Below, piece by piece: positions 1 through 64,000 of a stretch of 64,000 bases of DNA. Source of the DNA: Utricularia gibba (lineage: Eukaryota > Streptophyta > Magnoliopsida > Lamiales > Lentibulariaceae); assembly GCA_002189035.1 (NCBI GenBank), contig NEEC01000013.1:1054001-1118000 (forward strand), given 5' to 3'. The translations under genes and the position numbers were made by a program. The notes under the pieces are model-generated. The model made no database searches, was not told the origin of the DNA, and saw only the letters and a program-made list of their open reading frames with translations. The stretch's first letter is position 1. Every line of letters begins with the position of its first letter.

Positions 1-1052
1 GACAACTCGTTGAAAAAAAAAAAATCAAAGCTAGTTAAAAAAGGTACTCATAAATTCAAGGTATAAATTATAGGGAAGTCTTTGCCCTTGTTTCGAAATT
101 CGAAATTGTGAAGTTGCTCATAGCACTTGCAGCTCAACAAGGATGATGTTAGAAACCTCTCTTTGCAAGGTTGCTTGCATTCTAGTATGAGGACGTTTGC
201 TCAGAAATTCAGCAGGATCTAACTTCTTGAGCACATGTTTCTTCTTATTAACTATCTTGGAGACAAGAAAAAGGATTGAACAATTCTCAAAAATTGAATG
301 AGACAACCAAGACAAAAAATCTTCTTACAAAAAGTGGCAATGACTTATGTAAATATTTAAGACCAGGACACTGTTCAAAATTAAAATTTCCCTATTACCA
401 TCATGAAAGTGAGCGTCTGAAATTACCTATGACATTAGCATCAATTCCTCTTCTTCTTCCTAGTTAGGTAAAGTTAAAATCACTGGATTGAGACCCCCAT
501 AATATTTCTATAGTTAACTAGTATGAAACACTAAGTGAATTTTCATTCCAACAAGTAACTCTAGTTTGCAGGCCAGAAGTTCTATTTTCTATAACAATGT
601 ATGGAAGTCAACTAAGCACCCACATAAATCTTTCTTTCATATCTTATTGGAACCTTAAATAAGACCAATTACCCTTCCTCAAATTCTAAGTGACAATGCT
701 TTTGATCATAATAGCCCTTCATTAATTATTGATTGAAATTCAATCTATCCTTATAAAGTTGTAGAATATCATCTCAACCTCAAAATTGTAAATCCACTGT
801 GGAGACCTTGGAATTTTCCTTCTCATAAAGGATGGTCGTTGGTATAGGCTATTCACAAACAATCTCAAACAGAGTCATGTCAATGTGGCTATGCAGGTTG
901 GTGTTGTACGAATATTTTGCCTAGAATAACCAATGTGTCCATTGACTAGGTTTATCACTTGTGAAACTCTTGAGATACATTTCCATTTGTCGACAACATC
1001 GGTTTGACTATCCGATTGTGGATGATATGCTGTTGAATAATACACCTAACAT

Positions 1053-1298
1053 TCATAGCAATTCTTTCCAAAATATACTTTTAAATATCTTATCCCTATC
1101 ACTCACAATAGACTTTGACAATCCATGAAGTTTAAAAATTTCTTCAAATACTATTTTAGCAACCGAAGCATCAATAAAAGGATGCGATAGAGCAAGAAAT
1201 TGAGCATACTTAGAGAATATTTCCACCACAATCATTATCACCTGTTTTTGTCTTGATATCAGTAACCCTTCTAAAAAATCTATTGAGATATTTATCAT
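1053..1298 (-). pseudogene. Ty3/gypsy integrase core remnant
   Basis: The minus-strand reading includes VVEIFSKYAQFLALSHP and KLHGLSKSIVSDRDKIF, the integrase core around the second catalytic Asp (usual form VSDRDP.F). It lies on the 3' side of the reverse transcriptase and before the 3' LTR, as in Ty3 elements. The first Asp region and the last Glu region are not open, so this is a fragment. Confidence 0.8.
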
Positions 1299-1901
1299 AT
1301 CCGATTCAGTATAGGCATGGGTTGTAAAAGACTAGCATGTTTCCTCTGGTTTCATTTATTCTATTGAACATCACATATCTTAACGAACTCCTATATTTGT
1401 GCCTTCATACCATGCCAATAAAATTCATCAGATACACGATGGAGGGTCTTTGCATATGCTTCACGGTGAGCAGCATGGCTCATAACAATAATCTATTTCG
1501 GCAATGCCAAGTCAACTGATACATAAAACCTATCTTTATAGTAAATGATACCTTGAAAAAACTTCTACTTATCACCTATTGTCCTCCGACAAATTCCACT
1601 TCTCCTTTCCTATGTGGCAAATGAAATCTCCTAGACTCATTTACTTTGATTTTGTAGGTCGACGTGAAGTATCGAGATTTTGACAAGCTTTACTTCCTCC
1701 TGATCCCTTCTGAAGCATGACGTTCTATGATGAATTCTTGTAAAAAATCTGAAGCAACTAAAATGGGAGCTTGAGTCAATTCTAGTTTAAGAGCTTCAAA
1801 CTCATAATAAACTTGTAAGAGCTACAGTTTTGGCACTAAAATTCTAAATGAATCTATGGTAATAACTTGTGAGACTCAAGAATCCTCACACACCCTTCAT
1901 C

Positions 1902-2695
1902 TCATGGGTTTAGACTACTCAATAATAGCACATATTTTATTTGGGTCCTCCTTGATTCTCTCTTTCTACCCAACACGTGCCTCAGGTATATCACTTCGGA
2001 TTTCGTAAATAAACATTTCAACTTCTTCACAGACAAGTGATTTTCTTGTAGAATTTCAAAAATTGTATGACTGATCAGTGTGCTTCGATTCAATCACGTT
2101 GAAAATTAAAATATCATCAAAGTAAACAATCACAAACATTTGTAAATATGTTTTAAAGATATTATGCATTAAGGACTTAAAGGTAACTAGAGCATTTATT
2201 ACCTCAAACAACATCACAAAGAATTGGTAATGAGCATTGTGAGTATGAAAACCAATCTTAGGGATGTTTGATCGTTACCCAAATCTGGTGATATCCTGAA
2301 TGAATGTCCAATTTCGTAAATACTATTGCCTCATTCAATTTAGATAACAATTCGTACATTGTTGCAATAGGGAATTTTACCTTTTCTATGATTGAATTCA
2401 AACCCCTATAATCAATACGTAAACGCTAGCCTCCATCATGCTTGGTGATCAATAAAACTGGAGCAGGGAATTGAGAAGAACTCTCTCTAATCCATCGCTT
2501 GGAAAGTAGATCAGGACACTGATTTTCAATTTCCATCTTTTGAGCTTGTGGACACATATAAGGCCTCCTTGCTACTATCATCAACCCCGGTATTGATTCT
2601 TGAAAATATGTAGAGTTTGAGTTTGTCTCTTGAAAATAGTAGCATAAGCCTCGCAGATACACAATACAATTTAACCAAAAATATTTTAGGGACAA
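1902..2695 (-). pseudogene. Ty3/gypsy reverse transcriptase remnant
   Basis: Two open pieces survive on the minus strand. 2695-2426 contains PQAQKMEIENQC and WIRESSSQFPAPVLLITKHDG, the start of a gypsy reverse transcriptase. 2093-1902 contains IFEILQENHLSVKKLKC and EVIYLRHVLG, the palm end that precedes RNase H. The section between them is broken by stops. The enzyme would copy element RNA into DNA; it cannot be made intact from this sequence. Confidence 0.8.
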
Positions 2696-2819
2696 GATTC
2701 TATATGATGTAATGATGTAATCTCATGGGCATTGTCATGGTTGGGACCACAAAAGTCTTTCCTCCCATTTCAAAACTAAATCATAATTCCTCAAAAATCA
2801 TAATTCCCCAAAATCACAT

Positions 2820-3075
2820 TTAATCATTCCCAGAGAATATAACCAATTAATTATAGCCACACCATTATATCTACAAAAAATTGTTAGTCTTCAATTCTAA
2901 GGGAACAATTTCGGACGATGACAACACATGGAATTCCATCATTATTAGAAAGGATCACATTAATTCTCTTAAAAGATTCCACCTGTAAATGCAACTTGTA
3001 AGCTAATGATGCATGTACAAAGGAATGAGAACTCCCTTAATCCACCAAGAATGTTAGTTTCTTTCTATTAACATG
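2820..3075 (-). pseudogene. Ty3/gypsy aspartic protease remnant
   Basis: The minus strand reads FLVD-stop-GSSHSFVHASLA, followed by a stretch with IPCVVIVRN. This matches the LVDSGSSHSFV active-site region of plant gypsy proteases, but the codon after the catalytic Asp is TAA, so the D-S-G triad is interrupted. Further stops follow. It lies between the zinc knuckle and the reverse transcriptase, as expected in gag-PR-RT order. Confidence 0.65.
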
Positions 3076-3199
3076 GCCAAATATTTTGAGCCTCTTTAGA
3101 GATGGGTTTCTGATAGTAGCCAGTAAGGATAATTCAGGGCTTTATTCACCACCATATGTTAAGGACTCCCCATCATCCAAAGCTAATTCCAACACAATC

Positions 3200-3950
3200 A
3201 CAAATAATCATTTACACTTATGGCCAGGTTTAAACTGCACATCACAATTAAAGCACAACCATTTTGCTCTACATTCTCAAATTCAGCTCAAGGTAAATGC
3301 TCCCATACTAACTATAGAAGGGTATTGTTCTTTGCAAAAATCCTAACTTTTCTCATAGCCATTTTCACATCCTATGGTTTTGCAGGTCCTCTAGCAAACC
3401 CTTCATGTGTAAGGAGGTTTCATATGCAAAGTCCAAGTACTAACATAGAGGGAAAGATTAATGAACTTCTCATTATAGTATCCTAATCATAATCCATGCG
3501 AAGCTCTAGCAAATCCACCATGATCGACACAGCAATGTTATCATAAAAAGTGTCACAATAATCACCCTGAAACAATTCCCACGTCAAGGACAAAGTATTA
3601 TGTGAAGCTTCATAAACTAGGATTGAGCAAGACCACCCAAACTAGTTGCAACTACTTGCAATTTCTCTTCATCTACTGAAATGATAAAAAAAGAAGTAAT
3701 CCTTTTTTTTTAACCCAATGAATTGGGTTCGAAATTTCATTAAATTTGAGAACATACAAGAGGTGGGCTGCTGTTCCCCATAAGGTAGATAGCCATGGGA
3801 GCTTCATCCCCCAAAAGTTTGAGAGTGTGTGGAGTCTTTTAAGGTTTCCATTCTATTCATCAATTTCTCTAATTGAGATTGCAGTGTGTGCTGGAAGGAA
3901 TCCACACAATCCAAATGATCTTTCAAGGTTTTAAATTTTTCTACATCCAT
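3200..3950 (-). pseudogene. Ty3/gypsy gag remnant with zinc knuckle
   Basis: A minus-strand ATG at 3950 opens a stretch reading MDVEKFKTLKDH, a typical helical gag amino end just inside the primer-binding site. Further along, about 3215-3270 reads CFNC...GHKC on the minus strand, the CCHC zinc knuckle that binds RNA in gag. The frame between them is broken. Assignment rests on order within the element and the knuckle spacing. Confidence 0.6.
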
Positions 3951-4339
3951 AGATGAAGACGAGGTCGAATAAGGCAACTACTCTGATATCAAATTCTGAG
4001 GAACCTCTCCTTGCAGGGCTGCTTGCAACCTTGTACGAGGATATTCTCTCAAAAATTCAGTAGGATGTAACTTCCTGAACACGGTTTTCTTCCTATTCCC
4101 TATCTTGGAGATAGGAAAAAAGATTAAGCTATTCTTAAAGGAAACTTCAAGAACTAAGTAAGACAACCGAGAAGACAAAAAGTAATCACGACTTATATAA
4201 ATATCTAAGACCAAGACATTTTTCAAATACAAAGGTATGGTTAAGTTCTAAAGAAGTTCCAATTCCTCACAATTCCTTGTTGGCTCAATTCTTCTATTAT
4301 AGCACAGGGGTCCCTTCATAGTTGGTAGGGACATCATAG

Positions 4340-5544
4340 ATGGACAATTTATCATGTGGATATGAAGACTGCCTTACTCAATGAAACTATGAATGAAATC
4401 ATTTACTATGAGCAACCTGAAAGATATATTAAAAAGGTTGTGGAAAACAAGATATTAAAATTAAACAAGATTTTGTACGGTTTGAAGCAAACTTCTCAAT
4501 CTTGGTATGAAAAAATTCATCACTTTTTTGATGCAGAAGGTGTTTTCCTAACCAATACTAAGCAAACACTGTTTTGTAAAGAAATGAATGGAGAAAAAAT
4601 CTTAGTAAGCATTTATGTTGATGACCTATTGATTACCTATAATGACTCAACTCTAGTGGATTAACTAAAAAATAATCTCAAGTGATAGTTTCAGATAACT
4701 GACCTCTGAATCATGAACTACTATTTGGGAATATAAATTCACCAATATGTGAATAAAGGAACATTTTTGTGTCAAAGGAAAAACTCATTAGAACTAATTC
4801 AATAATTTAAGATGTAAGAAGCAAATGACTACATATGTCCCATGAACTCTAAAGGGATGTTTACTCCATAAGAAGATGAACGTGATTGTGATATTAAAAT
4901 TTATCACAGCCTTGGATGCCTTATTTACCTTAGTCACACAAAGCTTGACTTATGTCATAATGTAAACATGCTTTTCAGGTTCATGAAGAACTCCAAAGTC
5001 TCACTTTGTAGTAGCAGTCAAACAGGTTTTGAGATATGTGAAGAAAACTATTGGTTGTGTAATTTTCTACTCCTACAAGGAAAATGGATATCCAAAGCTT
5101 AAGGGCTACAAGGATCGTGATTACACAAGTAGCTATGACAGTAAGAGCACATCACGATTTTACCTAAATGTTTCACTCATCTCATGGAGTACAAAGCGAC
5201 AATCTATCATTGCCCAATCAACAGCTGAAGCTGCATATATTTCAGCTTCATTGGCTTTAAAATATCAAATCCAAATCCATTGTGTGGATAACAAGGTTAC
5301 AATTCAAATTGCAAAGATCTTCTCAGTTTAGCAAAGATAAACACATTCAAGTCAAATTTCACGCTATCCAAGATGCTATCAGACGGAAAATAATTAACTT
5401 GTAGTTTGTGGAAAGTAGTGAACAATACGCTAATATGTTCACAAAGCCCTTGGGGCGCCTACTATATGAAAGCTTTTGTTTGAGAATATGTGTGAAAAGA
5501 TTGAGGGAAATTCATGAATTATGTTCCGAGAGTGATGGGGGGAG
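4340..5544 (+). pseudogene. Ty1/copia RT-RNase H remnant
   Basis: The first piece (4356-4664) reads MDMKTALLNETMNE, LYGLKQTSQSWYEK and IYVDDLLIT: the copia reverse transcriptase from the usual DVKTAFLNG motif to the YVDD active site. Stops then break the frame. 5029-5331 reads VSLISWSTKRQSIIAQSTAE, the RNase H domain, with copia terminal motifs (SEQYANMFTKPLG) to about 5460. A polypurine tract, atggggggag, ends at 5544, directly before an LTR start. No gag, protease or integrase lies upstream, so the element is 5'-truncated. It abuts the oppositely oriented gypsy element. Confidence 0.85.
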
Positions 5545-5830
5545 TGTTGAAGGTCATTCTTGGAAATCATGAGGGAAATCTAAAGGCGGAAAGATGGAAG
5601 ATGTGAAGAAGTGGGTGGAAATTAAAGAAGCTTTTAATCATGTGATCATAACATGACTTAGACTACAAGTATGCAAAATCCTATCAATAAAAGATAACTA
5701 TTTTCCCAATCGTTTTCTTTTGTCAGGAACCACTATGAGTCTATATCTCTATTTTGAATGCTCCCACAAGATCTAAGATTCACAGAAAGAAATCTATATT
5801 CAATACTGTTGCATTATGTTTTCTTCCATG
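5545..5830 (+). repeat. 3' LTR of the Ty1/copia remnant
   Basis: The sequence directly after the polypurine tract begins TGTTGAAGG, the usual TG start of a copia LTR. The right end is a guess because the 5' LTR is missing and no pair can be aligned. Confidence 0.5.
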
Positions 5831-7113
5831 AAGCAAACTTGAGATTCATATGTGGTTCAAGTACACTCTTGAGATGCTCCTATTGAAATGGCTATGTTGC
5901 AAGTGGAGCTCTTCATGCTTTTTATTCGAATCAAGTAGAAAACATAAAATTATCAAATCAAGAATCAAATTGAAAGAAAATAATCAACAATTCCAAGTTC
6001 GAATGCCTCACAAACCAAGGTTCATACTGAATGAATTCACCAATTTTTATCAATGACGAAGAACTACAATCCATAATTCAAATCTTTCCTACCTGGTGAG
6101 CTTAATAAGATTTGAATTGAAGTTTAATTCATTACAATAAAAATGTTATTATGTTCTTATTTTTACTCGATTGTTAATAGTTTAAGAAAACTATCAAAAT
6201 GTTACACAACCACAATCGAGAAGAATTTTTCAATTACTCACTCAAATCTCATGCTCTGCTTGATAAAATAATATTTTCCTTAACTCATTGAGTTATCGCT
6301 ATCTTCATTTAAGATTATTTGTTAACCATGTAAATTTTGGCTTGGGAAAAGCTCCACTGAAAGGCCTCTCTCCCTTGATATATGCCCTATCATAATGGTT
6401 GCTTAGCTTAGAAACAGTACCATGTCCCATCAACTGGACATTATGGTATGGCAGAGAGATTTACAATAGCAAGAAATCTCAACCTAGAACATAACATGGC
6501 ATTAAATGTTACACATTGCCTTTGGATTTAGATGATGAAAACTATGCCCCTTCCGATTGCCAGAATGCATGTGAAAACACAATAGGGAGGTTATTGGAGT
6601 AATAAGGAAGAAAAGTGCAATAAGGTTAGGGGCTATAAAGAAAATGATCCAAGTGGAAAAATGAATAGTTTGATGATGTAGAAAAGAACTCAATCTAGAT
6701 AAGATTAGCACATATAATTCGAATTCAAATATATAAAGACCAAGAATTAAGGTTGAAGATTAGGGATCACAGTTGAAGTTTCTATTCGAGACCAACTAAT
6801 TTTGTTTATATCTATACCATAAATGTTTTGCCAATATGCTCCCAAAAAGCTAAAGATTGATTGATGTGTAACACACACACCAAGACTTGCCACAAGAGAC
6901 CCAGAGCTAGCAAATCTCCTACAGCATAATACCACAATTGACCAAAAATACACACAAGAAGAGCAAATCATCTAATGGAGCATCAACATTCCATTTATGA
7001 TTTCATGTTTAAACTGAATGATGGTAGAGTATTTCATCAGATTAGATAACAAGTAGAACCCCTTGAGAATTATAGGTGGCAGCACACTCAACCCAAGCCA
7101 CCAGTACTTTCAC
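5831..7113. other. Spacer without recognised gene
   Basis: AT-rich sequence with only short, unconvincing reading frames. A short ACACACACACC run occurs near 6871. I see no gene here. Confidence 0.6.
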
Positions 7114-7660
7114 TTAGGGCGCGTTTGGTTGGTGGATTTAGGTGGGTTGCAGCGTGGGATTAGACATAAACCCACGTTTGGTACGTGGGTTTCATGTGGG
7201 TAAAAATAAACCCACCTGTTGACCATAAACCGGGCGGGAACCTGTGGAGATGGGTTTAACTAAACCCGGGGGGAGGGGGGTCGATTTAGCTAAACCCAGC
7301 TCGGCACTTCCACTTTTTCCCTTGCGTGAACTACATTTGAATGCAGATCTACAACCCAGATTTGTTAGTGCTTTGCCAGTGGCGTCGCCTGTTCTTTGAG
7401 CGCAAGATGGTGGGTCTTTCGGTAAGTATGCTTTCTGTTCTTGGTGGGTTGGTTCACGGTAGCACTGCCAGAGGCCAATCACGGCAGCACCGCATACTGG
7501 ATTTTTATCTGTGAATTTCCAATTTCAGAATCTTTGGTGCTATGTCAGTGAACTTATTTTGCTCGATTTTGGTGACTGTTGAGGGGACATGGATTTTTTC
7601 ACGAAGGGTCATGTCATCTTGAGTGCGGCAGCGGCAATTTTGACTGAATACTTGGTGTAG

Positions 7661-8664
7661 ATGAATGTGTTAGTATACTTACATTGGAAGAAATATCGTA
7701 GGGGATATAGGGTGAGACGTAAGTATTCACTTACACACAAGATTCGTAGACAAGTTGAGTTTATTAGTAGGTTGGTGAGTGATGTGAACAGTGCATCCAT
7801 TGAGAATTTGAGAATCAGCCGAGATGCGTTGGGTATTTTATGTAGCCTATTAGAAACTGTGGGAGGAGCTGTGTCTCGGTGCTTCCAAAAGGTGTTGCAT
7901 GTGGTGCTTTGCTTCCATGAGGTGCTGTTAGAGACCCCAGTAGTTGATGCAGAATGTGCATCCGAAGGAAAGTTTAAAAACTTCCAGGTTGACACATCTT
8001 TCATGCTTCTTTATACGAATGTGTATCCTAAAATTGATTATGCATTTGCAGGGTTGTTTTGGAGCCATAGATGGTGCATACATCGGTATACAAGTTAACA
8101 AATGTGATGCTGCAAGGTATAGAAATCGAAAGAGGGTGATATCCACCAACGTGCTGAGTGTATGTGATGAACACATGAAATTTATATATGTGCTTGCTGG
8201 GTGGGAGGGGTCTGCTACAGATAGTCGGGGTGCTAAACGATGCACTCTCACGATCCGACGGCTTCCGTGTACGCCCAGGTATTTTACTTGTTTAGCCCTT
8301 GTGTATGTGATTCCAATGATTTTATGCACTATGTATACTTGATGACACAAGAACATATTACCTCTGTGACAATGGATATGCCAATAGGGAGGGCTTTTTG
8401 ACACCATATCGTGGAGTCCGTTACCACTTGAAGGAGTGGGGACAGGGAAATAGAGCACCCCAGAATGCCAAAGAGCTATTCAACATGCGGCATGCATCAA
8501 GCAGAAATTTGATCAAACGAGCTTGGGGCTTGATGAAGATGCGGTGGGGTATACTACGGACGGCTAGCTACTATTCCGTAGACACACAGAACCACATTGT
8601 ATTGGCATGTGCTTTACTCCATAACCTCATTCAAAATGGAGGTCCCATTGGACTTCCAGGATGA
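7661..8664 (+). pseudogene. PIF/Harbinger DDE transposase, catalytic Glu lost
   Basis: This would cut and rejoin element ends in the nucleus. An N-terminal helical region (7661-7990) resembles the family (DALGILCSLLETVGGAVSR). After an intron ending near 8051, the core reads GCFGAIDGAYIGIQV (first Asp) and AGWEGSATDSR (second Asp). A second intron (about 8280-8358) joins to YYLCDNGYANREGFLTPYRG and the C-terminal motif FNMRHASSRNLIKRAWG. Family members have Glu in VIERTFG; here the codon is AAA (Lys), so the DDE triad is incomplete. The end, LACALLHNLIQN, is normal for the family. Both introns sit where plant PIF genes often have them. I call it a dead transposase. Confidence 0.88.
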
Positions 8665-8944
8665 AGCTGGGGACACGAGTAATCTAGAAGATGTCACGAC
8701 ATGTGCTGAAGGCAATCAGGGATAGAATAGGTGGCGTGACCAGCAAGCCGGGGGGATGTACACCGAGTGGCTAGAATCCTGCAGATGCCGCTAGTGTAGC
8801 ACTGTTTTAGACATTGTCATGCTAGTGGTTTTCCTTAATTCCCGTTCAGAACCTATCGTGTTGTTTGTACTGAATTACTAAGCACAACTCTTTGCATTGC
8901 AAAGTCATGTCCTAAATTCCCATTTGTACTCCAACTTGAAATTG

Positions 8945-9490
8945 AAATTGCAGAGTATTTGATAGTTGCTGCACAAGTTGTTGGGATTGTACCATAGTGT
9001 CATGTCTTACCATGGGGTAACATGGTAACACACGGTGGATCATTGGAACCAACACCGCGATCTTCAGTTGAGGTGCTACAAAGGCTTGTACGACACCAAA
9101 ATTGTTGGCACACCACGTGTTTCATCATATCCGGTGCTGACAAAAATTAAACATTAGATGAGTGTGAAGCTAGTGCATAGTAGTGAGGGTATTTGGTAGT
9201 ACAGCAATGCGCCATTTGACCAAACACCGGGATCCATAAACTCCAGTGCTTCTGAATGCCTGGGCTATGCTGCGTTCAGTGCTGCACCGCATGTTTCCTC
9301 GTATCCGGTGCTGTCAAGTTTTAGAAGTAAATGCGTATGCAGCTGGTGCATATTAGCGTGGGTGATTGGTAGTACAACAATACTCCATTTGACCAAACAC
9401 CGCGATCCATAATATGCGGTGCTTCTAAACGCCTGAGCTACGCTACGCATTCCGCAGCACTGCGAAAACATAATCCGGTGTTCTAAGTTC
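8945..9490 (+). repeat. Diverged tandem repeat, period about 174 bp
   Basis: Two full units are evident: ttcatcatatccggtgctg at 9121 and ttcctcgtatccggtgctg at 9295, each followed by ggtagtac, ccatttgaccaaacaccg and gtgcttct at matching spacing. Partial units flank them: aacaccgcgatc near 9050 on the left and aatccggtgttct near 9472 on the right. The array lies inside the Harbinger element, downstream of the transposase. Confidence 0.7.
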
Positions 9491-9723
9491 CAAAAATAAA
9501 TTGGCATAAAATATTACAGTTATAAAATATTAATACCCCCCTTGCGCACAATAAAAGCGCCTGACATTGTGCAATTTCCAAAACAACTTCATTAATTCCG
9601 CCCATGCAACTCCACCCTTTCAGCAAACGTGCAGCAGCACCGCGAAAACAGTCTCCTTGACAACCTCTCTAGAACAGCGTCGCAACGGTAGGAACCTTTG
9701 CCCTTAGCGTTTCAAATTCTTCG

Positions 9724-10643
9724 TTGCCATCGTCAAGTAACATGTCTATTGTTTTCCAGATGTTGATGTGTGAGAAACTACGTGTCCGTTTCTCAATTCC
9801 CGATGGTTACATGATGTGGGATAAACAACCGGGCGAAACGTCGGACGGCAAACCATCATCCAGAGTTGGAGCATCGGGATTCGCCGTCAGCACCGAGAAC
9901 TTTCGGTGTGGATTGCGACTCCCCCTGCCCTCTTTCTTGGTGCACATACTTGCTGCACTCCAGATCCCACTCTCCCACCTCACACCACGTTCAGTGGTTT
10001 ACATTCTCGCATTTCTGCTGATCTGTGAAGAGGAGGGCATACCCCCGGAAATGCGTGTCTTCTTTGCGGTTTCTGTTAGTGTCCAACGTAAGGGGAGTCC
10101 GCACTGCTCGCTTCATGGAAAACCTGGTGTGGTTCTGGTTACAGACGTGAGAAGCGCATATGATGATTGGTGGACTAGTTTTGTATGGGTATGCCCACCC
10201 ATCGCTGCAGAATGGCCAACAACGTTGACAGTGTCAGAGAATGTGGGACACCCATCACGTAATCACAAACAATTACTTCGCATATTCACACGTCTTGTGC
10301 AATAGTACCCATGTTTTTTGCTGTTTTCGTTGTAGGCATAGAGGTATTGCCAAAACGTGCGACAAGGAGGTTTGTGAATTTGTTCTCTTTTAGAACAAAG
10401 TCCTTGGAGGACGTCTTGCCCTCCTTCATCAATGCCCCTAGGACACAGCATCCGTGGTGCGGAACCCCTCGACACCGTAGACAACGTAGGAGTACAAATG
10501 ATGATCCTGAGGAGGTGACCCATGAAGAGGATGAAGATGTGCAGCCAGAAGTCAAGGGCAGCATGGAGGGGCCAACACCAATCTGGACACATGACGACGG
10601 GTGGGTGCTGCCATTGCAAAGTATATCCAAATGGATAGACTGA
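9724..10643 (+). pseudogene. Plant 'putative gypsy-type transposase' domain protein remnant
   Basis: The reading from 9724 contains FRCGLRLPLPSFLVHILAAL and LTPRSVVYILAFLLICEEEG. This resembles the plant domain annotated as putative gypsy-type transposase (PF04195), where a 'GFPLPLHPF..R.L' segment precedes 'L.P..W..L..F..LC'. Its function is not established. After 10305 a second open stretch (10311-10643) continues with EDVLPSFINAP and an acidic tail (EEVTHEEDEDVQPEV). It lies inside the Harbinger element and directly precedes the HAD segment. Whether the two formed one gene is unknown. The family match is from memory. Confidence 0.5.
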
Positions 10644-10714
10644 ACGCAGAGAATATTGAACTCTGTGGTCGACTTGCATGGTATGAAGCAAGGTGGCATA
10701 TGGTGGACTGTCGA

Positions 10715-12660
10715 GTGATAACACAGCCCCACCACGGAAGTTGCTAATATTTGACGTGAATGGCGTACTTGGGGACATTGTGTATCCTCGCGAAGTCAGA
10801 TGGGGAGCGCTGAAGCCGTATGCCGTCATTTACGGGCGAAACGGTAATGCGGTGTCATTGATATGCATTTAATATTCGGTGCATGTGTTAGTACTATTTC
10901 TTGTGCTTGTAGTGTATCTTCGACCAGGTGCACGTGAGTTGATACAGTTTTGTATGGAACACTTTGACGTCGCCATCTGGTCTTCAAGAGGATGGTAAGA
11001 CTGACCACCTTGCAGGCAAGGTGCATTCCTGCTGACATTTTTTTTTATGACAGCATATGGTAGTGAACAATTGCACGATGTGGTTTAGTGGTTACTAGGA
11101 CCTGCAGCAGTCAACAAGCTCGTCTTCCAATGGGATGGATCCAGGTGTGTGGACACCGGCTGTCCGGTGCACGACAACAGGAACAACACGGTCTTAATAC
11201 GCTTCTCATCGATGATGCGCCGTACAAGTCACTACACAATCCAGTGAGTTTCTGGCTGCGCTCATTCTCCATCATCTTGCATACGATGATTGTTTAGTTT
11301 CATTGGATAGCCCGAAAATGCCATATTCCAAACAACTTTCAAGTACACCTGATAAAAGAAAAATTATGCAATAACGTTAAATGCAAATTTTCCTATCAAA
11401 TAAATTTATAACCTAACCCACATTCAAGCATAAAACAATTATGAGCATAGTGATTAGGGTGGAACACAAAGAGCAGGTATTTGTCAAGTGATTAGCCAAA
11501 GCATGAAATCAGTGTCACGTTGGTAAATTGGTCTTAACTAGGACTAAGGCAGGACTATAATGAAATACAGTAAAGAAAAGTAGCAAGTTTGGATTCGGTA
11601 GTTTCTGGAATGGAATGGGTGATGCCTTGGGACTCTTAGGGAATATATGCCTATCACTAAAAAAACTCACCTAAATCATAAATCATACAACTAACTCACA
11701 AGATCTAGGTCTACCTGTATTCTTGTTTTTCCCCCTAATCTTTGGTCTACCTCTAATTAGGGCTGTTAAGTTGGGTTTCATGATTTGGTAAGGAAGTGGC
11801 GTGACTCATGGTTTATTAAGTGTAAGGATGGATTAGCATATTTCTCCCCTTTTCACCCCAAGGCACCCCCCTAAATGCTTAGCCACTCGTGCTTAAGGTA
11901 AATGAAAATGGACAAGAAAACATCACCCACAGTATACTCATTTCACAGTCGAATACCAGAAAGCAAACAAGCAAGTAATGTGAAATGTCGACAAAAACTA
12001 AAAACGTCGCTAGCTACTCTTAGCTAGGAGTAACATTCTTCGAAAACATAAATTAGTCTTGAACTTCAGCTTCGTTCCTGTTTGTCTTCCTTCTTCTTCC
12101 TCCTCAGAAAACCTTCTCCAGATAGCTATTCGTGAGTCTTCAAGGGTAGATCTGCTTTCTCTCTCATCTTCCCCCCCTTTTTGTCCAAAATCTCACTTTT
12201 TCACCTTCTTGGACTTTGTGTGTACTCTTTTTCAGATTTCTACCACCTTCTGTGTCACTACACTGTTCATATTCGGCTCCTTGGGATTTGTGTTGCAACA
12301 TGTGCTGCATTGCTTGAAGAAAACTATTAGAAGGTTGGGACTAAATCACAGATTTAGTCCCAACTAAGACTAAATTGGCACTACTACAGTACTTATGTGC
12401 AAAAATACAAAACTAGGCAATAAAGCTTACTTTTTGTAGCACAAAATGAGTAAATTCTATGCATTGAGCCACTCAAAAATATGTGTTATCAACACCGCAG
12501 TCAATGATTGTTCGCTGGTTCGAGGAGGAGATATTAGGTTGTTCTTGAAAGCTCTCATTGACAACATGGATGTACCCACGCACGTCGATCAGCGTCGGGT
12601 AGGTCAACGTCCAATAGACGAGGAACACCCATTGTGGAAGCATAAAAAGACTCTTGTGTA
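10715..12660 (+). pseudogene. Captured FCP1-like HAD phosphatase gene, broken and split by a solo LTR
   Basis: Exon pieces in order read RKLLIFDVNGVLGDIV (motif I, 10733-10780), RPGARELIQFCMEHFDVAIW followed by SSR (10921-10992), LLGPAAVNKLVFQWDGSRCV (11092 on), NTLLIDDAPYKSLHNP (to 11243), AIFQTTFKYTA (ending across the LTR), and GGDIRLFLKALIDNMDVP to a stop at 12658-12660. This is the plant HAD/FCP1-like family, which uses D-x-N-G in place of the classical DxDxT. Introns are retained, so it was captured as DNA, not retrocopied. It is broken by a frameshift between the third and fourth pieces and by the LTR at 11350-12491. It converges on ORF1. Confidence 0.75.
11350..12491 (-). mobile_element. 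Solo LTR, 1142 bp, inside the HAD gene
   Basis: Starts TGATAAAAG and ends GTGTTATCA (TG...CA), with the 5-bp duplication ACACC at 11345-11349 and 12492-12496. It shares end sequence and internal motifs with the copies at 29903, 42249 and 49798. A perfect hairpin, TTGGGACTAAATC...GATTTAGTCCCAA, lies at 12335-12363. No pol or second LTR is present. Removing it and one ACACC restores the HAD reading ...TTFKYTAVND. A TRIM-like non-autonomous element is the alternative. Confidence 0.9.
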
Positions 12661-12821
12661 ACCGATGGTGCACCTTTGAAATTGCATACGCGGTGCTTCC
12701 ACATACGAAGTCACAACACAGTCTACCCTTTGCAGTGCTCATCCCAGTTTAAAGGATGATTAGAAGATGAAATACATCTAGTCCATAAGTCCAACATAAG
12801 GCGGAGCAGCACACAACGGAT

Positions 12822-13940
12822 TTAAGATCTACATTCGGATGCTAAACCATGCACAATAAGCTCTCTTTCACAGTCACTAGAGGCAAGGAAGTAGCGTAAC
12901 CTCGCAAGGTTGGAACTAATCGTCTCTGCTATGGTAAAACGTTCGATGGCAGTTAATTGCACCGGCATACCTCTAATGGTCTCCCCTGCCTGACGCTGAT
13001 TATCCACCAACTCCCGTGCTTGCTGCACCACTGTTAATCTCAAGTGACATAGGTCTTCGCATGTGCACACGTTAAGCTCCTTCATTTTTTTGATGAACTA
13101 CTTCATCATCGATTCCCCTTGATCCCCTGCCGCTTCATCCAGTCCGCCGCGACGACTCGGTGTTGTTGTGTGACTCGAAGTCCCTACTAGGCGTGACGTT
13201 CACACCCTCCGCAGCACAACCAATTGGGTCACAAGGTGTGTCAGCATACGAGAAGTTCATATTGAGTCCAGTGCTATCTGTGTCCAGAGGGCAATCCGAA
13301 AATACTTCCAGATTCTCCCCAACATCTTCCATGAATTTCCTCTTTTTGGTCGCGGTTACATAGCTCATCGTTTTTTCTCCTGTAGCCCGATCCTTTCCAA
13401 AGATTTCCTACCACTCCATGTAATACGGCCACGCTTTGTGTCTTAGGGTGTGTAGTCTGGGTGCATGCTGACATAATAACACAGTCAACATTAGATATAA
13501 CACAGCGACAACATGGCATACGTACCTGATCAATCTCCTTCCAAACCTCATCGTCTGCGTCTACGGTGTAGGTCAGCTCACTGAAACCGGTGCCCGACCT
13601 TGATAAAAAATCTACAAGGAGGTAGTAGTCTTTTTTCCAGGTGCGCACCTTGCTAGATATATGCGGGTGTGCGCGGATGTCGGTTCTAGGTCGGAGTTTC
13701 AAGAACTTTGTCTCTAATGCTCGGTGATACAATTTTCCAACCTTCTTTCACTATCTGCTTCAAAGCGTGGAACAAGTCTTTCTCCTTATCTGGCTTCCAG
13801 GCACGTTTCGTTTTTTTGTGAGACTCTTCCACCACGATTGGGCTATGCATACCTGCAATCTTTGCTGGAGGAAAGAAAACAGCAAGAACAAAGCACCTAC
13901 ACTGAGCACTTACCACAAGTAAACCGTAAAATTCACTCAA
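12822..13940 (-). pseudogene. Harbinger ORF1: Myb/SANT-like DNA-binding protein
   Basis: PIF/Harbinger elements carry a second protein that binds element ends and helps the transposase enter the nucleus. The minus strand reads RAWKPDKEKDLFHALKQIV (13850-13750), the start of the Myb/SANT-like domain. It continues with LRPRTDIRAHPHISSKVRTW (13700-13630) and FSELTYTVDADDEVWKEI, its usual second half. Later exons give MSYVTATKKRKFMED (13368 on) and a C-terminal piece ending LASSDCERELIVHGLA before the stop at 12822. Splices were not fully resolved and frame changes occur between pieces, so intactness is uncertain. It is convergent with the HAD fragment and transposase. Confidence 0.78.
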
Positions 13941-14341
13941 AATTCAACGGATTTCAAACGAGAAACTCTGCGCAACGAAGGAAGTATACAAACTGGACTT
14001 AACCCATGGCTCTTCACTCTCAATTACTTGTAACAACCGAGTGTGAAAATCGGTGGACAAAGGGGGAAAACTAATGGTAATAAAGAGGAATATGTCTGAT
14101 TGGTAAAGTCGGTGTGAGTCGGTGGACGAGTGTGAAAGGCTATATTGGTAAATTCCCATGAAAATTATGTATAAACCCAATTTTATACCCACCTACCAAA
14201 CGTGGGTTCATTTAAACCCAAATAATGTAAACTCATCAACCAAACATGATTTACAGAGACTAACCCCACAAACCCGGTTCCCTAAACCCAAATAAACTAA
14301 ACCTGGGTTTAGGCCAAACCCAGCAACCAAACGCGCCCTTA

Positions 14342-14889
14342 TATGTTGTGGTATAACATGCAATTTATGAAAACATAGTATAATTACAATATTATACCTC
14401 ACTTGTCACTTATGGTGATATGTGTATAGGAATAATGGTGCTGCATTTCACGTGAAGAAGACAAAAATGACCACACAACAAACAGCCAAGCCAAAGGGGA
14501 GCTCTTTGTTAATGTAAGGAAGTACAGAATTGTGTGTAGACGATGGGGAATTTATAGATTACATAATCAGTTGCTAACATCCTAAAGTCACTCCATGCGA
14601 TAAGGGCCTAGAATTGTGCCTTTGACTTGACGAAAAACCTCAAATAATGGGATAGTAGTTGATCTTAAAGGTGTAAACCTGTTCCAACTCTTTTCATAAG
14701 CCTAAATTTGACCATCTCATGTTAAAGTAGGGTATACTAGTGTACCTTGTGACATTACACATCTCGATTAGGAGTCAGTCTCCTTAGTACGCCTCTCCTT
14801 ATGACTCCAAGCCTTATTTCTCCAATTATTCATGTTCTTCAAGAATGCGCTTCATCTTTATGACAAGGGTTTTGTTGATGGCTTCTTGA
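14342..14889. other. Spacer without recognised gene
   Basis: Ordinary AT-rich sequence between the Harbinger right end and the UBP14-like scrap. I see no gene or clear repeat. Confidence 0.5.
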
Positions 14890-15099
14890 AGTACGGGCCT
14901 CGGATTTGTAAGCCGCATCGGGGCATCAATCGACTACGTGGCACATATCTACAAGAACGGTGGATGGGCTATTGTCAATGGTGATAAAGTCGAGGTCTCC
15001 AAGAATCCACCTACCGAGCATGGGATATCTTCACTCCACTTCTACGAGACAAAAGCTGCCTCACAAGTCACAGCTGAACGATTGAGTAGCAGAAAATAG
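14890..15099 (+). pseudogene. UBP14/USP5-like deubiquitinase C-terminal fragment
   Basis: One frame reads GLGFVSRIGASIDYVAHIYK, then NGGWAIVNGDKVEVSKNPPT and EHGISSLHFYE, ending TAG at 15097. This follows the C-terminal catalytic end of UBP14/USP5, whose usual form is SHIGTS..GHYVAHI, RWVIFNDDKV, PPKD.GYLYF. The catalytic His of GHY is missing (here IDY), an in-frame stop lies just upstream, and no other part of the roughly 800-residue protein is present. It is therefore a dead scrap about 70 residues long. The match is from memory of the family; a search would settle it. Confidence 0.6.
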
Positions 15100-15363
15100 C
15101 CAGAGAAGTTAAACACATTCCAAGGCCAATCCACTTTAGTACCTATTAACTTGGATAAGTTTGGTTTTATCTAAATAAGAAATTTGTTAGGTAACCTGAG
15201 TTTTTCATCCTCTGGTCACTTTGAATTCGATGTTTTTGTGGAATGTTTCAATGATGGTTATTCTCTCTTACAAAGTATAGTTTAGTAGGAACTTCCGGTT
15301 ATCCACAACAACTGGTTCATGGCGGCAGACCTCTCAAAGTCGCTGACAAGAATTGAGCCGAAA

Positions 15364-16245
15364 CTACACATTTTCCGGCAACTGAAACCTCTGCGAGCCC
15401 ATAATCCGGCGAGAGGGGGTCTCTACGAAGAGAGCAATCCCACATCTTGCTGGGTTAAAATCCTCCCGGAGACAAAAGCTCACGGCCCCGGAGATAGTTT
15501 TCTTGGCGGAGATGTCCTTCACAGAGCAAAGCTTTTCTATGCCACGCACCACGTAGTCGCTAGCCAAAACCCTGCCCTTGTTTGCTCCGGCTTCGCAGTC
15601 GGTGATCAGGCCGCTCTCGAACAAAGCAACCATGACGTTCACTCCTTGACCGTCCACCTTCGTCCTCAGGGATCCCGTCAATGATACTTCAATCGTCCCT
15701 TGAGATCCCCTTTTGAATGTAGCCTACACCCCATGTAAGAAAAACAGATAAATAAATACGGACAATTTTAATAATTAGTAAATGAAAAAATTGTATCATA
15801 AAACATATAAAAAAAATTAATACATCACCTGGAAAAGGGGTGCCGGAGTTCTCCGTGCGGCGATGATGCAGGAAAGCAGGGCCTCTTCCTCATTGCCCAT
15901 GCATTGGTCGGCGCCCTGTACCACGATCTGCGGCGTGAAGATGGTATCGAGATGCAGGGTTTCAACGTAAGCCTTCTGGCGCACGGTCCATTGACTGGAG
16001 GCAAAGGGATCCTTCCATCCATTGTAATCCCAGTAATCGACGTGGTACGCCAGAAGAATCAACGGGATTTCGAGATTGAAATCGCCCCGGCCGAGACGGG
16101 AGAAGAGGGATTCCGCCTCCGTGGAGGCCGCGCATCCCTGGGAGGAGAAGAGCTCCACCAGGATTGGGCCCAACTCCGGCGTGGTGGCGACGTGGCTCGA
16201 TCCAGAGGATACTTTTCCAAAACAGTTGAAGAGACGAGGCGCCAT
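15364..16245 (-). CDS. DUF1223 thioredoxin-fold protein
   Basis: Two exons: 16245-15829 (139 codons) and 15723-15364 (119 residues plus stop), with a GT-AG phase 0 intron, give 258 residues. The start is the ATG at 16245 (MAPRLFNCF); upstream in-frame ATGs would add a stretch outside the conserved domain. The core reads PILVELFSSQGCAASTEAES, then AYHVDYWDYNGWKDPFAS and YVETLHLDTIFTPQIVVQG, the hallmarks of DUF1223. Bacterial members have a CxxC-like site; here the Cys is followed by AAS, so a two-cysteine redox site is not evident. The function is not established. I see no clear targeting peptide. Length is normal for the family and nothing is broken. Confidence 0.87.
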
Positions 16246-19200
16246 GATCGAACGCTTCGCCCCGATCGGAAATCGGTTCAGGTGGATGGAGAATGCAGAA
16301 CCAGAAATGATATGATAACTAATGGACGACACGGAGTCCACCAGGAAACATTGGCCATGCAAATGCATGGGATCACCCCATTTTCGATATATTATTTTAA
16401 ATTAAAATTGCATCTTAAAAAAAAAAAGAATATTTCCATTAACCACAGTAAATTTGTGATACTAGAAGGCTACCTGGATTTCACAAATACATGAATTTAA
16501 ATAAACCATTTAAAAAACACCTATAGTCCCTATTTAATTTTTAAAATACCTGAATATTAAAATGTTAAAAATACAACCATTCTTTAAAAAAATTTAATTC
16601 TATTAAAAAACAATTAAGTGACATTTTTCTTCACACACCCAAAGTATGTTGTGGAAAAAATATTTTTTAAAAAAATTGAAAGCATATTAAAAATATATTT
16701 TGAGAAGAACTATGATTGAATCTCTAAAATCATGAACCATTTGTGTAAATGATTCAACATTTTTTTGACGATTTAAGACACTACTATAACCTAGTATGGA
16801 AACTAATGCATCAATGTTTAATGATTTATTATGCCTTAATTTTTAGGTATTAATTATGCACTAAATTTCATAAAACGTCACACAACAAAAATATATAAAT
16901 ATAAATAATTATTAATTATTGATGATACACATGGGACATTTTAAAAGTACCTCCTTACTGGGCCCTTTTATCAAAATACTTGTGTTATAAAATTTTTTTA
17001 GCATATTATCTGTTATTACATTTTTATTATGAAAATATTTGTAATTTGTATTTATTGCTAAAACACCAATATTTTTACTATATTTTTTTTACATGAATCG
17101 AATAGTGAAAATCATGTAATTTTTTTAATTGAATTATTTTAATTGAAAACAAATTTGAAACATTTTTAATTTATTTTTTTATATTTAATCCATAAAAATT
17201 TAAAAATTTTAATAAATATTGTAATTATACATTTTATATATGCTTGTTTGTTTATTAATAAAATATTACAAAGAAATTGCAACATTCTGAAATTTGTGAC
17301 ACATTAGCTTAGTTGGTTATTGGTTTGATAATATTATGATTTATTAAGATGTTTTGAATTTGAATATTAAAAATAAAGTTTTATAAATTTGACTTATTCT
17401 ATTGGTATCTGATGAGTACAAATATAGTCACATTTAGATGGATAAATATGTAGTATTAATCTCAATTCACGGTATGTATTATAATTCTTGATTTTTTTAA
17501 TAATTATTTTTTTCTTTATCAAAAACTTAAATTAAATATTTTTTTGGACAATAATAATTCATACCATTTCAGATAAACTAATATATTTTAATATACAATA
17601 TATACATTACAAAAAAAATTAAAAAAACAGGTATTACAATAATAATTTCAAAACAACAGAAATTTTTATTATAAAAAAATTACATTTATTTTGATGAATA
17701 CAAAAAAAGAACAGGCATTTTGAAAAAAACAATTATGACATAGGTATTTAACTAAATTTATGCTCTATCGCTTCTTTTGTAAGGATTTTTAAATATAATT
17801 ACTTAATTATAATATTAGACTATAGATGAATATAAATAATAATTAATTAACGTTGAAACATGCTTTTGAAATAAAAAAAAATAGCAAGATGGGTATTTTT
17901 TTAATAAAGTTTGGACGGTTGGGATTTTTCAAAGTTTTAAAAATTGCAAGTGGGTACATTTTTAAACAAGCCCTATAAAAAAGCTTTTTTCATTTTCCAC
18001 CCGTCTGACCTGGCGCCTAAACACTCCGACTCCAATTAGTTTACCACCATATATTTGAATCATGAGTTTATCTCCCGGAATTGCGTAACTGGAGCCCACC
18101 GACTATGATGCAAGTATTGTTCTTTTTTTATATATACATTTACGTATGGATACACGAATTTTCGAATATACGTATAAATTCATATACATGTATTCGATAT
18201 CGTTTTATTAAAAATATTACTATTTACTAATTTCCTTCACTTTTTGGTCAATATTAGTTCCATTTTTCTCATTTGATGTTGTGCAGATTGTATCTTTTAC
18301 AGTCCATTAGCAGCATCAACTATCATTAGAAATCATAAGAATGTTTTATCTAGCAATGTTGTGTCCTAGAAAAGAGTTTATGTAATATTTATTGAAGTTT
18401 TACGTTAAATCATCATAATTAAATATTTTGTTTAAAAACATTGATTAAACATTATGAAAAACTTAATACTTTATTATTGATACTTCTTTTTAAATATTAT
18501 ATATTAAATTCCTTATTCATTATTTTATAATTTTATTTATTTATAATAAATATTTTTTGTTTTAAATATAAATACATTTAAATTTCGTGTTTGAATCCCT
18601 GAATTCAAGGATTTGTTTGATAATGTAAAATATAATCAATTTAAGCTAATAAAATTGTTTTATTTTATGATATAAAATTTAATAAAATAAATTATATATT
18701 GTAGAGTAGACTAAAATTGAATAATATAATTTTTAACGTTTATTAAAAGTGAATATTTTTTATTTAATCACTAAAAACATAGATTTAATAAGTTTAATAT
18801 AAGCTAATTAGAAAATTTAAATATGTAATTTTACAATAAAATGATTAAATATTAAAAAATTAAATAAAATCAATTCAAAAAATTATGTTTATAATATAGC
18901 CATCATACTCGAACTTCACCGGGTTCCCACTACTTCTTACGCTTAGAGCCAGGCCCTCTTTAAAAAATAATTGCATGTTGTACAGATGCAATTAAATAAA
19001 CGAAACTTGATCGACTTAATAACTTTTTTCAATTTCAATCTTTTTTTATTTGAATTAAATATTCAAGAGTAAAACTATTTCAACACTCTGCTTTGTTGTC
19101 CATCCAAACCTGGTTGTCCGGGGACCTTATTGCCCGATACAGAAATTGTTCAAATAACAGAAATATTTGACTTTTTCACTAGATTACTAAAATAATTATT

Positions 19201-21900
19201 TAAATAACACACCATGAAAATAATTTTCTAATTTCATTCAACGAAATGTAATGTCCATCAACCGGAACCCCACAATAAAACCACCATGTTTCTTTATTTT
19301 CGATAGTGTTTTAAATGGGGAAAAAGCCGTGAATCGTTTGCATAGGCGGTTTGCGATTTAAATGATTTTGTTATTGTTTAAATTATGATTAAATTGATCG
19401 TTTTTTAAATTTTTTTTAATGTTTCTATTCTGAATAAATATCAATATGTGATTGACTTGTAATCGAATTGCAATTAAATTGTAGTTCAATCTTGATCTAA
19501 CCACAATTTAATTGTAATTTATTTTTCTTATTTTAAAATGAGTCGAATATAATTCAATTCATATTATGAACAATTCGTAGTTCAACCTTTTTGAACCACA
19601 ATTTTCAAACTGTTTAGATATCATGCAGATGGGGGAAGGATTACTTTTTACTCTATAACATACTAAATTATTGAAAAAATTACATTCAGAAAAAAATGAT
19701 TCTTATAATTATTAAACATTTTATTAACAATTTAATAAACAATCACTTCAAAAAACTAAAATAAAACATTAATTATTAAGTTCATTCATTTTTTTAAAAA
19801 AAATTATAAGAAAATTTAAGCAATCAATAAATACTAAAATTGCATTCAAGGTAATTTTTTGAGTTCCATTGACTAAGGTTAGAAAAATAAAATGAAAAAT
19901 GGAATATTCTATGAGGTGCAATATAAAGATTATTAAATTTATTATATGTTTTTCATAATTAAATAATAATTTAAAAATAAACTAGATTAAAAAGTCGCCT
20001 TTACGGAATTCTTGGAATTCTATAGTAACTGAAAGTCAATGAATACAGTTAAATTCCATTGACCTAAAAAAAGATTATTAAATTTATTTAATGTTCTGAA
20101 AAATTAAAAATAAATAAATATTCAATTTATAGAAATGATGAAGATTAATACTTAATGCACATCTATTTTGTAAATAAATTTTCAAAAAAAGAAAGATATT
20201 TTTATCAAGTTTAATGATATTTTCTGGACGGTTGATATCCGGACAATGAACTACTCCTACTCCCGCCATTTCCGGAAATTGCGACGTCAACTTGTGGTGC
20301 TGAATTATTACAAGAAAATAAAGACTATTTGTACCTTAAATTAAAAATTTGAGGCTACTTAGTTCCTTTGTTGAAGATCAAAAATTATTTTCGAAAAATG
20401 ATTATAATCCAATAAAAATATTTTTGAATTTCAAATACTCTTGAAACATAAATCAATATTTCATAACAAAAGTTTTTTTAAAAAAACATGTTTGAAATAA
20501 AATTGTACTACAATTGTGGATGTAGTGGAACATAAACTAATTGTAGTACAATTGTAGTACAGCCCTTGAATAATTGAGCTCGAACATGCTCATATTCGTA
20601 TTCCATATAATTTCACGTCCAGATTTTGTTGAAATTAAGGATACAAAAGAGTTAGAAGAGTATATGTAAAATCCAAATATATAAAATATATAAATCATAT
20701 TCGAAAAATTATATACAATCAGCTATTAATAATTTATAATTGTTTATATATTTAATTATTTCATTTTAAATTTACTATATGAGATTGTTTATTCTAATAG
20801 ATTTGAATATTAATTTCAAGTATTGAAACTTAACTTAGCAGGGCATAAATCATTTCAATGCTCTGATAAATTTTAATCATGTTAATTTTTTTTAAAAAAA
20901 GGAAGCAACCTGCTCCCTAGTCTGCATTTACATCCTATAAAAATTATGGCATGCATGTAAACCCTATGTGTGTCCAGAAACAAGAAAAAAAGAAAAAAAA
21001 CTAGATTCCATTACTGGGACCCATGTTGTAACATTAGTATTTATGACTGCTGCTGTGATCGTCCGCATCTCATAATTTTTTCTTTTTACTTGGCGTGTCA
21101 CATGTCTAAATCCAATGTTCTACGACAGGGAGATCGATTGTGGAGAATTGCCCCAGGCATCCTCGACCCTACGCACGCCCCCCAGCGTTTGAACCCGGAC
21201 AGTGAAACACAGGGAATGGCCCCACGTACGAAAACCTGAGGGGGAAGAGCCAAAAGTCGAGCTGTCCCGGTACGAGGAGAGGGTCACACAGTAGAGGTCA
21301 CCCCTGGCTCTTCGGCACCGCCGATGGGGTGCCTCACGAGTTGCCGCTTACCCCCTAACACCACTTGGAAGCCACCGTCCGGCACTGAGCCAATAGCCAG
21401 CACTGCTTTGACGCATGCTACTCGGTCCCAGTTGGAAGCACCAAGCTGAATGGAATCGATCCGCGATCCGGTTTGTTTCATTTTCTGTGTGGCCTTTGGG
21501 ATCCCGGAGCGGCAGCGGACGGTTGGTGTAATATTTTAGTCTGTGGCATCATAATCATGAAGAAGGGTCCAACAACAAGTACCCATACCCACACCAGAAT
21601 AGGACTGAATTTGAAAGGTTGTATAAAAAACAGCGCAATTATGTATCCATCAAGGAATCTGCGTGACGCAGCTGCCGTGGCGTGTTTGGAGGATTGAATT
21701 GGGATCTTCTGCAGTCGCCGGCGGTAGGTCGAACCACCGGTTGTGGTTTGTGGCCTGGGGTAGATAAGGGGAGTGGGATAGAACGAGGTTGGGATTTAAC
21801 GTGGTGAGGAGTTCGAGTGTGAATAGAAAACACGTTTTGAAAAAGAAAAAAAGGATTAAATTTATGAGAAATATATTTTGGATATGCATCCTCCCTGTTC
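16246..21900. other. Long AT-rich region without genes
   Basis: About 5.6 kb, mostly very AT-rich from 16380 to 20950, with long A and T runs and no coding stretch I can support. One AT-rich dispersed repeat copy lies at about 20635-20805. From about 21110 to 21760 the composition shifts to GC-richer sequence just upstream of nitrate reductase, with no reading frame I recognise; this could be promoter or an old insertion. Confidence 0.6.
20635..20805 (+). repeat. AT-rich dispersed repeat R3, copy 1
   Basis: Shared string: gttgaaattaagga.., aaatccaa.tatata, ataaat.atatt.gaaaaat, ctattaataatttataatt, atatttaattattt.attttaaattt, gagattgtttattctaata. Diverged from the others. Confidence 0.55.
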
Positions 21901-21910
21901 CTATATAAAC
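21901..21910 (+). promoter_or_regulatory. TATA box of nitrate reductase
   Basis: CTATATAAAC lies 96 bp upstream of the ATG at 22006, a normal distance for a plant TATA box with a 5' leader of about 60-70 bases. Confidence 0.65.
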
Positions 21911-22005
21911 CACTCATCCCCGTCACAAATTGTGTGCAGGGAAAACGACTTGGGGAAATTCACTCGAGGTAGCAGGGAGAAATACCCCTCTCTAGACCCA
22001 CAACC

Positions 22006-25000
22006 ATGACGGCTTCCAACGGCGACCAACAGAAAGGTTCTCCGGTGACGGTGGTTGCTTTCTCAGCCAAATTCCAATACTCCTCTTCAAGCGAAGAGGA
22101 GGATGATGACAACGAGGGATACAGGTCGCCGGCGAGTAACGCCGACGGTGAGACAGAGCCCTCTGTTCTCGATCCGCGGGACCAAAACACCGCCGATAAC
22201 TGGATTCCTCGCAACCCATCTATGGTTCGGCTCACAGGGAAACACCCATTCAACGCCGAGGCGCCACTCCCGAAGTTGATGAGTTCGGGTTTCATCACGC
22301 CTGTTCCTCTTCACTACGTCCGTAACCACGGCCCGGTTCCCAAATCCACCTGGGAAGAATGGACAATCGAAGTTACCGGGCTGGTAAAAAAACCAGCCCT
22401 ATTCACCATGAACCAATTAGTAACCGAATTCCCATCCAAGGAATTCCCCGTTACCCTCGTCTGCGCCGGGAACCGCCGCAAGGAACAGAACATGGTGAAA
22501 CAGACAATTGGGTTCAATTGGGGTGCGGCAGGCGTATCCACTTCGGTGTGGAGAGGGGTTCCCCTCCGCACCGTGCTTATACGATGTGGGATTATGAGTA
22601 ATCGGAAGAGGGCACTGAATGTCTGTTTCGAGGGGGCCGAGGATTTGCCCGGAGGCGGCGGATCGAAGTACGGGACGAGCTTGAGGAAGGAAGTGGCGAT
22701 GGATCCAGCGAGGGATATTATATTAGCGTATATGCAAAACGGGGAGAGATTGACGCCGGATCATGGGTTCCCGTTGAGGATTATTATTCCCGGATTCATC
22801 GGCGGGAGAATGGTGAAGTGGCTGAAGCGGATATTCGTCACGACGGCGGAATCCGATAACTATTACCATTACAAGGATAACAGAGTTTTCCCGTCGAGCG
22901 TGCACGCCGAGCTCGCGGATTCTCAAGGTATCCCATCCATCCATTCATCCACTTTTGACTTCACCTTCTTACCATTGTATTTCTCTTTCCATGTTGGAAC
23001 GAGCCTTTCCCTAGAAATAAAACACATGCATGGCCCTAAGTTTCGGTATGCTTGGAATTTTCTTTTTCATTTTTTCAAAGTATCATAAATCCGAAATATG
23101 AGGGCTGAGATTCATGTATGGGGCTGTGGACAAGACAAGTGGTCGGCCACGTGCTTCAGAACCCACATCCACAGTTGGACACAAGTGATTGGCTCTACTG
23201 GATTCCCGGCGCAAATGTGCACAGTTGATGATTGTCACAACTGTTGTGTTGCAGGGTGGTGGCACAAGCCGGAGTACATCATAAACGAGTTGAACGTTAA
23301 TTCAGTCATCACCACCCCATGTCACGGAGAGGGGCTGCTCCTGAATGCTCAGACTGCATACTCCTTGAGGGGCTACGCCTATTCTGGTGAGTTGCACACC
23401 CAGCCAGTGCTTGAGTGATGATTTTTGAATGAGAACTGAACTGTAATTTCGAATTGGAGGGGGCGGGAGGAGAGTGACGAGGGTGGAGGTGAGCATGGAC
23501 GGCGGTGGCACGTGGCGAGTTTGTGCTTTGGACCGGCCTGAGAAACCCAACAGGTATGGGAAGTACTGGTGTTGGTGCTTCTGGAGCTTGGAGGTGGAGG
23601 CGGGGGAACTCCTGAGGGCCAAAGAAATCGCTGTGCGGGCGTGGGATGAGGCCCTCAACACGCAGCCGGAGAACCTCATTTGGAATCTTATGGTGGGTTA
23701 TATGAGTCAGTGTCTGGATTGGTTGTTACTGTAGCTTGTGTTTGATCATTAGGAGCAATTTCAGGGGATGATGAACAACTGCTGGTTCCGAGTGAAGGTC
23801 TCTGTGTGTCAGGCACAAGGTGAAACTGCAATCGTGTTTGAGCACCCGACTTTGCCGGGGAACGACACAGGGGGTTGGATGACCAAGCAGGTCCGGTCCG
23901 TTCAGGAGGACAAGAGTGTCTCGTTACCCAACGCCCCTTCTGATGTTTTCTCCGTCTCTGAGGTTGAGAAGCATCGGTCTACTGATTCCGCCTGGATCAT
24001 CGTCCACGGACACATATACGACTGCACCCGCTTCCTCAAGGATCATCCCGGAGGAGCCGACAGCATTCTGATCAATGCCGGTACGGACTGCACTGAGGAA
24101 TTCGACGCCATTCACTCAGCTAGTGGGAAGAAAATGCTCGAGGAATATAGAATTGGGAAGCTCGGTATCAATGGCAAGATCAGTGAAGAAGACGCATTTC
24201 AGGTTACGTCCTATCCCGAGAGTCCCCTGACCGCCACAAAAGGTGAAAGTATTGCTCTGGATCCACATCAGAAAATCTCCTGCAAGCTGGTGGCCAAAAC
24301 AACGCTAAGTCACGACGTTCGATTACTCCGATTCGCCTTGCCGGAATCGGAACAGTTGCTGGGATTACCTGTGGGGAAGCACATCTTTCTCTATGTTACC
24401 GTACAGGGGAAGCTCTGCATCCGAGCCTATACTCCGTCGAGCGACCCCAGAGCTGTCGGTTATTTTGAGTTAGTGGTGAAAATCTACTTCAAAGGCAAGC
24501 ATCCTGACTTCCCTGACGGCGGCTTAATGTCGCAGCATCTGGACGCGCTCGAACTGGGTTCCTCTGTGGAGGTAAAGGGGCCCGTTGGCCACATAGAGTA
24601 CACCGGACAAGGTAGCTTTCTGGTCCATGGGAAACCCAGATGTGCTAAGAAGCTAGCGATGATTGCGGGCGGCACAGGGATCACGCCGATTTACCAGGTG
24701 ATGCAGGCGGTAATGAGCGATCCGGACGATCGGACGGAGATGCACTTGGTGTACGCAAATCGAACTGAGGAAGATATCCTGCTGAGAGAGCAGATCGATT
24801 CTTGGGCAGAGAAGTGCCCTGAGAAGTTAAAAGTTTGGTATGTGGTTTCAGAAAGTGTGAAGCAAGGATGGAAATACAGCGTCGGAATCATCAACGAAAC
24901 TGTGCTGAGAGAACATATTCCGGCAGCTTCCGAATATACCCTGGCCCTGGCTTGTGGACCTCCGGGAATGTTGCAATTCTCCGTGAAACCAAATCTGGAG

Positions 25001-25042
25001 AGAATGGGTTATGACCTTGTGGAATCACTATTCATATTTTAA
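22006..25042 (+). CDS. NIA: Nitrate reductase (NADH)
   Basis: Reduces nitrate to nitrite in the cytosol, the first step of nitrate assimilation. Exons 22006-22927, 23255-23386, 23460-23692 and 23765-25042 join in frame to 854 residues. The Mo-cofactor domain has the ligand Cys153 ([14 protein letters not shown]), followed by the dimerisation domain ([20 protein letters not shown]). The hinge carries KSVSLP, matching the phosphoserine/14-3-3 site (KSVSTP in Arabidopsis). The cytochrome b5 domain has the heme histidine motifs DHPGG and AIHSA. The FAD domain has RAYTPSS and the NADH domain has GGTGITP, ending ACGPPGM...F. The three introns match plant NIA genes. It is slightly shorter than the usual roughly 900 residues because hinge 2 is short. 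The acidic N-terminus is typical. CGPPG replaces the common CGPPP. Confidence 0.97.
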
Positions 25043-25981
25043 GGAAGGTTCTGTAAAATTTTTGAAGTATATTTATATTTTTTTTAAACAATAAAAATTA
25101 TTTTATTTTATGATATTATTAATTATAAAAATAATTCTATCAAAAATAATTTAAAAAATATACTATAAAAATTATTTTTAAAAAATTAAGAAATGAGATA
25201 CTTTTCCATTCTTATTTTTATTTTTAACTAAAATTTTGAAAAGTACTTTTAAAATTTTAAAATTTTTAAATATTATTTTTAAAGTAAGAAATAGAGAGAT
25301 TAATTAATATTGTTATTTTTAAAACTTTGAATAATAATGCATGAATTTAATGTTTTAATCTCAAAAAATTATGTTTATTAACATTTATATATTATCTTAA
25401 AAAATAATCAAAATTATTAAAAATAATTTTTTACGGAATATTCCTTTGATATGAAAAATAATTCTATATCTATTTTTACAGTTTTCTATAATACTTATAA
25501 TCTTTTTCATTTATATCAATTATTTATATTTTGTTAAAGTAATTTTGGAAAAATATAAGTAGATTTTAAAATTTTTTCAATAAGGCTGCTTTAGTTTGCT
25601 AGACAAGTGTGATGATGTTTCTAACTCTCAAATGTGAGTACATTGTCCCATTGTGAATTCACACAAGAAATGTCAGCCTGTTAGTAAATAGTGGAATCAA
25701 AAGTTATTATTATTCCTTCGCTCACACAGTTTCAAAGTAGACAAAAAGAAAAAAAAACCATGATCCCATAGAATTATTGGAAACTTTTGACTGAAGAGGT
25801 TGAGTCCTCAAGTACAACAAGTCACAACCCACATCTCGTGTTCAACGATTTATTGCCCCTAACAACACAATGTATTAAAAGACTTAACGGGAGATGGAGA
25901 ACGACTTCCAGAAGCACACACGCACAAAAAAGAAGAAATAATGTCCAAGAGAGGCGCGGATCCATCAGCGCTGCATGGCAA
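25043..25981. other. AT-rich spacer
   Basis: Mostly A and T runs following the nitrate reductase stop. No gene or defined repeat is seen. The GC content rises near 25790, towards the 3' end of the phylloplanin-like gene. Confidence 0.6.
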
Positions 25982-26458
25982 TCACCACGGCAACGGTAAC
26001 CATGGAGTAGCATACACATTGTTGTTGGATGGGACGCCTGGAAGCGTCAGATTTCCCGTAGGCAAAAGCGCTGCCCTTAGAATGCCACTAGTGAGTATCG
26101 TGCATGAAGGATCTGCAGGAAGCTTGATGGTGAGAACGCAGGGAAGAGGTGCGAAGGGCAGAAGCGTCACGTTGGCGAGTTTATCAGCTCCTAGCGAAAA
26201 CCTAACCACTCCGTTGGCATCGGTGTTGGTTGTAGCCACCAGAATCGACGCCCAGTTCTTTGCGATGCAACTCAGTTGCACGGGCTGACTAACCAGAGGT
26301 TTCCGAATTACAAAACAATTTCCAGTGAAGCTGCAGCATGCACTCGCGGTCACGTTTATGCCGGTCAAGGTGGCGTTTATTCCGTCTGCGGTGGCCGCCG
26401 GCAAGGTGACGCCCAAGACCAGGAGGGTTGCTCCAAGGATGCGGAGGGCATGAGCCAT
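25982..26458 (-). CDS. Phylloplanin-like secreted protein 1
   Basis: Single exon of 158 residues starting at 26458. A signal peptide covers about residues 1-25 (MAHALRILGATLLVLGVTLP...ATA). The mature part has the family pattern: a glycine/asparagine-rich start, a Cys-rich stretch (SACCSFTGNC), QPVQLSCIAKN, a TTNTDANGVVRFSL segment, and LPCVLTIKLPADPSC near the end. Phylloplanins are small leaf-surface proteins, secreted by trichomes in tobacco and reported to inhibit fungal or oomycete germination; this role is inferred from family, not shown here. Several N-x-S/T sites suggest glycosylation. Two relatives lie at 28510-29033 and 47335-47840, both on the same strand. This copy is intact. Confidence 0.8.
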   Translation of the reverse strand: MAHALRILGATLLVLGVTLPAATADGINATLTGINVTASACCSFTGNCFVIRKPLVSQPVQLSCIAKNWASILVATTNTDANGVVRFSLGADKLANVTLLPFAPLPCVLTIKLPADPSCTILTSGILRAALLPTGNLTLPGVPSNNNVYATPWLPLPW

Positions 26459-26530
26459 CTCTTTTTCTTGTCTTGCGCAGTAACAATTACCGAAGGAGTG
26501 TTTCTATGCTGAGGAGCAAAGTGAATGGGG

Positions 26531-26540
26531 CTTTAATAAA
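26531..26540 (-). promoter_or_regulatory. TATA-like box of phylloplanin-like gene 1
   Basis: The minus strand reads TTTATTAAAG about 73 bp upstream of the ATG at 26458. It is a plausible but not perfect TATA element. Confidence 0.35.
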
Positions 26541-28509
26541 GGGGCAAATGTACATTAAAATAATAGAGTTTATTAAAAGTAAACTCCAATAATACATGGC
26601 AAACTAGTTGAACTTTGACCCCAAAAACATAAACAAAGAATAAAAAAATTGAATTTGCATATTGGTAGAATAATTTAATTACAATAAATTAAAATTATTT
26701 ATATTTAATTAAACATATCTAATCTGATTTATAAATTTATATTTAAAATAATATTGTATTCAGTTGATAAAAAATCAAATCTCGCGTGATTAAAAATTAT
26801 ATAAATATATTATAAATCATGGGTATATTAGAGAATAAATCTATCAAATATACGTAATTCTCAATATAAATATGTCTACAGTCCCAAGACACCTTGACCT
26901 GAAGCACGCACGAACAAGATAACTTGATATAACTTTTGCTATATAAATTATATGTGAAAAAGCATACACGTGGGGTACATTAGGCGTTGAAAAATGAAAT
27001 AATATAACACTTACCAAGTTGAAAGTTTGGGAAGAGTAAAATAACTGACTACTGGATGATGCGCATACATTGAATTTGGATGCCCTAATTTTGGGGGCTT
27101 TTGGGCCTTGACAAGATCTGCTACCCTACCGACAAAGAAAGACAACCAGGCATTGAATTCGACTGTTGTTGCATAATTTGCCCTAAAAACCGCAGATTCC
27201 TTTTGATTTTTTTTTCAAAAAAAACACCTGTGGCTAAAAATCGAGAACGAATATTAGTTTTATTATTTTTTGATTTCATTCTCGCTTTTTTATTTCATCA
27301 ATTGTTGTGGTGTCGATAATGGACACGTAGTAGGGCATCAACCACGCGTGACTTCAATCCAGAAAAAAAATGATTAAATTGAAATTGTTGAAATTCAAGA
27401 TGCCATGGACAGGTAAACTCGTGCTCAAATGTTGTAAGGTTACTACAAGGTTAAGTCGAATGATGATATTCTGCACTCGTCATATACCTAATTTCTCGTT
27501 GTTGTTTTTTTTTTTTTTTGGAATTTCAATTTCATATTCCCGTTCTCAATCAACTCTTAGGATATATTTGATATTGTAGTTTCGTTAATTATATACTTAA
27601 ATTATTTTCATTAAAATAAGTATATGTTACGTAGTTAAAGTTGAAAGTTGTTATGATATGTAAGTTTGTGTTGAATAAAAATATTTAAAATTGATAGAAA
27701 AAAAAGTACTTAAGCTGCATATACTTTTACAAATAAATTTTAAATAGTTTTATTTTTAAATACGAGTAATTTTTAATTCAAAAACTCTAAAATTTAGAAA
27801 TACTTATTATTTTTAGGAAACAATAGAATTCCAACTTCTACTTTTAAAAAAAAATTCTCAAAAAGTTGATTTTCGAGAAGTTACACTAAATAGAACCTAA
27901 AATTGTTTGATTAAGAGAAGAGTTTTCAAATAGATACGTATGCAGGAACACGTATGTCTATACTTTCCAACACGTGTATTTAGAGCCATAAACAACAATA
28001 TCAAACACTGACTTTAAAGTTTACTCATTCTCTCCTTTGTATCTGTGAATTGGTAATTTTTTTTTGTGGAGTCAGCACATGGTAATCAAGACCATGACAT
28101 GGCGTAAATCACTTCTGCCCATGCGGAACATGATGAGCATCGAACTGCTAGTCCTAGATTTGCACAAGTCGAAATTGCGCCAGTTATGTTTTGTGCATGG
28201 CAGTCATATTACACTCATATGCACAACTGCATGCACCCTTCCACCCTCTCGTTTGCAAAGGTGTTTCTCTGTGATTCATGTTTGGGGTTGTGTTATTACT
28301 GGCTATGGCATGCTGTCTTTCTTTGGGCCAAAAAAATATGGTGTCCATTGACCAAACATTGCACGTCTCACGTACAAAATAAACGACACAAGAAAGGACA
28401 CGTGAATGAGGGGCCATTGGGAGCAACAACACCTTATTGCATGAACTGAACATGGTCAACGACTCTTACAGGGAAACCTTGAAACGGGAAAGAGAGTGCA
28501 GTCTGTTGA
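26541..28509. other. AT-rich spacer with one dispersed repeat copy
   Basis: No gene is supported. The only recognisable piece is a repeat at about 27237-27376, which recurs at about 37657-37812. The rest is AT-rich with long T and A runs. Confidence 0.55.
27237..27376 (+). repeat. Dispersed repeat R2, copy 1
   Basis: Reads aatcgagaacgaat, tgatttcattctcgct, caattgttgtggtgtcgat and agggcatcaacca. The same order is seen at 37657-37812. The motifs cgagaacgaa and ttcattctcg form a short internal inverted repeat. Confidence 0.7.
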
Positions 28510-29033
28510 TCAGATGGGCAACAAGACCCATGCCAAACCAATAGCATTGATATTCTTCCCGATGAACGGAAAATATATTCCGACAGCAAAAACTGGCGAT
28601 CTCAGTACCCCGCTACTGAGCGACGGGCAGGAGGCCGATGGGAGTTGGATGCTGAGAAAGCACGGAAGGGGCCCAATTGGCAGAAGAGTAAGATCAGACA
28701 ATTTATCACCCCCACCGTGAAGGTAACCGTTCCGGAGATATCCGTGGTAGCCGTACCCAACAGTACTTCCGCGATGTTATTCGTAAAACAGGACAGTTCC
28801 ACGGTCTGGTTAACCATGGGGGGAGCGGTCTTGTTGGCAAAGCAATTACCAAAGAAGCCGCAGCACGCGCTCACCGTTACGGTTAGCCCGGAGGGGCGGA
28901 TGGGGTTTATAGTTATGCCCGAAATGGGGTTTATGGATATGCCGGCTGCGTTGGAGGCCGTCGGGACGGTGGCGGTGGCTAGTAGGAGAAAGGCGGTGGC
29001 GAGGATAAAGAAAACAGGGTTTTCAGGAGCCAT
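28510..29033 (-). pseudogene. Phylloplanin-like secreted protein 2, one-base frameshift
   Basis: Starts at 29033 with a clear signal peptide (MAPENPVFFILATAFLLLAT...). It continues through VTVSACCGFFGNC and QTVELSCFTNN to TVTFTVG, parallel to copy 1. At the run of five C bases at 28709-28713 the frame is lost. The neighbouring frame continues the family exactly (DKLSDLTLLPIGPLPCF...) to a stop at 28510. One missing G on the coding strand explains it. It is either a pseudogene or a base-calling error in a homopolymer. A TATA-like TATTTAATA lies at 29070-29078 on the minus strand, about 40 bp upstream. With the frame read through, the length and ending match copy 1. Confidence 0.78.
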
Positions 29034-29897
29034 CTCTTTTGTGTCAAAGAACAACATTCCTGAAGAGGGTATTAAATAAGGGAAGGACTAATTAAAATAA
29101 ACATTCCCTTGGACATTATCTTGAACAAGTATTCAAAGTAAACTTGAATAATGGATGCATTGCTTGAAAATGAGGATAATTGGGCAACTTAATTAAGAGG
29201 TAATTACATGCAGCGTTGAAACAATTTTAAACTAATCTCACCTGTTTTGTCAAGTAAGCCTTCATCAGTCTGTTTTTTTTAGGTTTAGAGTAGCTTTTAT
29301 TTTGAAAAATGTTTTAAAAGGAATTTTTTTATTAAATACGAACAAATATTATTTCAAAAAACTAAAAAAAATCTAAAAAGCACTTTGTATTCTTAAGAAG
29401 CTTTCAAACTGACTATTTTTTTAAAAGTGCTTATCAAAAAACATAAAAATTAGTTTATTGATTTGTCAAATCAATTTATTGGTGACCGATAATCAATCTA
29501 TAAAATATGATGCTATATTCATAAAAATAAAAGGAGTACTGAACTATGGTAAAAACCACAAGAAAAGTTTTTAAGAAACATTACTCTAACAAATGCACTT
29601 CACCAGAACTTCTTCCACATAGACTTCAACAAAATAAGTCAACTTCGCCAAACATAAGCCCACTAGGGAAAAAGGCACAGAAATAAGAGGCTCTAAAGAA
29701 ATTCCAGACTTTGCAAGACAAGTAGTAGAAGCATATGGGCCCAAATATGGTGACAATCACTATTGACTTGTATTTAATTTTATATATTTTCATCTATTTG
29801 GCTTTCCTTGGAATTAAATTCCAATTTGAAAGATTAAATTCAATTCTAGATTCCTAATAGTTATACTCATGTTAAATTGTGATGAGATAATTCTTAT
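29034..29897. other. Spacer without recognised gene
   Basis: AT-rich sequence between the phylloplanin-like gene 2 promoter and the solo LTR at 29903. Nothing coding is recognised. Confidence 0.55.
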
Positions 29898-29902
29898 GTT
29901 CT

Positions 29903-31263
29903 TGATGACACACATTTTCTCTGCATTTTATAATGCAAAATTATTATGTTTTACTGTGGTTTAGGCTAGTTTTGTATGGTTTTTCATGTTTCATGTGTTC
30001 TTTAGCTTAATTTCATTTTTATGTTAAAAAGTGGACTAAATCCTTTGATTTAGTCCACCTTGCATCACTGATGATTGCTTAAATTCAGCAGAAGGATTCA
30101 CATCAAATCAGACTCACGAATGTGTGGAATAAGTAGAAAAGGGCACAACATCCGAAGAGAGACAAAGAGCACTATTCTGCTGCCTGTAATCTACAAGTTC
30201 AAATCAAGAACAATGATGGTGTCAGGAACAATGCATTAGAGTAAAAGAGAAGAGATATTTTTCGAAAAAGGCAGAGTGAGAGCTTCAGAGCGACACACAA
30301 GGGACTTCTCCTCCAATAACAAAAACACCGACTAGAAGAGGAGAAGAAGGGTTTCATCCTCAAGAACACCACCAAGGCCCAATCAAGTGCTACTGTTCCG
30401 GGCAATGAACAGTAGCAGATGGGAATCAAAACAATCTTTCACTTTATTTTCATTTACTGAATGTTTCTAGTTTTTTCCATTGACTTCCTTACCATGTTTC
30501 AGTTACTTTGGTTATTTGATCTTAATGACATTATGTTTTACCTTCTAAGTATGAATAGCTAAAACCTTAGAGATGCCTTAAAGTAAAGCATGGTGATATG
30601 GAGTTAGGGTTAAAAATGTAATTTATCTTTGTTCCTTAATTCATTTTTCAATCATTCCATGGGTAGACCTAAAGAGGGGAGCAAATAACTTCGCAATTCA
30701 GATGCTTGATTTAGAGGTAGACCAACAAATCAAGGTAGGAGGAGTAGGTATTAGTCCAAAGTAGAACCAGTAGAACCGGGTAGACTTAATTATATGCACT
30801 TTGCATACGGGTAGACCTAATTGAAATGTTGGTGATGATATTGGGGACTAGTTTAGACGAAAATATGATGAATGACCTGGATAGACTTGGGTTGTTTGGA
30901 GTTGTGAGCATAGGAACATGGTAAATTAAATTAAGCATCTTAGCACCACATCACCTGCATACCTTAAGGCATCTTAGTTTTACTATGTACTAGAACCAAT
31001 ATTTGTTATTTCCAACGTTGAGACTTGACCTTGTTCATTGAACTTGCTTACTACTGTTAGTTTGAGCTTAGACTAAAAACCACTGTTATTCCGAAATCTG
31101 CATCTGCTGAAACACTTACCAAGCACAAGCTCCTTGTGATCGACCATGAATTCCATTTTACATTTTGTGTTTAATTTGTATCTTGTGAAGATTAGGACTT
31201 ATAAATTTATTTGATATAGAATTCTATTTTTATTGCAATGATAATAGGAATTTTCGTTTATCA
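29903..31263 (+). mobile_element. Solo LTR, 1361 bp
   Basis: Starts TGATGACACACATTTT and ends TTTTCGTTTATCA. Flanks are GTTCT (29898-29902) and GTTCC (31264-31268), a 5-bp duplication with one change. The hairpin GTGGACTAAATC...GATTTAGTCCAC lies at 30031-30058, 128 bp from the start. Several gGGTAGACCt motifs between 30660 and 30890 recur, inverted, in the 42249 copy. Confidence 0.88.
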
Positions 31264-31682
31264 GTTCCTCATGAGACCTGCGAAGCAGATGAACTCTATC
31301 TTGAGCAATAACATAGGGAAGAAGATGGTGGAAAAAGGAAAAAAAAACTAGGGCGAATATGAACGATTGGGCCTTAGGAACATGTGAAACAATACTGACC
31401 TAATAGATGAAAAAATGGAAAGATCCACACGAGTAAGAGCCCACTACCAGAGCATGGAGTAAGGCTGCAATCCCAATGGCTATTTTCTTTACTGTTGAGT
31501 TACAAATTTATACCTATAAATTGTACACTGTCTAGAAAAAACGAGAGCTATTTTCTTCAGTAAAAACACTATACAACTTTTGCATCTTCAAAGGCAAGGC
31601 TCCTAGTTCGTGAGCTACACATACTCTTTCAACTCATTGATCCATAATCCATTAAAAAGTTTCTGATTTCCTTGGAAAAATT

Positions 31683-32350
31683 TGATAACACATATTTTGC
31701 TGTCATTTAGGTGTGATTTTGAATGTTTTGTCACTCTTGATGCGAATTGGAGCATTTTCAAAAGAATGGACTAAATCACTTGATTGATGTAAGTTTCTCT
31801 AAATAATCATTATGTGTGAGATTCATGTGTCTAATAAAATTTATAACTCAATCCACATAAAATATTCATAAAATCAAGACAAGCATACATTAATCGGGTT
31901 CGATTACAAAGAGCTTGTGTTGCTAAGATGTGAACATTATACATTATCCAAATTCATCTTCAATGTAATATAGAATAAATGAACAACATGAAGTAAAATG
32001 AAACATATAGCAAGAAACACAACAAGTAATATGCATGGGGACTGGGCAATGCAGGAATGATGCCTTTGAAAGTTTAGTAATGTGCTAAATTTGTCATGGT
32101 TCTGAAATTTTACGAATGAACTCTAACTTGAAATGTGCTCTGTAAGTTTTTTTAAAAATTTTTCAACTCTAAAGTTTATTAATCAATGATGTTTAAGATT
32201 TCATAGGAAAACTTAGAACTAAATCTAATTGGTTCTATTGGCATCTATTTGAGAAAGTTCAAATAATTACGTACATTTAAATTCCTTCATCTACCTCTAA
32301 ATCAAGTATCTTAGGTTTGATTTATTTTCCAATATGTTGTCATCCGGTGG
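31683..32350. repeat. Rearranged fragments of the same LTR family
   Basis: Begins TGATAACACATATTTT and has a decayed hairpin half (tggactaaatcac, 31773) as in the LTR 5' end. It then switches to sequence of the opposite orientation (aaaatttataactcaatccaca, then gattacaaagagcttgtgtt at 31911), which matches the 42300 region. It looks like a deleted or internally inverted LTR. The right limit is not defined. Confidence 0.55.
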
Positions 32351-33764
32351 TCATCTTCTTTCTAGAAATAATCAATTAGATACTTGATTTACGATTGATT
32401 TTTGTAGAAAATAAAGAGGGGTGACCCATACAATATGAAAATCGAAAGTACTAATTATGCAAGAGATAAAGATTCATCTATATAAGATATTAGGAAATGT
32501 TGCCTTGAAGATTGCAATACAAATTGGCATTCAATCACAAACTGAGAGATATCAAGACAATTTATGTAAATGGAAGCTATCTAAAAGTTGGTTGGATGGA
32601 GGAGCATAATGAGATGTTGCTTCCTTTGGATGAATCAAGATACCTCTCTCTCCTAGAAAAAAAATAAGATGCAAGAATGTGTGATGTGTTGGGAAGTGAT
32701 GAGAAAATTCTCAACAATCTGATGCCATTGGTGAAGAAGAGAAAACCTAAGGACAGAACATAGGTTGAAAAAGAGGAACTAAATTTGGACTACCAACCGG
32801 GGGCCTTTTAATCATGGTTCAAACTTGAAGGTAAGTTATCATGAAGAAAATATCCAAGAGCAGAAGTTTAGTTTACCATCAAGACAACTAGCCAAAGCCC
32901 ACAATTTTAAACTCACAATGGGCATATAACCGTATAAATAGGAGTATATACATATAAATTATGTAGAATGCTTTGACAAAAAAAATCACTTTTGCTTCAG
33001 ATGTTCTTAAAATCCTTAAGTTCGGAGGATAATGCTTCAAGTTAAGAAGTCTTAATTTCACGCTTCAAGATAGGAAAGTACAACCTTAAATCCTTTTAAA
33101 GGCAGTAAAGAGAATGTAAAATGTTTAGTTTGTAGAATGTTGTAATGAGCATAATGTACTCCAAATGTCTTGAACGTCCTATGTGTTGGAAGATCTTCAA
33201 TCTTATATAGGAGTAAAATTTCCTGCCGTTGAGATTGTTTATTGAGACCAGAAGGAAAATGTCCCTCTAAACACAAAGAGATGACCCTCCTATCTTTGAT
33301 GTGATCTAGGTACAGTGAGCCAAACATAATGGGTACCCGACATAAATGCCTGAGGAGGTGTGCATTCTACAGCTATCATCGTGAGCTTTCGAAATATGGG
33401 AATTCACTTGGCTCGATCATTAGGAATTGGCCAAAATGCGGGAGAATTATAGCAAACAATCCCACATCACGATTTGAAAGTATACTTAGACTTCACATGT
33501 ATTTGCTTGACTTATCCAATCTTTAATGATCTGCAATTTCTTATATACTATTTCACTTTGAAATCTTGATGTAGAATTATTTGTTCTAATAGGAAGTTCG
33601 TTTGCAGTAAGTTTTCTCCAGGTATTATACTATTTCTACTCGACTACATGACTGCTTGTTTCATCTCGTTTAAGTCCACTTGCTTCATTGAATTAAGCAG
33701 CCCATTGGAAGTCAACGACATTCCTAGAAACAAGGAAATATGTCACCACTTGCAGATATATGGA
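32351..33764. other. Spacer without recognised gene
   Basis: No gene supported. A minus-strand open stretch at 33058-33327 reads like a retroelement scrap (HIKDRRVISLCLEGHFP) but I cannot place it in a family. Confidence 0.45.
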
Positions 33765-34164
33765 CAAAGAGGTGCGACATATGGAATAAGTGTCATTTTA
33801 TCATAGCATTTTATGCACGTATATATACTAAAACTTTCCTAATGTGGAGCCTATTTAGTTGCTGAAGTGAGACTTAACTTTGTATTTAGTATGCGCAAAA
33901 TATATTTAGATTATGAGAATGATTTTTTTCTTATAAGAGATATTCCAACAACTATAAACATTAATGTTGTACATGTTAGAGAAAATCAACTTTAGTGCAC
34001 ACGAAGCTTTATCTTGAGTCCTTGAATTAGAATTTTTAATTAGGTTATGGGTACTTGGATTCACTTTTGGGTATTTAGCTGAGTTTCTATGTAGATCTTC
34101 TTTATTGTATTGATTCATATGCCATGCTCATTACTTTCGCAAAGACTACTTCATTCTTCAATTC

Positions 34165-34355
34165 CTAACTGTTAAAATTAAGTATCAGATGAATCGGACG
34201 ATCACACATAAAATTTATATATACAAGAAACGTAAATCACATTAGAAAAGATTATGCTTAACCGATTATTTGTAATTTATAATTTTTTTATATATTTGAT
34301 TATTTTATTTTAAAATCTCGATGTAATATTGTTTATTCTCATACTAACCATGTTA
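34165..34355 (+). repeat. AT-rich dispersed repeat R3, copy 2
   Basis: Contains gttaaaattaag, atttgtaatttataattttt, tatatttgattattttattttaaaatc and aatattgtttattctcata in the family order. Part of duplication unit A. Confidence 0.6.
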
Positions 34356-34911
34356 GTTATTCCTCTTGGAGCTTCATAAGGTGAACTTGGACAAGCTCAT
34401 CATCAATTAACAAAATTTTCAGAAATAATTAATGGTTTTAACTTATTCTTTTTTTTTTTTTAAGATCTCAAGGCAGTTATCATGAAAGTGGGTCATTGCA
34501 AAATCGTTCTTTTTATTTCCCGTTTTTGTTTGTGTGATGGGTTGAAATCTGGAGACACGCCATAACCGTCCTGTCCTAAGGCGGCACCAAACCTATGCAT
34601 TCAAGCTTACCAGATGTGCCTACCTTCAACGGACCCCTGTAATAAAAATAATGGTGGCCGTACGAGTGGAGATGGATCCCCGGCAGTGAAGGACCTCCCA
34701 TTCGGCACCTCCGTGGGGGGAGATGTGGCTCATTCACAACCTCAACAGTTTTACGCATCTGCAACATTTGACAAGTCTGATTCTTTATTGCCGAAAATCG
34801 CTTTCAACTCTGCATATAATTTGCGGATGGAGTTTTCTTGAACCAGCCACATTTTCTCTCTTCTTGCTTTTTCGTTGATCACCCACACGCTACTTTATTG
34901 TGTCTGTCGCA

Positions 34912-34923
34912 ATGGTAAGTTGA
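34912..34923 (+). promoter_or_regulatory. Minimal upstream ORF (Met-Val-Ser) before DUF7796 gene A
   Basis: ATGGTAAGTTGA begins 53 bp before the start at 34965 and is identical in copy B (39764-39775). It may act as a short upstream ORF. The same bases also form a good 5' splice site (G|GTAAGT), so a leader intron is an alternative. Confidence 0.35.
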
Positions 34924-34964
34924 CTTAGCTTCTAATACCTCCATAACCACAAGTCCCGATAGCC

Positions 34965-37216
34965 ATGTCCGAGTTTCCACGTGCTTCAATAAAACACCTG
35001 GTTCCACTCATCGTGTTTGCGATGTTCCTCATCGCAGTTTGTTTTTTTGCCGCGATGCCTCTGCGGAGTATCCGGCCTTCAGGATTCGAAGCATCCGACT
35101 CCGATCCCGGGGCTCCGCTAAGGGACGCGAAGATCGCGGTGTGCTTGGTGGGTGGGGCTCGCAGATTCGAACTCACCGGTCCTTCCATCATTCAGAGGGT
35201 GCTTCGGGTTTATCCGAATTCGGATGTCTTTCTGCATTCTCCCCTTGATGAAAACTCTCACAAGCTCCATCTGCTGAACGCTGCTCCCAGAATCACATCC
35301 GTCAGGATATACGAGCAGACGCCTATACCTGAAGATGAGACAGTTCACCAGACCCTCGGATACCACGTTCAGGTGCGCACTCTTTTCCTCGTGAATGTAA
35401 ATCTTAAGAATTTGAAGACATCATAATCGAAATTGCAACACAAAAAAAATGTATAGGAAAAAATTATTTTCCCAAGTTTGAGGGGAAATTATGGTTGATT
35501 CTAATAAAATAGAATTTGATGTTCTATAATTTTTTAAAAATAATAATCATATTTAAATTTTATTTATTTTTTAAAGAGAATTTGGTTGTATTGATAAATA
35601 AATATTTTTTGTATTTATAAATATCTTTTAATTATAAAAAACATGAAAAAAAGACAATAATATAGGTGAATCATACTACAAATCAAATGGAGAATAGTTG
35701 TTGAAATAAATGATCCAATAAATCAATAAATACAAGTGAAATCCAAGTATATAATAAATATAAATTATATTTAGAAAAAATTAGATTATTAATGATTTAT
35801 AATTTATTTTATATTTAATTATTTTATTTTCAATTGTTGATGTGAGATTTTTGTTCTAATAATAATTATCCATCATTTTTCATTTTAAATATTTCCACAC
35901 ATTTTTCAGTATTTAAATAGTAAAACATTGTTTTTTAAGTCATAATGTTTTGTACATTTTCATTTTACATTCGAACACTTTAATTTGTACAAAATGTAAT
36001 CAATAAGTTTATCAATAAACTCATTTATTGTCATTTTGGCCAAAAACTTGTCGAAATCAACTGCCACAATTATCATTCTCTTTTCTTTCTTTTTTGATTA
36101 CATAATTATGTATTTTTTTTCAAATAAATCACAAAAAGATTTTTAATGGCTTTAAATCTTAAAAATTTGAGATATATTTTTAAAATTTACAACCATCAAA
36201 CAAAGAAAGGAGGAAGGATGATAGTTGTGGTAATTAATTTTGGTGATTTTTTTTATTGAAATGCCATAAAATGAGTTTATTGGTAAACTTTTTGATTAGA
36301 TTATATATAAGGTAAAATGTTTGAATGCAAAATGAAAATGTATCAAACATTATGATTTAAAAAATGATTTTTACCTTTTAAATATCATGAAATATTTATA
36401 GGGGAAGAGGGGCACCTCAGTTATCTCCTTTTTTTTTTTTTGTAGGGTTTGTTGAAGTACTTTCAGCTAGTAGAAGGATGCTTGACACTCATAAACGCTT
36501 ATCAAGCGAAACATAACTTCACCTACGATTGGATCATCCGAGGTCGAGTTGACAGTTACTGGTCGGGCAAATTGGGACCTGAGAGCTTCAACGAAGGCAA
36601 ATACACGGTCCCCGATGGCACAAACTACTCCGGCTTGAACGATCGCTTTGGAGTTGGAGATTACAACACTTCAGTCGTCGCGCTCTCCAGGCTGTCCTCG
36701 CTCCGCCGCCTCCAGGATGCCGGATTGCATTGGCTTACCTCCGAGCCCGCCTACCTAGCCCAATTCACGACACTCGGCGTTGAAGTCGCTAGAGTCCCGG
36801 TCCCCTTCTGCATCTTAACGGATCACTCGTTCCAGTTTCCCCCCCAGACTGAGATGGCACCGGTCGTGGCGTTGACGAACCCCGGTCCGCAAAATGGATC
36901 GTACTGCAGGGCGTGTACCCCGATATGCGTGGGGTCTTGCGACAGACCGGGGTTATACTATGAGGAGCGGTTGTGGATCGCGGCCGAGTGGAAACGCGAT
37001 CGCATGGAGGTCTGCGATTCGAGCGGGGAGTGGGAAGATGGATGGGAGAAGATGTTCGATGAGGCTGCGGGGAAGGAGCTGGCCGCAGTCAGAAAAGAGT
37101 TTGCGAGTGTAGACCTGCAACGTTGTATCCTTGAATTTGAGAAGATGAAGATGAGAACGGAGAACTGGGATGCACCCCCTGCCGCAGACATTTGTAGCAA
37201 GGGCTTGAAATCGTAG
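34965..37216 (+). CDS. DUF7796 family type II membrane protein, copy A
   Basis: Exon 1 34965-35372 and exon 2 36446-37216 join at CAG|GGT (phase 0) to give 392 residues. Residues 11-33 form one hydrophobic segment after a short basic N-terminus, so a type II Golgi or ER membrane protein is likely. The lumenal part opens with IAVCLVGGARRFELTGPSII and DVFLHSPLDENSHK. Exon 2 has FTYDWIIRGRVDSYW, where R-V-D-S-Y resembles the short acidic nucleotide-sugar motifs of glycosyltransferases. A Cys-rich segment follows (YCRACTPICVGSC). The plant family is uncharacterised; the glycosyltransferase idea is inference. The intron is 1073 bp because of a MITE. Nothing is broken. Confidence 0.85.
35697..35870 (+). 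repeat. AT-rich dispersed repeat R3, copy 3 (intron of DUF7796 copy A)
   Basis: Contains gtgaaatccaagtatataat, aataaatataaattatattt, attattaatgatttataatt and gatgtgagatttttgttcta. Confidence 0.65.
35920..36376. mobile_element. MITE with long inverted repeats in the intron of copy A
   Basis: The left arm (GTAAAACATTG, then TCATAATGTTT, ACATTTTCATTTT, AATAAACTCATTT) recurs in order as the reverse complement at the right end, over about 120 bp. It is flanked by TTTAAATA at 35912-35919 and 36377-36384. Copy B has a single TTTTAAATG there and no insert, giving an empty-site comparison. An 8-9 bp duplication suggests hAT or Mutator origin. Confidence 0.8.
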
Positions 37217-37449
37217 CATTTGGATGAAGTTCATCAATATTTTTAACTCAACAAAAACAAAATAAAACTCACTTTTGTTTATTTTTACTTTCTGCTGTCT
37301 TGATAAGACCTTTTCTTCACTCTTTGGACAGAATGTTAAGACCTTTGGTATTAACTTGATCGACATCTTCCAGTTTTCTTGGGGCCACAAGTCTTGCCTT
37401 TTCAGAACCATCACGGTTTACCAGCGCAAACTTCATCAATTTTTGATTC

Positions 37450-37590
37450 ACCTTATGAATTTTATATGACGAAAAAGATTGTGCATATTCTATTCCACAA
37501 CTTGAAGTTCAGAAGGATAAATTTAAATCATGTTTTTTTTTTTGTGTTAGGATTTATGACTTTAGTTGTATTTTATTTTTATTTTACTTT
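37450..37590 (+). repeat. Dispersed repeat R1, copy 1
   Basis: Reads gatgaatttta.atgacgaaaaagatt, gcatattct.ttccacaacttgaag and ttcagaaggataaatttaaatc. The same string of motifs occurs at 46575-46690. Confidence 0.7.
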
Positions 37591-37656
37591 TTTTTTTATC
37601 TTATGATGTTGTTGTGGTTAAAAATCAATAATAAACAATAATCCGATCTACAAGGG

Positions 37657-37812
37657 CAAAATCGAGAACGAATAGTCGCTTCTGTTTGTATAATTTTATT
37701 ATTTTGTGATTTCATTCTCGCTTGTTATGTTATCAATTGTTGTGGTGTCGATGATGGACATGTAGTATGGCATCAACCAGGCATGATTTCCATCTAGAAA
37801 AAAATGATTAAA
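37657..37812 (+). repeat. Dispersed repeat R2, copy 2
   Basis: Matches 27237-27376 motif by motif (aatcgagaacgaat, ttcattctcgctt, caattgttgtggtgtcgat, ggcatcaacca, gaaaaaaatgattaaa). Confidence 0.7.
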
Positions 37813-37873
37813 TAGAAATAAAATGGTAACAATTTGCGGCTCGTGTCATTTGAGAATGTTGAATCCAATTAGA

Positions 37874-38110
37874 TGTGATTCTTCTAGTACCATAGCAATG
37901 ATAAAGGATCCAGTGTTCTATGGTCGTACGAAACACATTACTATGAAATATCATGTAGTAAGAGAGCTACTCAAAAGTGAGCACATCAATTTCTAATATT
38001 GTCCTTTAGAATCCCAAGTTGCTGACATTATGACAATGCCTCTTGGTGCAAGTGCCTTTCAACACATGAGAATTAAGTTCGGGGTCGTAACTGGTGCTAA
38101 CTTCATGGGG
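37874..38110 (+). pseudogene. Ty1/copia RNase H C-terminal fragment
   Basis: One frame reads CDSSSTIAMIKDPVFYGRTK, then HITMKYHVVRELLKSEHINF, an in-frame stop, and YCPLESQVADIMTMPLG. This is the end of a copia polyprotein (usual form CDN.SAI.M..NPVFH.RTKHI). A purine run (atgggggcg, 38105 on) and a TG start at about 38117 follow, consistent with the polypurine tract and a 3' LTR. No other pol domain is present. It lies between the duplicated DUF7796 units. Confidence 0.8.
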
Positions 38111-38116
38111 GCGCTT

Positions 38117-38454
38117 GCTGGATATGAATGATTAGCATCTATCTAATGCTAAGTCGGTATCATTCAGTTCAAGCTCCAAGAATCATGGTCATGAGCGTGT
38201 GTATGACTTTGTCTGTCTTCTGTTGCAATAGCTACGAGTCTGTTGCATCTCTTCTATTAGTTTCGTACTTAGTTGATTAGATGTGAGTATTTAAAGGGTG
38301 TTAATCTACGGGTCGCAGTGTTCTTGTTCTTGTTGTTTTAAGTGCTATCATGATCACCCTTTATTGCAAGATTTCAGTCCTTTTGTTCATACTTTCAACC
38401 CAAACTCATCTGAGGCACTTCACATTTTCTCCTAAACATTCGGTTTGATCCTAC
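38117..38454 (+). repeat. Probable copia 3' LTR remnant and spacer
   Basis: Sequence after the purine run starts TGCTGGATATG. No partner LTR is present, so its extent is unknown. No gene lies here. Confidence 0.35.
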
Positions 38455-38844
38455 AAAGGTGTGACATACTAAATAAGTGTCATTTTATCAGAACATTTTA
38501 TGCAAGTATATATGCTAAAGTTGAAAGGATATGTAGCTCCCTAACTTAGAGACTATTTAGTCCCTAAAGTGAGACTTAACTTTGTATCAAGTATGAAAAA
38601 ATTATATTTAGATTACAATAATGAATTTGTTCTCATTAAAGATATTCCAACAACTATAAAAAATTAATGTTGTAAATGTAAGAAAGTCAACTTCACTTCA
38701 CATGAGGCCTTATCTTGAGTTCTTGAATTATAATTTTTAATTAGTTTATGGGCAGCTGGATCCACTTTTAGACATTTAGTTGAGTTTGTATGTAGACCTT
38801 CTTTCTTGTATTGATTCATATGTCGTGCTCATTACTTTAACAAA

Positions 38845-39048
38845 GACCAATTCATTCTTCAATTCCTCACTGTTGAAATTAAGGAAGGCCTAAGACCACA
38901 TGAAACATAGACCAATTCATTCTTCAATTCCTAATTGTTGAAATTAAGGAAGGCCTAAGATCACCAATTCATTCTTCAATTCCTAATTGTTGAAATTAAG
39001 GGAAGCCTAGGATCACATGAAATATAGACCAATTCATTCTTCAATTCA
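38845..39048 (+). repeat. Short tandem array, 65-bp unit, about 3.3 copies
   Basis: Unit starts at 38845, 38910, 38962 and 39027 (accaattcattcttcaattc, then ttgaaattaag and gcctaagatcaca). The third unit is 52 bp, lacking 13 bp. Unit A of the duplication has only one copy of the motif (near 34150), so the array expanded after duplication. Confidence 0.85.
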
Positions 39049-39205
39049 TATGTCAGGCGAACACACATGATATCCAAGTATACAATAAACTTAGATTATA
39101 TTAAAAAGGAGTAAATTCAATCGATTATTTATAAATTATAATTTTTTATATAGAAAATCTACTTTCAAATTTTATATTAGATTATTTATTATAATACTAA
39201 CCATG
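39047..39205 (+). repeat. AT-rich dispersed repeat R3, copy 4
   Basis: Contains catgatatccaagtatacaa, attatattaaaaaggag, tcgattatttataaattat and atattagattatttattata. Confidence 0.6.
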
Positions 39206-39816
39206 GTCCTTCCTGGCGGAGCTCCATAAGTGAATTTGGACAAGCTCATCATCAATTAACAAAAACATAGAAAGAAATAATTAATGGTTTCAGTTATTCC
39301 TCTTTTTTTTTTTTTTCAAAAAAGGTCCTCAAGGCAATAATCATAAAAGTGGGTCATTGCAAAATCGTTCTTTTTATTTCCCGTTTTGTTTGTGTGATGG
39401 GTTGAAATCTCGAGACACGCCATAACCGTCCTGTTCTGAGGCAGCACCAAACCTATGCATTCAAAGCTTACCAGATGTGCCAACCTTCAACGGACCCTTG
39501 TAATAAAAATAATGGTGGTCGTACGAGTTGAGATGGATCCCGTCCAGTGAAGGACCTCCCATTCGGCACCTCCGTGGAGGAAAGATGTGGCTCATTCGCA
39601 ACATACGCCACTGCAACATTTGACAAGTCTGATTCTTTATTGCCGAAAGTCGCATTCAAATCTACATATAATTTGAGGACGGAGTTTTCATGAACCAGCC
39701 ACATTTTCTGTCTTTTTGCTTTTTCGTTGATCACCCACACGCTACTTTATTGTGTCTGTCGCAATGGTAAGTTGACTTAGCTTCTAATACCTCCATAACC
39801 ACAAGTCCCGATAGCC

Positions 39817-41537
39817 ATGTCCGAGTTTCCACGTGCTTCAATAAAACACCTGGTTCCACTCATCGTGTTTGCGATGTTCCTCATCGCAGTTTGTTTTTTT
39901 GCCGCGATGCCTCTGCGGAGTATCCGGCCTTCAGGATTCGAAGCATCCGACTCCGAGCCCGGGGCTCCGCTGAGGGACGCGAAGATCGCGGTGTGCTTGG
40001 TGGGTGGGGCTCGCAGATTCGAACTCACCGGCCCTTCCATCATTCAGCGGGTGCTTCATGTTTATCCAAATTCGGATGTCTTTCTGCATTGTCCCCTTGA
40101 TGAAAACTCTCACAAGCTCCATCTCCTGAACGCTGCACCCAGAATCGCATCCGTCAGGATATTCGAGCAGACGCCAATACCTGAAGATGAGACAGTTCAC
40201 CTGACCCTAGGATATCAAGTTCAGGTGCGCACTCTTTTTCTTCTTCAGCATGAAAACATCATTATAGAAATTGCAAGACAAAAATATGTAGTTGCAGGGG
40301 AAATTCCGTTTGATTCTAATAAAACAGAATTTGAGGCTCTATAGTTTTTTAAAAATAATAATCATATCTAGATTTCATTTATTTTTTTAAACAGAATTTG
40401 GTTGTATTAACACATAAATTTATAAAAACTATATGAAAAAAAAGATAATAATAGGAGGTGAATCATAATGGGGAGTAAAGTATGAGTAATTGTTGAAATT
40501 AAGAATCTAATGGTTGGACAAATACACACGAAACTTAAGTATATAATAAGTATAAATTATATTATAAAAATTAGATTTAGCTGGTTATTAATGATTTGTA
40601 ATTTTTAAATACTTGATTATTGCATTTTCAATTAATTATTTATTCTAATAGCTATCATTTTTCATTTTAAATTTTTTATTTTCTTAACCACACATTTTTC
40701 AGTTTTAAATGTCATGAAATATTTCAAGGAGAAGAGGGGCAGATGAGTTATCTCTTTTTTTTGTAGGGTTTGTTGAAGTACTTTCAGCTAATAGAAGGAT
40801 GCTTGTCACTCATAAACGCTCATCAAGCGAACCATAACTTCACCTACGATTGGATCATCCGAGCTCGAGTTGACAGTTACTGGTCGGACAAATTGGGACC
40901 TGAGAGCTTCAACGAAGGCAAATACACGGTCCCCGATGGGGCAAACTACCACGGCTTGAACGATCGCTTTGGAGTCGGAGATTACAACACTTCAGTCGTC
41001 GCGCTCTCCAGGCTGTCCTCGCTCCGCCGCCTCCAGGATGCCGGACTGCGTTGGCTTTTCTCCGAGACCGCCTACGAAGCCCAATTCAGGACCCTCGGCG
41101 TTGAAGTCGCTAGAGTCCCGGTCCCGTTCTGCATCTTTACGGATCACACGTTCCAGTTTCCGCCCCAGACTCAGATGGCGCCGGTCGTGGCCTTGGCGAA
41201 CCCCGGTCCGCAAAATGGATCGTACTGCCGGCCGTGTACACCGATATGCGTGGGGGCATGCGATGGACCGGGGTTGTACTTTGAGGAGCGGTTGTGGATC
41301 GAGGCCGAGTGGAAACGCGATCGCATGGAGGTCTGCGATTCGAGCGGGGGATGGGAAGATGGATGGGAGAAGAAGTTTGATGAGGCTGCGGGCAAGGAGT
41401 TGGCCGCAATCAGAAAAGGGTTTGCGAGTGTAAACCTGCAACGTTGTATTCTTGAATTTGAGAAGATGAAGATGAGAACGGAGCACTGGGATGCACCTCC
41501 TGCCGCAGAGATTTGTAGCAAGGGCTTGAAATCGTAG
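39817..41537 (+). CDS. DUF7796 family type II membrane protein, copy B
   Basis: Exon 1 39817-40224 and exon 2 40767-41537 give 392 residues, the same length and phase 0 junction as copy A. The N-terminal membrane segment is identical. Differences are scattered substitutions: VYPNSDVFLHC for VYPNSDVFLHS, RARVDSYWSDK for RGRVDSYWSGK, GACDGPGLYF for GSCDRPGLYY. The intron is 542 bp and lacks the MITE. Both copies keep open frames, splice sites and all Cys residues of the CTPICVG segment, so both look functional. The function is unknown; a lumenal glycosyltransferase-like role is inference only. Confidence 0.85.
40480..40652 (+). repeat. AT-rich dispersed repeat R3, copy 5 (intron of DUF7796 copy B)
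   Basis: Contains gttgaaattaagaatctaat, acttaagtatataataagta, aaaattagatt, ggttattaatgatttgtaat and attatttattctaatag. Confidence 0.65.
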
Positions 41538-41590
41538 CATTTGGATGCAGTTCAGGAATATTCTTAACTTAACAAAACAAAATAAAACTC

Positions 41591-42243
41591 TATTTTTACT
41601 TTATGTTGTCTTCATATGACTGTTATTAGAATAAATATTTAGAGATCATGATTTAAAAATAAAATAATCAAATATATAATAAATAGTAAATTATTAATAA
41701 TTGATTGAATTTAATTTTTTTTAATATCACTCATGTTTATCGTGTATTTAGGTTCACTTGTGATCATTCAACCCATCTTATCATTAATTTAAGCAACCAT
41801 TTCTTTTCTATTTGAACTGAATGTTGGGATTCTCATCTAATATCTTTATTGGGCTCCACTTGAAGTATCATGGTCGAGGGTTCAAATCTGATTGTTCACA
41901 ATTAAATTTCAGGAATACCAAGGAGCATGAACCAGACCGAGCATGCCAAAACTTAGTAGGAAAGACAAGTACACTTGAGGTAATGGTTAAAAAACACCAC
42001 AAATGCCTAAAAGTTCCTTTTTTTTCTTCCAATTTCGAACAGCGAAATCTATCATACCCATCCATCCAAGAACCACAGCCTGACTTCCCGAGTTTTAAAA
42101 TAGAACCATACATAGACATTGCCGGAATGGGCTGGCTAATAAGGAAACCCAATGGCAAAGTTTGAGGTTTTGTAGGCCATATTCAAAATTTGAAAATTAT
42201 ACTTCATATTCAAAGTACTTTAACTCTCACCACATTATATTAC
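41591..42243. other. Spacer without supported gene
   Basis: Contains one AT-rich dispersed repeat copy (minus orientation, about 41628-41775). An open frame at 41821-42165 has no family I recognise. Near 41875 ggtcgagggttcaaatctg resembles a tRNA B-box, possibly chance. Confidence 0.5.
41628..41790 (-). repeat. AT-rich dispersed repeat R3, copy 6, inverted
   Basis: Reverse orientation: tattagaataaatattta, aaaataaaataatcaaatat, aaattattaataattgattg, then tttaggttcacttgtg and ttaattt. Confidence 0.6.
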
Positions 42244-42248
42244 ATATG

Positions 42249-43955
42249 TGATAAATGGAAATTTTAGCATATCGTTGTAATAAAAGCAAACTTCCGTATC
42301 AAATAAATTTATAGTCCCTAATCTACACAAAATATAAATTTAGAAAACTTGTATAATAAATGTCGAGATCGATTACAAGAAGCTTGTGTTTGCTAAGTGT
42401 TTCAGTAGATGCATAATTCGGAATAACAATAAGTCTTAGTATAAGCTTGGACCAACAGTAGTAAACAAGTTTGATAAACAAGATCAGTAAAAAATATCAG
42501 ATTTCAACGCTAAAGGTAACAAGTTGTAGTTCTAACTCAGAATAATATTAAAATGTCTTAAGAGTTTGCAGGTGGTGTGGTGTTAAAATATCTAACTTAA
42601 TCTACCATGTTCCTACACTTACAACTTCAAATAACCTAGGTCTACCCAGGTCATTCATTATATTTTCGGCTAAGCTAGTCCTCAATATCATCACCAACTT
42701 TACAATTAGGTTTACCCGTATGCAAAGTGTATAGAACTAGGTCTACCCGGTTCTATTGATTCCACCTCGGACTAACACCTACTGCTCATGTCTTGATTTA
42801 TTGGTCTACCTCTGAATCAAGAATATCAGTTGTGAAACTACTGGTTTCCCCTCCTTAGGTCTACCCATGGATTGATAGAAATAAGAGTTAAGAAATAATG
42901 ATGAATTTTACTAAGAATCCTAAATCCACACTATCATACTTTACATTAAGTCATTCCTAGAGTTCTAGCTACTCATATTTTGTAGGTAAACTGTAATGGC
43001 ATTAACATAAAGCAACAAAAATGTCAAGAACACCTTGCAGAAGCTAAAAACATAAACAAATGAAAATAAAGTAGCAAGGGTTCTGGATTCCTTCTGCTAG
43101 TGTTCACAGGCCAGAACAGTGGCGCTGGGCTAGGTCTTGATCTCGTTCCTTCACACTGGAGGTTCTTCTCCAGAAAAATCTCCCTTCTCCTCCTTCTCCT
43201 TCAGTATTCTTCGTGTTCGAGTTGGGGGAGAAATCCTCTCATGTGTATTCTGAAAAACGTGTTGTCCCCTTGCAATTCTCTCTCCTCTCCCTTTCTCTCG
43301 CTTAGATAACATGTACTATATGATTACGATTAAAGTACATAGCTTTACTTCCAACTATTTAAAGAATAGAGTTGTAAATTCATATTATTTTAATTTTATG
43401 AAATCAATTCATATTTGATAAAATAATTCCGACAATTTTTTTTGTTGTTTCAATTAATAATTTATTTAGATTTAAAATATTATAGAACAAAGCTTTAGTT
43501 TGGTTATGAATCACATCGTCTCAATCATCTTACAAATTTGTGCCATCATTGAAGTTTAACATAAGTCTATTTTTTTAGCATCAAGCCTCCATCAAATGAT
43601 CTGTTTTTCATGACTCAGCCTCCCACTACCCAAGGCAAATACATTCTCTGACAGTTTTACTGCTCCTGCCCTTCATTTGCAGACTGTTGTCGGGATAGTA
43701 TATTCATTGCTTCCTATTGCACGGTAACTTGCACAAAATCCTGGATTTTTCCATGATTTTTAGGTAGCTGTTGGGCTCAAAATTGGGTTAGAACATGGGT
43801 GGGCTAAGTCCTTCGATTTAGCCCACTAACACACCAAAAATCACATTTTCCTAAATTATATATAAAAATACTTAAAACTATAAAATAAACAAATAAACAT
43901 AATTAAAAACACATGATTTTCATATCCTAAAAACATGAAAATTCGTGTGCTATCA
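42249..43955 (-). mobile_element. Solo LTR, 1707 bp
   Basis: Starts TGATAAATGG and ends TGTGCTATCA, with the exact duplication ATATG at 42244-42248 and 43956-43960. It contains ggtctaccc motifs, inverted relative to the 29903 copy. The hairpin GTGGGCTAAGTC...GATTTAGCCCAC lies at 43799-43826. It is longer than its relatives, and about 43310-43730 may be a further insertion. Confidence 0.9.
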
Positions 43956-43960
43956 ATATG

Positions 43961-45650
43961 TCTTGTGTTTATTACATGCCGTCAATTTTTACCATAAGAA
44001 AAATTGTACAGAGGAACAAAACATGCAAATTATCATTTCGGATCATTAGAATCTCATACCGCAATTGTGATATACCTTAGGGAGTGCACTTGGCTTGGAT
44101 TTAGCTATTTTGTGATGGTGAACTGATAACATCATATTTATTGTTATATGTGTTTTTAGGTGTGTTTTATAGAGTAAAATATTGTTTCGTATATTTAATT
44201 TTTTTCTTTTGTGTATTTAGTTTGTACAAATGTGTTTATAATGAAAATAGGTTCAATTAGCAACAACTAAGCTGAAAACTCTAATATTTATTCCTAATCT
44301 ACATTTTAGTCTTAATAGAGTAGAAGTTAGTACTAGGAGTGCACTTTTCATATTAACAAGTAAAAAATGACAAAAAAGTTGGAAAAAAGTGGATTTTAGC
44401 TGAAAGTAACCATCCTTTGAAAATATAAGATGTAGAGTAGAAATCTTCATTTTAAAAAATCCAAAGAAAAGATGGAGAAAAGAAAAAAAAGGAGGAGAAA
44501 GAAGAGATTAAGCAGTAAGAAAGAAGAAGCAAGGAGAATAGTGGTTCTTTGGCGAACATCTCCAATCAGCCTCCAAATCTACATTTTCCTACTAGATTTC
44601 CGTCTAGAACTTTCAATGACCAGAGCAACCACTTGACAATTTATTTTGGCTTTCCTCACTTCCATTTATGTTGTTGAAGTTGTGGCTGTCATTTTCTGTA
44701 TTTCCGTGTTTTCCTTTACGTTCTTGGTGTTTGGTTGTGAATAAGAAACCTCATGTAGACGTTATTCAAGTTTATGAACCAGTTTTCTATTCAAATTCTT
44801 CGTATTTAGTTTTAAGTTTAATATATCATTTACTATTCTCACAACTCTTTCCTTTGTTTTTAGGTGTGATAAAGTTAGGTTTAAATCCATAGATTCTCTT
44901 GAGTGATACAAGAGCTAGATTCTGATATAAAACCCAAATGAATCTCCCCAACTTTACGTTTCTATGCATTTTCGTTATTTTCTTCGCTTATTCACCCCTG
45001 CAACTTGTTCCTTTTAATTATTGTTATTTTATATCTCATGCACGTAGGAGCTAAGTTGTTATAAACCTCTCTTATTTTCAATAAATATAAAGTACTTCGA
45101 GAAATTACAACTATTCTTTGTGAAATTGACTCTTATTTACTATACTATATTAATTTTTATGATTTATGTAGAGTAATAGTTTAGTTTACAAAATTTTTTT
45201 GATACGTTGAACACACTAGATCACAACATTTAGCTACAAGTTCCAATGTTCATCATGAACTCTGATTTTAACTATTTAAAGCTGTATTTTACTGGAATAT
45301 TGCATCTAAATGGAAATAGCTAGTTTGTTGTTTCTTCTCCGATTTTACATTTTTTATGCGTAAACAATGACCTCATTTGACGGCAAAATTAACTCAAATT
45401 AAGGTTTGTAAACGTCGTGCAGTGAACGTTAAAATGATTTCAATGTGGATTGTATTTTTTAAAATTTTAGATATGGTGTGCAAAAAGGTGAAACATATTG
45501 AATGTGAAAGAAGATATGCAGCTCACTATCTTGGAGCTTAAATGGCAGGATTTTTTAGAACCAAAAAGTTATGTTGAGGAGTTTATAGGTTACATATTTA
45601 TAGTTGTGATTTTAACGGTAAAAAAATGTAGCCATTGCATTTGAAGTCCA
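43961..45650. other. AT-rich spacer, possibly an older LTR relative
   Basis: At 44124 TGATAACATCATATTTATTG resembles the 5' end of the LTR family, and a purine-rich stretch at 44460-44530 resembles its interior. No matching right end was found. No gene is supported. Confidence 0.35.
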
Positions 45651-45659
45651 TCCCCAGTT

Positions 45660-46575
45660 GTGGCGATGGGCTGTTTTATGAGGCCTTCTTTCTCTCACTT
45701 TTGGTCTCTTAACTCAGGCCCATGCGACTTGGCCCAACTTTTAATCCAACCCTTTACTTGATGTCGTATTCATCTCCTTCCTACCACGGCACTTCGAAGC
45801 AGAGTTACTCTTCCTCCAATGGTTTTGCAAAGTGGAGCTGAATTATCTCGTCATACTCCAACAGAATGTTGGACGTAGTTTCCCAACTCGGTAAGGTAAT
45901 CGTAGGCACGCTTATGATCGACACTTGGTATCAAAGCAGGTTGCACCACATTCCAAGACACTGATGCACTCTCTTGTCATCTCACGGATGCTACTACATC
46001 AGGATCGGTATGCGAATTTGATTGGTTTTGTTATGATGGTTTGGGCATTACACATATTCTTGAAATTAATAATCCGGTAGGTTAAAAAATCACATGTATA
46101 AAATCCAAATAAACAAAAAAATTTAACACATTATAAAAAATTAGATTCAACTGCAATTCATTATTTACTAAGGTTTTTAGATATGTGATTTTTTTAAAAA
46201 AAGATTATTAATAATCTAAAATCTATTATATAATTAATTATATCACTTTAATTTTTTATATAAGATTATTTGCTCTAATAATACTAAGGTCTATCCAATA
46301 ACCACAAAACTATGGGATGTGGTAGCGACTTGCCAGTCCCTCAACATGCAAATACAGCAACAACACAAGCACGTTACCAGAAAGTAAGCAGTCAAAGTTG
46401 GCATTTTTTCAGGTCAAGATCGCTTCATCACGCAGAATGATTACTTGTGCAACTGCCAAAGAGATTCTGGCACAACATAAGCTCCAATTTGAAGGTGATG
46501 ATCTCATTAAAGAGTTGCAGATACAAATCTAGAACAGAACTTGAAAAATCTGCATATGATGTACTTAGAGATAGA
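45660..46575 (+). mobile_element. Ty1/copia 5' fragment: primer site and gag scrap
   Basis: At 45925-45940 TTGGTATCAAAGCAGG matches the initiator-Met tRNA primer-binding form (TGGTATCAGAGC), preceded by CA at 45921-45923, as expected after an LTR. About 470 bp downstream (46437-46530) the reading RMITCATAKEILAQHKLQFE and GDDLIKELQIQ resembles the gag (UBN2-type) region of copia elements. Stops follow at once. Only this 5' fragment is present. Confidence 0.6.
46050..46288 (+). repeat. AT-rich dispersed repeat R3, copy 7
   Basis: Contains cttgaaattaataatccggt, tgtataaaatccaaataaac, aaaaaattagattcaactg and ataagattatttgctctaat, interrupted by extra sequence in the middle. Confidence 0.55.
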
Positions 46576-46690
46576 TAATGATGAATTTTAGGTGACTAAA
46601 AAGATTTTGCATATTCTACTCCACACCTTGAAGTTCAGAAGGATAAATTTAAATCGTGAATTTTTCGATTTTAGTTGTATTTTATTTTAC
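46575..46690 (+). repeat. Dispersed repeat R1, copy 2
   Basis: Matches 37450-37590: gatgaatttta, aaaaagatt.tgcatattct, ccacaccttgaagttcagaa and ggataaatttaaatc. Confidence 0.7.
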
Positions 46691-47334
46691 TTTTTGTATC
46701 CTATTGATATTATTTCTTTGTATTAGAATTGTGAGTATTTTCCATTTATGCTAACATATAAGTTACATAAATACTACAAAATATTAAAATGTACTTTGAG
46801 TGGTCAAACCGAATTTGATCGATTTAAATCTGCTCGAAAACCAAACGGATGCCAAATCAGTTCGATTTTAAAATCTGATTTAGAACATAATCTGAAAACG
46901 GTTATTGTTTAGAAAATAATGACTATTGCATATATGTCGTAATTCTGTCAAAGAGTCTTGGCACCGAATATTAGTCAGCGGGTTTACTGCAGAGCCAAGT
47001 GGACGTTCTTGGCTCTTGCACACCACACTTGGTACCATTATTACAACTTATGTCTTGGTGCTGGGTGCATGCGTCGGATTCAGGTAAAGACATGCATGTA
47101 ATAAAACGACGATCTTTATTAGACACTAAAGAGGTCGTACAGAAGCGAACAAGGAAAAGTCATTCATCATATGCCTCCGCATTGCACGTTCACGGTGTTG
47201 CAGTGGCAAAACCCTGGACGTGTGAATGGCAGTGAAGTAGTTTCACCTTTATGATAAACCTCCACAACTTCGAATTCTTCCTATCAAGCGAACGTGGGCT
47301 CGTAGTCCTTATTGGGAATGAAGGAATGCTGTGA
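46691..47334. other. Spacer without recognised gene
   Basis: Nothing coding is supported between the copia scrap and the end of phylloplanin-like gene 3. Confidence 0.5.
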
Positions 47335-47840
47335 TCAGAAAGGAAACCAGAGCAATGGAAGAGCATTCGCATTGACATTGCTGACCCCTGGAATAAGATT
47401 TAACGGAATAGTTCCAAAGGAATTGAGTAGTGTTTTGAGAACCCCAGTACTATTCAGTTGTGCACAGGGGATGGCCGGAAGCGGGATGGTGATGCAGCAG
47501 GGTAGACCGAACGGGACAATGAACGGCAAAACGTTGACGAAACTACCCGGCCCCACGGTGAAGGTAAGGCCTCCGTTGGAATCAGTCGTGTTCGTGGCCA
47601 CCACAGTTTCCGTCAATGTGGTTGTGAGGCAAGTAAGTTTTGCAGGTTGGCTGGCAAGAGGAGCCGTAGTAGTGGTATCGCAGTTTCCCGTTGAGGTGCA
47701 ACATACACTGAGGCCTACGCTCAGACCAAAGTTGCCGATTACGAAGTTGGCCGCCGCCGGCTGGGTGGAGGCCCAAGGAGAATGATGGCTGCTGCCCAAA
47801 GGATGAATGCCATGCAGAAGACAGGGTTTCCATTAGCCAT
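47335..47840 (-). pseudogene. Phylloplanin-like secreted protein 3, one-base frameshift
   Basis: The minus-strand ATG at 47840 sits in the same AGATGGC context as the other two copies and opens a signal peptide (MANGNPVFCMAFILWAAAII). The frame is lost at the three-base C run 47772-47774. The adjacent frame continues as ASTQPAAANFVIGNFG, CCTSTGNCD, QPAKLTCLTTT, TTDSNGGLTFTVG and PCCITIPLPAIPC to a stop at 47335. One missing G on the coding strand explains the break exactly at the end of the signal peptide. It is either a pseudogene or a homopolymer error. If read through, the protein is about 168 residues. It lies 18 kb from copy 2. Confidence 0.75.
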
Positions 47841-47906
47841 CTCTCTTCTTTCCTGTATCCTGTATCCTGTCAGGAGTGTAGTGATCAGCAGCGCCACAGG
47901 TTCCAC

Positions 47907-47915
47907 TATTTATAG
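47907..47915 (-). promoter_or_regulatory. TATA box of phylloplanin-like gene 3
   Basis: The minus strand reads CTATAAATA about 67 bp upstream of the ATG at 47840, a near-consensus plant TATA box. An intact promoter favours recent function. Confidence 0.6.
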
Positions 47916-49792
47916 GCAAATCTCCAAGGAAAGTAAACTATGGGCATAAATTGCATGCCATCAGGCATATCAAATTTTATTCAGATCCACGATAGACAGG
48001 GTACACCAAGTGGGATTCAAGTAGCTGTAGCTAACTTCCTCTGAGAGGAGACAAAGACATTAAAGTACCCCATACATTCAAGAATGGCATTTCCTCAAAC
48101 TCCAGATGGGCTGCCACCAAAATGACTTTGATTATCAAGATGAAGTACCTCAGGCCACCCTCTGAATTTTGTTTTCAAGGAGATCGATGAATAATGATAA
48201 TATTTGCGCGAAACAAGAAAGGGATGCAATGGATTGAGGGCCTCAGCTGCAGTAAGGGGAGTTCATTAGAGGCCTTGATTTTGAAGGTTAGGGTGTGTGG
48301 TCAATTATGTATATGCTTCTGGGGAATAATGTTTAGTATTGGTATCTATTTGACTTTGAGGAGGAGAAGGGCAGCTGAGGAGTTAACAAGTCAAATGTTA
48401 TTTTAATATGATGTATTAATACCCAACTTCAATGTACATTTATACCAATACCACTCAGGCATTTCCCTTTGATTTGGTATTGCTTATGTTTATTGAGAAC
48501 TAATTTTGGAGAAATACTTCTTGAACAGTAATTTTGTTTTATTTTTTCAAAAAAAACATATATCTAGTTCAAAATTTGAATTATACTTGTACTATGCAAT
48601 TTTTTAGAGTGCTGTGGTCTTTATAGTTTGCGAAAATCACAAAAATGGTCTTCACTATTTTTTTTTTGTTTATTTCATTGCTTAAACATCTGTGTAATTA
48701 GTCTCTACTGTGTGACAAAATTAATTTCTGATAATTTAACATCTATTGTTTATATAATCAATTTGACATAAATATTTTTTACTATTTGAAATAATTGGCA
48801 TTAGTCGTCTCTCCAACTATTTAAAAATTTTTTAAAATTAGTCTCTAATTAACCATGCCTAGTTTTGAGATAGTTGAGACTAATTATAGCTGATATTTAA
48901 ATAATAGAAGATAAAAAAATGGGTAAAATTTTTTAGGCTAACTATGTCATGTAGGTCAAGTTTTAGAAACTAATTATACTTAGTACATGAAACTTTGGGA
49001 ATAGATTTTGTTAGTAGAGACGAAATATACAATTTCAGTTACATTGTGAAAGACTAATTTTACCAAAATATTGAACATTGGAATCTTTTCTTATACAATT
49101 TTCTCATTTTTTAGACAATTTAATGGGTTGGGTATCTATTCATTTCAGCTTTACTCATCAAATACATTGATTTTTTACATTTGTATCTATCGATAGTTTA
49201 TAAATTGCGATTTTTCTAATAGTTCAGATGATGAAAATCCAAATTATTTGAAATATTTGTCATTTTTTTATTTCAAATAGTTGAAAATACAATATTCGTG
49301 ATAACTTTTACAGCTCTTTTGATTTTTGCAAATATTCTTGGTGTAATAATCAATCCATTCTCATATTTCTTGTTGATTTCATTGAAGATACAACATGCTA
49401 CCATACTATCCTTCAAAACGAATCATAAAAGACTCCACTTCTTTGTATTCGACTAAAGTAGGACAAACTAATTTCATGCATCCCATAGATAATATTAGCT
49501 AATACTTTGTCATTGATTTAGATAACTACTTTTAATAAAATAGAAGTTAAATTTATGTAATTTTATAAAAAAAAATTATTTTTTTTGGAGCAAAAGTTAT
49601 CATGTATAATAACAAAATTACTCCTAAAAACCTTTTTTAGAAGGATAAAGTGTTCCAAATAGAGGTTAATCATAAACTCCTCTCGTTCTAAATTGAGAGT
49701 TAGCCCAGTAGGGGCAAGGCAGGTTTCACTTTACTTGCACTAATGAGCATGGGTTGGATGCTAGGTGACGGGTGTGTGCCCCAAATGGCATA
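47916..49792. other. AT-rich spacer
   Basis: No gene is supported. Between about 48690 and 49060, attagtctct-type motifs occur in both orientations, hinting at a decayed MITE, but no clean ends were found. Confidence 0.5.
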
Positions 49793-49797
49793 ATATA

Positions 49798-50927
49798 TGA
49801 TAAACGAAAAATTATGCAATGTCGTTAAATTACAAATTACCCTATCAAATAAAATTTATAATTCTAATTCACAACTAATTATACGAAATATATGAACATA
49901 TTGGACTAAGTCGAATACAAATAACTATGTGTTTGTTGTATGAAATAAATGCATTTAGTTTGTGTCATGAATAAGATATTAAATCTAAGTTAAGAGTAAA
50001 TGAGGTTTACTATAAAATACAGTAAGAAATAACAGACAAGTTCATCTACTAACTAGAATAAAGTAATGCAATACCTTGAGTTTTCTAAAAGTGATATGAT
50101 CATTATTACATTTAACCACCCAACTTGATAATCATTCATCTAATAATACAAGGATTCAAGTTTATCCAAACTTTTGATTTTCTTAACTTTTGGTTTACCT
50201 TTAGTTAAGTTACTTATGATGAACATAATTACTTACTTCTCCCGAGTCTACTATGATTTGATAAGAAAATGATCTGATTATCAAGCTAATGTAGTATAGT
50301 AAACAATAATTATGTACACCTCCTGCTACCTCAAGGCATTATGTGTGTTTAGCTATTCATGTCTAAGGTAAATAAAACTAAAACATAAAACGTCATTCAT
50401 ATTGTGTTCATATCACATTTTGGTAACAAGTAAAGAAACAAGAGCAGAAATTCAAATGAGAAGTTAAAAATGTTGTAGGATACTCCTAGTTCAGAGTAAT
50501 ATTCTTGGAAAACAAAATGTAATCTTCAAATATAAGCTTTGTTCTTATATTATCTTATACGTCTGTGACGTGTTGTTCAAAGTCTCTTCCTCACCCACCC
50601 CCCCCCCCCCCACCCTCAATATTTTTTTTTATACACTCTTCATCATTTCTCATCATTTTCAAAATCTTTTTTTTATTCTTTTTGGGATTTGGGTGTACTT
50701 CATTCAACTTTTATCCTCATCTTATGTAACTTCATTGTTTATATTCAGCTTCTTGGGATTTGCATTGTAGAAAACGTGAATGATTAAAACAAGGATTGAG
50801 ATTGGATTAAAAGATATAAACATCACTATTAAACACAAAAATACAAAAATATTTAATAAAATACTAATTTTATACCATGATACTAATCATTTAATAATTC
50901 TAAAACACTGAAAATTATGTGTTATTA
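49798..50927 (-). mobile_element. Older solo LTR of the same family
   Basis: Starts TGATAAACGAAAAATT, matching the other minus copies, and ends near TGTGTTATTA (TA in place of CA). Flanks ATATA and GTATG agree at three of five bases. The hairpin is decayed (gattggattaaaagat). A run of about 14 C bases at 50597-50611 lies within the pyrimidine-rich part. Confidence 0.7.
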
Positions 50928-52036
50928 GTATGAGATGGAATGAACTTGTTGCAATAAACTAAACAGAATGAAGAGATTGTCTGTTTTAATTGGTACTAAA
51001 CTTACCGTTATGAGTTGTACAAAACAAATAAAAAGAAGCCACGTTAGAACATGTTTCAAGTTGGGAAGGCCCACCGAACTCATTTCCCAAGTTGGAACGA
51101 TCGAATTCAGCGGTAAGTTTGACCTTTTGACCACAGAACGAACAAAGTGTGCATCACGTGAGTGGCGTCGTCGATTATATTATTTAATGGGACTGCCCTT
51201 CAGCTGCGGCGGCTAAGGGAGGAGGCTGCTATCCACGTGTTCAATGTTTTCTGTGTTCGCCCTCTGAATTCCACGGTCCAAACCCGGCTGTGGCTCACAC
51301 ATAAAGTTGTATTATAAAATTGGATATCTTCTATCGAATGTTTATAACAAAATTGTACATCATATAAAATGATGGTAATGTATAAGAAATAAAGTTAGAA
51401 TGATCAATTGTTCAAATGATCTTGTAGTTTCAAACCCATCAACCTGTCGATCAACGCCTTAATCCTTTTTACATATTACTCTTCTATTGCCCTTGAAAAA
51501 ACATTTTTAGGGATTGTCTTGTTAGGATTTTGATTAGAAAAACACAAATTTAGAAAATAAGAAATTATAGAATGTAATTTCTATTTTATTAGAATTTCTT
51601 TTCGAAAAATGTTTTTCAAAGTATAGAACTAAACAGAACCTTGGTTGATAGAGACTTAAAGGTCATTAAACATTTTTGTAACAAAAGTTAGGTGGTGGTT
51701 AGCATTTAGTTTGGCTCCAATGGGCGATCTGATGTGTGCAATCCAGATAAGTGTCCTCAAAAGTGACCAAAATCAGCATGCCCACATTGCATTTACTTTA
51801 GAATATAGAATTAATATATAAAAAAAATGATGTAATCATATTCAAAAAAAAATAACTAGGATTACAAGAAAAAAAATACTTGAAACATAGTCTTATAAAA
51901 AGCCAATAGTTGAAGAAGTGGAGTTAACCTAGAGACGTTTCAAACCCTCCACTCTAACCTACTAAGTGCTCTATCTACACAATCGCACTAATCACATTTC
52001 TTGAAATCCCAGATTGACCCCAATAGTTTCTCAAAT
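50928..52036. other. Spacer with tRNA-like scraps
   Basis: No gene is supported. On the minus strand, 51985-51925 reads GATAGAGCACTTAGTAGG then GGAGGGTTTGAAACGTCTC, resembling tRNA A- and B-box promoters, and 51470-51425 has a second GGGTTTGAAACTAC. These could be old SINE remnants. Confidence 0.35.
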
Positions 52037-53163
52037 TCACTGCCGAAGCCCAAACCCGCAATTGTGGGCCGAGTAGTGGGCCCACGACGGGTCGAAGGAC
52101 CCGTTGAAACTGCGGGCTAAAAAATTAAGCCTCTGATTTCCATGTCCATTTCGCACTTGGGCGTCGACGTCGGCTGGGGGTGGGACGGCGTCGCTTCGCG
52201 TGCCGGAGACTCCCACATTCGCGGTTGTGTCTTCGTAGCGGAAGAATTCTGATCCCGGGACCGGAAATGCAGAAAGTGAGGGGTAGTCGAAGAAGTTCCC
52301 AGATGATAATGGCTGCAAATTGGTCGGTTTTTGATCCTCCACTGTGTTGAGGGAGCTCAGCGGGGGCAGGTTGAAGAAACCGTCGTTTGTCTCTGGCAGT
52401 GTGTCGAGAACGTCGTCGTATTGAGAGGATGACGACGGGGAGGAATCGCCGTGGCTGAACTCGTGGCTCACTGCCTTCCGGCCACCGGTACTTTTCATAT
52501 AGATTCTACACAGCACCCAATCATCCAACTGCAGAGTAAAAGAACACCCATCATTTAAATGAAGAAGAAGCCGATTGTGGGCGGGCGAAATCGATTGATT
52601 TTGAGTTTTTTCTTACCCTTTTGCTGCTGTTCTTCTTCCCTGAATCCGACAACCTGTACTCGTGCATAATCCAATTCGTTTTGCTCCCGTTTGGGGCTTT
52701 TCCAACATAGAAAACCAGCGCTTTCTTGATCCCAACTTTTCTCCCCTCCGTCATGATAGTTTTGTCGGTGCCGGTCGCTTTCCAGTACCCTGCTCCGGCG
52801 ACTCTGTTTGGACGAGAACCGTTGGGGTATTTCCGTTCCCGGGGGCTGAAAAAGTACCATTCTTTTTCCCCAAACAACGCCTTATCTACACACATCACCA
52901 GAAAAAAAAAAAAAAACTTTAGAATCCCAATTCATCCTGAACAACAAGAATGGTTCCAAAAAAAAAAAAAAAAAAGACCTACCCGGAAGCTCCCATGGAT
53001 TGAATTTATACAGATCGATTTCCCCAATGATCGGCAACGAAAACTGATACCCTGCAACTTTCCTACAGAGGTACTGGACCAGAAGCTCCTCGTCCGTCGG
53101 AAAGAAGCGAAATCCCGGCGGTAAGTGGAGTTGGTTTCGTGGATCGGAGTCTCGGGCAACCAT
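52037..53163 (-). CDS. NAC domain transcription factor, SNAC/ATAF type
   Basis: Nuclear DNA-binding regulator. Exons 53163-52983, 52885-52617 and 52528-52037 join in frame to 313 residues; the three-exon layout with these junctions is standard for NAC genes. NAC subdomains appear in order: [100 protein letters not shown] and [10 protein letters not shown]. The sequence is closest in memory to the stress-related SNAC-A group (RD26/ANAC019/055/072). The C-terminal region is Ser/Pro/Asp-rich, as in activation domains. A CACGTG motif upstream fits ABA or stress control. Nothing is broken. Confidence 0.95.
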
Positions 53164-53280
53164 TTTTCCCCGACGATAAATCCCAACTTGAAGAAGGAAG
53201 AATATGTTCTGAATTCGACACCTCTGGACCGACGTTTTACTATTCAGCTCTTGGGGCGATTTGATTTACAAGACAGGGAG

Positions 53281-53290
53281 TATATAAATA
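53281..53290 (-). promoter_or_regulatory. TATA box of the NAC gene
   Basis: The minus strand reads TATTTATATA, 118-127 bp upstream of the ATG at 53163, consistent with a leader of about 90 bases. Confidence 0.6.
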
Positions 53291-53387
53291 CACAGAGAGC
53301 AGAGCGCAGCATCGGCGGGGGTGAAGCGAAGATAAGTACGGCCGTCATTTTCGTGGGCCCATCCGTTAAGGGGTGTTCTAATTGGGA

Positions 53388-53393
53388 CACGTG
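53388..53393 (-). promoter_or_regulatory. G-box/ABRE in the NAC promoter
   Basis: CACGTG, about 100 bp upstream of the TATA box. In plants this core binds bZIP (ABF) and bHLH factors and is common in promoters of stress-induced SNAC genes. The role here is inferred. Confidence 0.5.
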
Positions 53394-56300
53394 GACGAGT
53401 TCCATGCGGTTAAGAACCGGTCTTATCCGATGGCTGAAAAGCCACGGGGTGGGCGCTTCAAGAACCCTACACTTTCCGATCCAGTCAAAGGTTACGAGCT
53501 TTGTCCTGAGCAGCTGTCGATACGTTTTCCGGAGCTTTTACACGTTATTTTTAATCATACACACACAAAAAAATCATTCGCAACGTGGGTTGTTCTGAAA
53601 TTTGCACATCTCCTCCCTCCCTCCATTCCTGAACCTGCAGCTTCTTCTTCTTCTTCTTACATCCAGGGTGCAGCTGGACACCCATTCCCTGTATGTTCGG
53701 ATTAGGACAAGGGTTGAGAGTGGAGGACGCGTGGAGCATGGAGAAGCCAAAAGCAGCAGATTCAGTTCACAAAGCGGTTGCCGTTGAAGTGAAGTCTTGG
53801 ACGAAGTTACGAGTCTCGTTTGTCGCGTTGCGGGGTTTGTCGCCTATCGGAAACCTACGTATGGCATTCAAACGAATACGACACCATCGGCATACCCATC
53901 ACAACCCCCCCGTCGTATCTTATCCCCCACTGTAAATTGTTCTCTAATATTTTCTATTCTAAAGGCTGAATTCTGCCAACCACAATACAGATACATACAT
54001 GCGTGGTGGACCCGAGCTCAATCCCTCCTGTAAATCACTCCATTGGTTGGCAAGCAACCACGAATCCAATCCAATCTCATAAGTAGAGATGCCACAGATT
54101 TGGGAATGAACGATTTTTTCAAACCGTCTATTCATAAATCGTGGTTCACTATTGAATTCAATTCCGCTTTTGAAACATAGGTGGATTTTTAAAACATTGA
54201 ACCAAATCGAAACCGAATTGATATTAGATGATTTTTTTAAAGATGAATTTTTAAATACCCACATAAATCATCATAGTTACCTATGAAATGTATATTTTCT
54301 TAGAAAATTTTTTGGATTCCTACAACGATTGTTAAGATGATCTAAAAATAATTTAGAAAATATATAATATTTTCAAGATATACACATGAGTTGTTGGGAA
54401 TGACTATAAAGTATATTGCTGTTTTAAATGTTTTTTTCAAATTTCTATAATAAATGTTAAGAGTATTTTTGATACATGAATAAGTTATACCAAAGATAAA
54501 ATATGATATACGACAGTATAATTTTATCATAATTACTAATTTCTTATTATTTTATTTTATATCTATGTGATAAATTATTCTGACTGTAATTTATACTACT
54601 TATCAAATATTCTATTTTTATTTTTATATTTAACTATACTTCTTTATATTTTATATCAAACACGATTTAAGGGTAATTGAGATCATTTAAAAATAAAATC
54701 AATAATTCATCAATTTCGAAGTGTTAAGTCGAAACCATGATTTTCGGTTTCAAATATCTGTAATCAAACCAGAACGATTCTGAACCAATTAGAAAAGAAC
54801 CAACCGGGATGGTTTCGAAAGGGGGTAAACTCTTCAAGGACAAGCCTTGGTCTTTGCAGTCCTCCCTCCCTGCAAAATCCTCGATAATTTCTTCATCTTC
54901 TGTTCCCGCCGGGTAGAACGTTTTTGGGTGGAAACCCGAATAGGGAAACAGATGGAGTTGGGACATGAACGAGGAACAACTTTTTATCCAAATAGTTCGA
55001 AGTTACTCGGTAACAGTAACACTATTACTGCTATTATTTTATTGCAGCGCACATACAAAAAAACAAAAGAAAGAAGCATCTGCATCCTCCAGATAGCGTG
55101 TGGACAGCATCCGAACGTGGTACGCGGAAAGTGAATACTGAGGATAAACTCAAACCCGCAGAAGGTCCCAAATCACTTTGTGCTGTTGGCGTAGCACGTG
55201 CCCCACTCTAAAGCGCTCGTGCCAATAATTCATCTCTTTGAAGTTTGACCTACGTGTCACCTTTGGCGCATCTGTATTCTGGATTCTCTCGTCGGCTTCT
55301 TGCATTTATTTATCATTTTTGTAACCTGCCAGGTGTGTCGCTCTCTGTGCTTATTTTCTCCCCTTTTTTTTGGTTCAACAAAGGCAGTGCTTCAGTGCTC
55401 TTTCTTGAAGGATAGAAATGGAGCAGCAGAAGCAGAAGCGTTGGGTACAGTGAACCTGAAGTTCTTGATGCAAAGAAGCAGGATAGGATGCCTCTTTATT
55501 GAAGTTTAGGCAGCAGACTACTAATAGGCATGATTGCAGGCCCCCTTCCCCCTCCTCTCTGCTCCTGGTTCATTTCACACAATACAACAACACAAGGTGT
55601 AATCCCCTCCCTGCTAAATATCTTGTCCTTTTAGCTGCACCATTCCACTTTTGTTTTTTTCTGCGAAAGTTGGGAGTGATGATTGGATCCATCGAGGGGA
55701 ATGGCATCCGGCGGATGGTGCGGGAAATTATTAAAAGGATCGAGTCTTTGCAAGCGCACGCTGCATGTGTACTTTATTAAAACACAATCAATTCCACGTC
55801 AATAATGAGATTTGAATAATCAAATTGCGTAATATATTATGAATTATTAATAATCATTTGAATTTAATCTTTTTAAATATGATCCACGTTTTTTGTATAT
55901 TATAACTTCATATGTGTTTGCCTAATACATTATATCCTTAATTTCAATATTCTTCTCGTTTATTTATTTCAAACCATTTGAAATGAAAAAACATAAAATA
56001 ATATATGTTTTTCTATTGTTTTTTAATGATTTATTTTCCATTTTTAAATATCTTTATATAAAAATTGTAGATAAATTATTACTATTTGACTTTAGAATAT
56101 TTGATTTTTTAATTAAATAAAATTTGATTTTATTCACCTATTATGAATATACCTAGTAAACATACATTTGTAAAACTTATGCATCAAACGTATTTTTATT
56201 TTTCATCACATAATACGTATTTATTCAAATACTAATATTTTAAATTATCATTTATTAAACTATTATTCCTGAATATTGAGAAATGAGAATAACTACTCAC

Positions 56301-56683
56301 AAGAAAACCAATTCATAGTTTTTTTGGAATTGGGCTTAGAGAGAGCAGGTTGTGGTCCACCTAACTTACCTACTCGAATAATTGGGCTGAATCTGCCACA
56401 CGATGGCCCAATGTACGATATGCAGGCCCGCCATCAACGGAGCCCGGCTGGGGGCAGGTAGCCGTTTGGGAAGGGAGATGAGCTGTCACAGTCTGTGGCT
56501 TCTCTTCTCTTACACGCAGACGCGCAAACACACCGCAGTAAGTAGCGACGGCATTTGTTGGATTGGTGTCGATTCATTTACTCCAACTCCAAAAGACGAT
56601 CAGGAGAGGCGGCAGGTACATTGATTGACTTCACTTGAGTTGTGTTGCACGAGATCCAGATTTGCGCCTTTTTCTTTCCCGCA
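53394..56683. other. Intergenic region, NAC to DUF1218
   Basis: No gene is supported. It contains a TTC microsatellite near 53640-53660, one AT-rich dispersed repeat (minus orientation, about 55790-55965) and AT-rich blocks at 54230-54680 and 55800-56270. ggcccaatg near 56405 lies upstream of the DUF1218 gene. Confidence 0.5.
55795..55965 (-). repeat. AT-rich dispersed repeat R3, copy 8, inverted
   Basis: Reverse orientation: gaattattaataatcatttg, aatttaatctttttaaatat, gtatattataactt, catatgtgtttgcctaatac and cttaatttcaatatt. Confidence 0.55.
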
Positions 56684-57737
56684 ATGGCGTCCAAGCTCTT
56701 GCTGGTTGGAGTCTTCCTTCTCGACCTTATTGCCTTTGGATTGGCTGTCGCCGCTGAGCAGAGAAGAAGCACTGTAAGTTCCCTTTCTTGTTCCCGGATC
56801 TTATAGCTGAAATCATGGGGGTGAACTCAGGAAAGTGTAGAATTGCCGTTGTTTTTGTAGGTTATGGAGTCGTGATTTCCGAGATGTAATGTTTAATATG
56901 GAAAGTAGGAGAATTGGAGTTAATGCGGGATTTTTTGTTGTATTTGGTTACACAGGAATGTCTTTAGTCTTTAGTCGATGGAATTTGCTGAATACAGTTA
57001 TGACCTGCTGTGCTTTGAAACTAATGTTAAGATCTGCATTATCTTGGCTGGATTGAATTCCTTAGATCTTCTTTATATGCATTTTAGATAGTTAAAAAAA
57101 GCTCGAACCAGCTGTAGAACAGGATTTTTTGGTCCCCCATTTAGAAAAATCCATCTATTGGCGTTGTTTTTGACCATCTAAGGCCATGCTGTTTTTCAGG
57201 GCAAATCGGTGAAGGATAGTGAAGTAACCTACAATCATTGCGTGTATGATTCAGATATCGCGACAGGTTATGGAGTTGGGGCATTTCTTTTCCTCCTGAT
57301 CAGTCAAGCCATCATAATGTTGGCAAGCAAATGCTTCTGTTGTGGATCTCCTCTAAAGCGTGGAGGCCCAAGAGCTTGTGCTGTTCTTCTTTTCATTTTG
57401 TGCTGGTAAATTCCTCGGCTAATCAATACGTGAGAATGTAATCCATTACAAAAATTGAGAATATTTGATTTGCAGGATAACCTTCTTCATTGCGGAGATT
57501 TGTCTATTGGCTGGATCGGTTAGGAATGCATATCACACTAGGTACAGAACCATGTTTTTCGACAACCCTCCATCTTGTGAAACAGTGAGGAAGGGAGTAT
57601 TTGCTGCTGGGGCGGCGTTTGTTTTGTTCACCAGCATAATTTCTAAGGCTTATTACCTGAGCTATTCGAAGGCCAAGGAAACCACCCTGGGATATGGCAG
57701 GGAGGAACCTGGAGTTGGTATGGCTGCGTACAGGTGA
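56684..57737 (+). CDS. DUF1218 four-helix membrane protein (Modifying Wall Lignin family)
   Basis: Exons 56684-56773, 57200-57405 and 57476-57737 join in frame to 185 residues. An N-terminal hydrophobic segment (KLLLVGVFLLDLIAFGLAVA) is followed by conserved Cys residues (NHCVYD), a helix (GVGAFLFLLISQAIIMLA), the CFCCG motif, a third helix (ACAVLLFILCWITFFIAEIC) and a fourth (GVFAAGAAFVLFTSIISKAY). This order is the DUF1218 family of plant ER/plasma-membrane proteins. Some members (MWL1/2) affect lignin in secondary walls; whether this one does is unknown. The final CAG|GTGAGG overlaps the stop codon TGA and resembles a donor site, so a further exon cannot be excluded. Length is normal. Confidence 0.92.
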
Positions 57738-58848
57738 GGTTCCCTTTCGGTAGTGATGTTCTTTGCTCAAAAGGGTTGGTGTGGCGCAGATCAGTTCCTT
57801 GTATTGCACCTATTAGCATTATCCAACTCGTTGGTTGTCTTGTTGATACATTCAAATAAATGGTCATCTTTGAAAGGCTGTTTTCCACCATTCCTCGACA
57901 AAGATTGCATTTTTAAAGCTCCATGCGCTTCTCATTTTTGCTGCTGATCTCTTGATCACAAATCACCGCAGTTGAAGCAGGCAGATAAGCCTCTGCCAAC
58001 AAAATGTCGTCAGCAACGCATTTTTATAGCAGTAGGTGGACAAATCTTCAGATGTCACGCGGTATTTCTTCAGACAATGATGACAGCATGATGCTCAAAT
58101 CATTTGACCTGTTGCTCTGTCGGATGACACTGTTAGAAAACCCGCTGCTATTAGCACCGAATTCTCTAAGTTATTGAGAAGGGACTTTCAATTGCATTGA
58201 AAGAAATTTGCAGAGATGTATGTTACTCGTATTGTGTTGGGCGAACCCCGTCAGGGCTCATCACATCACATCGGAATCATTCATGGGTTAGGAATATATC
58301 ACGGAACAGGTGAGCGCCAGGCCGTCTGCCTATTCATTAAATGCTGTGTAACTCAGTCTCCAAAAGAAACGGGAAACAAACAAAGCATTGCTGCAATTAG
58401 CTTCGTACTTCGTTTTCATACAGAATAGATACAAGGAGAGGTCAAATCCTAGAGATTTCTTTCTCACTGTTTCTACTGAAAAAAAAGGAAGGAGCTTTCA
58501 AATGGCCAGCAAGCTCCAAGTTGTATGTTTCTGTCTTTGATTTGTCGAAGTCAGCAGCATATTTTTAACCGTAAAGGAAGGAAGCAGAAGCCCAGAAATT
58601 CCATTATTGTGTATCACTGAGTCTAGCTTCTCTCCTCTTATTCTTTCCTGGGTCGAAGTTGAGGTGGGTTTTCGCATTGAACGCTTATGTTTTTGTTTTT
58701 GCCTGTAATAGTGTTTTCATTTCTATTCCCACGTTTTTGGGGATAATTGAGTGTATCATCTCAAGAAAGTTTGAGGCCTAGCTATTCAAGAAGTGGAGTA
58801 TTTGCAGCATTAACCTTTTATGGATTTTGCAGATTGGATTAGCTTAAA
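57738..58848. other. Spacer and MLO leader
   Basis: 3' region of the DUF1218 gene and 5' region of MLO. No coding stretch is supported. The MLO transcript probably starts within the last 300 bp, possibly with a leader intron ending at the tttgcag near 58831. Confidence 0.45.
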
Positions 58849-61738
58849 ATGTCTGAAAACGGGAGGGAGCCGAGGTCTCTGGCTTCAACTCCAACATGGT
58901 CTGTTGCTACAGTTTTAACCATTTTTGTTGCCGTTTCGTTGCTTGTTGAGCGCTCGATTCACCGTCTTGGACATGTGGGTGACTTTCTGGATACCTTGGA
59001 TTAAGTGCTTCTGTTTGGGCAGGAAAAAAAGAACAGGAATTTTTTCTTTGTTGTTGTTGTTGTGTGGGTGGGATAAAATTCTATACTTTTTTACTGAACC
59101 TTTTTGTATGGCTTCAGTGGCTGCGGAAAACCAGTAGAAAGCCGCTGGTTGCAACATTAGAGAAAATGAAAGAAGGTAATAGTAAAGGCATGCTATGGAT
59201 TTGGACTGAAAATGGAGGGTTTAATGCCAACACTTGACGGTTTTTATAACTTGATCACAGAATTGATGCTTCTTGGCTTCATATCTCTAGTCCTCACAGC
59301 TACTTCCAGCCTTATATCCACAATCTGCATACCCTCAAAGTTCTATGATGGTTTATTTTCCCCTTGCACGAAGAAGGAAGTTGAGGAAGAAAGGGGAAGC
59401 AATTCGAATGAGGGTCGAATTCTAATGCAGTTAACTGATTCGTATGTCCATGGCAGAATTTTGAACGTTTTGAATCGGAACAGATGCCCTGAGGCCAGTA
59501 AATTATTAATTTATAAGCATCATCCTCAGTTAGTAAATTTTGAGTTTGGTTACTTTTTTCTTGATTATTTTTATTTTATCTTGTGCAGAACTACGAACCT
59601 TTTGTTTCCTATGAAGGACTGGAGCAACTTCATCGATTCATCTTTGTCATGGCTATTACACATGTTGCCTACAGCTGCTTGACAATGCTTCTAGCAATTA
59701 TAAAGGTGAAACTTTTATCAATTTTTTAGCTCTAGAACAAGGTAAAAAATATTATCTTGTTCAGCAGATTCATACTTGGAGAGCATGGGAGGATGAGGCT
59801 CGCATGGACAGGCATAATACGTTAAGTGGTAATTTAGAACAGCTTCAGCTTCTTCTTCCATGCAATTAAGAGGATCTTTCTTATCCAGAACTAGGATTGA
59901 AAATATATGTAACGTTGTGTTTCGTGCAGAGGTCACTAGAGCCCTTACAATGCATCGACAGTCTACATTTGTTAAAGTCCACACTTCCAATCCTATGGAC
60001 AGGGACAGAATTCTTGTTTGGGTGGTAAGTCCATATTGCTTTTTATTGACACAGGTGTGCTAATTTCCTTGCACTCCCTTCCTTCTTAAGAACATGCTAA
60101 ATCTTGTGTTTGAATATGCAGACTTGTTTCTTTCGGCAGTTTGGACGTTCTGTTGTCCGAGCTGATTATCTTACCCTGCGCCAGGGGTTCATGTCTGTAT
60201 GTAGCAACATTACATTAACTAAAGCTTCAACACTTGAGCCCTGCGCTCATCGGTTACATAATCTTTGTTTCTTGTTTCATGACAGAACCACAACCTTACA
60301 CCAAAATACGATTTCCACAGCTACATGGTTCGTTGCACTGAAGAAGAGTTTCAAAGTGTTGTAGGTATTAGGTAAGACACATGAATGACTAACATCTAAT
60401 AAATCTTCAATTTTTCACAAATCCAATCTGGAAAACTTCTTTGGATTACCTTAGTTTTTCTTGCATGTCTGCAGTGCACCACTATGGGGATTTGTAGTAG
60501 CTTTCATGCTGTTTAATGTGAAAGGTAGCTGCTCACTTCTAATTGCGGCTCTGTGACATGTACCTCAAAATAAGCATATACTATTTTTCTTAGAAGGTTG
60601 CCTTCCTTACTGCAGGATCAAATCTCTATTTTTGGATTGCACTCATCCCAGTGACTGTAAGTGTTGACACTCTAGAAGACAGTAGACACAAAACTTGGAT
60701 CCGAGGAGTTTAAGATTATTTTATTTGCAGCTGGTGCTTCTCATAGGCACAAAACTGCAGCATGTTATAGCATCTTTGGCGCTTGAGAGTTCAGGAATTG
60801 GTGAAGAACTTGCAGTCCCTAGTTTCAAGCTGCGAGATGAGCTTTTTTGGTTCAACAAGCCTGAATTGCTGCTGTACCTTCTCCATTTTGTGCTTTTTCA
60901 GGTTATGCATTAGGGGCTTCTTCACTTGTTTCTCATCTGATTCCTAAGTTTCATAACAGAGCCTTCCAGTAAAGGTGCTGATCATTGGTTCTTTGAATGT
61001 GCAGAACTCCTTTGAGCTTGCTTCCTTCTTCTGGTTTTGGGTAATGAAATCATCACTTGCTTGCTTACAATTCTTCTACTGGATCAAAGACTAAGGAATC
61101 ACATTCCCTTACAGTGGCAATTTGGGTATGATTCCTGCTTCATACGAAACCACACCCTTGTCTACCTCCGGCTTGTCGTTGGGTATGCTTTTACCTCAGA
61201 CGTTTCTGGTCTCTGAAAATACTAGCGACATGATGGCTTCTGTTTCCATGGTGCAGGTTTGCAGGGCAATTCATGTGCAGCTACAGCACATTGCCTCTGT
61301 ACGCACTCGTTACTCAGGCATGACAATGCATAGAAAAGCATCAAAGCTCTTTGACTGTCACATGTGAAATGCATCAGTGAACCGAGATGCTCATTGTTTT
61401 TGCAGATGGGAACGAACTATAAGGCAGCTTTGATCCCGGAGAGAGTCCGAGAAACGATGCACGGTTGGAGGAAGGAGGTGAAACGGAGACGGAGAAAAAT
61501 GGGACATCATTTCACAGATGATTCTGTGATTCACACGGACACAAGCACGGTGATGTCTGTGGAGGAGCATGATGATATGCAAACGGAGATGGAGACCATC
61601 ACCATTGAAACTTCAAGCCGGCCGGCGACGCCGCTGCTCCGCCCCTCCGTCTCCATCTCGGCTCCGGTCTCCCGGAGGTTCATGCCTAGAGCTGTTGTAA
61701 CAAGATCCTCATCAATGCCTCATCACAGAAGCCCGTAG
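58849..61738 (+). CDS. MLO: MLO-like seven-transmembrane protein
   Basis: Plasma-membrane calmodulin-binding protein; some MLO genes control powdery mildew susceptibility, others pollen or root behaviour. Fifteen exons were placed by hand: 58849-58974, 59118-59175, 59261-59493, 59589-59705, 59768-59828, 59930-60024, 60122-60196, 60286-60371, 60475-60524, 60616-60656, 60731-60901, 61005-61040, 61115-61182, 61257-61317 and 61406-61738. They join in frame to 536 residues. Conserved pieces include [71 protein letters not shown] and [20 protein letters not shown]. The amphipathic calmodulin-binding helix is [18 protein letters not shown]. Introns 3 and 14 appear to start with GC rather than GT; at exon 3 the GT alternative (59498) shifts the frame. 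Confidence 0.95.
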
Positions 61739-62005
61739 AAAGAGCTTCATAGAGGTGTCAAGTAAAGGTACCAAAATAATACTATATACACTTTGTATAC
61801 AGCCAAGTTGCTTCAAACGAATCCACACCAAGTACCAAGGGCCATAATGAATGCCGGAAATGGCTAGAACCGAATATTAAGATAGAAATTTTGAAGATCT
61901 CAGGTGATGTAGATCCAAGTATGTACAGTGATTTGTGAAGTTATCACATGCAACTTAGTAGAGCGTACAGGGCGAAAGTGTAGCAGCATGAACATGTTGC
62001 AGCTT
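61739..62005. other. Convergent 3' region, MLO and thioredoxin m
   Basis: Only 267 bp separate the two stop codons, so the 3' UTRs of these convergent genes probably meet or overlap. Confidence 0.5.
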
Positions 62006-62862
62006 CTACAAGAACTTCTCTATGGAGGTTGTTAATGTGGACTCGGGGACTGCACCGATCACAGCATCTTTCTTCTCCCCATTCTTGAAAATTATCACAG
62101 TGGGAATGCTTCGGATCCCATACTGCGTTGCAATAGAGGGGCTTTCATCAGTATTGACTTTGTAGCATTTGAGCTTACCAGCATACTGCTTGGCCAATTT
62201 GTCAATGACAGGATGGATTATGCGACAAGGGCCACACCATGGTGCCCAAAATTCAACCAAAACAGGTGAGTCGGACTTGAGAACAAGAGATTCCCAAGTT
62301 GAATCACTAACAGCAGCCACTGCAATGCAGGATTTGAATTAGCAAACGAAGAGTTGTTGCAACTGATGAACTGAAGGATACATAAACATAAACATCGTTA
62401 CGAAGAGCGCCTCAGATAAGGACATCAAATATATCCTACGCATTCTGCTCCAACAAGCCAGACAATTTTAAGTGTGCATAAACGAGCCACCAAATAAGAC
62501 ACTAGCAATTGTGACATTGAGAATACAAAATCTGACTAGAGGAAATTTAGCCCTACCAAAGACGTATTTCAGGATCTGTTAACACAATCCATCGCATGAT
62601 CAACTAAAAACCACCTCAACCGGATTCCATTATCAAAAGAGGTACCTTCGAGAGCAGCTTCCTGAGCCTCGCAGACAATCCTACTACCGCCACGGCCGAG
62701 CTTCTTGCTCGAAGTCAGCTTCACCGAGGAGCGAGCCGGCCGGACCTTGAGTCCTCCAAAGTTAGAGAATCCGACGGTGCTAGATACAGCTACCGGAGAG
62801 AAGGCGACAGCCGGGAGCGCGGTAGCGCGAGGGAGTCCAAGCGTTTCGAGCACAGCAGCCAT
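62006..62862 (-). CDS. TRX-M: Thioredoxin m, chloroplastic
   Basis: Small dithiol oxidoreductase that passes electrons from ferredoxin-thioredoxin reductase to stromal enzymes. Exons 62862-62646 and 62319-62006 join (G|TG, phase 1) to 176 residues, normal for m-type precursors. Residues 1 to about 64 are rich in Ser, Ala, Val and basic residues with few acidic ones, a chloroplast transit peptide ending near RIVCEA. The thioredoxin fold follows, with FWAPWCGPC (active-site Cys101 and Cys104), [20 protein letters not shown] and the cis-Pro in [13 protein letters not shown]. The WCGPC site with AV.ES..(T) ending is typical of Trx m rather than h. It shares its upstream region with DCP2 on the other strand. 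Confidence 0.95.
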
Positions 62863-63220
62863 GGCGGAGACGAGGGGAAAAAGCTGGAGTTCAGCGGTTG
62901 GCTCTGGTGAATACAATCCATAAAAGCTAACCCATTTTTTGTGTGGCTCCCAATGCGGAACGCGAATCGATCACGTGGGCCCACATGATCTCTCCGATTT
63001 GGGCTTCAATTCATACGGCCCATTTCATTTTTACTCGGCCCAAGTCTGAGATATTCTACTACCGACTGAGTTCTTAATTGCCATGCCGCACATCATCTAA
63101 CGCCCTACACTCGGTACTCGGTGTTTGCAAGGCCTTTTTTCACCCGATCTTATTTCAGCTTTGTGGGTTTTTGATTTTGTAGCAATCTTGTTGACTTCGG
63201 CAACTTGTGGATTTAGAAGG
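62863..63220. promoter_or_regulatory. Shared bidirectional promoter, thioredoxin m/DCP2
   Basis: The two start codons are 358 bp apart, head to head. The interval holds CACGTGGGCCCA (62972 on) and two GGCCCA copies (near 63018 and 63038), the TGGGCC-type site II elements bound by TCP factors and common in plant housekeeping and bidirectional promoters. No clear TATA box is seen on either side, also typical of this class. Confidence 0.6.
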
Positions 63221-64000
63221 ATGTCTGGGGGTGGGGTAAATCGGCCGTTTAGTACTACTTCCAAGAACACTCTGCCGCCACAGGAGCTACTAGACGATCT
63301 TTGCAGGTCCTACCTAATTCATTGAGTCAAAATAATGTTGGATTAAATGCCCCATTTCACATAGTTAATGATTTTCAGCAGATTACAAGTTTTTTCTTCA
63401 TGGATTTGGTTCCACGGTTTTGATGAACACAAAATTTCGAAATGTTAGTTTTCTTCACTTTGTTGCCTTGTAGCAAATGCATTCTATGGTATATGATGCG
63501 ATTCTTTTAGTGTACTGCATGAATATTTTATATGTGCTTTTTCGTATATGATCCTTGGTTATGCCAACATATTCCTTTTTTTTTTTTTTTTTTGCAGCCG
63601 TTTTGTTCTGAATGTGCCAATGGAAGACAAACAGTCCTTTGAGAGAATCTTGTTCCTTGTTGAATATGCACATTGGTTTTATGAAGATAACTCTGTCGAA
63701 AAGGATCCATCATTGAAGTCATTAACGTTAAAAGAATTCACTTCTTTATGTATCCTCACTCTTGGTTGTTTTGTTCACAAGTCTATTCCCTTTTTCATTT
63801 GTACATTTGAGTTCGCCATATGTTTTCAATATTTATGTTCTCACTCACATAATATGATTTTCACGCGTTATTGTATGATATTTTTGTTCCCCTTAACATG
63901 TCAGTATTTAATAACTGTGATGTTTTAAAGCCATATGTCCCTCACATAGATGACATATTTAAGGACTTCACATCCTACAAGGTGCGGGTTCCCGTTACTG
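63221..64000 (+). CDS. DCP2: mRNA-decapping enzyme DCP2, 5' part
   Basis: Catalytic Nudix subunit of the cytoplasmic decapping complex, which removes the m7G cap before 5'-3' decay. Exon 1 63221-63306, exon 2 63598-63749 and the start of exon 3 at 63905 join in frame. They give PPQELLDDLCSRFVLNVPME, then SFERILFLVEYAHWFYEDNS, LKSLTLKEFTSL, FNNCDVLKPYVPHIDDIFKD and FTSYKVRVPVT. This is the DCP2 N-terminal regulatory box A region, up to just before the Nudix fold. The gene runs off the window at 64000, so the Nudix motif and box B are not visible. The start MSGGGVNRPF is the first in-frame ATG before the conserved region. Confidence 0.93.

Follow-up and report, generated by a model that had tools for sequence, protein, structure and literature searches.

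Does an FCP1-like HAD gene that lies, introns included, inside a PIF/Harbinger transposon merely travel with its carrier, or does it work for it? The question is raised by a stretch of 64 000 nucleotides from Utricularia gibba (contig NEEC01000013.1, positions 1 054 001 to 1 118 000), here called the window, in which a sequence-only reading had recognised such a gene between matching terminal inverted repeats (TIRs) with a TTA duplication, and had proposed that it was captured from the host as genomic DNA and moved with the element.

The carrier is a 7.2 kb element (7117-14338 of the window) flanked by TTA duplications: at the left boundary TTA is followed by GGGCGCGTTTGGTTG, starting at 7117, and at the right one CAACCAAACGCGCCC, ending at 14338, is followed by TTA. 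The features of PIF/Harbinger are present, namely a PIF-type DDE transposase (PF13359), matched over three stretches (about 7748-8056, 8043-8228 and 8338-8637), and TIRs with a 3-bp TTA duplication, which another copy, C460b, also has at both its ends. The HAD gene sits between the transposase and a Myb-like ORF1, the match of the latter to the Myb/SANT-like profile PF12776 being, at 20.2 bits, just under the Pfam cut-off of 23.6. Two other features of the window were noticed by eye: a fragment at 4987-5331 (+) reminiscent of the RNase H region at the end of a Ty1/copia polyprotein, and exons at 15364-16401 (-) resembling a plant DUF1223-type gene.

All the HAD motifs quoted in the sequence-only reading were found in the window (LLIFDVNGVLGDIV, VAIWSSR, LLIDDAPYK and GGDIRLFL), and the assignment to the FCP1-like proteins was borne out by the Pfam profile of NIF/FCP1-type domains, PF03031 (cut-off 21.8 bits), which scored 24.7 bits against the exons of the window and 44.5 bits against a family HAD protein assembled from several copies. 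By profile, then, the HAD part belongs to the FCP1/NIF family, but phosphatase activity may be absent. Catalytic FCP1/SCP phosphatases have DxDx(T/V) as motif I; here this motif is of the form DxN, DVNG in the element copies and DLNG in the host copy, and with this variant catalysis must be considered unproven. The first aspartate (in DVNG), WSSR, the lysine and LL[IV]DD are all retained across lineages that are only 44-59% identical, decayed copies excepted.

The gene was correctly seen as being of host type, but it is not free-standing. In most of the copies examined, a Transposase_28 domain (T28, PF04195) is found 5′ of HAD, and genome-wide HAD lies downstream of T28, on the same strand and within 2.5 kb, in at least 51 cases, against five other arrangements among the matches listed. 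A continuous open frame leads from the linker, via a coiled-coil-like stretch (e.g. AENLELCGRLAWYEARW), to HAD motif I in three copies (L081, L082 and L083), and in C304b the frame is open as far as the start of HAD; the intron between T28 and the linker is clear in lineage B and inferred in the lineage of the window. Since open frames run from linker to HAD in several copies, HAD is, as far as reading frames can tell, the C-terminal part of a fusion protein, which we call T28-HAD (Table 1).

Table 1. Features of the window element and of T28-HAD loci linked to other transposases (window positions unless a contig is given)
Feature	Position	Strand	Remarks
TTA duplication (7114-7116) and left TIR	7114-7141	+	TIR GGGCGCGTTTGGTTGGTGGATTTAG; left end matches other copies
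PIF/Harbinger DDE transposase	7748-8637	+	PF13359, Pfam E 2.1e-20, 73.4 bits; tblastn map
T28-HAD exon 1	9742-10258	+	T28 domain (PF04195, ~9892-10065), Pfam E 3e-11
T28-HAD exon 2	10336-10843	+	Linker, acidic stretch, coiled-coil-like stretch, HAD motif I (LLIFDVNGVL)
T28-HAD exon 3	10913-10994	+	HAD motif II (VAIWSSR); introns on either side of phase 1 and phase 2
T28-HAD exon 4	11064-11243	+	HAD motif III/IV (LLIDDAPYK); ~23 codons deleted in window copy
T28-HAD last exon, start	11311-11349	+	Broken by solo LTR
Solo LTR (TGATAA...TTATCA), nested in last HAD exon	11350-12491		1142 bp; ACACC at 11345-11349 and 12492-12496
T28-HAD last exon, remainder	12497-12661	+	GGDIRLFL... to stop
ORF1, Myb/SANT-like	12822-13943	-	PF12776; convergent with T28-HAD; position and strand kept in other copies
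Right TIR (to 14338) and TTA duplication (14339-14341)	14314-14341	-	
hAT transposase, then T28 and HAD	C2:1791111-1794629; C304:943920-947593; C375:568443-572276; others		Same strand, fixed spacing
T28-HAD of a distinct lineage, divergent from a MULE transposase	C244:738726-743714; C414:306951-311842; C3:5055961-5062424		~4-6 kb

Three of the GT-AG introns proposed for the HAD part are genuine (10844-10912, phase 1; 10995-11063, phase 2; 11244-11310, phase 0), but the long last one, around 11250-12500, had to be rejected as a true intron: it consists mostly of a 1142 bp repeat inserted within the exon. This repeat is a solo LTR, because it starts with TG and ends with CA, is flanked by a 5-bp duplication, ACACC, and belongs to a high-copy repeat of the genome (about 1.1-1.2 kb), at least nine of whose 19 other copies read have perfect 5-bp duplications. 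Small frame lesions are present in exon 2 of the window copy. In alignment with its relatives, this copy is without the internal segment around TVKLKLLNHVWGANTEFKGKYHR, and in all it has lost 34 codons and contains one stop; for these reasons, and with its last exon split by the LTR as well, it is a dead gene. An AlphaFold model of the T28 domain of the window alone had a mean pLDDT of 34, too low for use.

All copies, counts and comparisons reported here come from one genome, in a 100 Mb assembly where dozens of loci have HAD exons. About 25 other copies were read, and wherever the sequence reaches, the order is constant: transposase, T28, linker, HAD and a reversed Myb gene. In at least 41 cases a PIF transposase is followed by HAD within 6 kb on the same strand, against three other arrangements among the matches listed; this count, like that for T28 and HAD, is a lower bound, the best candidates having been scored. 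The view that the HAD gene moved with the element is thus upheld by the identical placement of the block in some 25 copies, and the transposase lies within the same element both in the window and in many of the copies, which sets them apart from non-autonomous elements of the Pack-TYPE kind. Most of the copies read have stops or frameshifts and are pseudogenes. Some PIF relatives (L074 and L078) do not have T28-HAD, the Myb gene directly following the transposase in them, and T28-HAD is therefore not essential for transposition; in the transposase tree these relatives are not cleanly separated from the HAD-bearing lineages, which fits gain of T28-HAD as well as its loss. Two T28-HAD loci of another lineage, C304:866475-867743 (+) and C304:970548-971816 (-), have identical scores and are about 100 kb apart on opposite strands, reflecting either recent transposition or inverted duplication.

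A short motif, [GC][CT]GGTG[CT]T, is dispersed through the non-coding parts of clade A elements at about 6-13 per kb, when about 0.4 would be expected (in the window at 8670-9740 and 12670-12820, and at the corresponding places in other clade A copies), and is without enrichment in the coding parts; tandem repeats account for part of the excess. Its occurrences are possible candidates for binding sites of the transposase or of ORF1. Despite a roughly 20-fold non-coding enrichment in the HAD-bearing clade A, we rejected the idea that the motif is bound specifically by T28-HAD, because in the HAD-less and the clade B relatives different words are frequent (CACCCA and CACCGAG).

How selection acted on HAD was assessed in the close clade by comparing second codon positions with introns, separately for variants common to at least three copies and for private ones. 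Shared variants amounted to 0.089 per site at second codon positions versus 0.248 in introns (Fisher p=4e-6), whereas private variants were about equally frequent in both (0.346 versus 0.386, p=0.39). Because the old, shared variants avoid second codon positions and the private ones do not, HAD was evidently under purifying selection while the element was mobile and decayed neutrally after insertion, as would a transposon gene that is required during movement and left to drift afterwards. The comparison of dN/dS suggested along with the sequence-only reading points the same way, with a median of 0.43 across pairs of element copies, 0.29 where dS exceeds 0.3, and no pair at or above 1. The transposase, T28 and Myb genes follow the same trend, with fewer sites.

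As to the origin of the HAD part, a host-type gene at C4:3539000-3542880, of the type that we take to be the plant ‘FCP1 homology domain-containing protein C1271.03c-like’ gene, contains a full HAD domain in six exons, has the DxN form of motif I, and has three introns at the same sites and in the same phases (1, 2, 0) as the element gene. It differs by two further introns and by an identity of only 34-39% to the HAD of the element, and T28 was not detected in the stretch read around this gene, the one host gene examined. The three common intron positions and phases argue for capture as genomic DNA, as had been proposed, and the low identity for an old event. Presumably the host gene type predates the transposon copy, and the HAD part was probably taken, with its introns, from a relative of this conserved plant gene.

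The sequence-only reading placed the gene in PIF/Harbinger, rightly so for the window, but T28-HAD is not peculiar to this superfamily. At many T28-HAD loci a PIF transposase is not found in the vicinity, and at one of these, L081, a hAT transposase is convergent with T28-HAD; a degenerate direct repeat array (4199-4807 of L081) is seen there just 3′ of the lineage B HAD gene, before the hAT transposase. In the sub-lineage with 66-88% identity to the HAD of L081, four of the six loci are convergent with hAT at about 1 kb. Genome-wide, a hAT transposase precedes T28 on the same strand at 0.5-1.9 kb in 14 cases and is found in other arrangements in five, when about 1.3 would be expected in all, and there are 10 tandem pairs of hAT and HAD. 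Judged by spacing and orientation, these loci look like hAT elements that carry this accessory gene as well. For MULE the same kind of evidence is no more than suggestive: MULE transposases adjoin T28 within 6 kb in 12 cases versus 2.1 expected, in mixed orientations. The CACTA transposase had no matches anywhere in the genome, which is therefore uninformative on an association of CACTA with T28-HAD.

Taken together, we think it somewhat probable that T28-HAD is an accessory gene in a lineage of plant DNA transposons, encoding T28, an acidic and coiled-coil-like linker and an FCP1/NIF-type HAD domain, and it has the appearance of a working gene, not of a passenger. Several other explanations have to be set against this one. 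The simplest, that a host gene or another element inserted once into a single PIF copy, was rejected and has practically no probability left: nothing speaks for it beyond the nested solo LTR, itself a separate insertion with its own duplication, and with no separate boundary around it the HAD block recurs at dozens of loci, in the same order in the copies read and with fixed strand and spacing in the counts. It could also be that HAD is a captured fragment of the Pack-TYPE kind, hitchhiking without any function for the element. Plant DNA transposons, including PIF and hAT, do often capture gene fragments (PMC8903248, PMC2528002), and both the decay of most copies and the existence of HAD-less sister elements would fit; we nevertheless hold passive carriage to be quite improbable, as a complete HAD, fused to T28, keeps its active-site residues in such divergent lineages, constraint is seen on shared variants and not on private ones, and T28-HAD recurs beside a second transposase superfamily.

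Somewhat less improbable, though still unlikely, is that T28-HAD is mainly a family of host genes, or moves as an independent unit, and was repeatedly picked up by transposons or landed beside them, in which case the association would tell little about a function for the element. Several loci with no recognised transposase nearby could be read in this way, as could the antisense ORF of Retand LTR retrotransposons, in which T28 stands by itself (PMC11963269), but order, strand and spacing are fixed relative to PIF and hAT transposases, the host gene examined has HAD with no T28 detected, and T28-HAD copies decay like transposon copies. The remaining alternative concerns the role of HAD, which may be a pseudo-enzyme kept for binding or dimerisation while T28 does the work, for instance as a DNA-binding regulator. 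The asparagine in place of the second aspartate of motif I, in element and host copies alike, and the existence of T28 without HAD in Retand (PMC11963269) both speak for it; the nucleophilic aspartate, WSS, the lysine and the DD pair are, however, all retained, which a pure scaffold would not need, and we give the non-catalytic reading perhaps one chance among several.

If T28-HAD is indeed an accessory gene, its protein would act in trans in the nucleus to the benefit of its own element, most plausibly by countering silencing or by promoting transcription or transposition. HAD domains of the FCP1/NIF type have phosphoproteins as their targets, the classical one being the tail of RNA polymerase II, and the HAD part might thus act on this tail, on a chromatin factor or on the transposase, once the T28 part had brought the protein to DNA or chromatin. 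T28 is predicted to bind DNA (PMC11963269). Going one step further, T28-HAD could be a factor that acts in trans, probably against silencing or to license transposition, and that was exchanged among PIF/Harbinger, hAT and perhaps MULE elements, as ULP1 recurs in MULE and CACTA (PMC2528002), a proposal that we offer tentatively.

Among known systems, T28-HAD is comparable to VANC and KIU of the Vandal elements (non-TIR MULEs), and KIU would be its closest functional parallel. VANC relieves the silencing of related copies, and KIU, in which a VANC protein is joined to captured Ulp1, frees Vandal elements from methylation (PMC13317346). As in T28-HAD, a transposon-specific protein is there fused to a captured host enzyme domain and encoded by a third gene, but the enzyme is Ulp1 instead of an FCP1-like HAD with T28 at its N-terminus, and its carriers are elements of PIF/Harbinger and, apparently, of hAT; in T28-HAD the sole Pfam domains detected are PF04195 and PF03031, with no Ulp1 or VANC domain. 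KIU and the presence of ULP1 in MULE and CACTA elements are precedents for captured enzymes that turned into genes of a transposon. Classical plant PIF/Harbinger elements (PIF, PePIF1 and AtPIF2) share TIRs, the TTA duplication and the DDE transposase with the window element, where their Myb/SANT-like ORF1 has a putative counterpart, but have two genes, whereas the window lineage has T28-HAD as a third. In Pack-TYPE elements and in the transduplications by PIF and hAT of grapevine, host exons and introns are likewise captured inside a DNA transposon; Pack-TYPE elements are, however, non-autonomous and carry mostly copy-specific fragments, while T28-HAD is one conserved gene in transposase-bearing elements. 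The antisense T28 ORF of Retand is also an accessory ORF with PF04195, in an element of another class and with no HAD fusion reported. Neither HAD/FCP1 cargo nor a T28-HAD gene was found in the open-access literature searched on Harbinger or other transposons.

Plant DNA transposons often capture pieces of genes, and few captured genes are known as working parts of an element. Selection has maintained T28-HAD across deep divergence, with its HAD part joined to a domain that has no assigned function and is also present in other transposons. Should the module prove common to unrelated superfamilies, this would point to a shared obstacle, for instance silencing or a phosphorylation signal of the host, against which a HAD-type protein is of help, and an exchange among superfamilies, if true, would make T28-HAD the first accessory gene of the phosphatase type in plant transposons. 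For the plant genomes themselves, the consequence is that ‘FCP1-like’ genes annotated as fused to Transposase_28 may be transposon genes.
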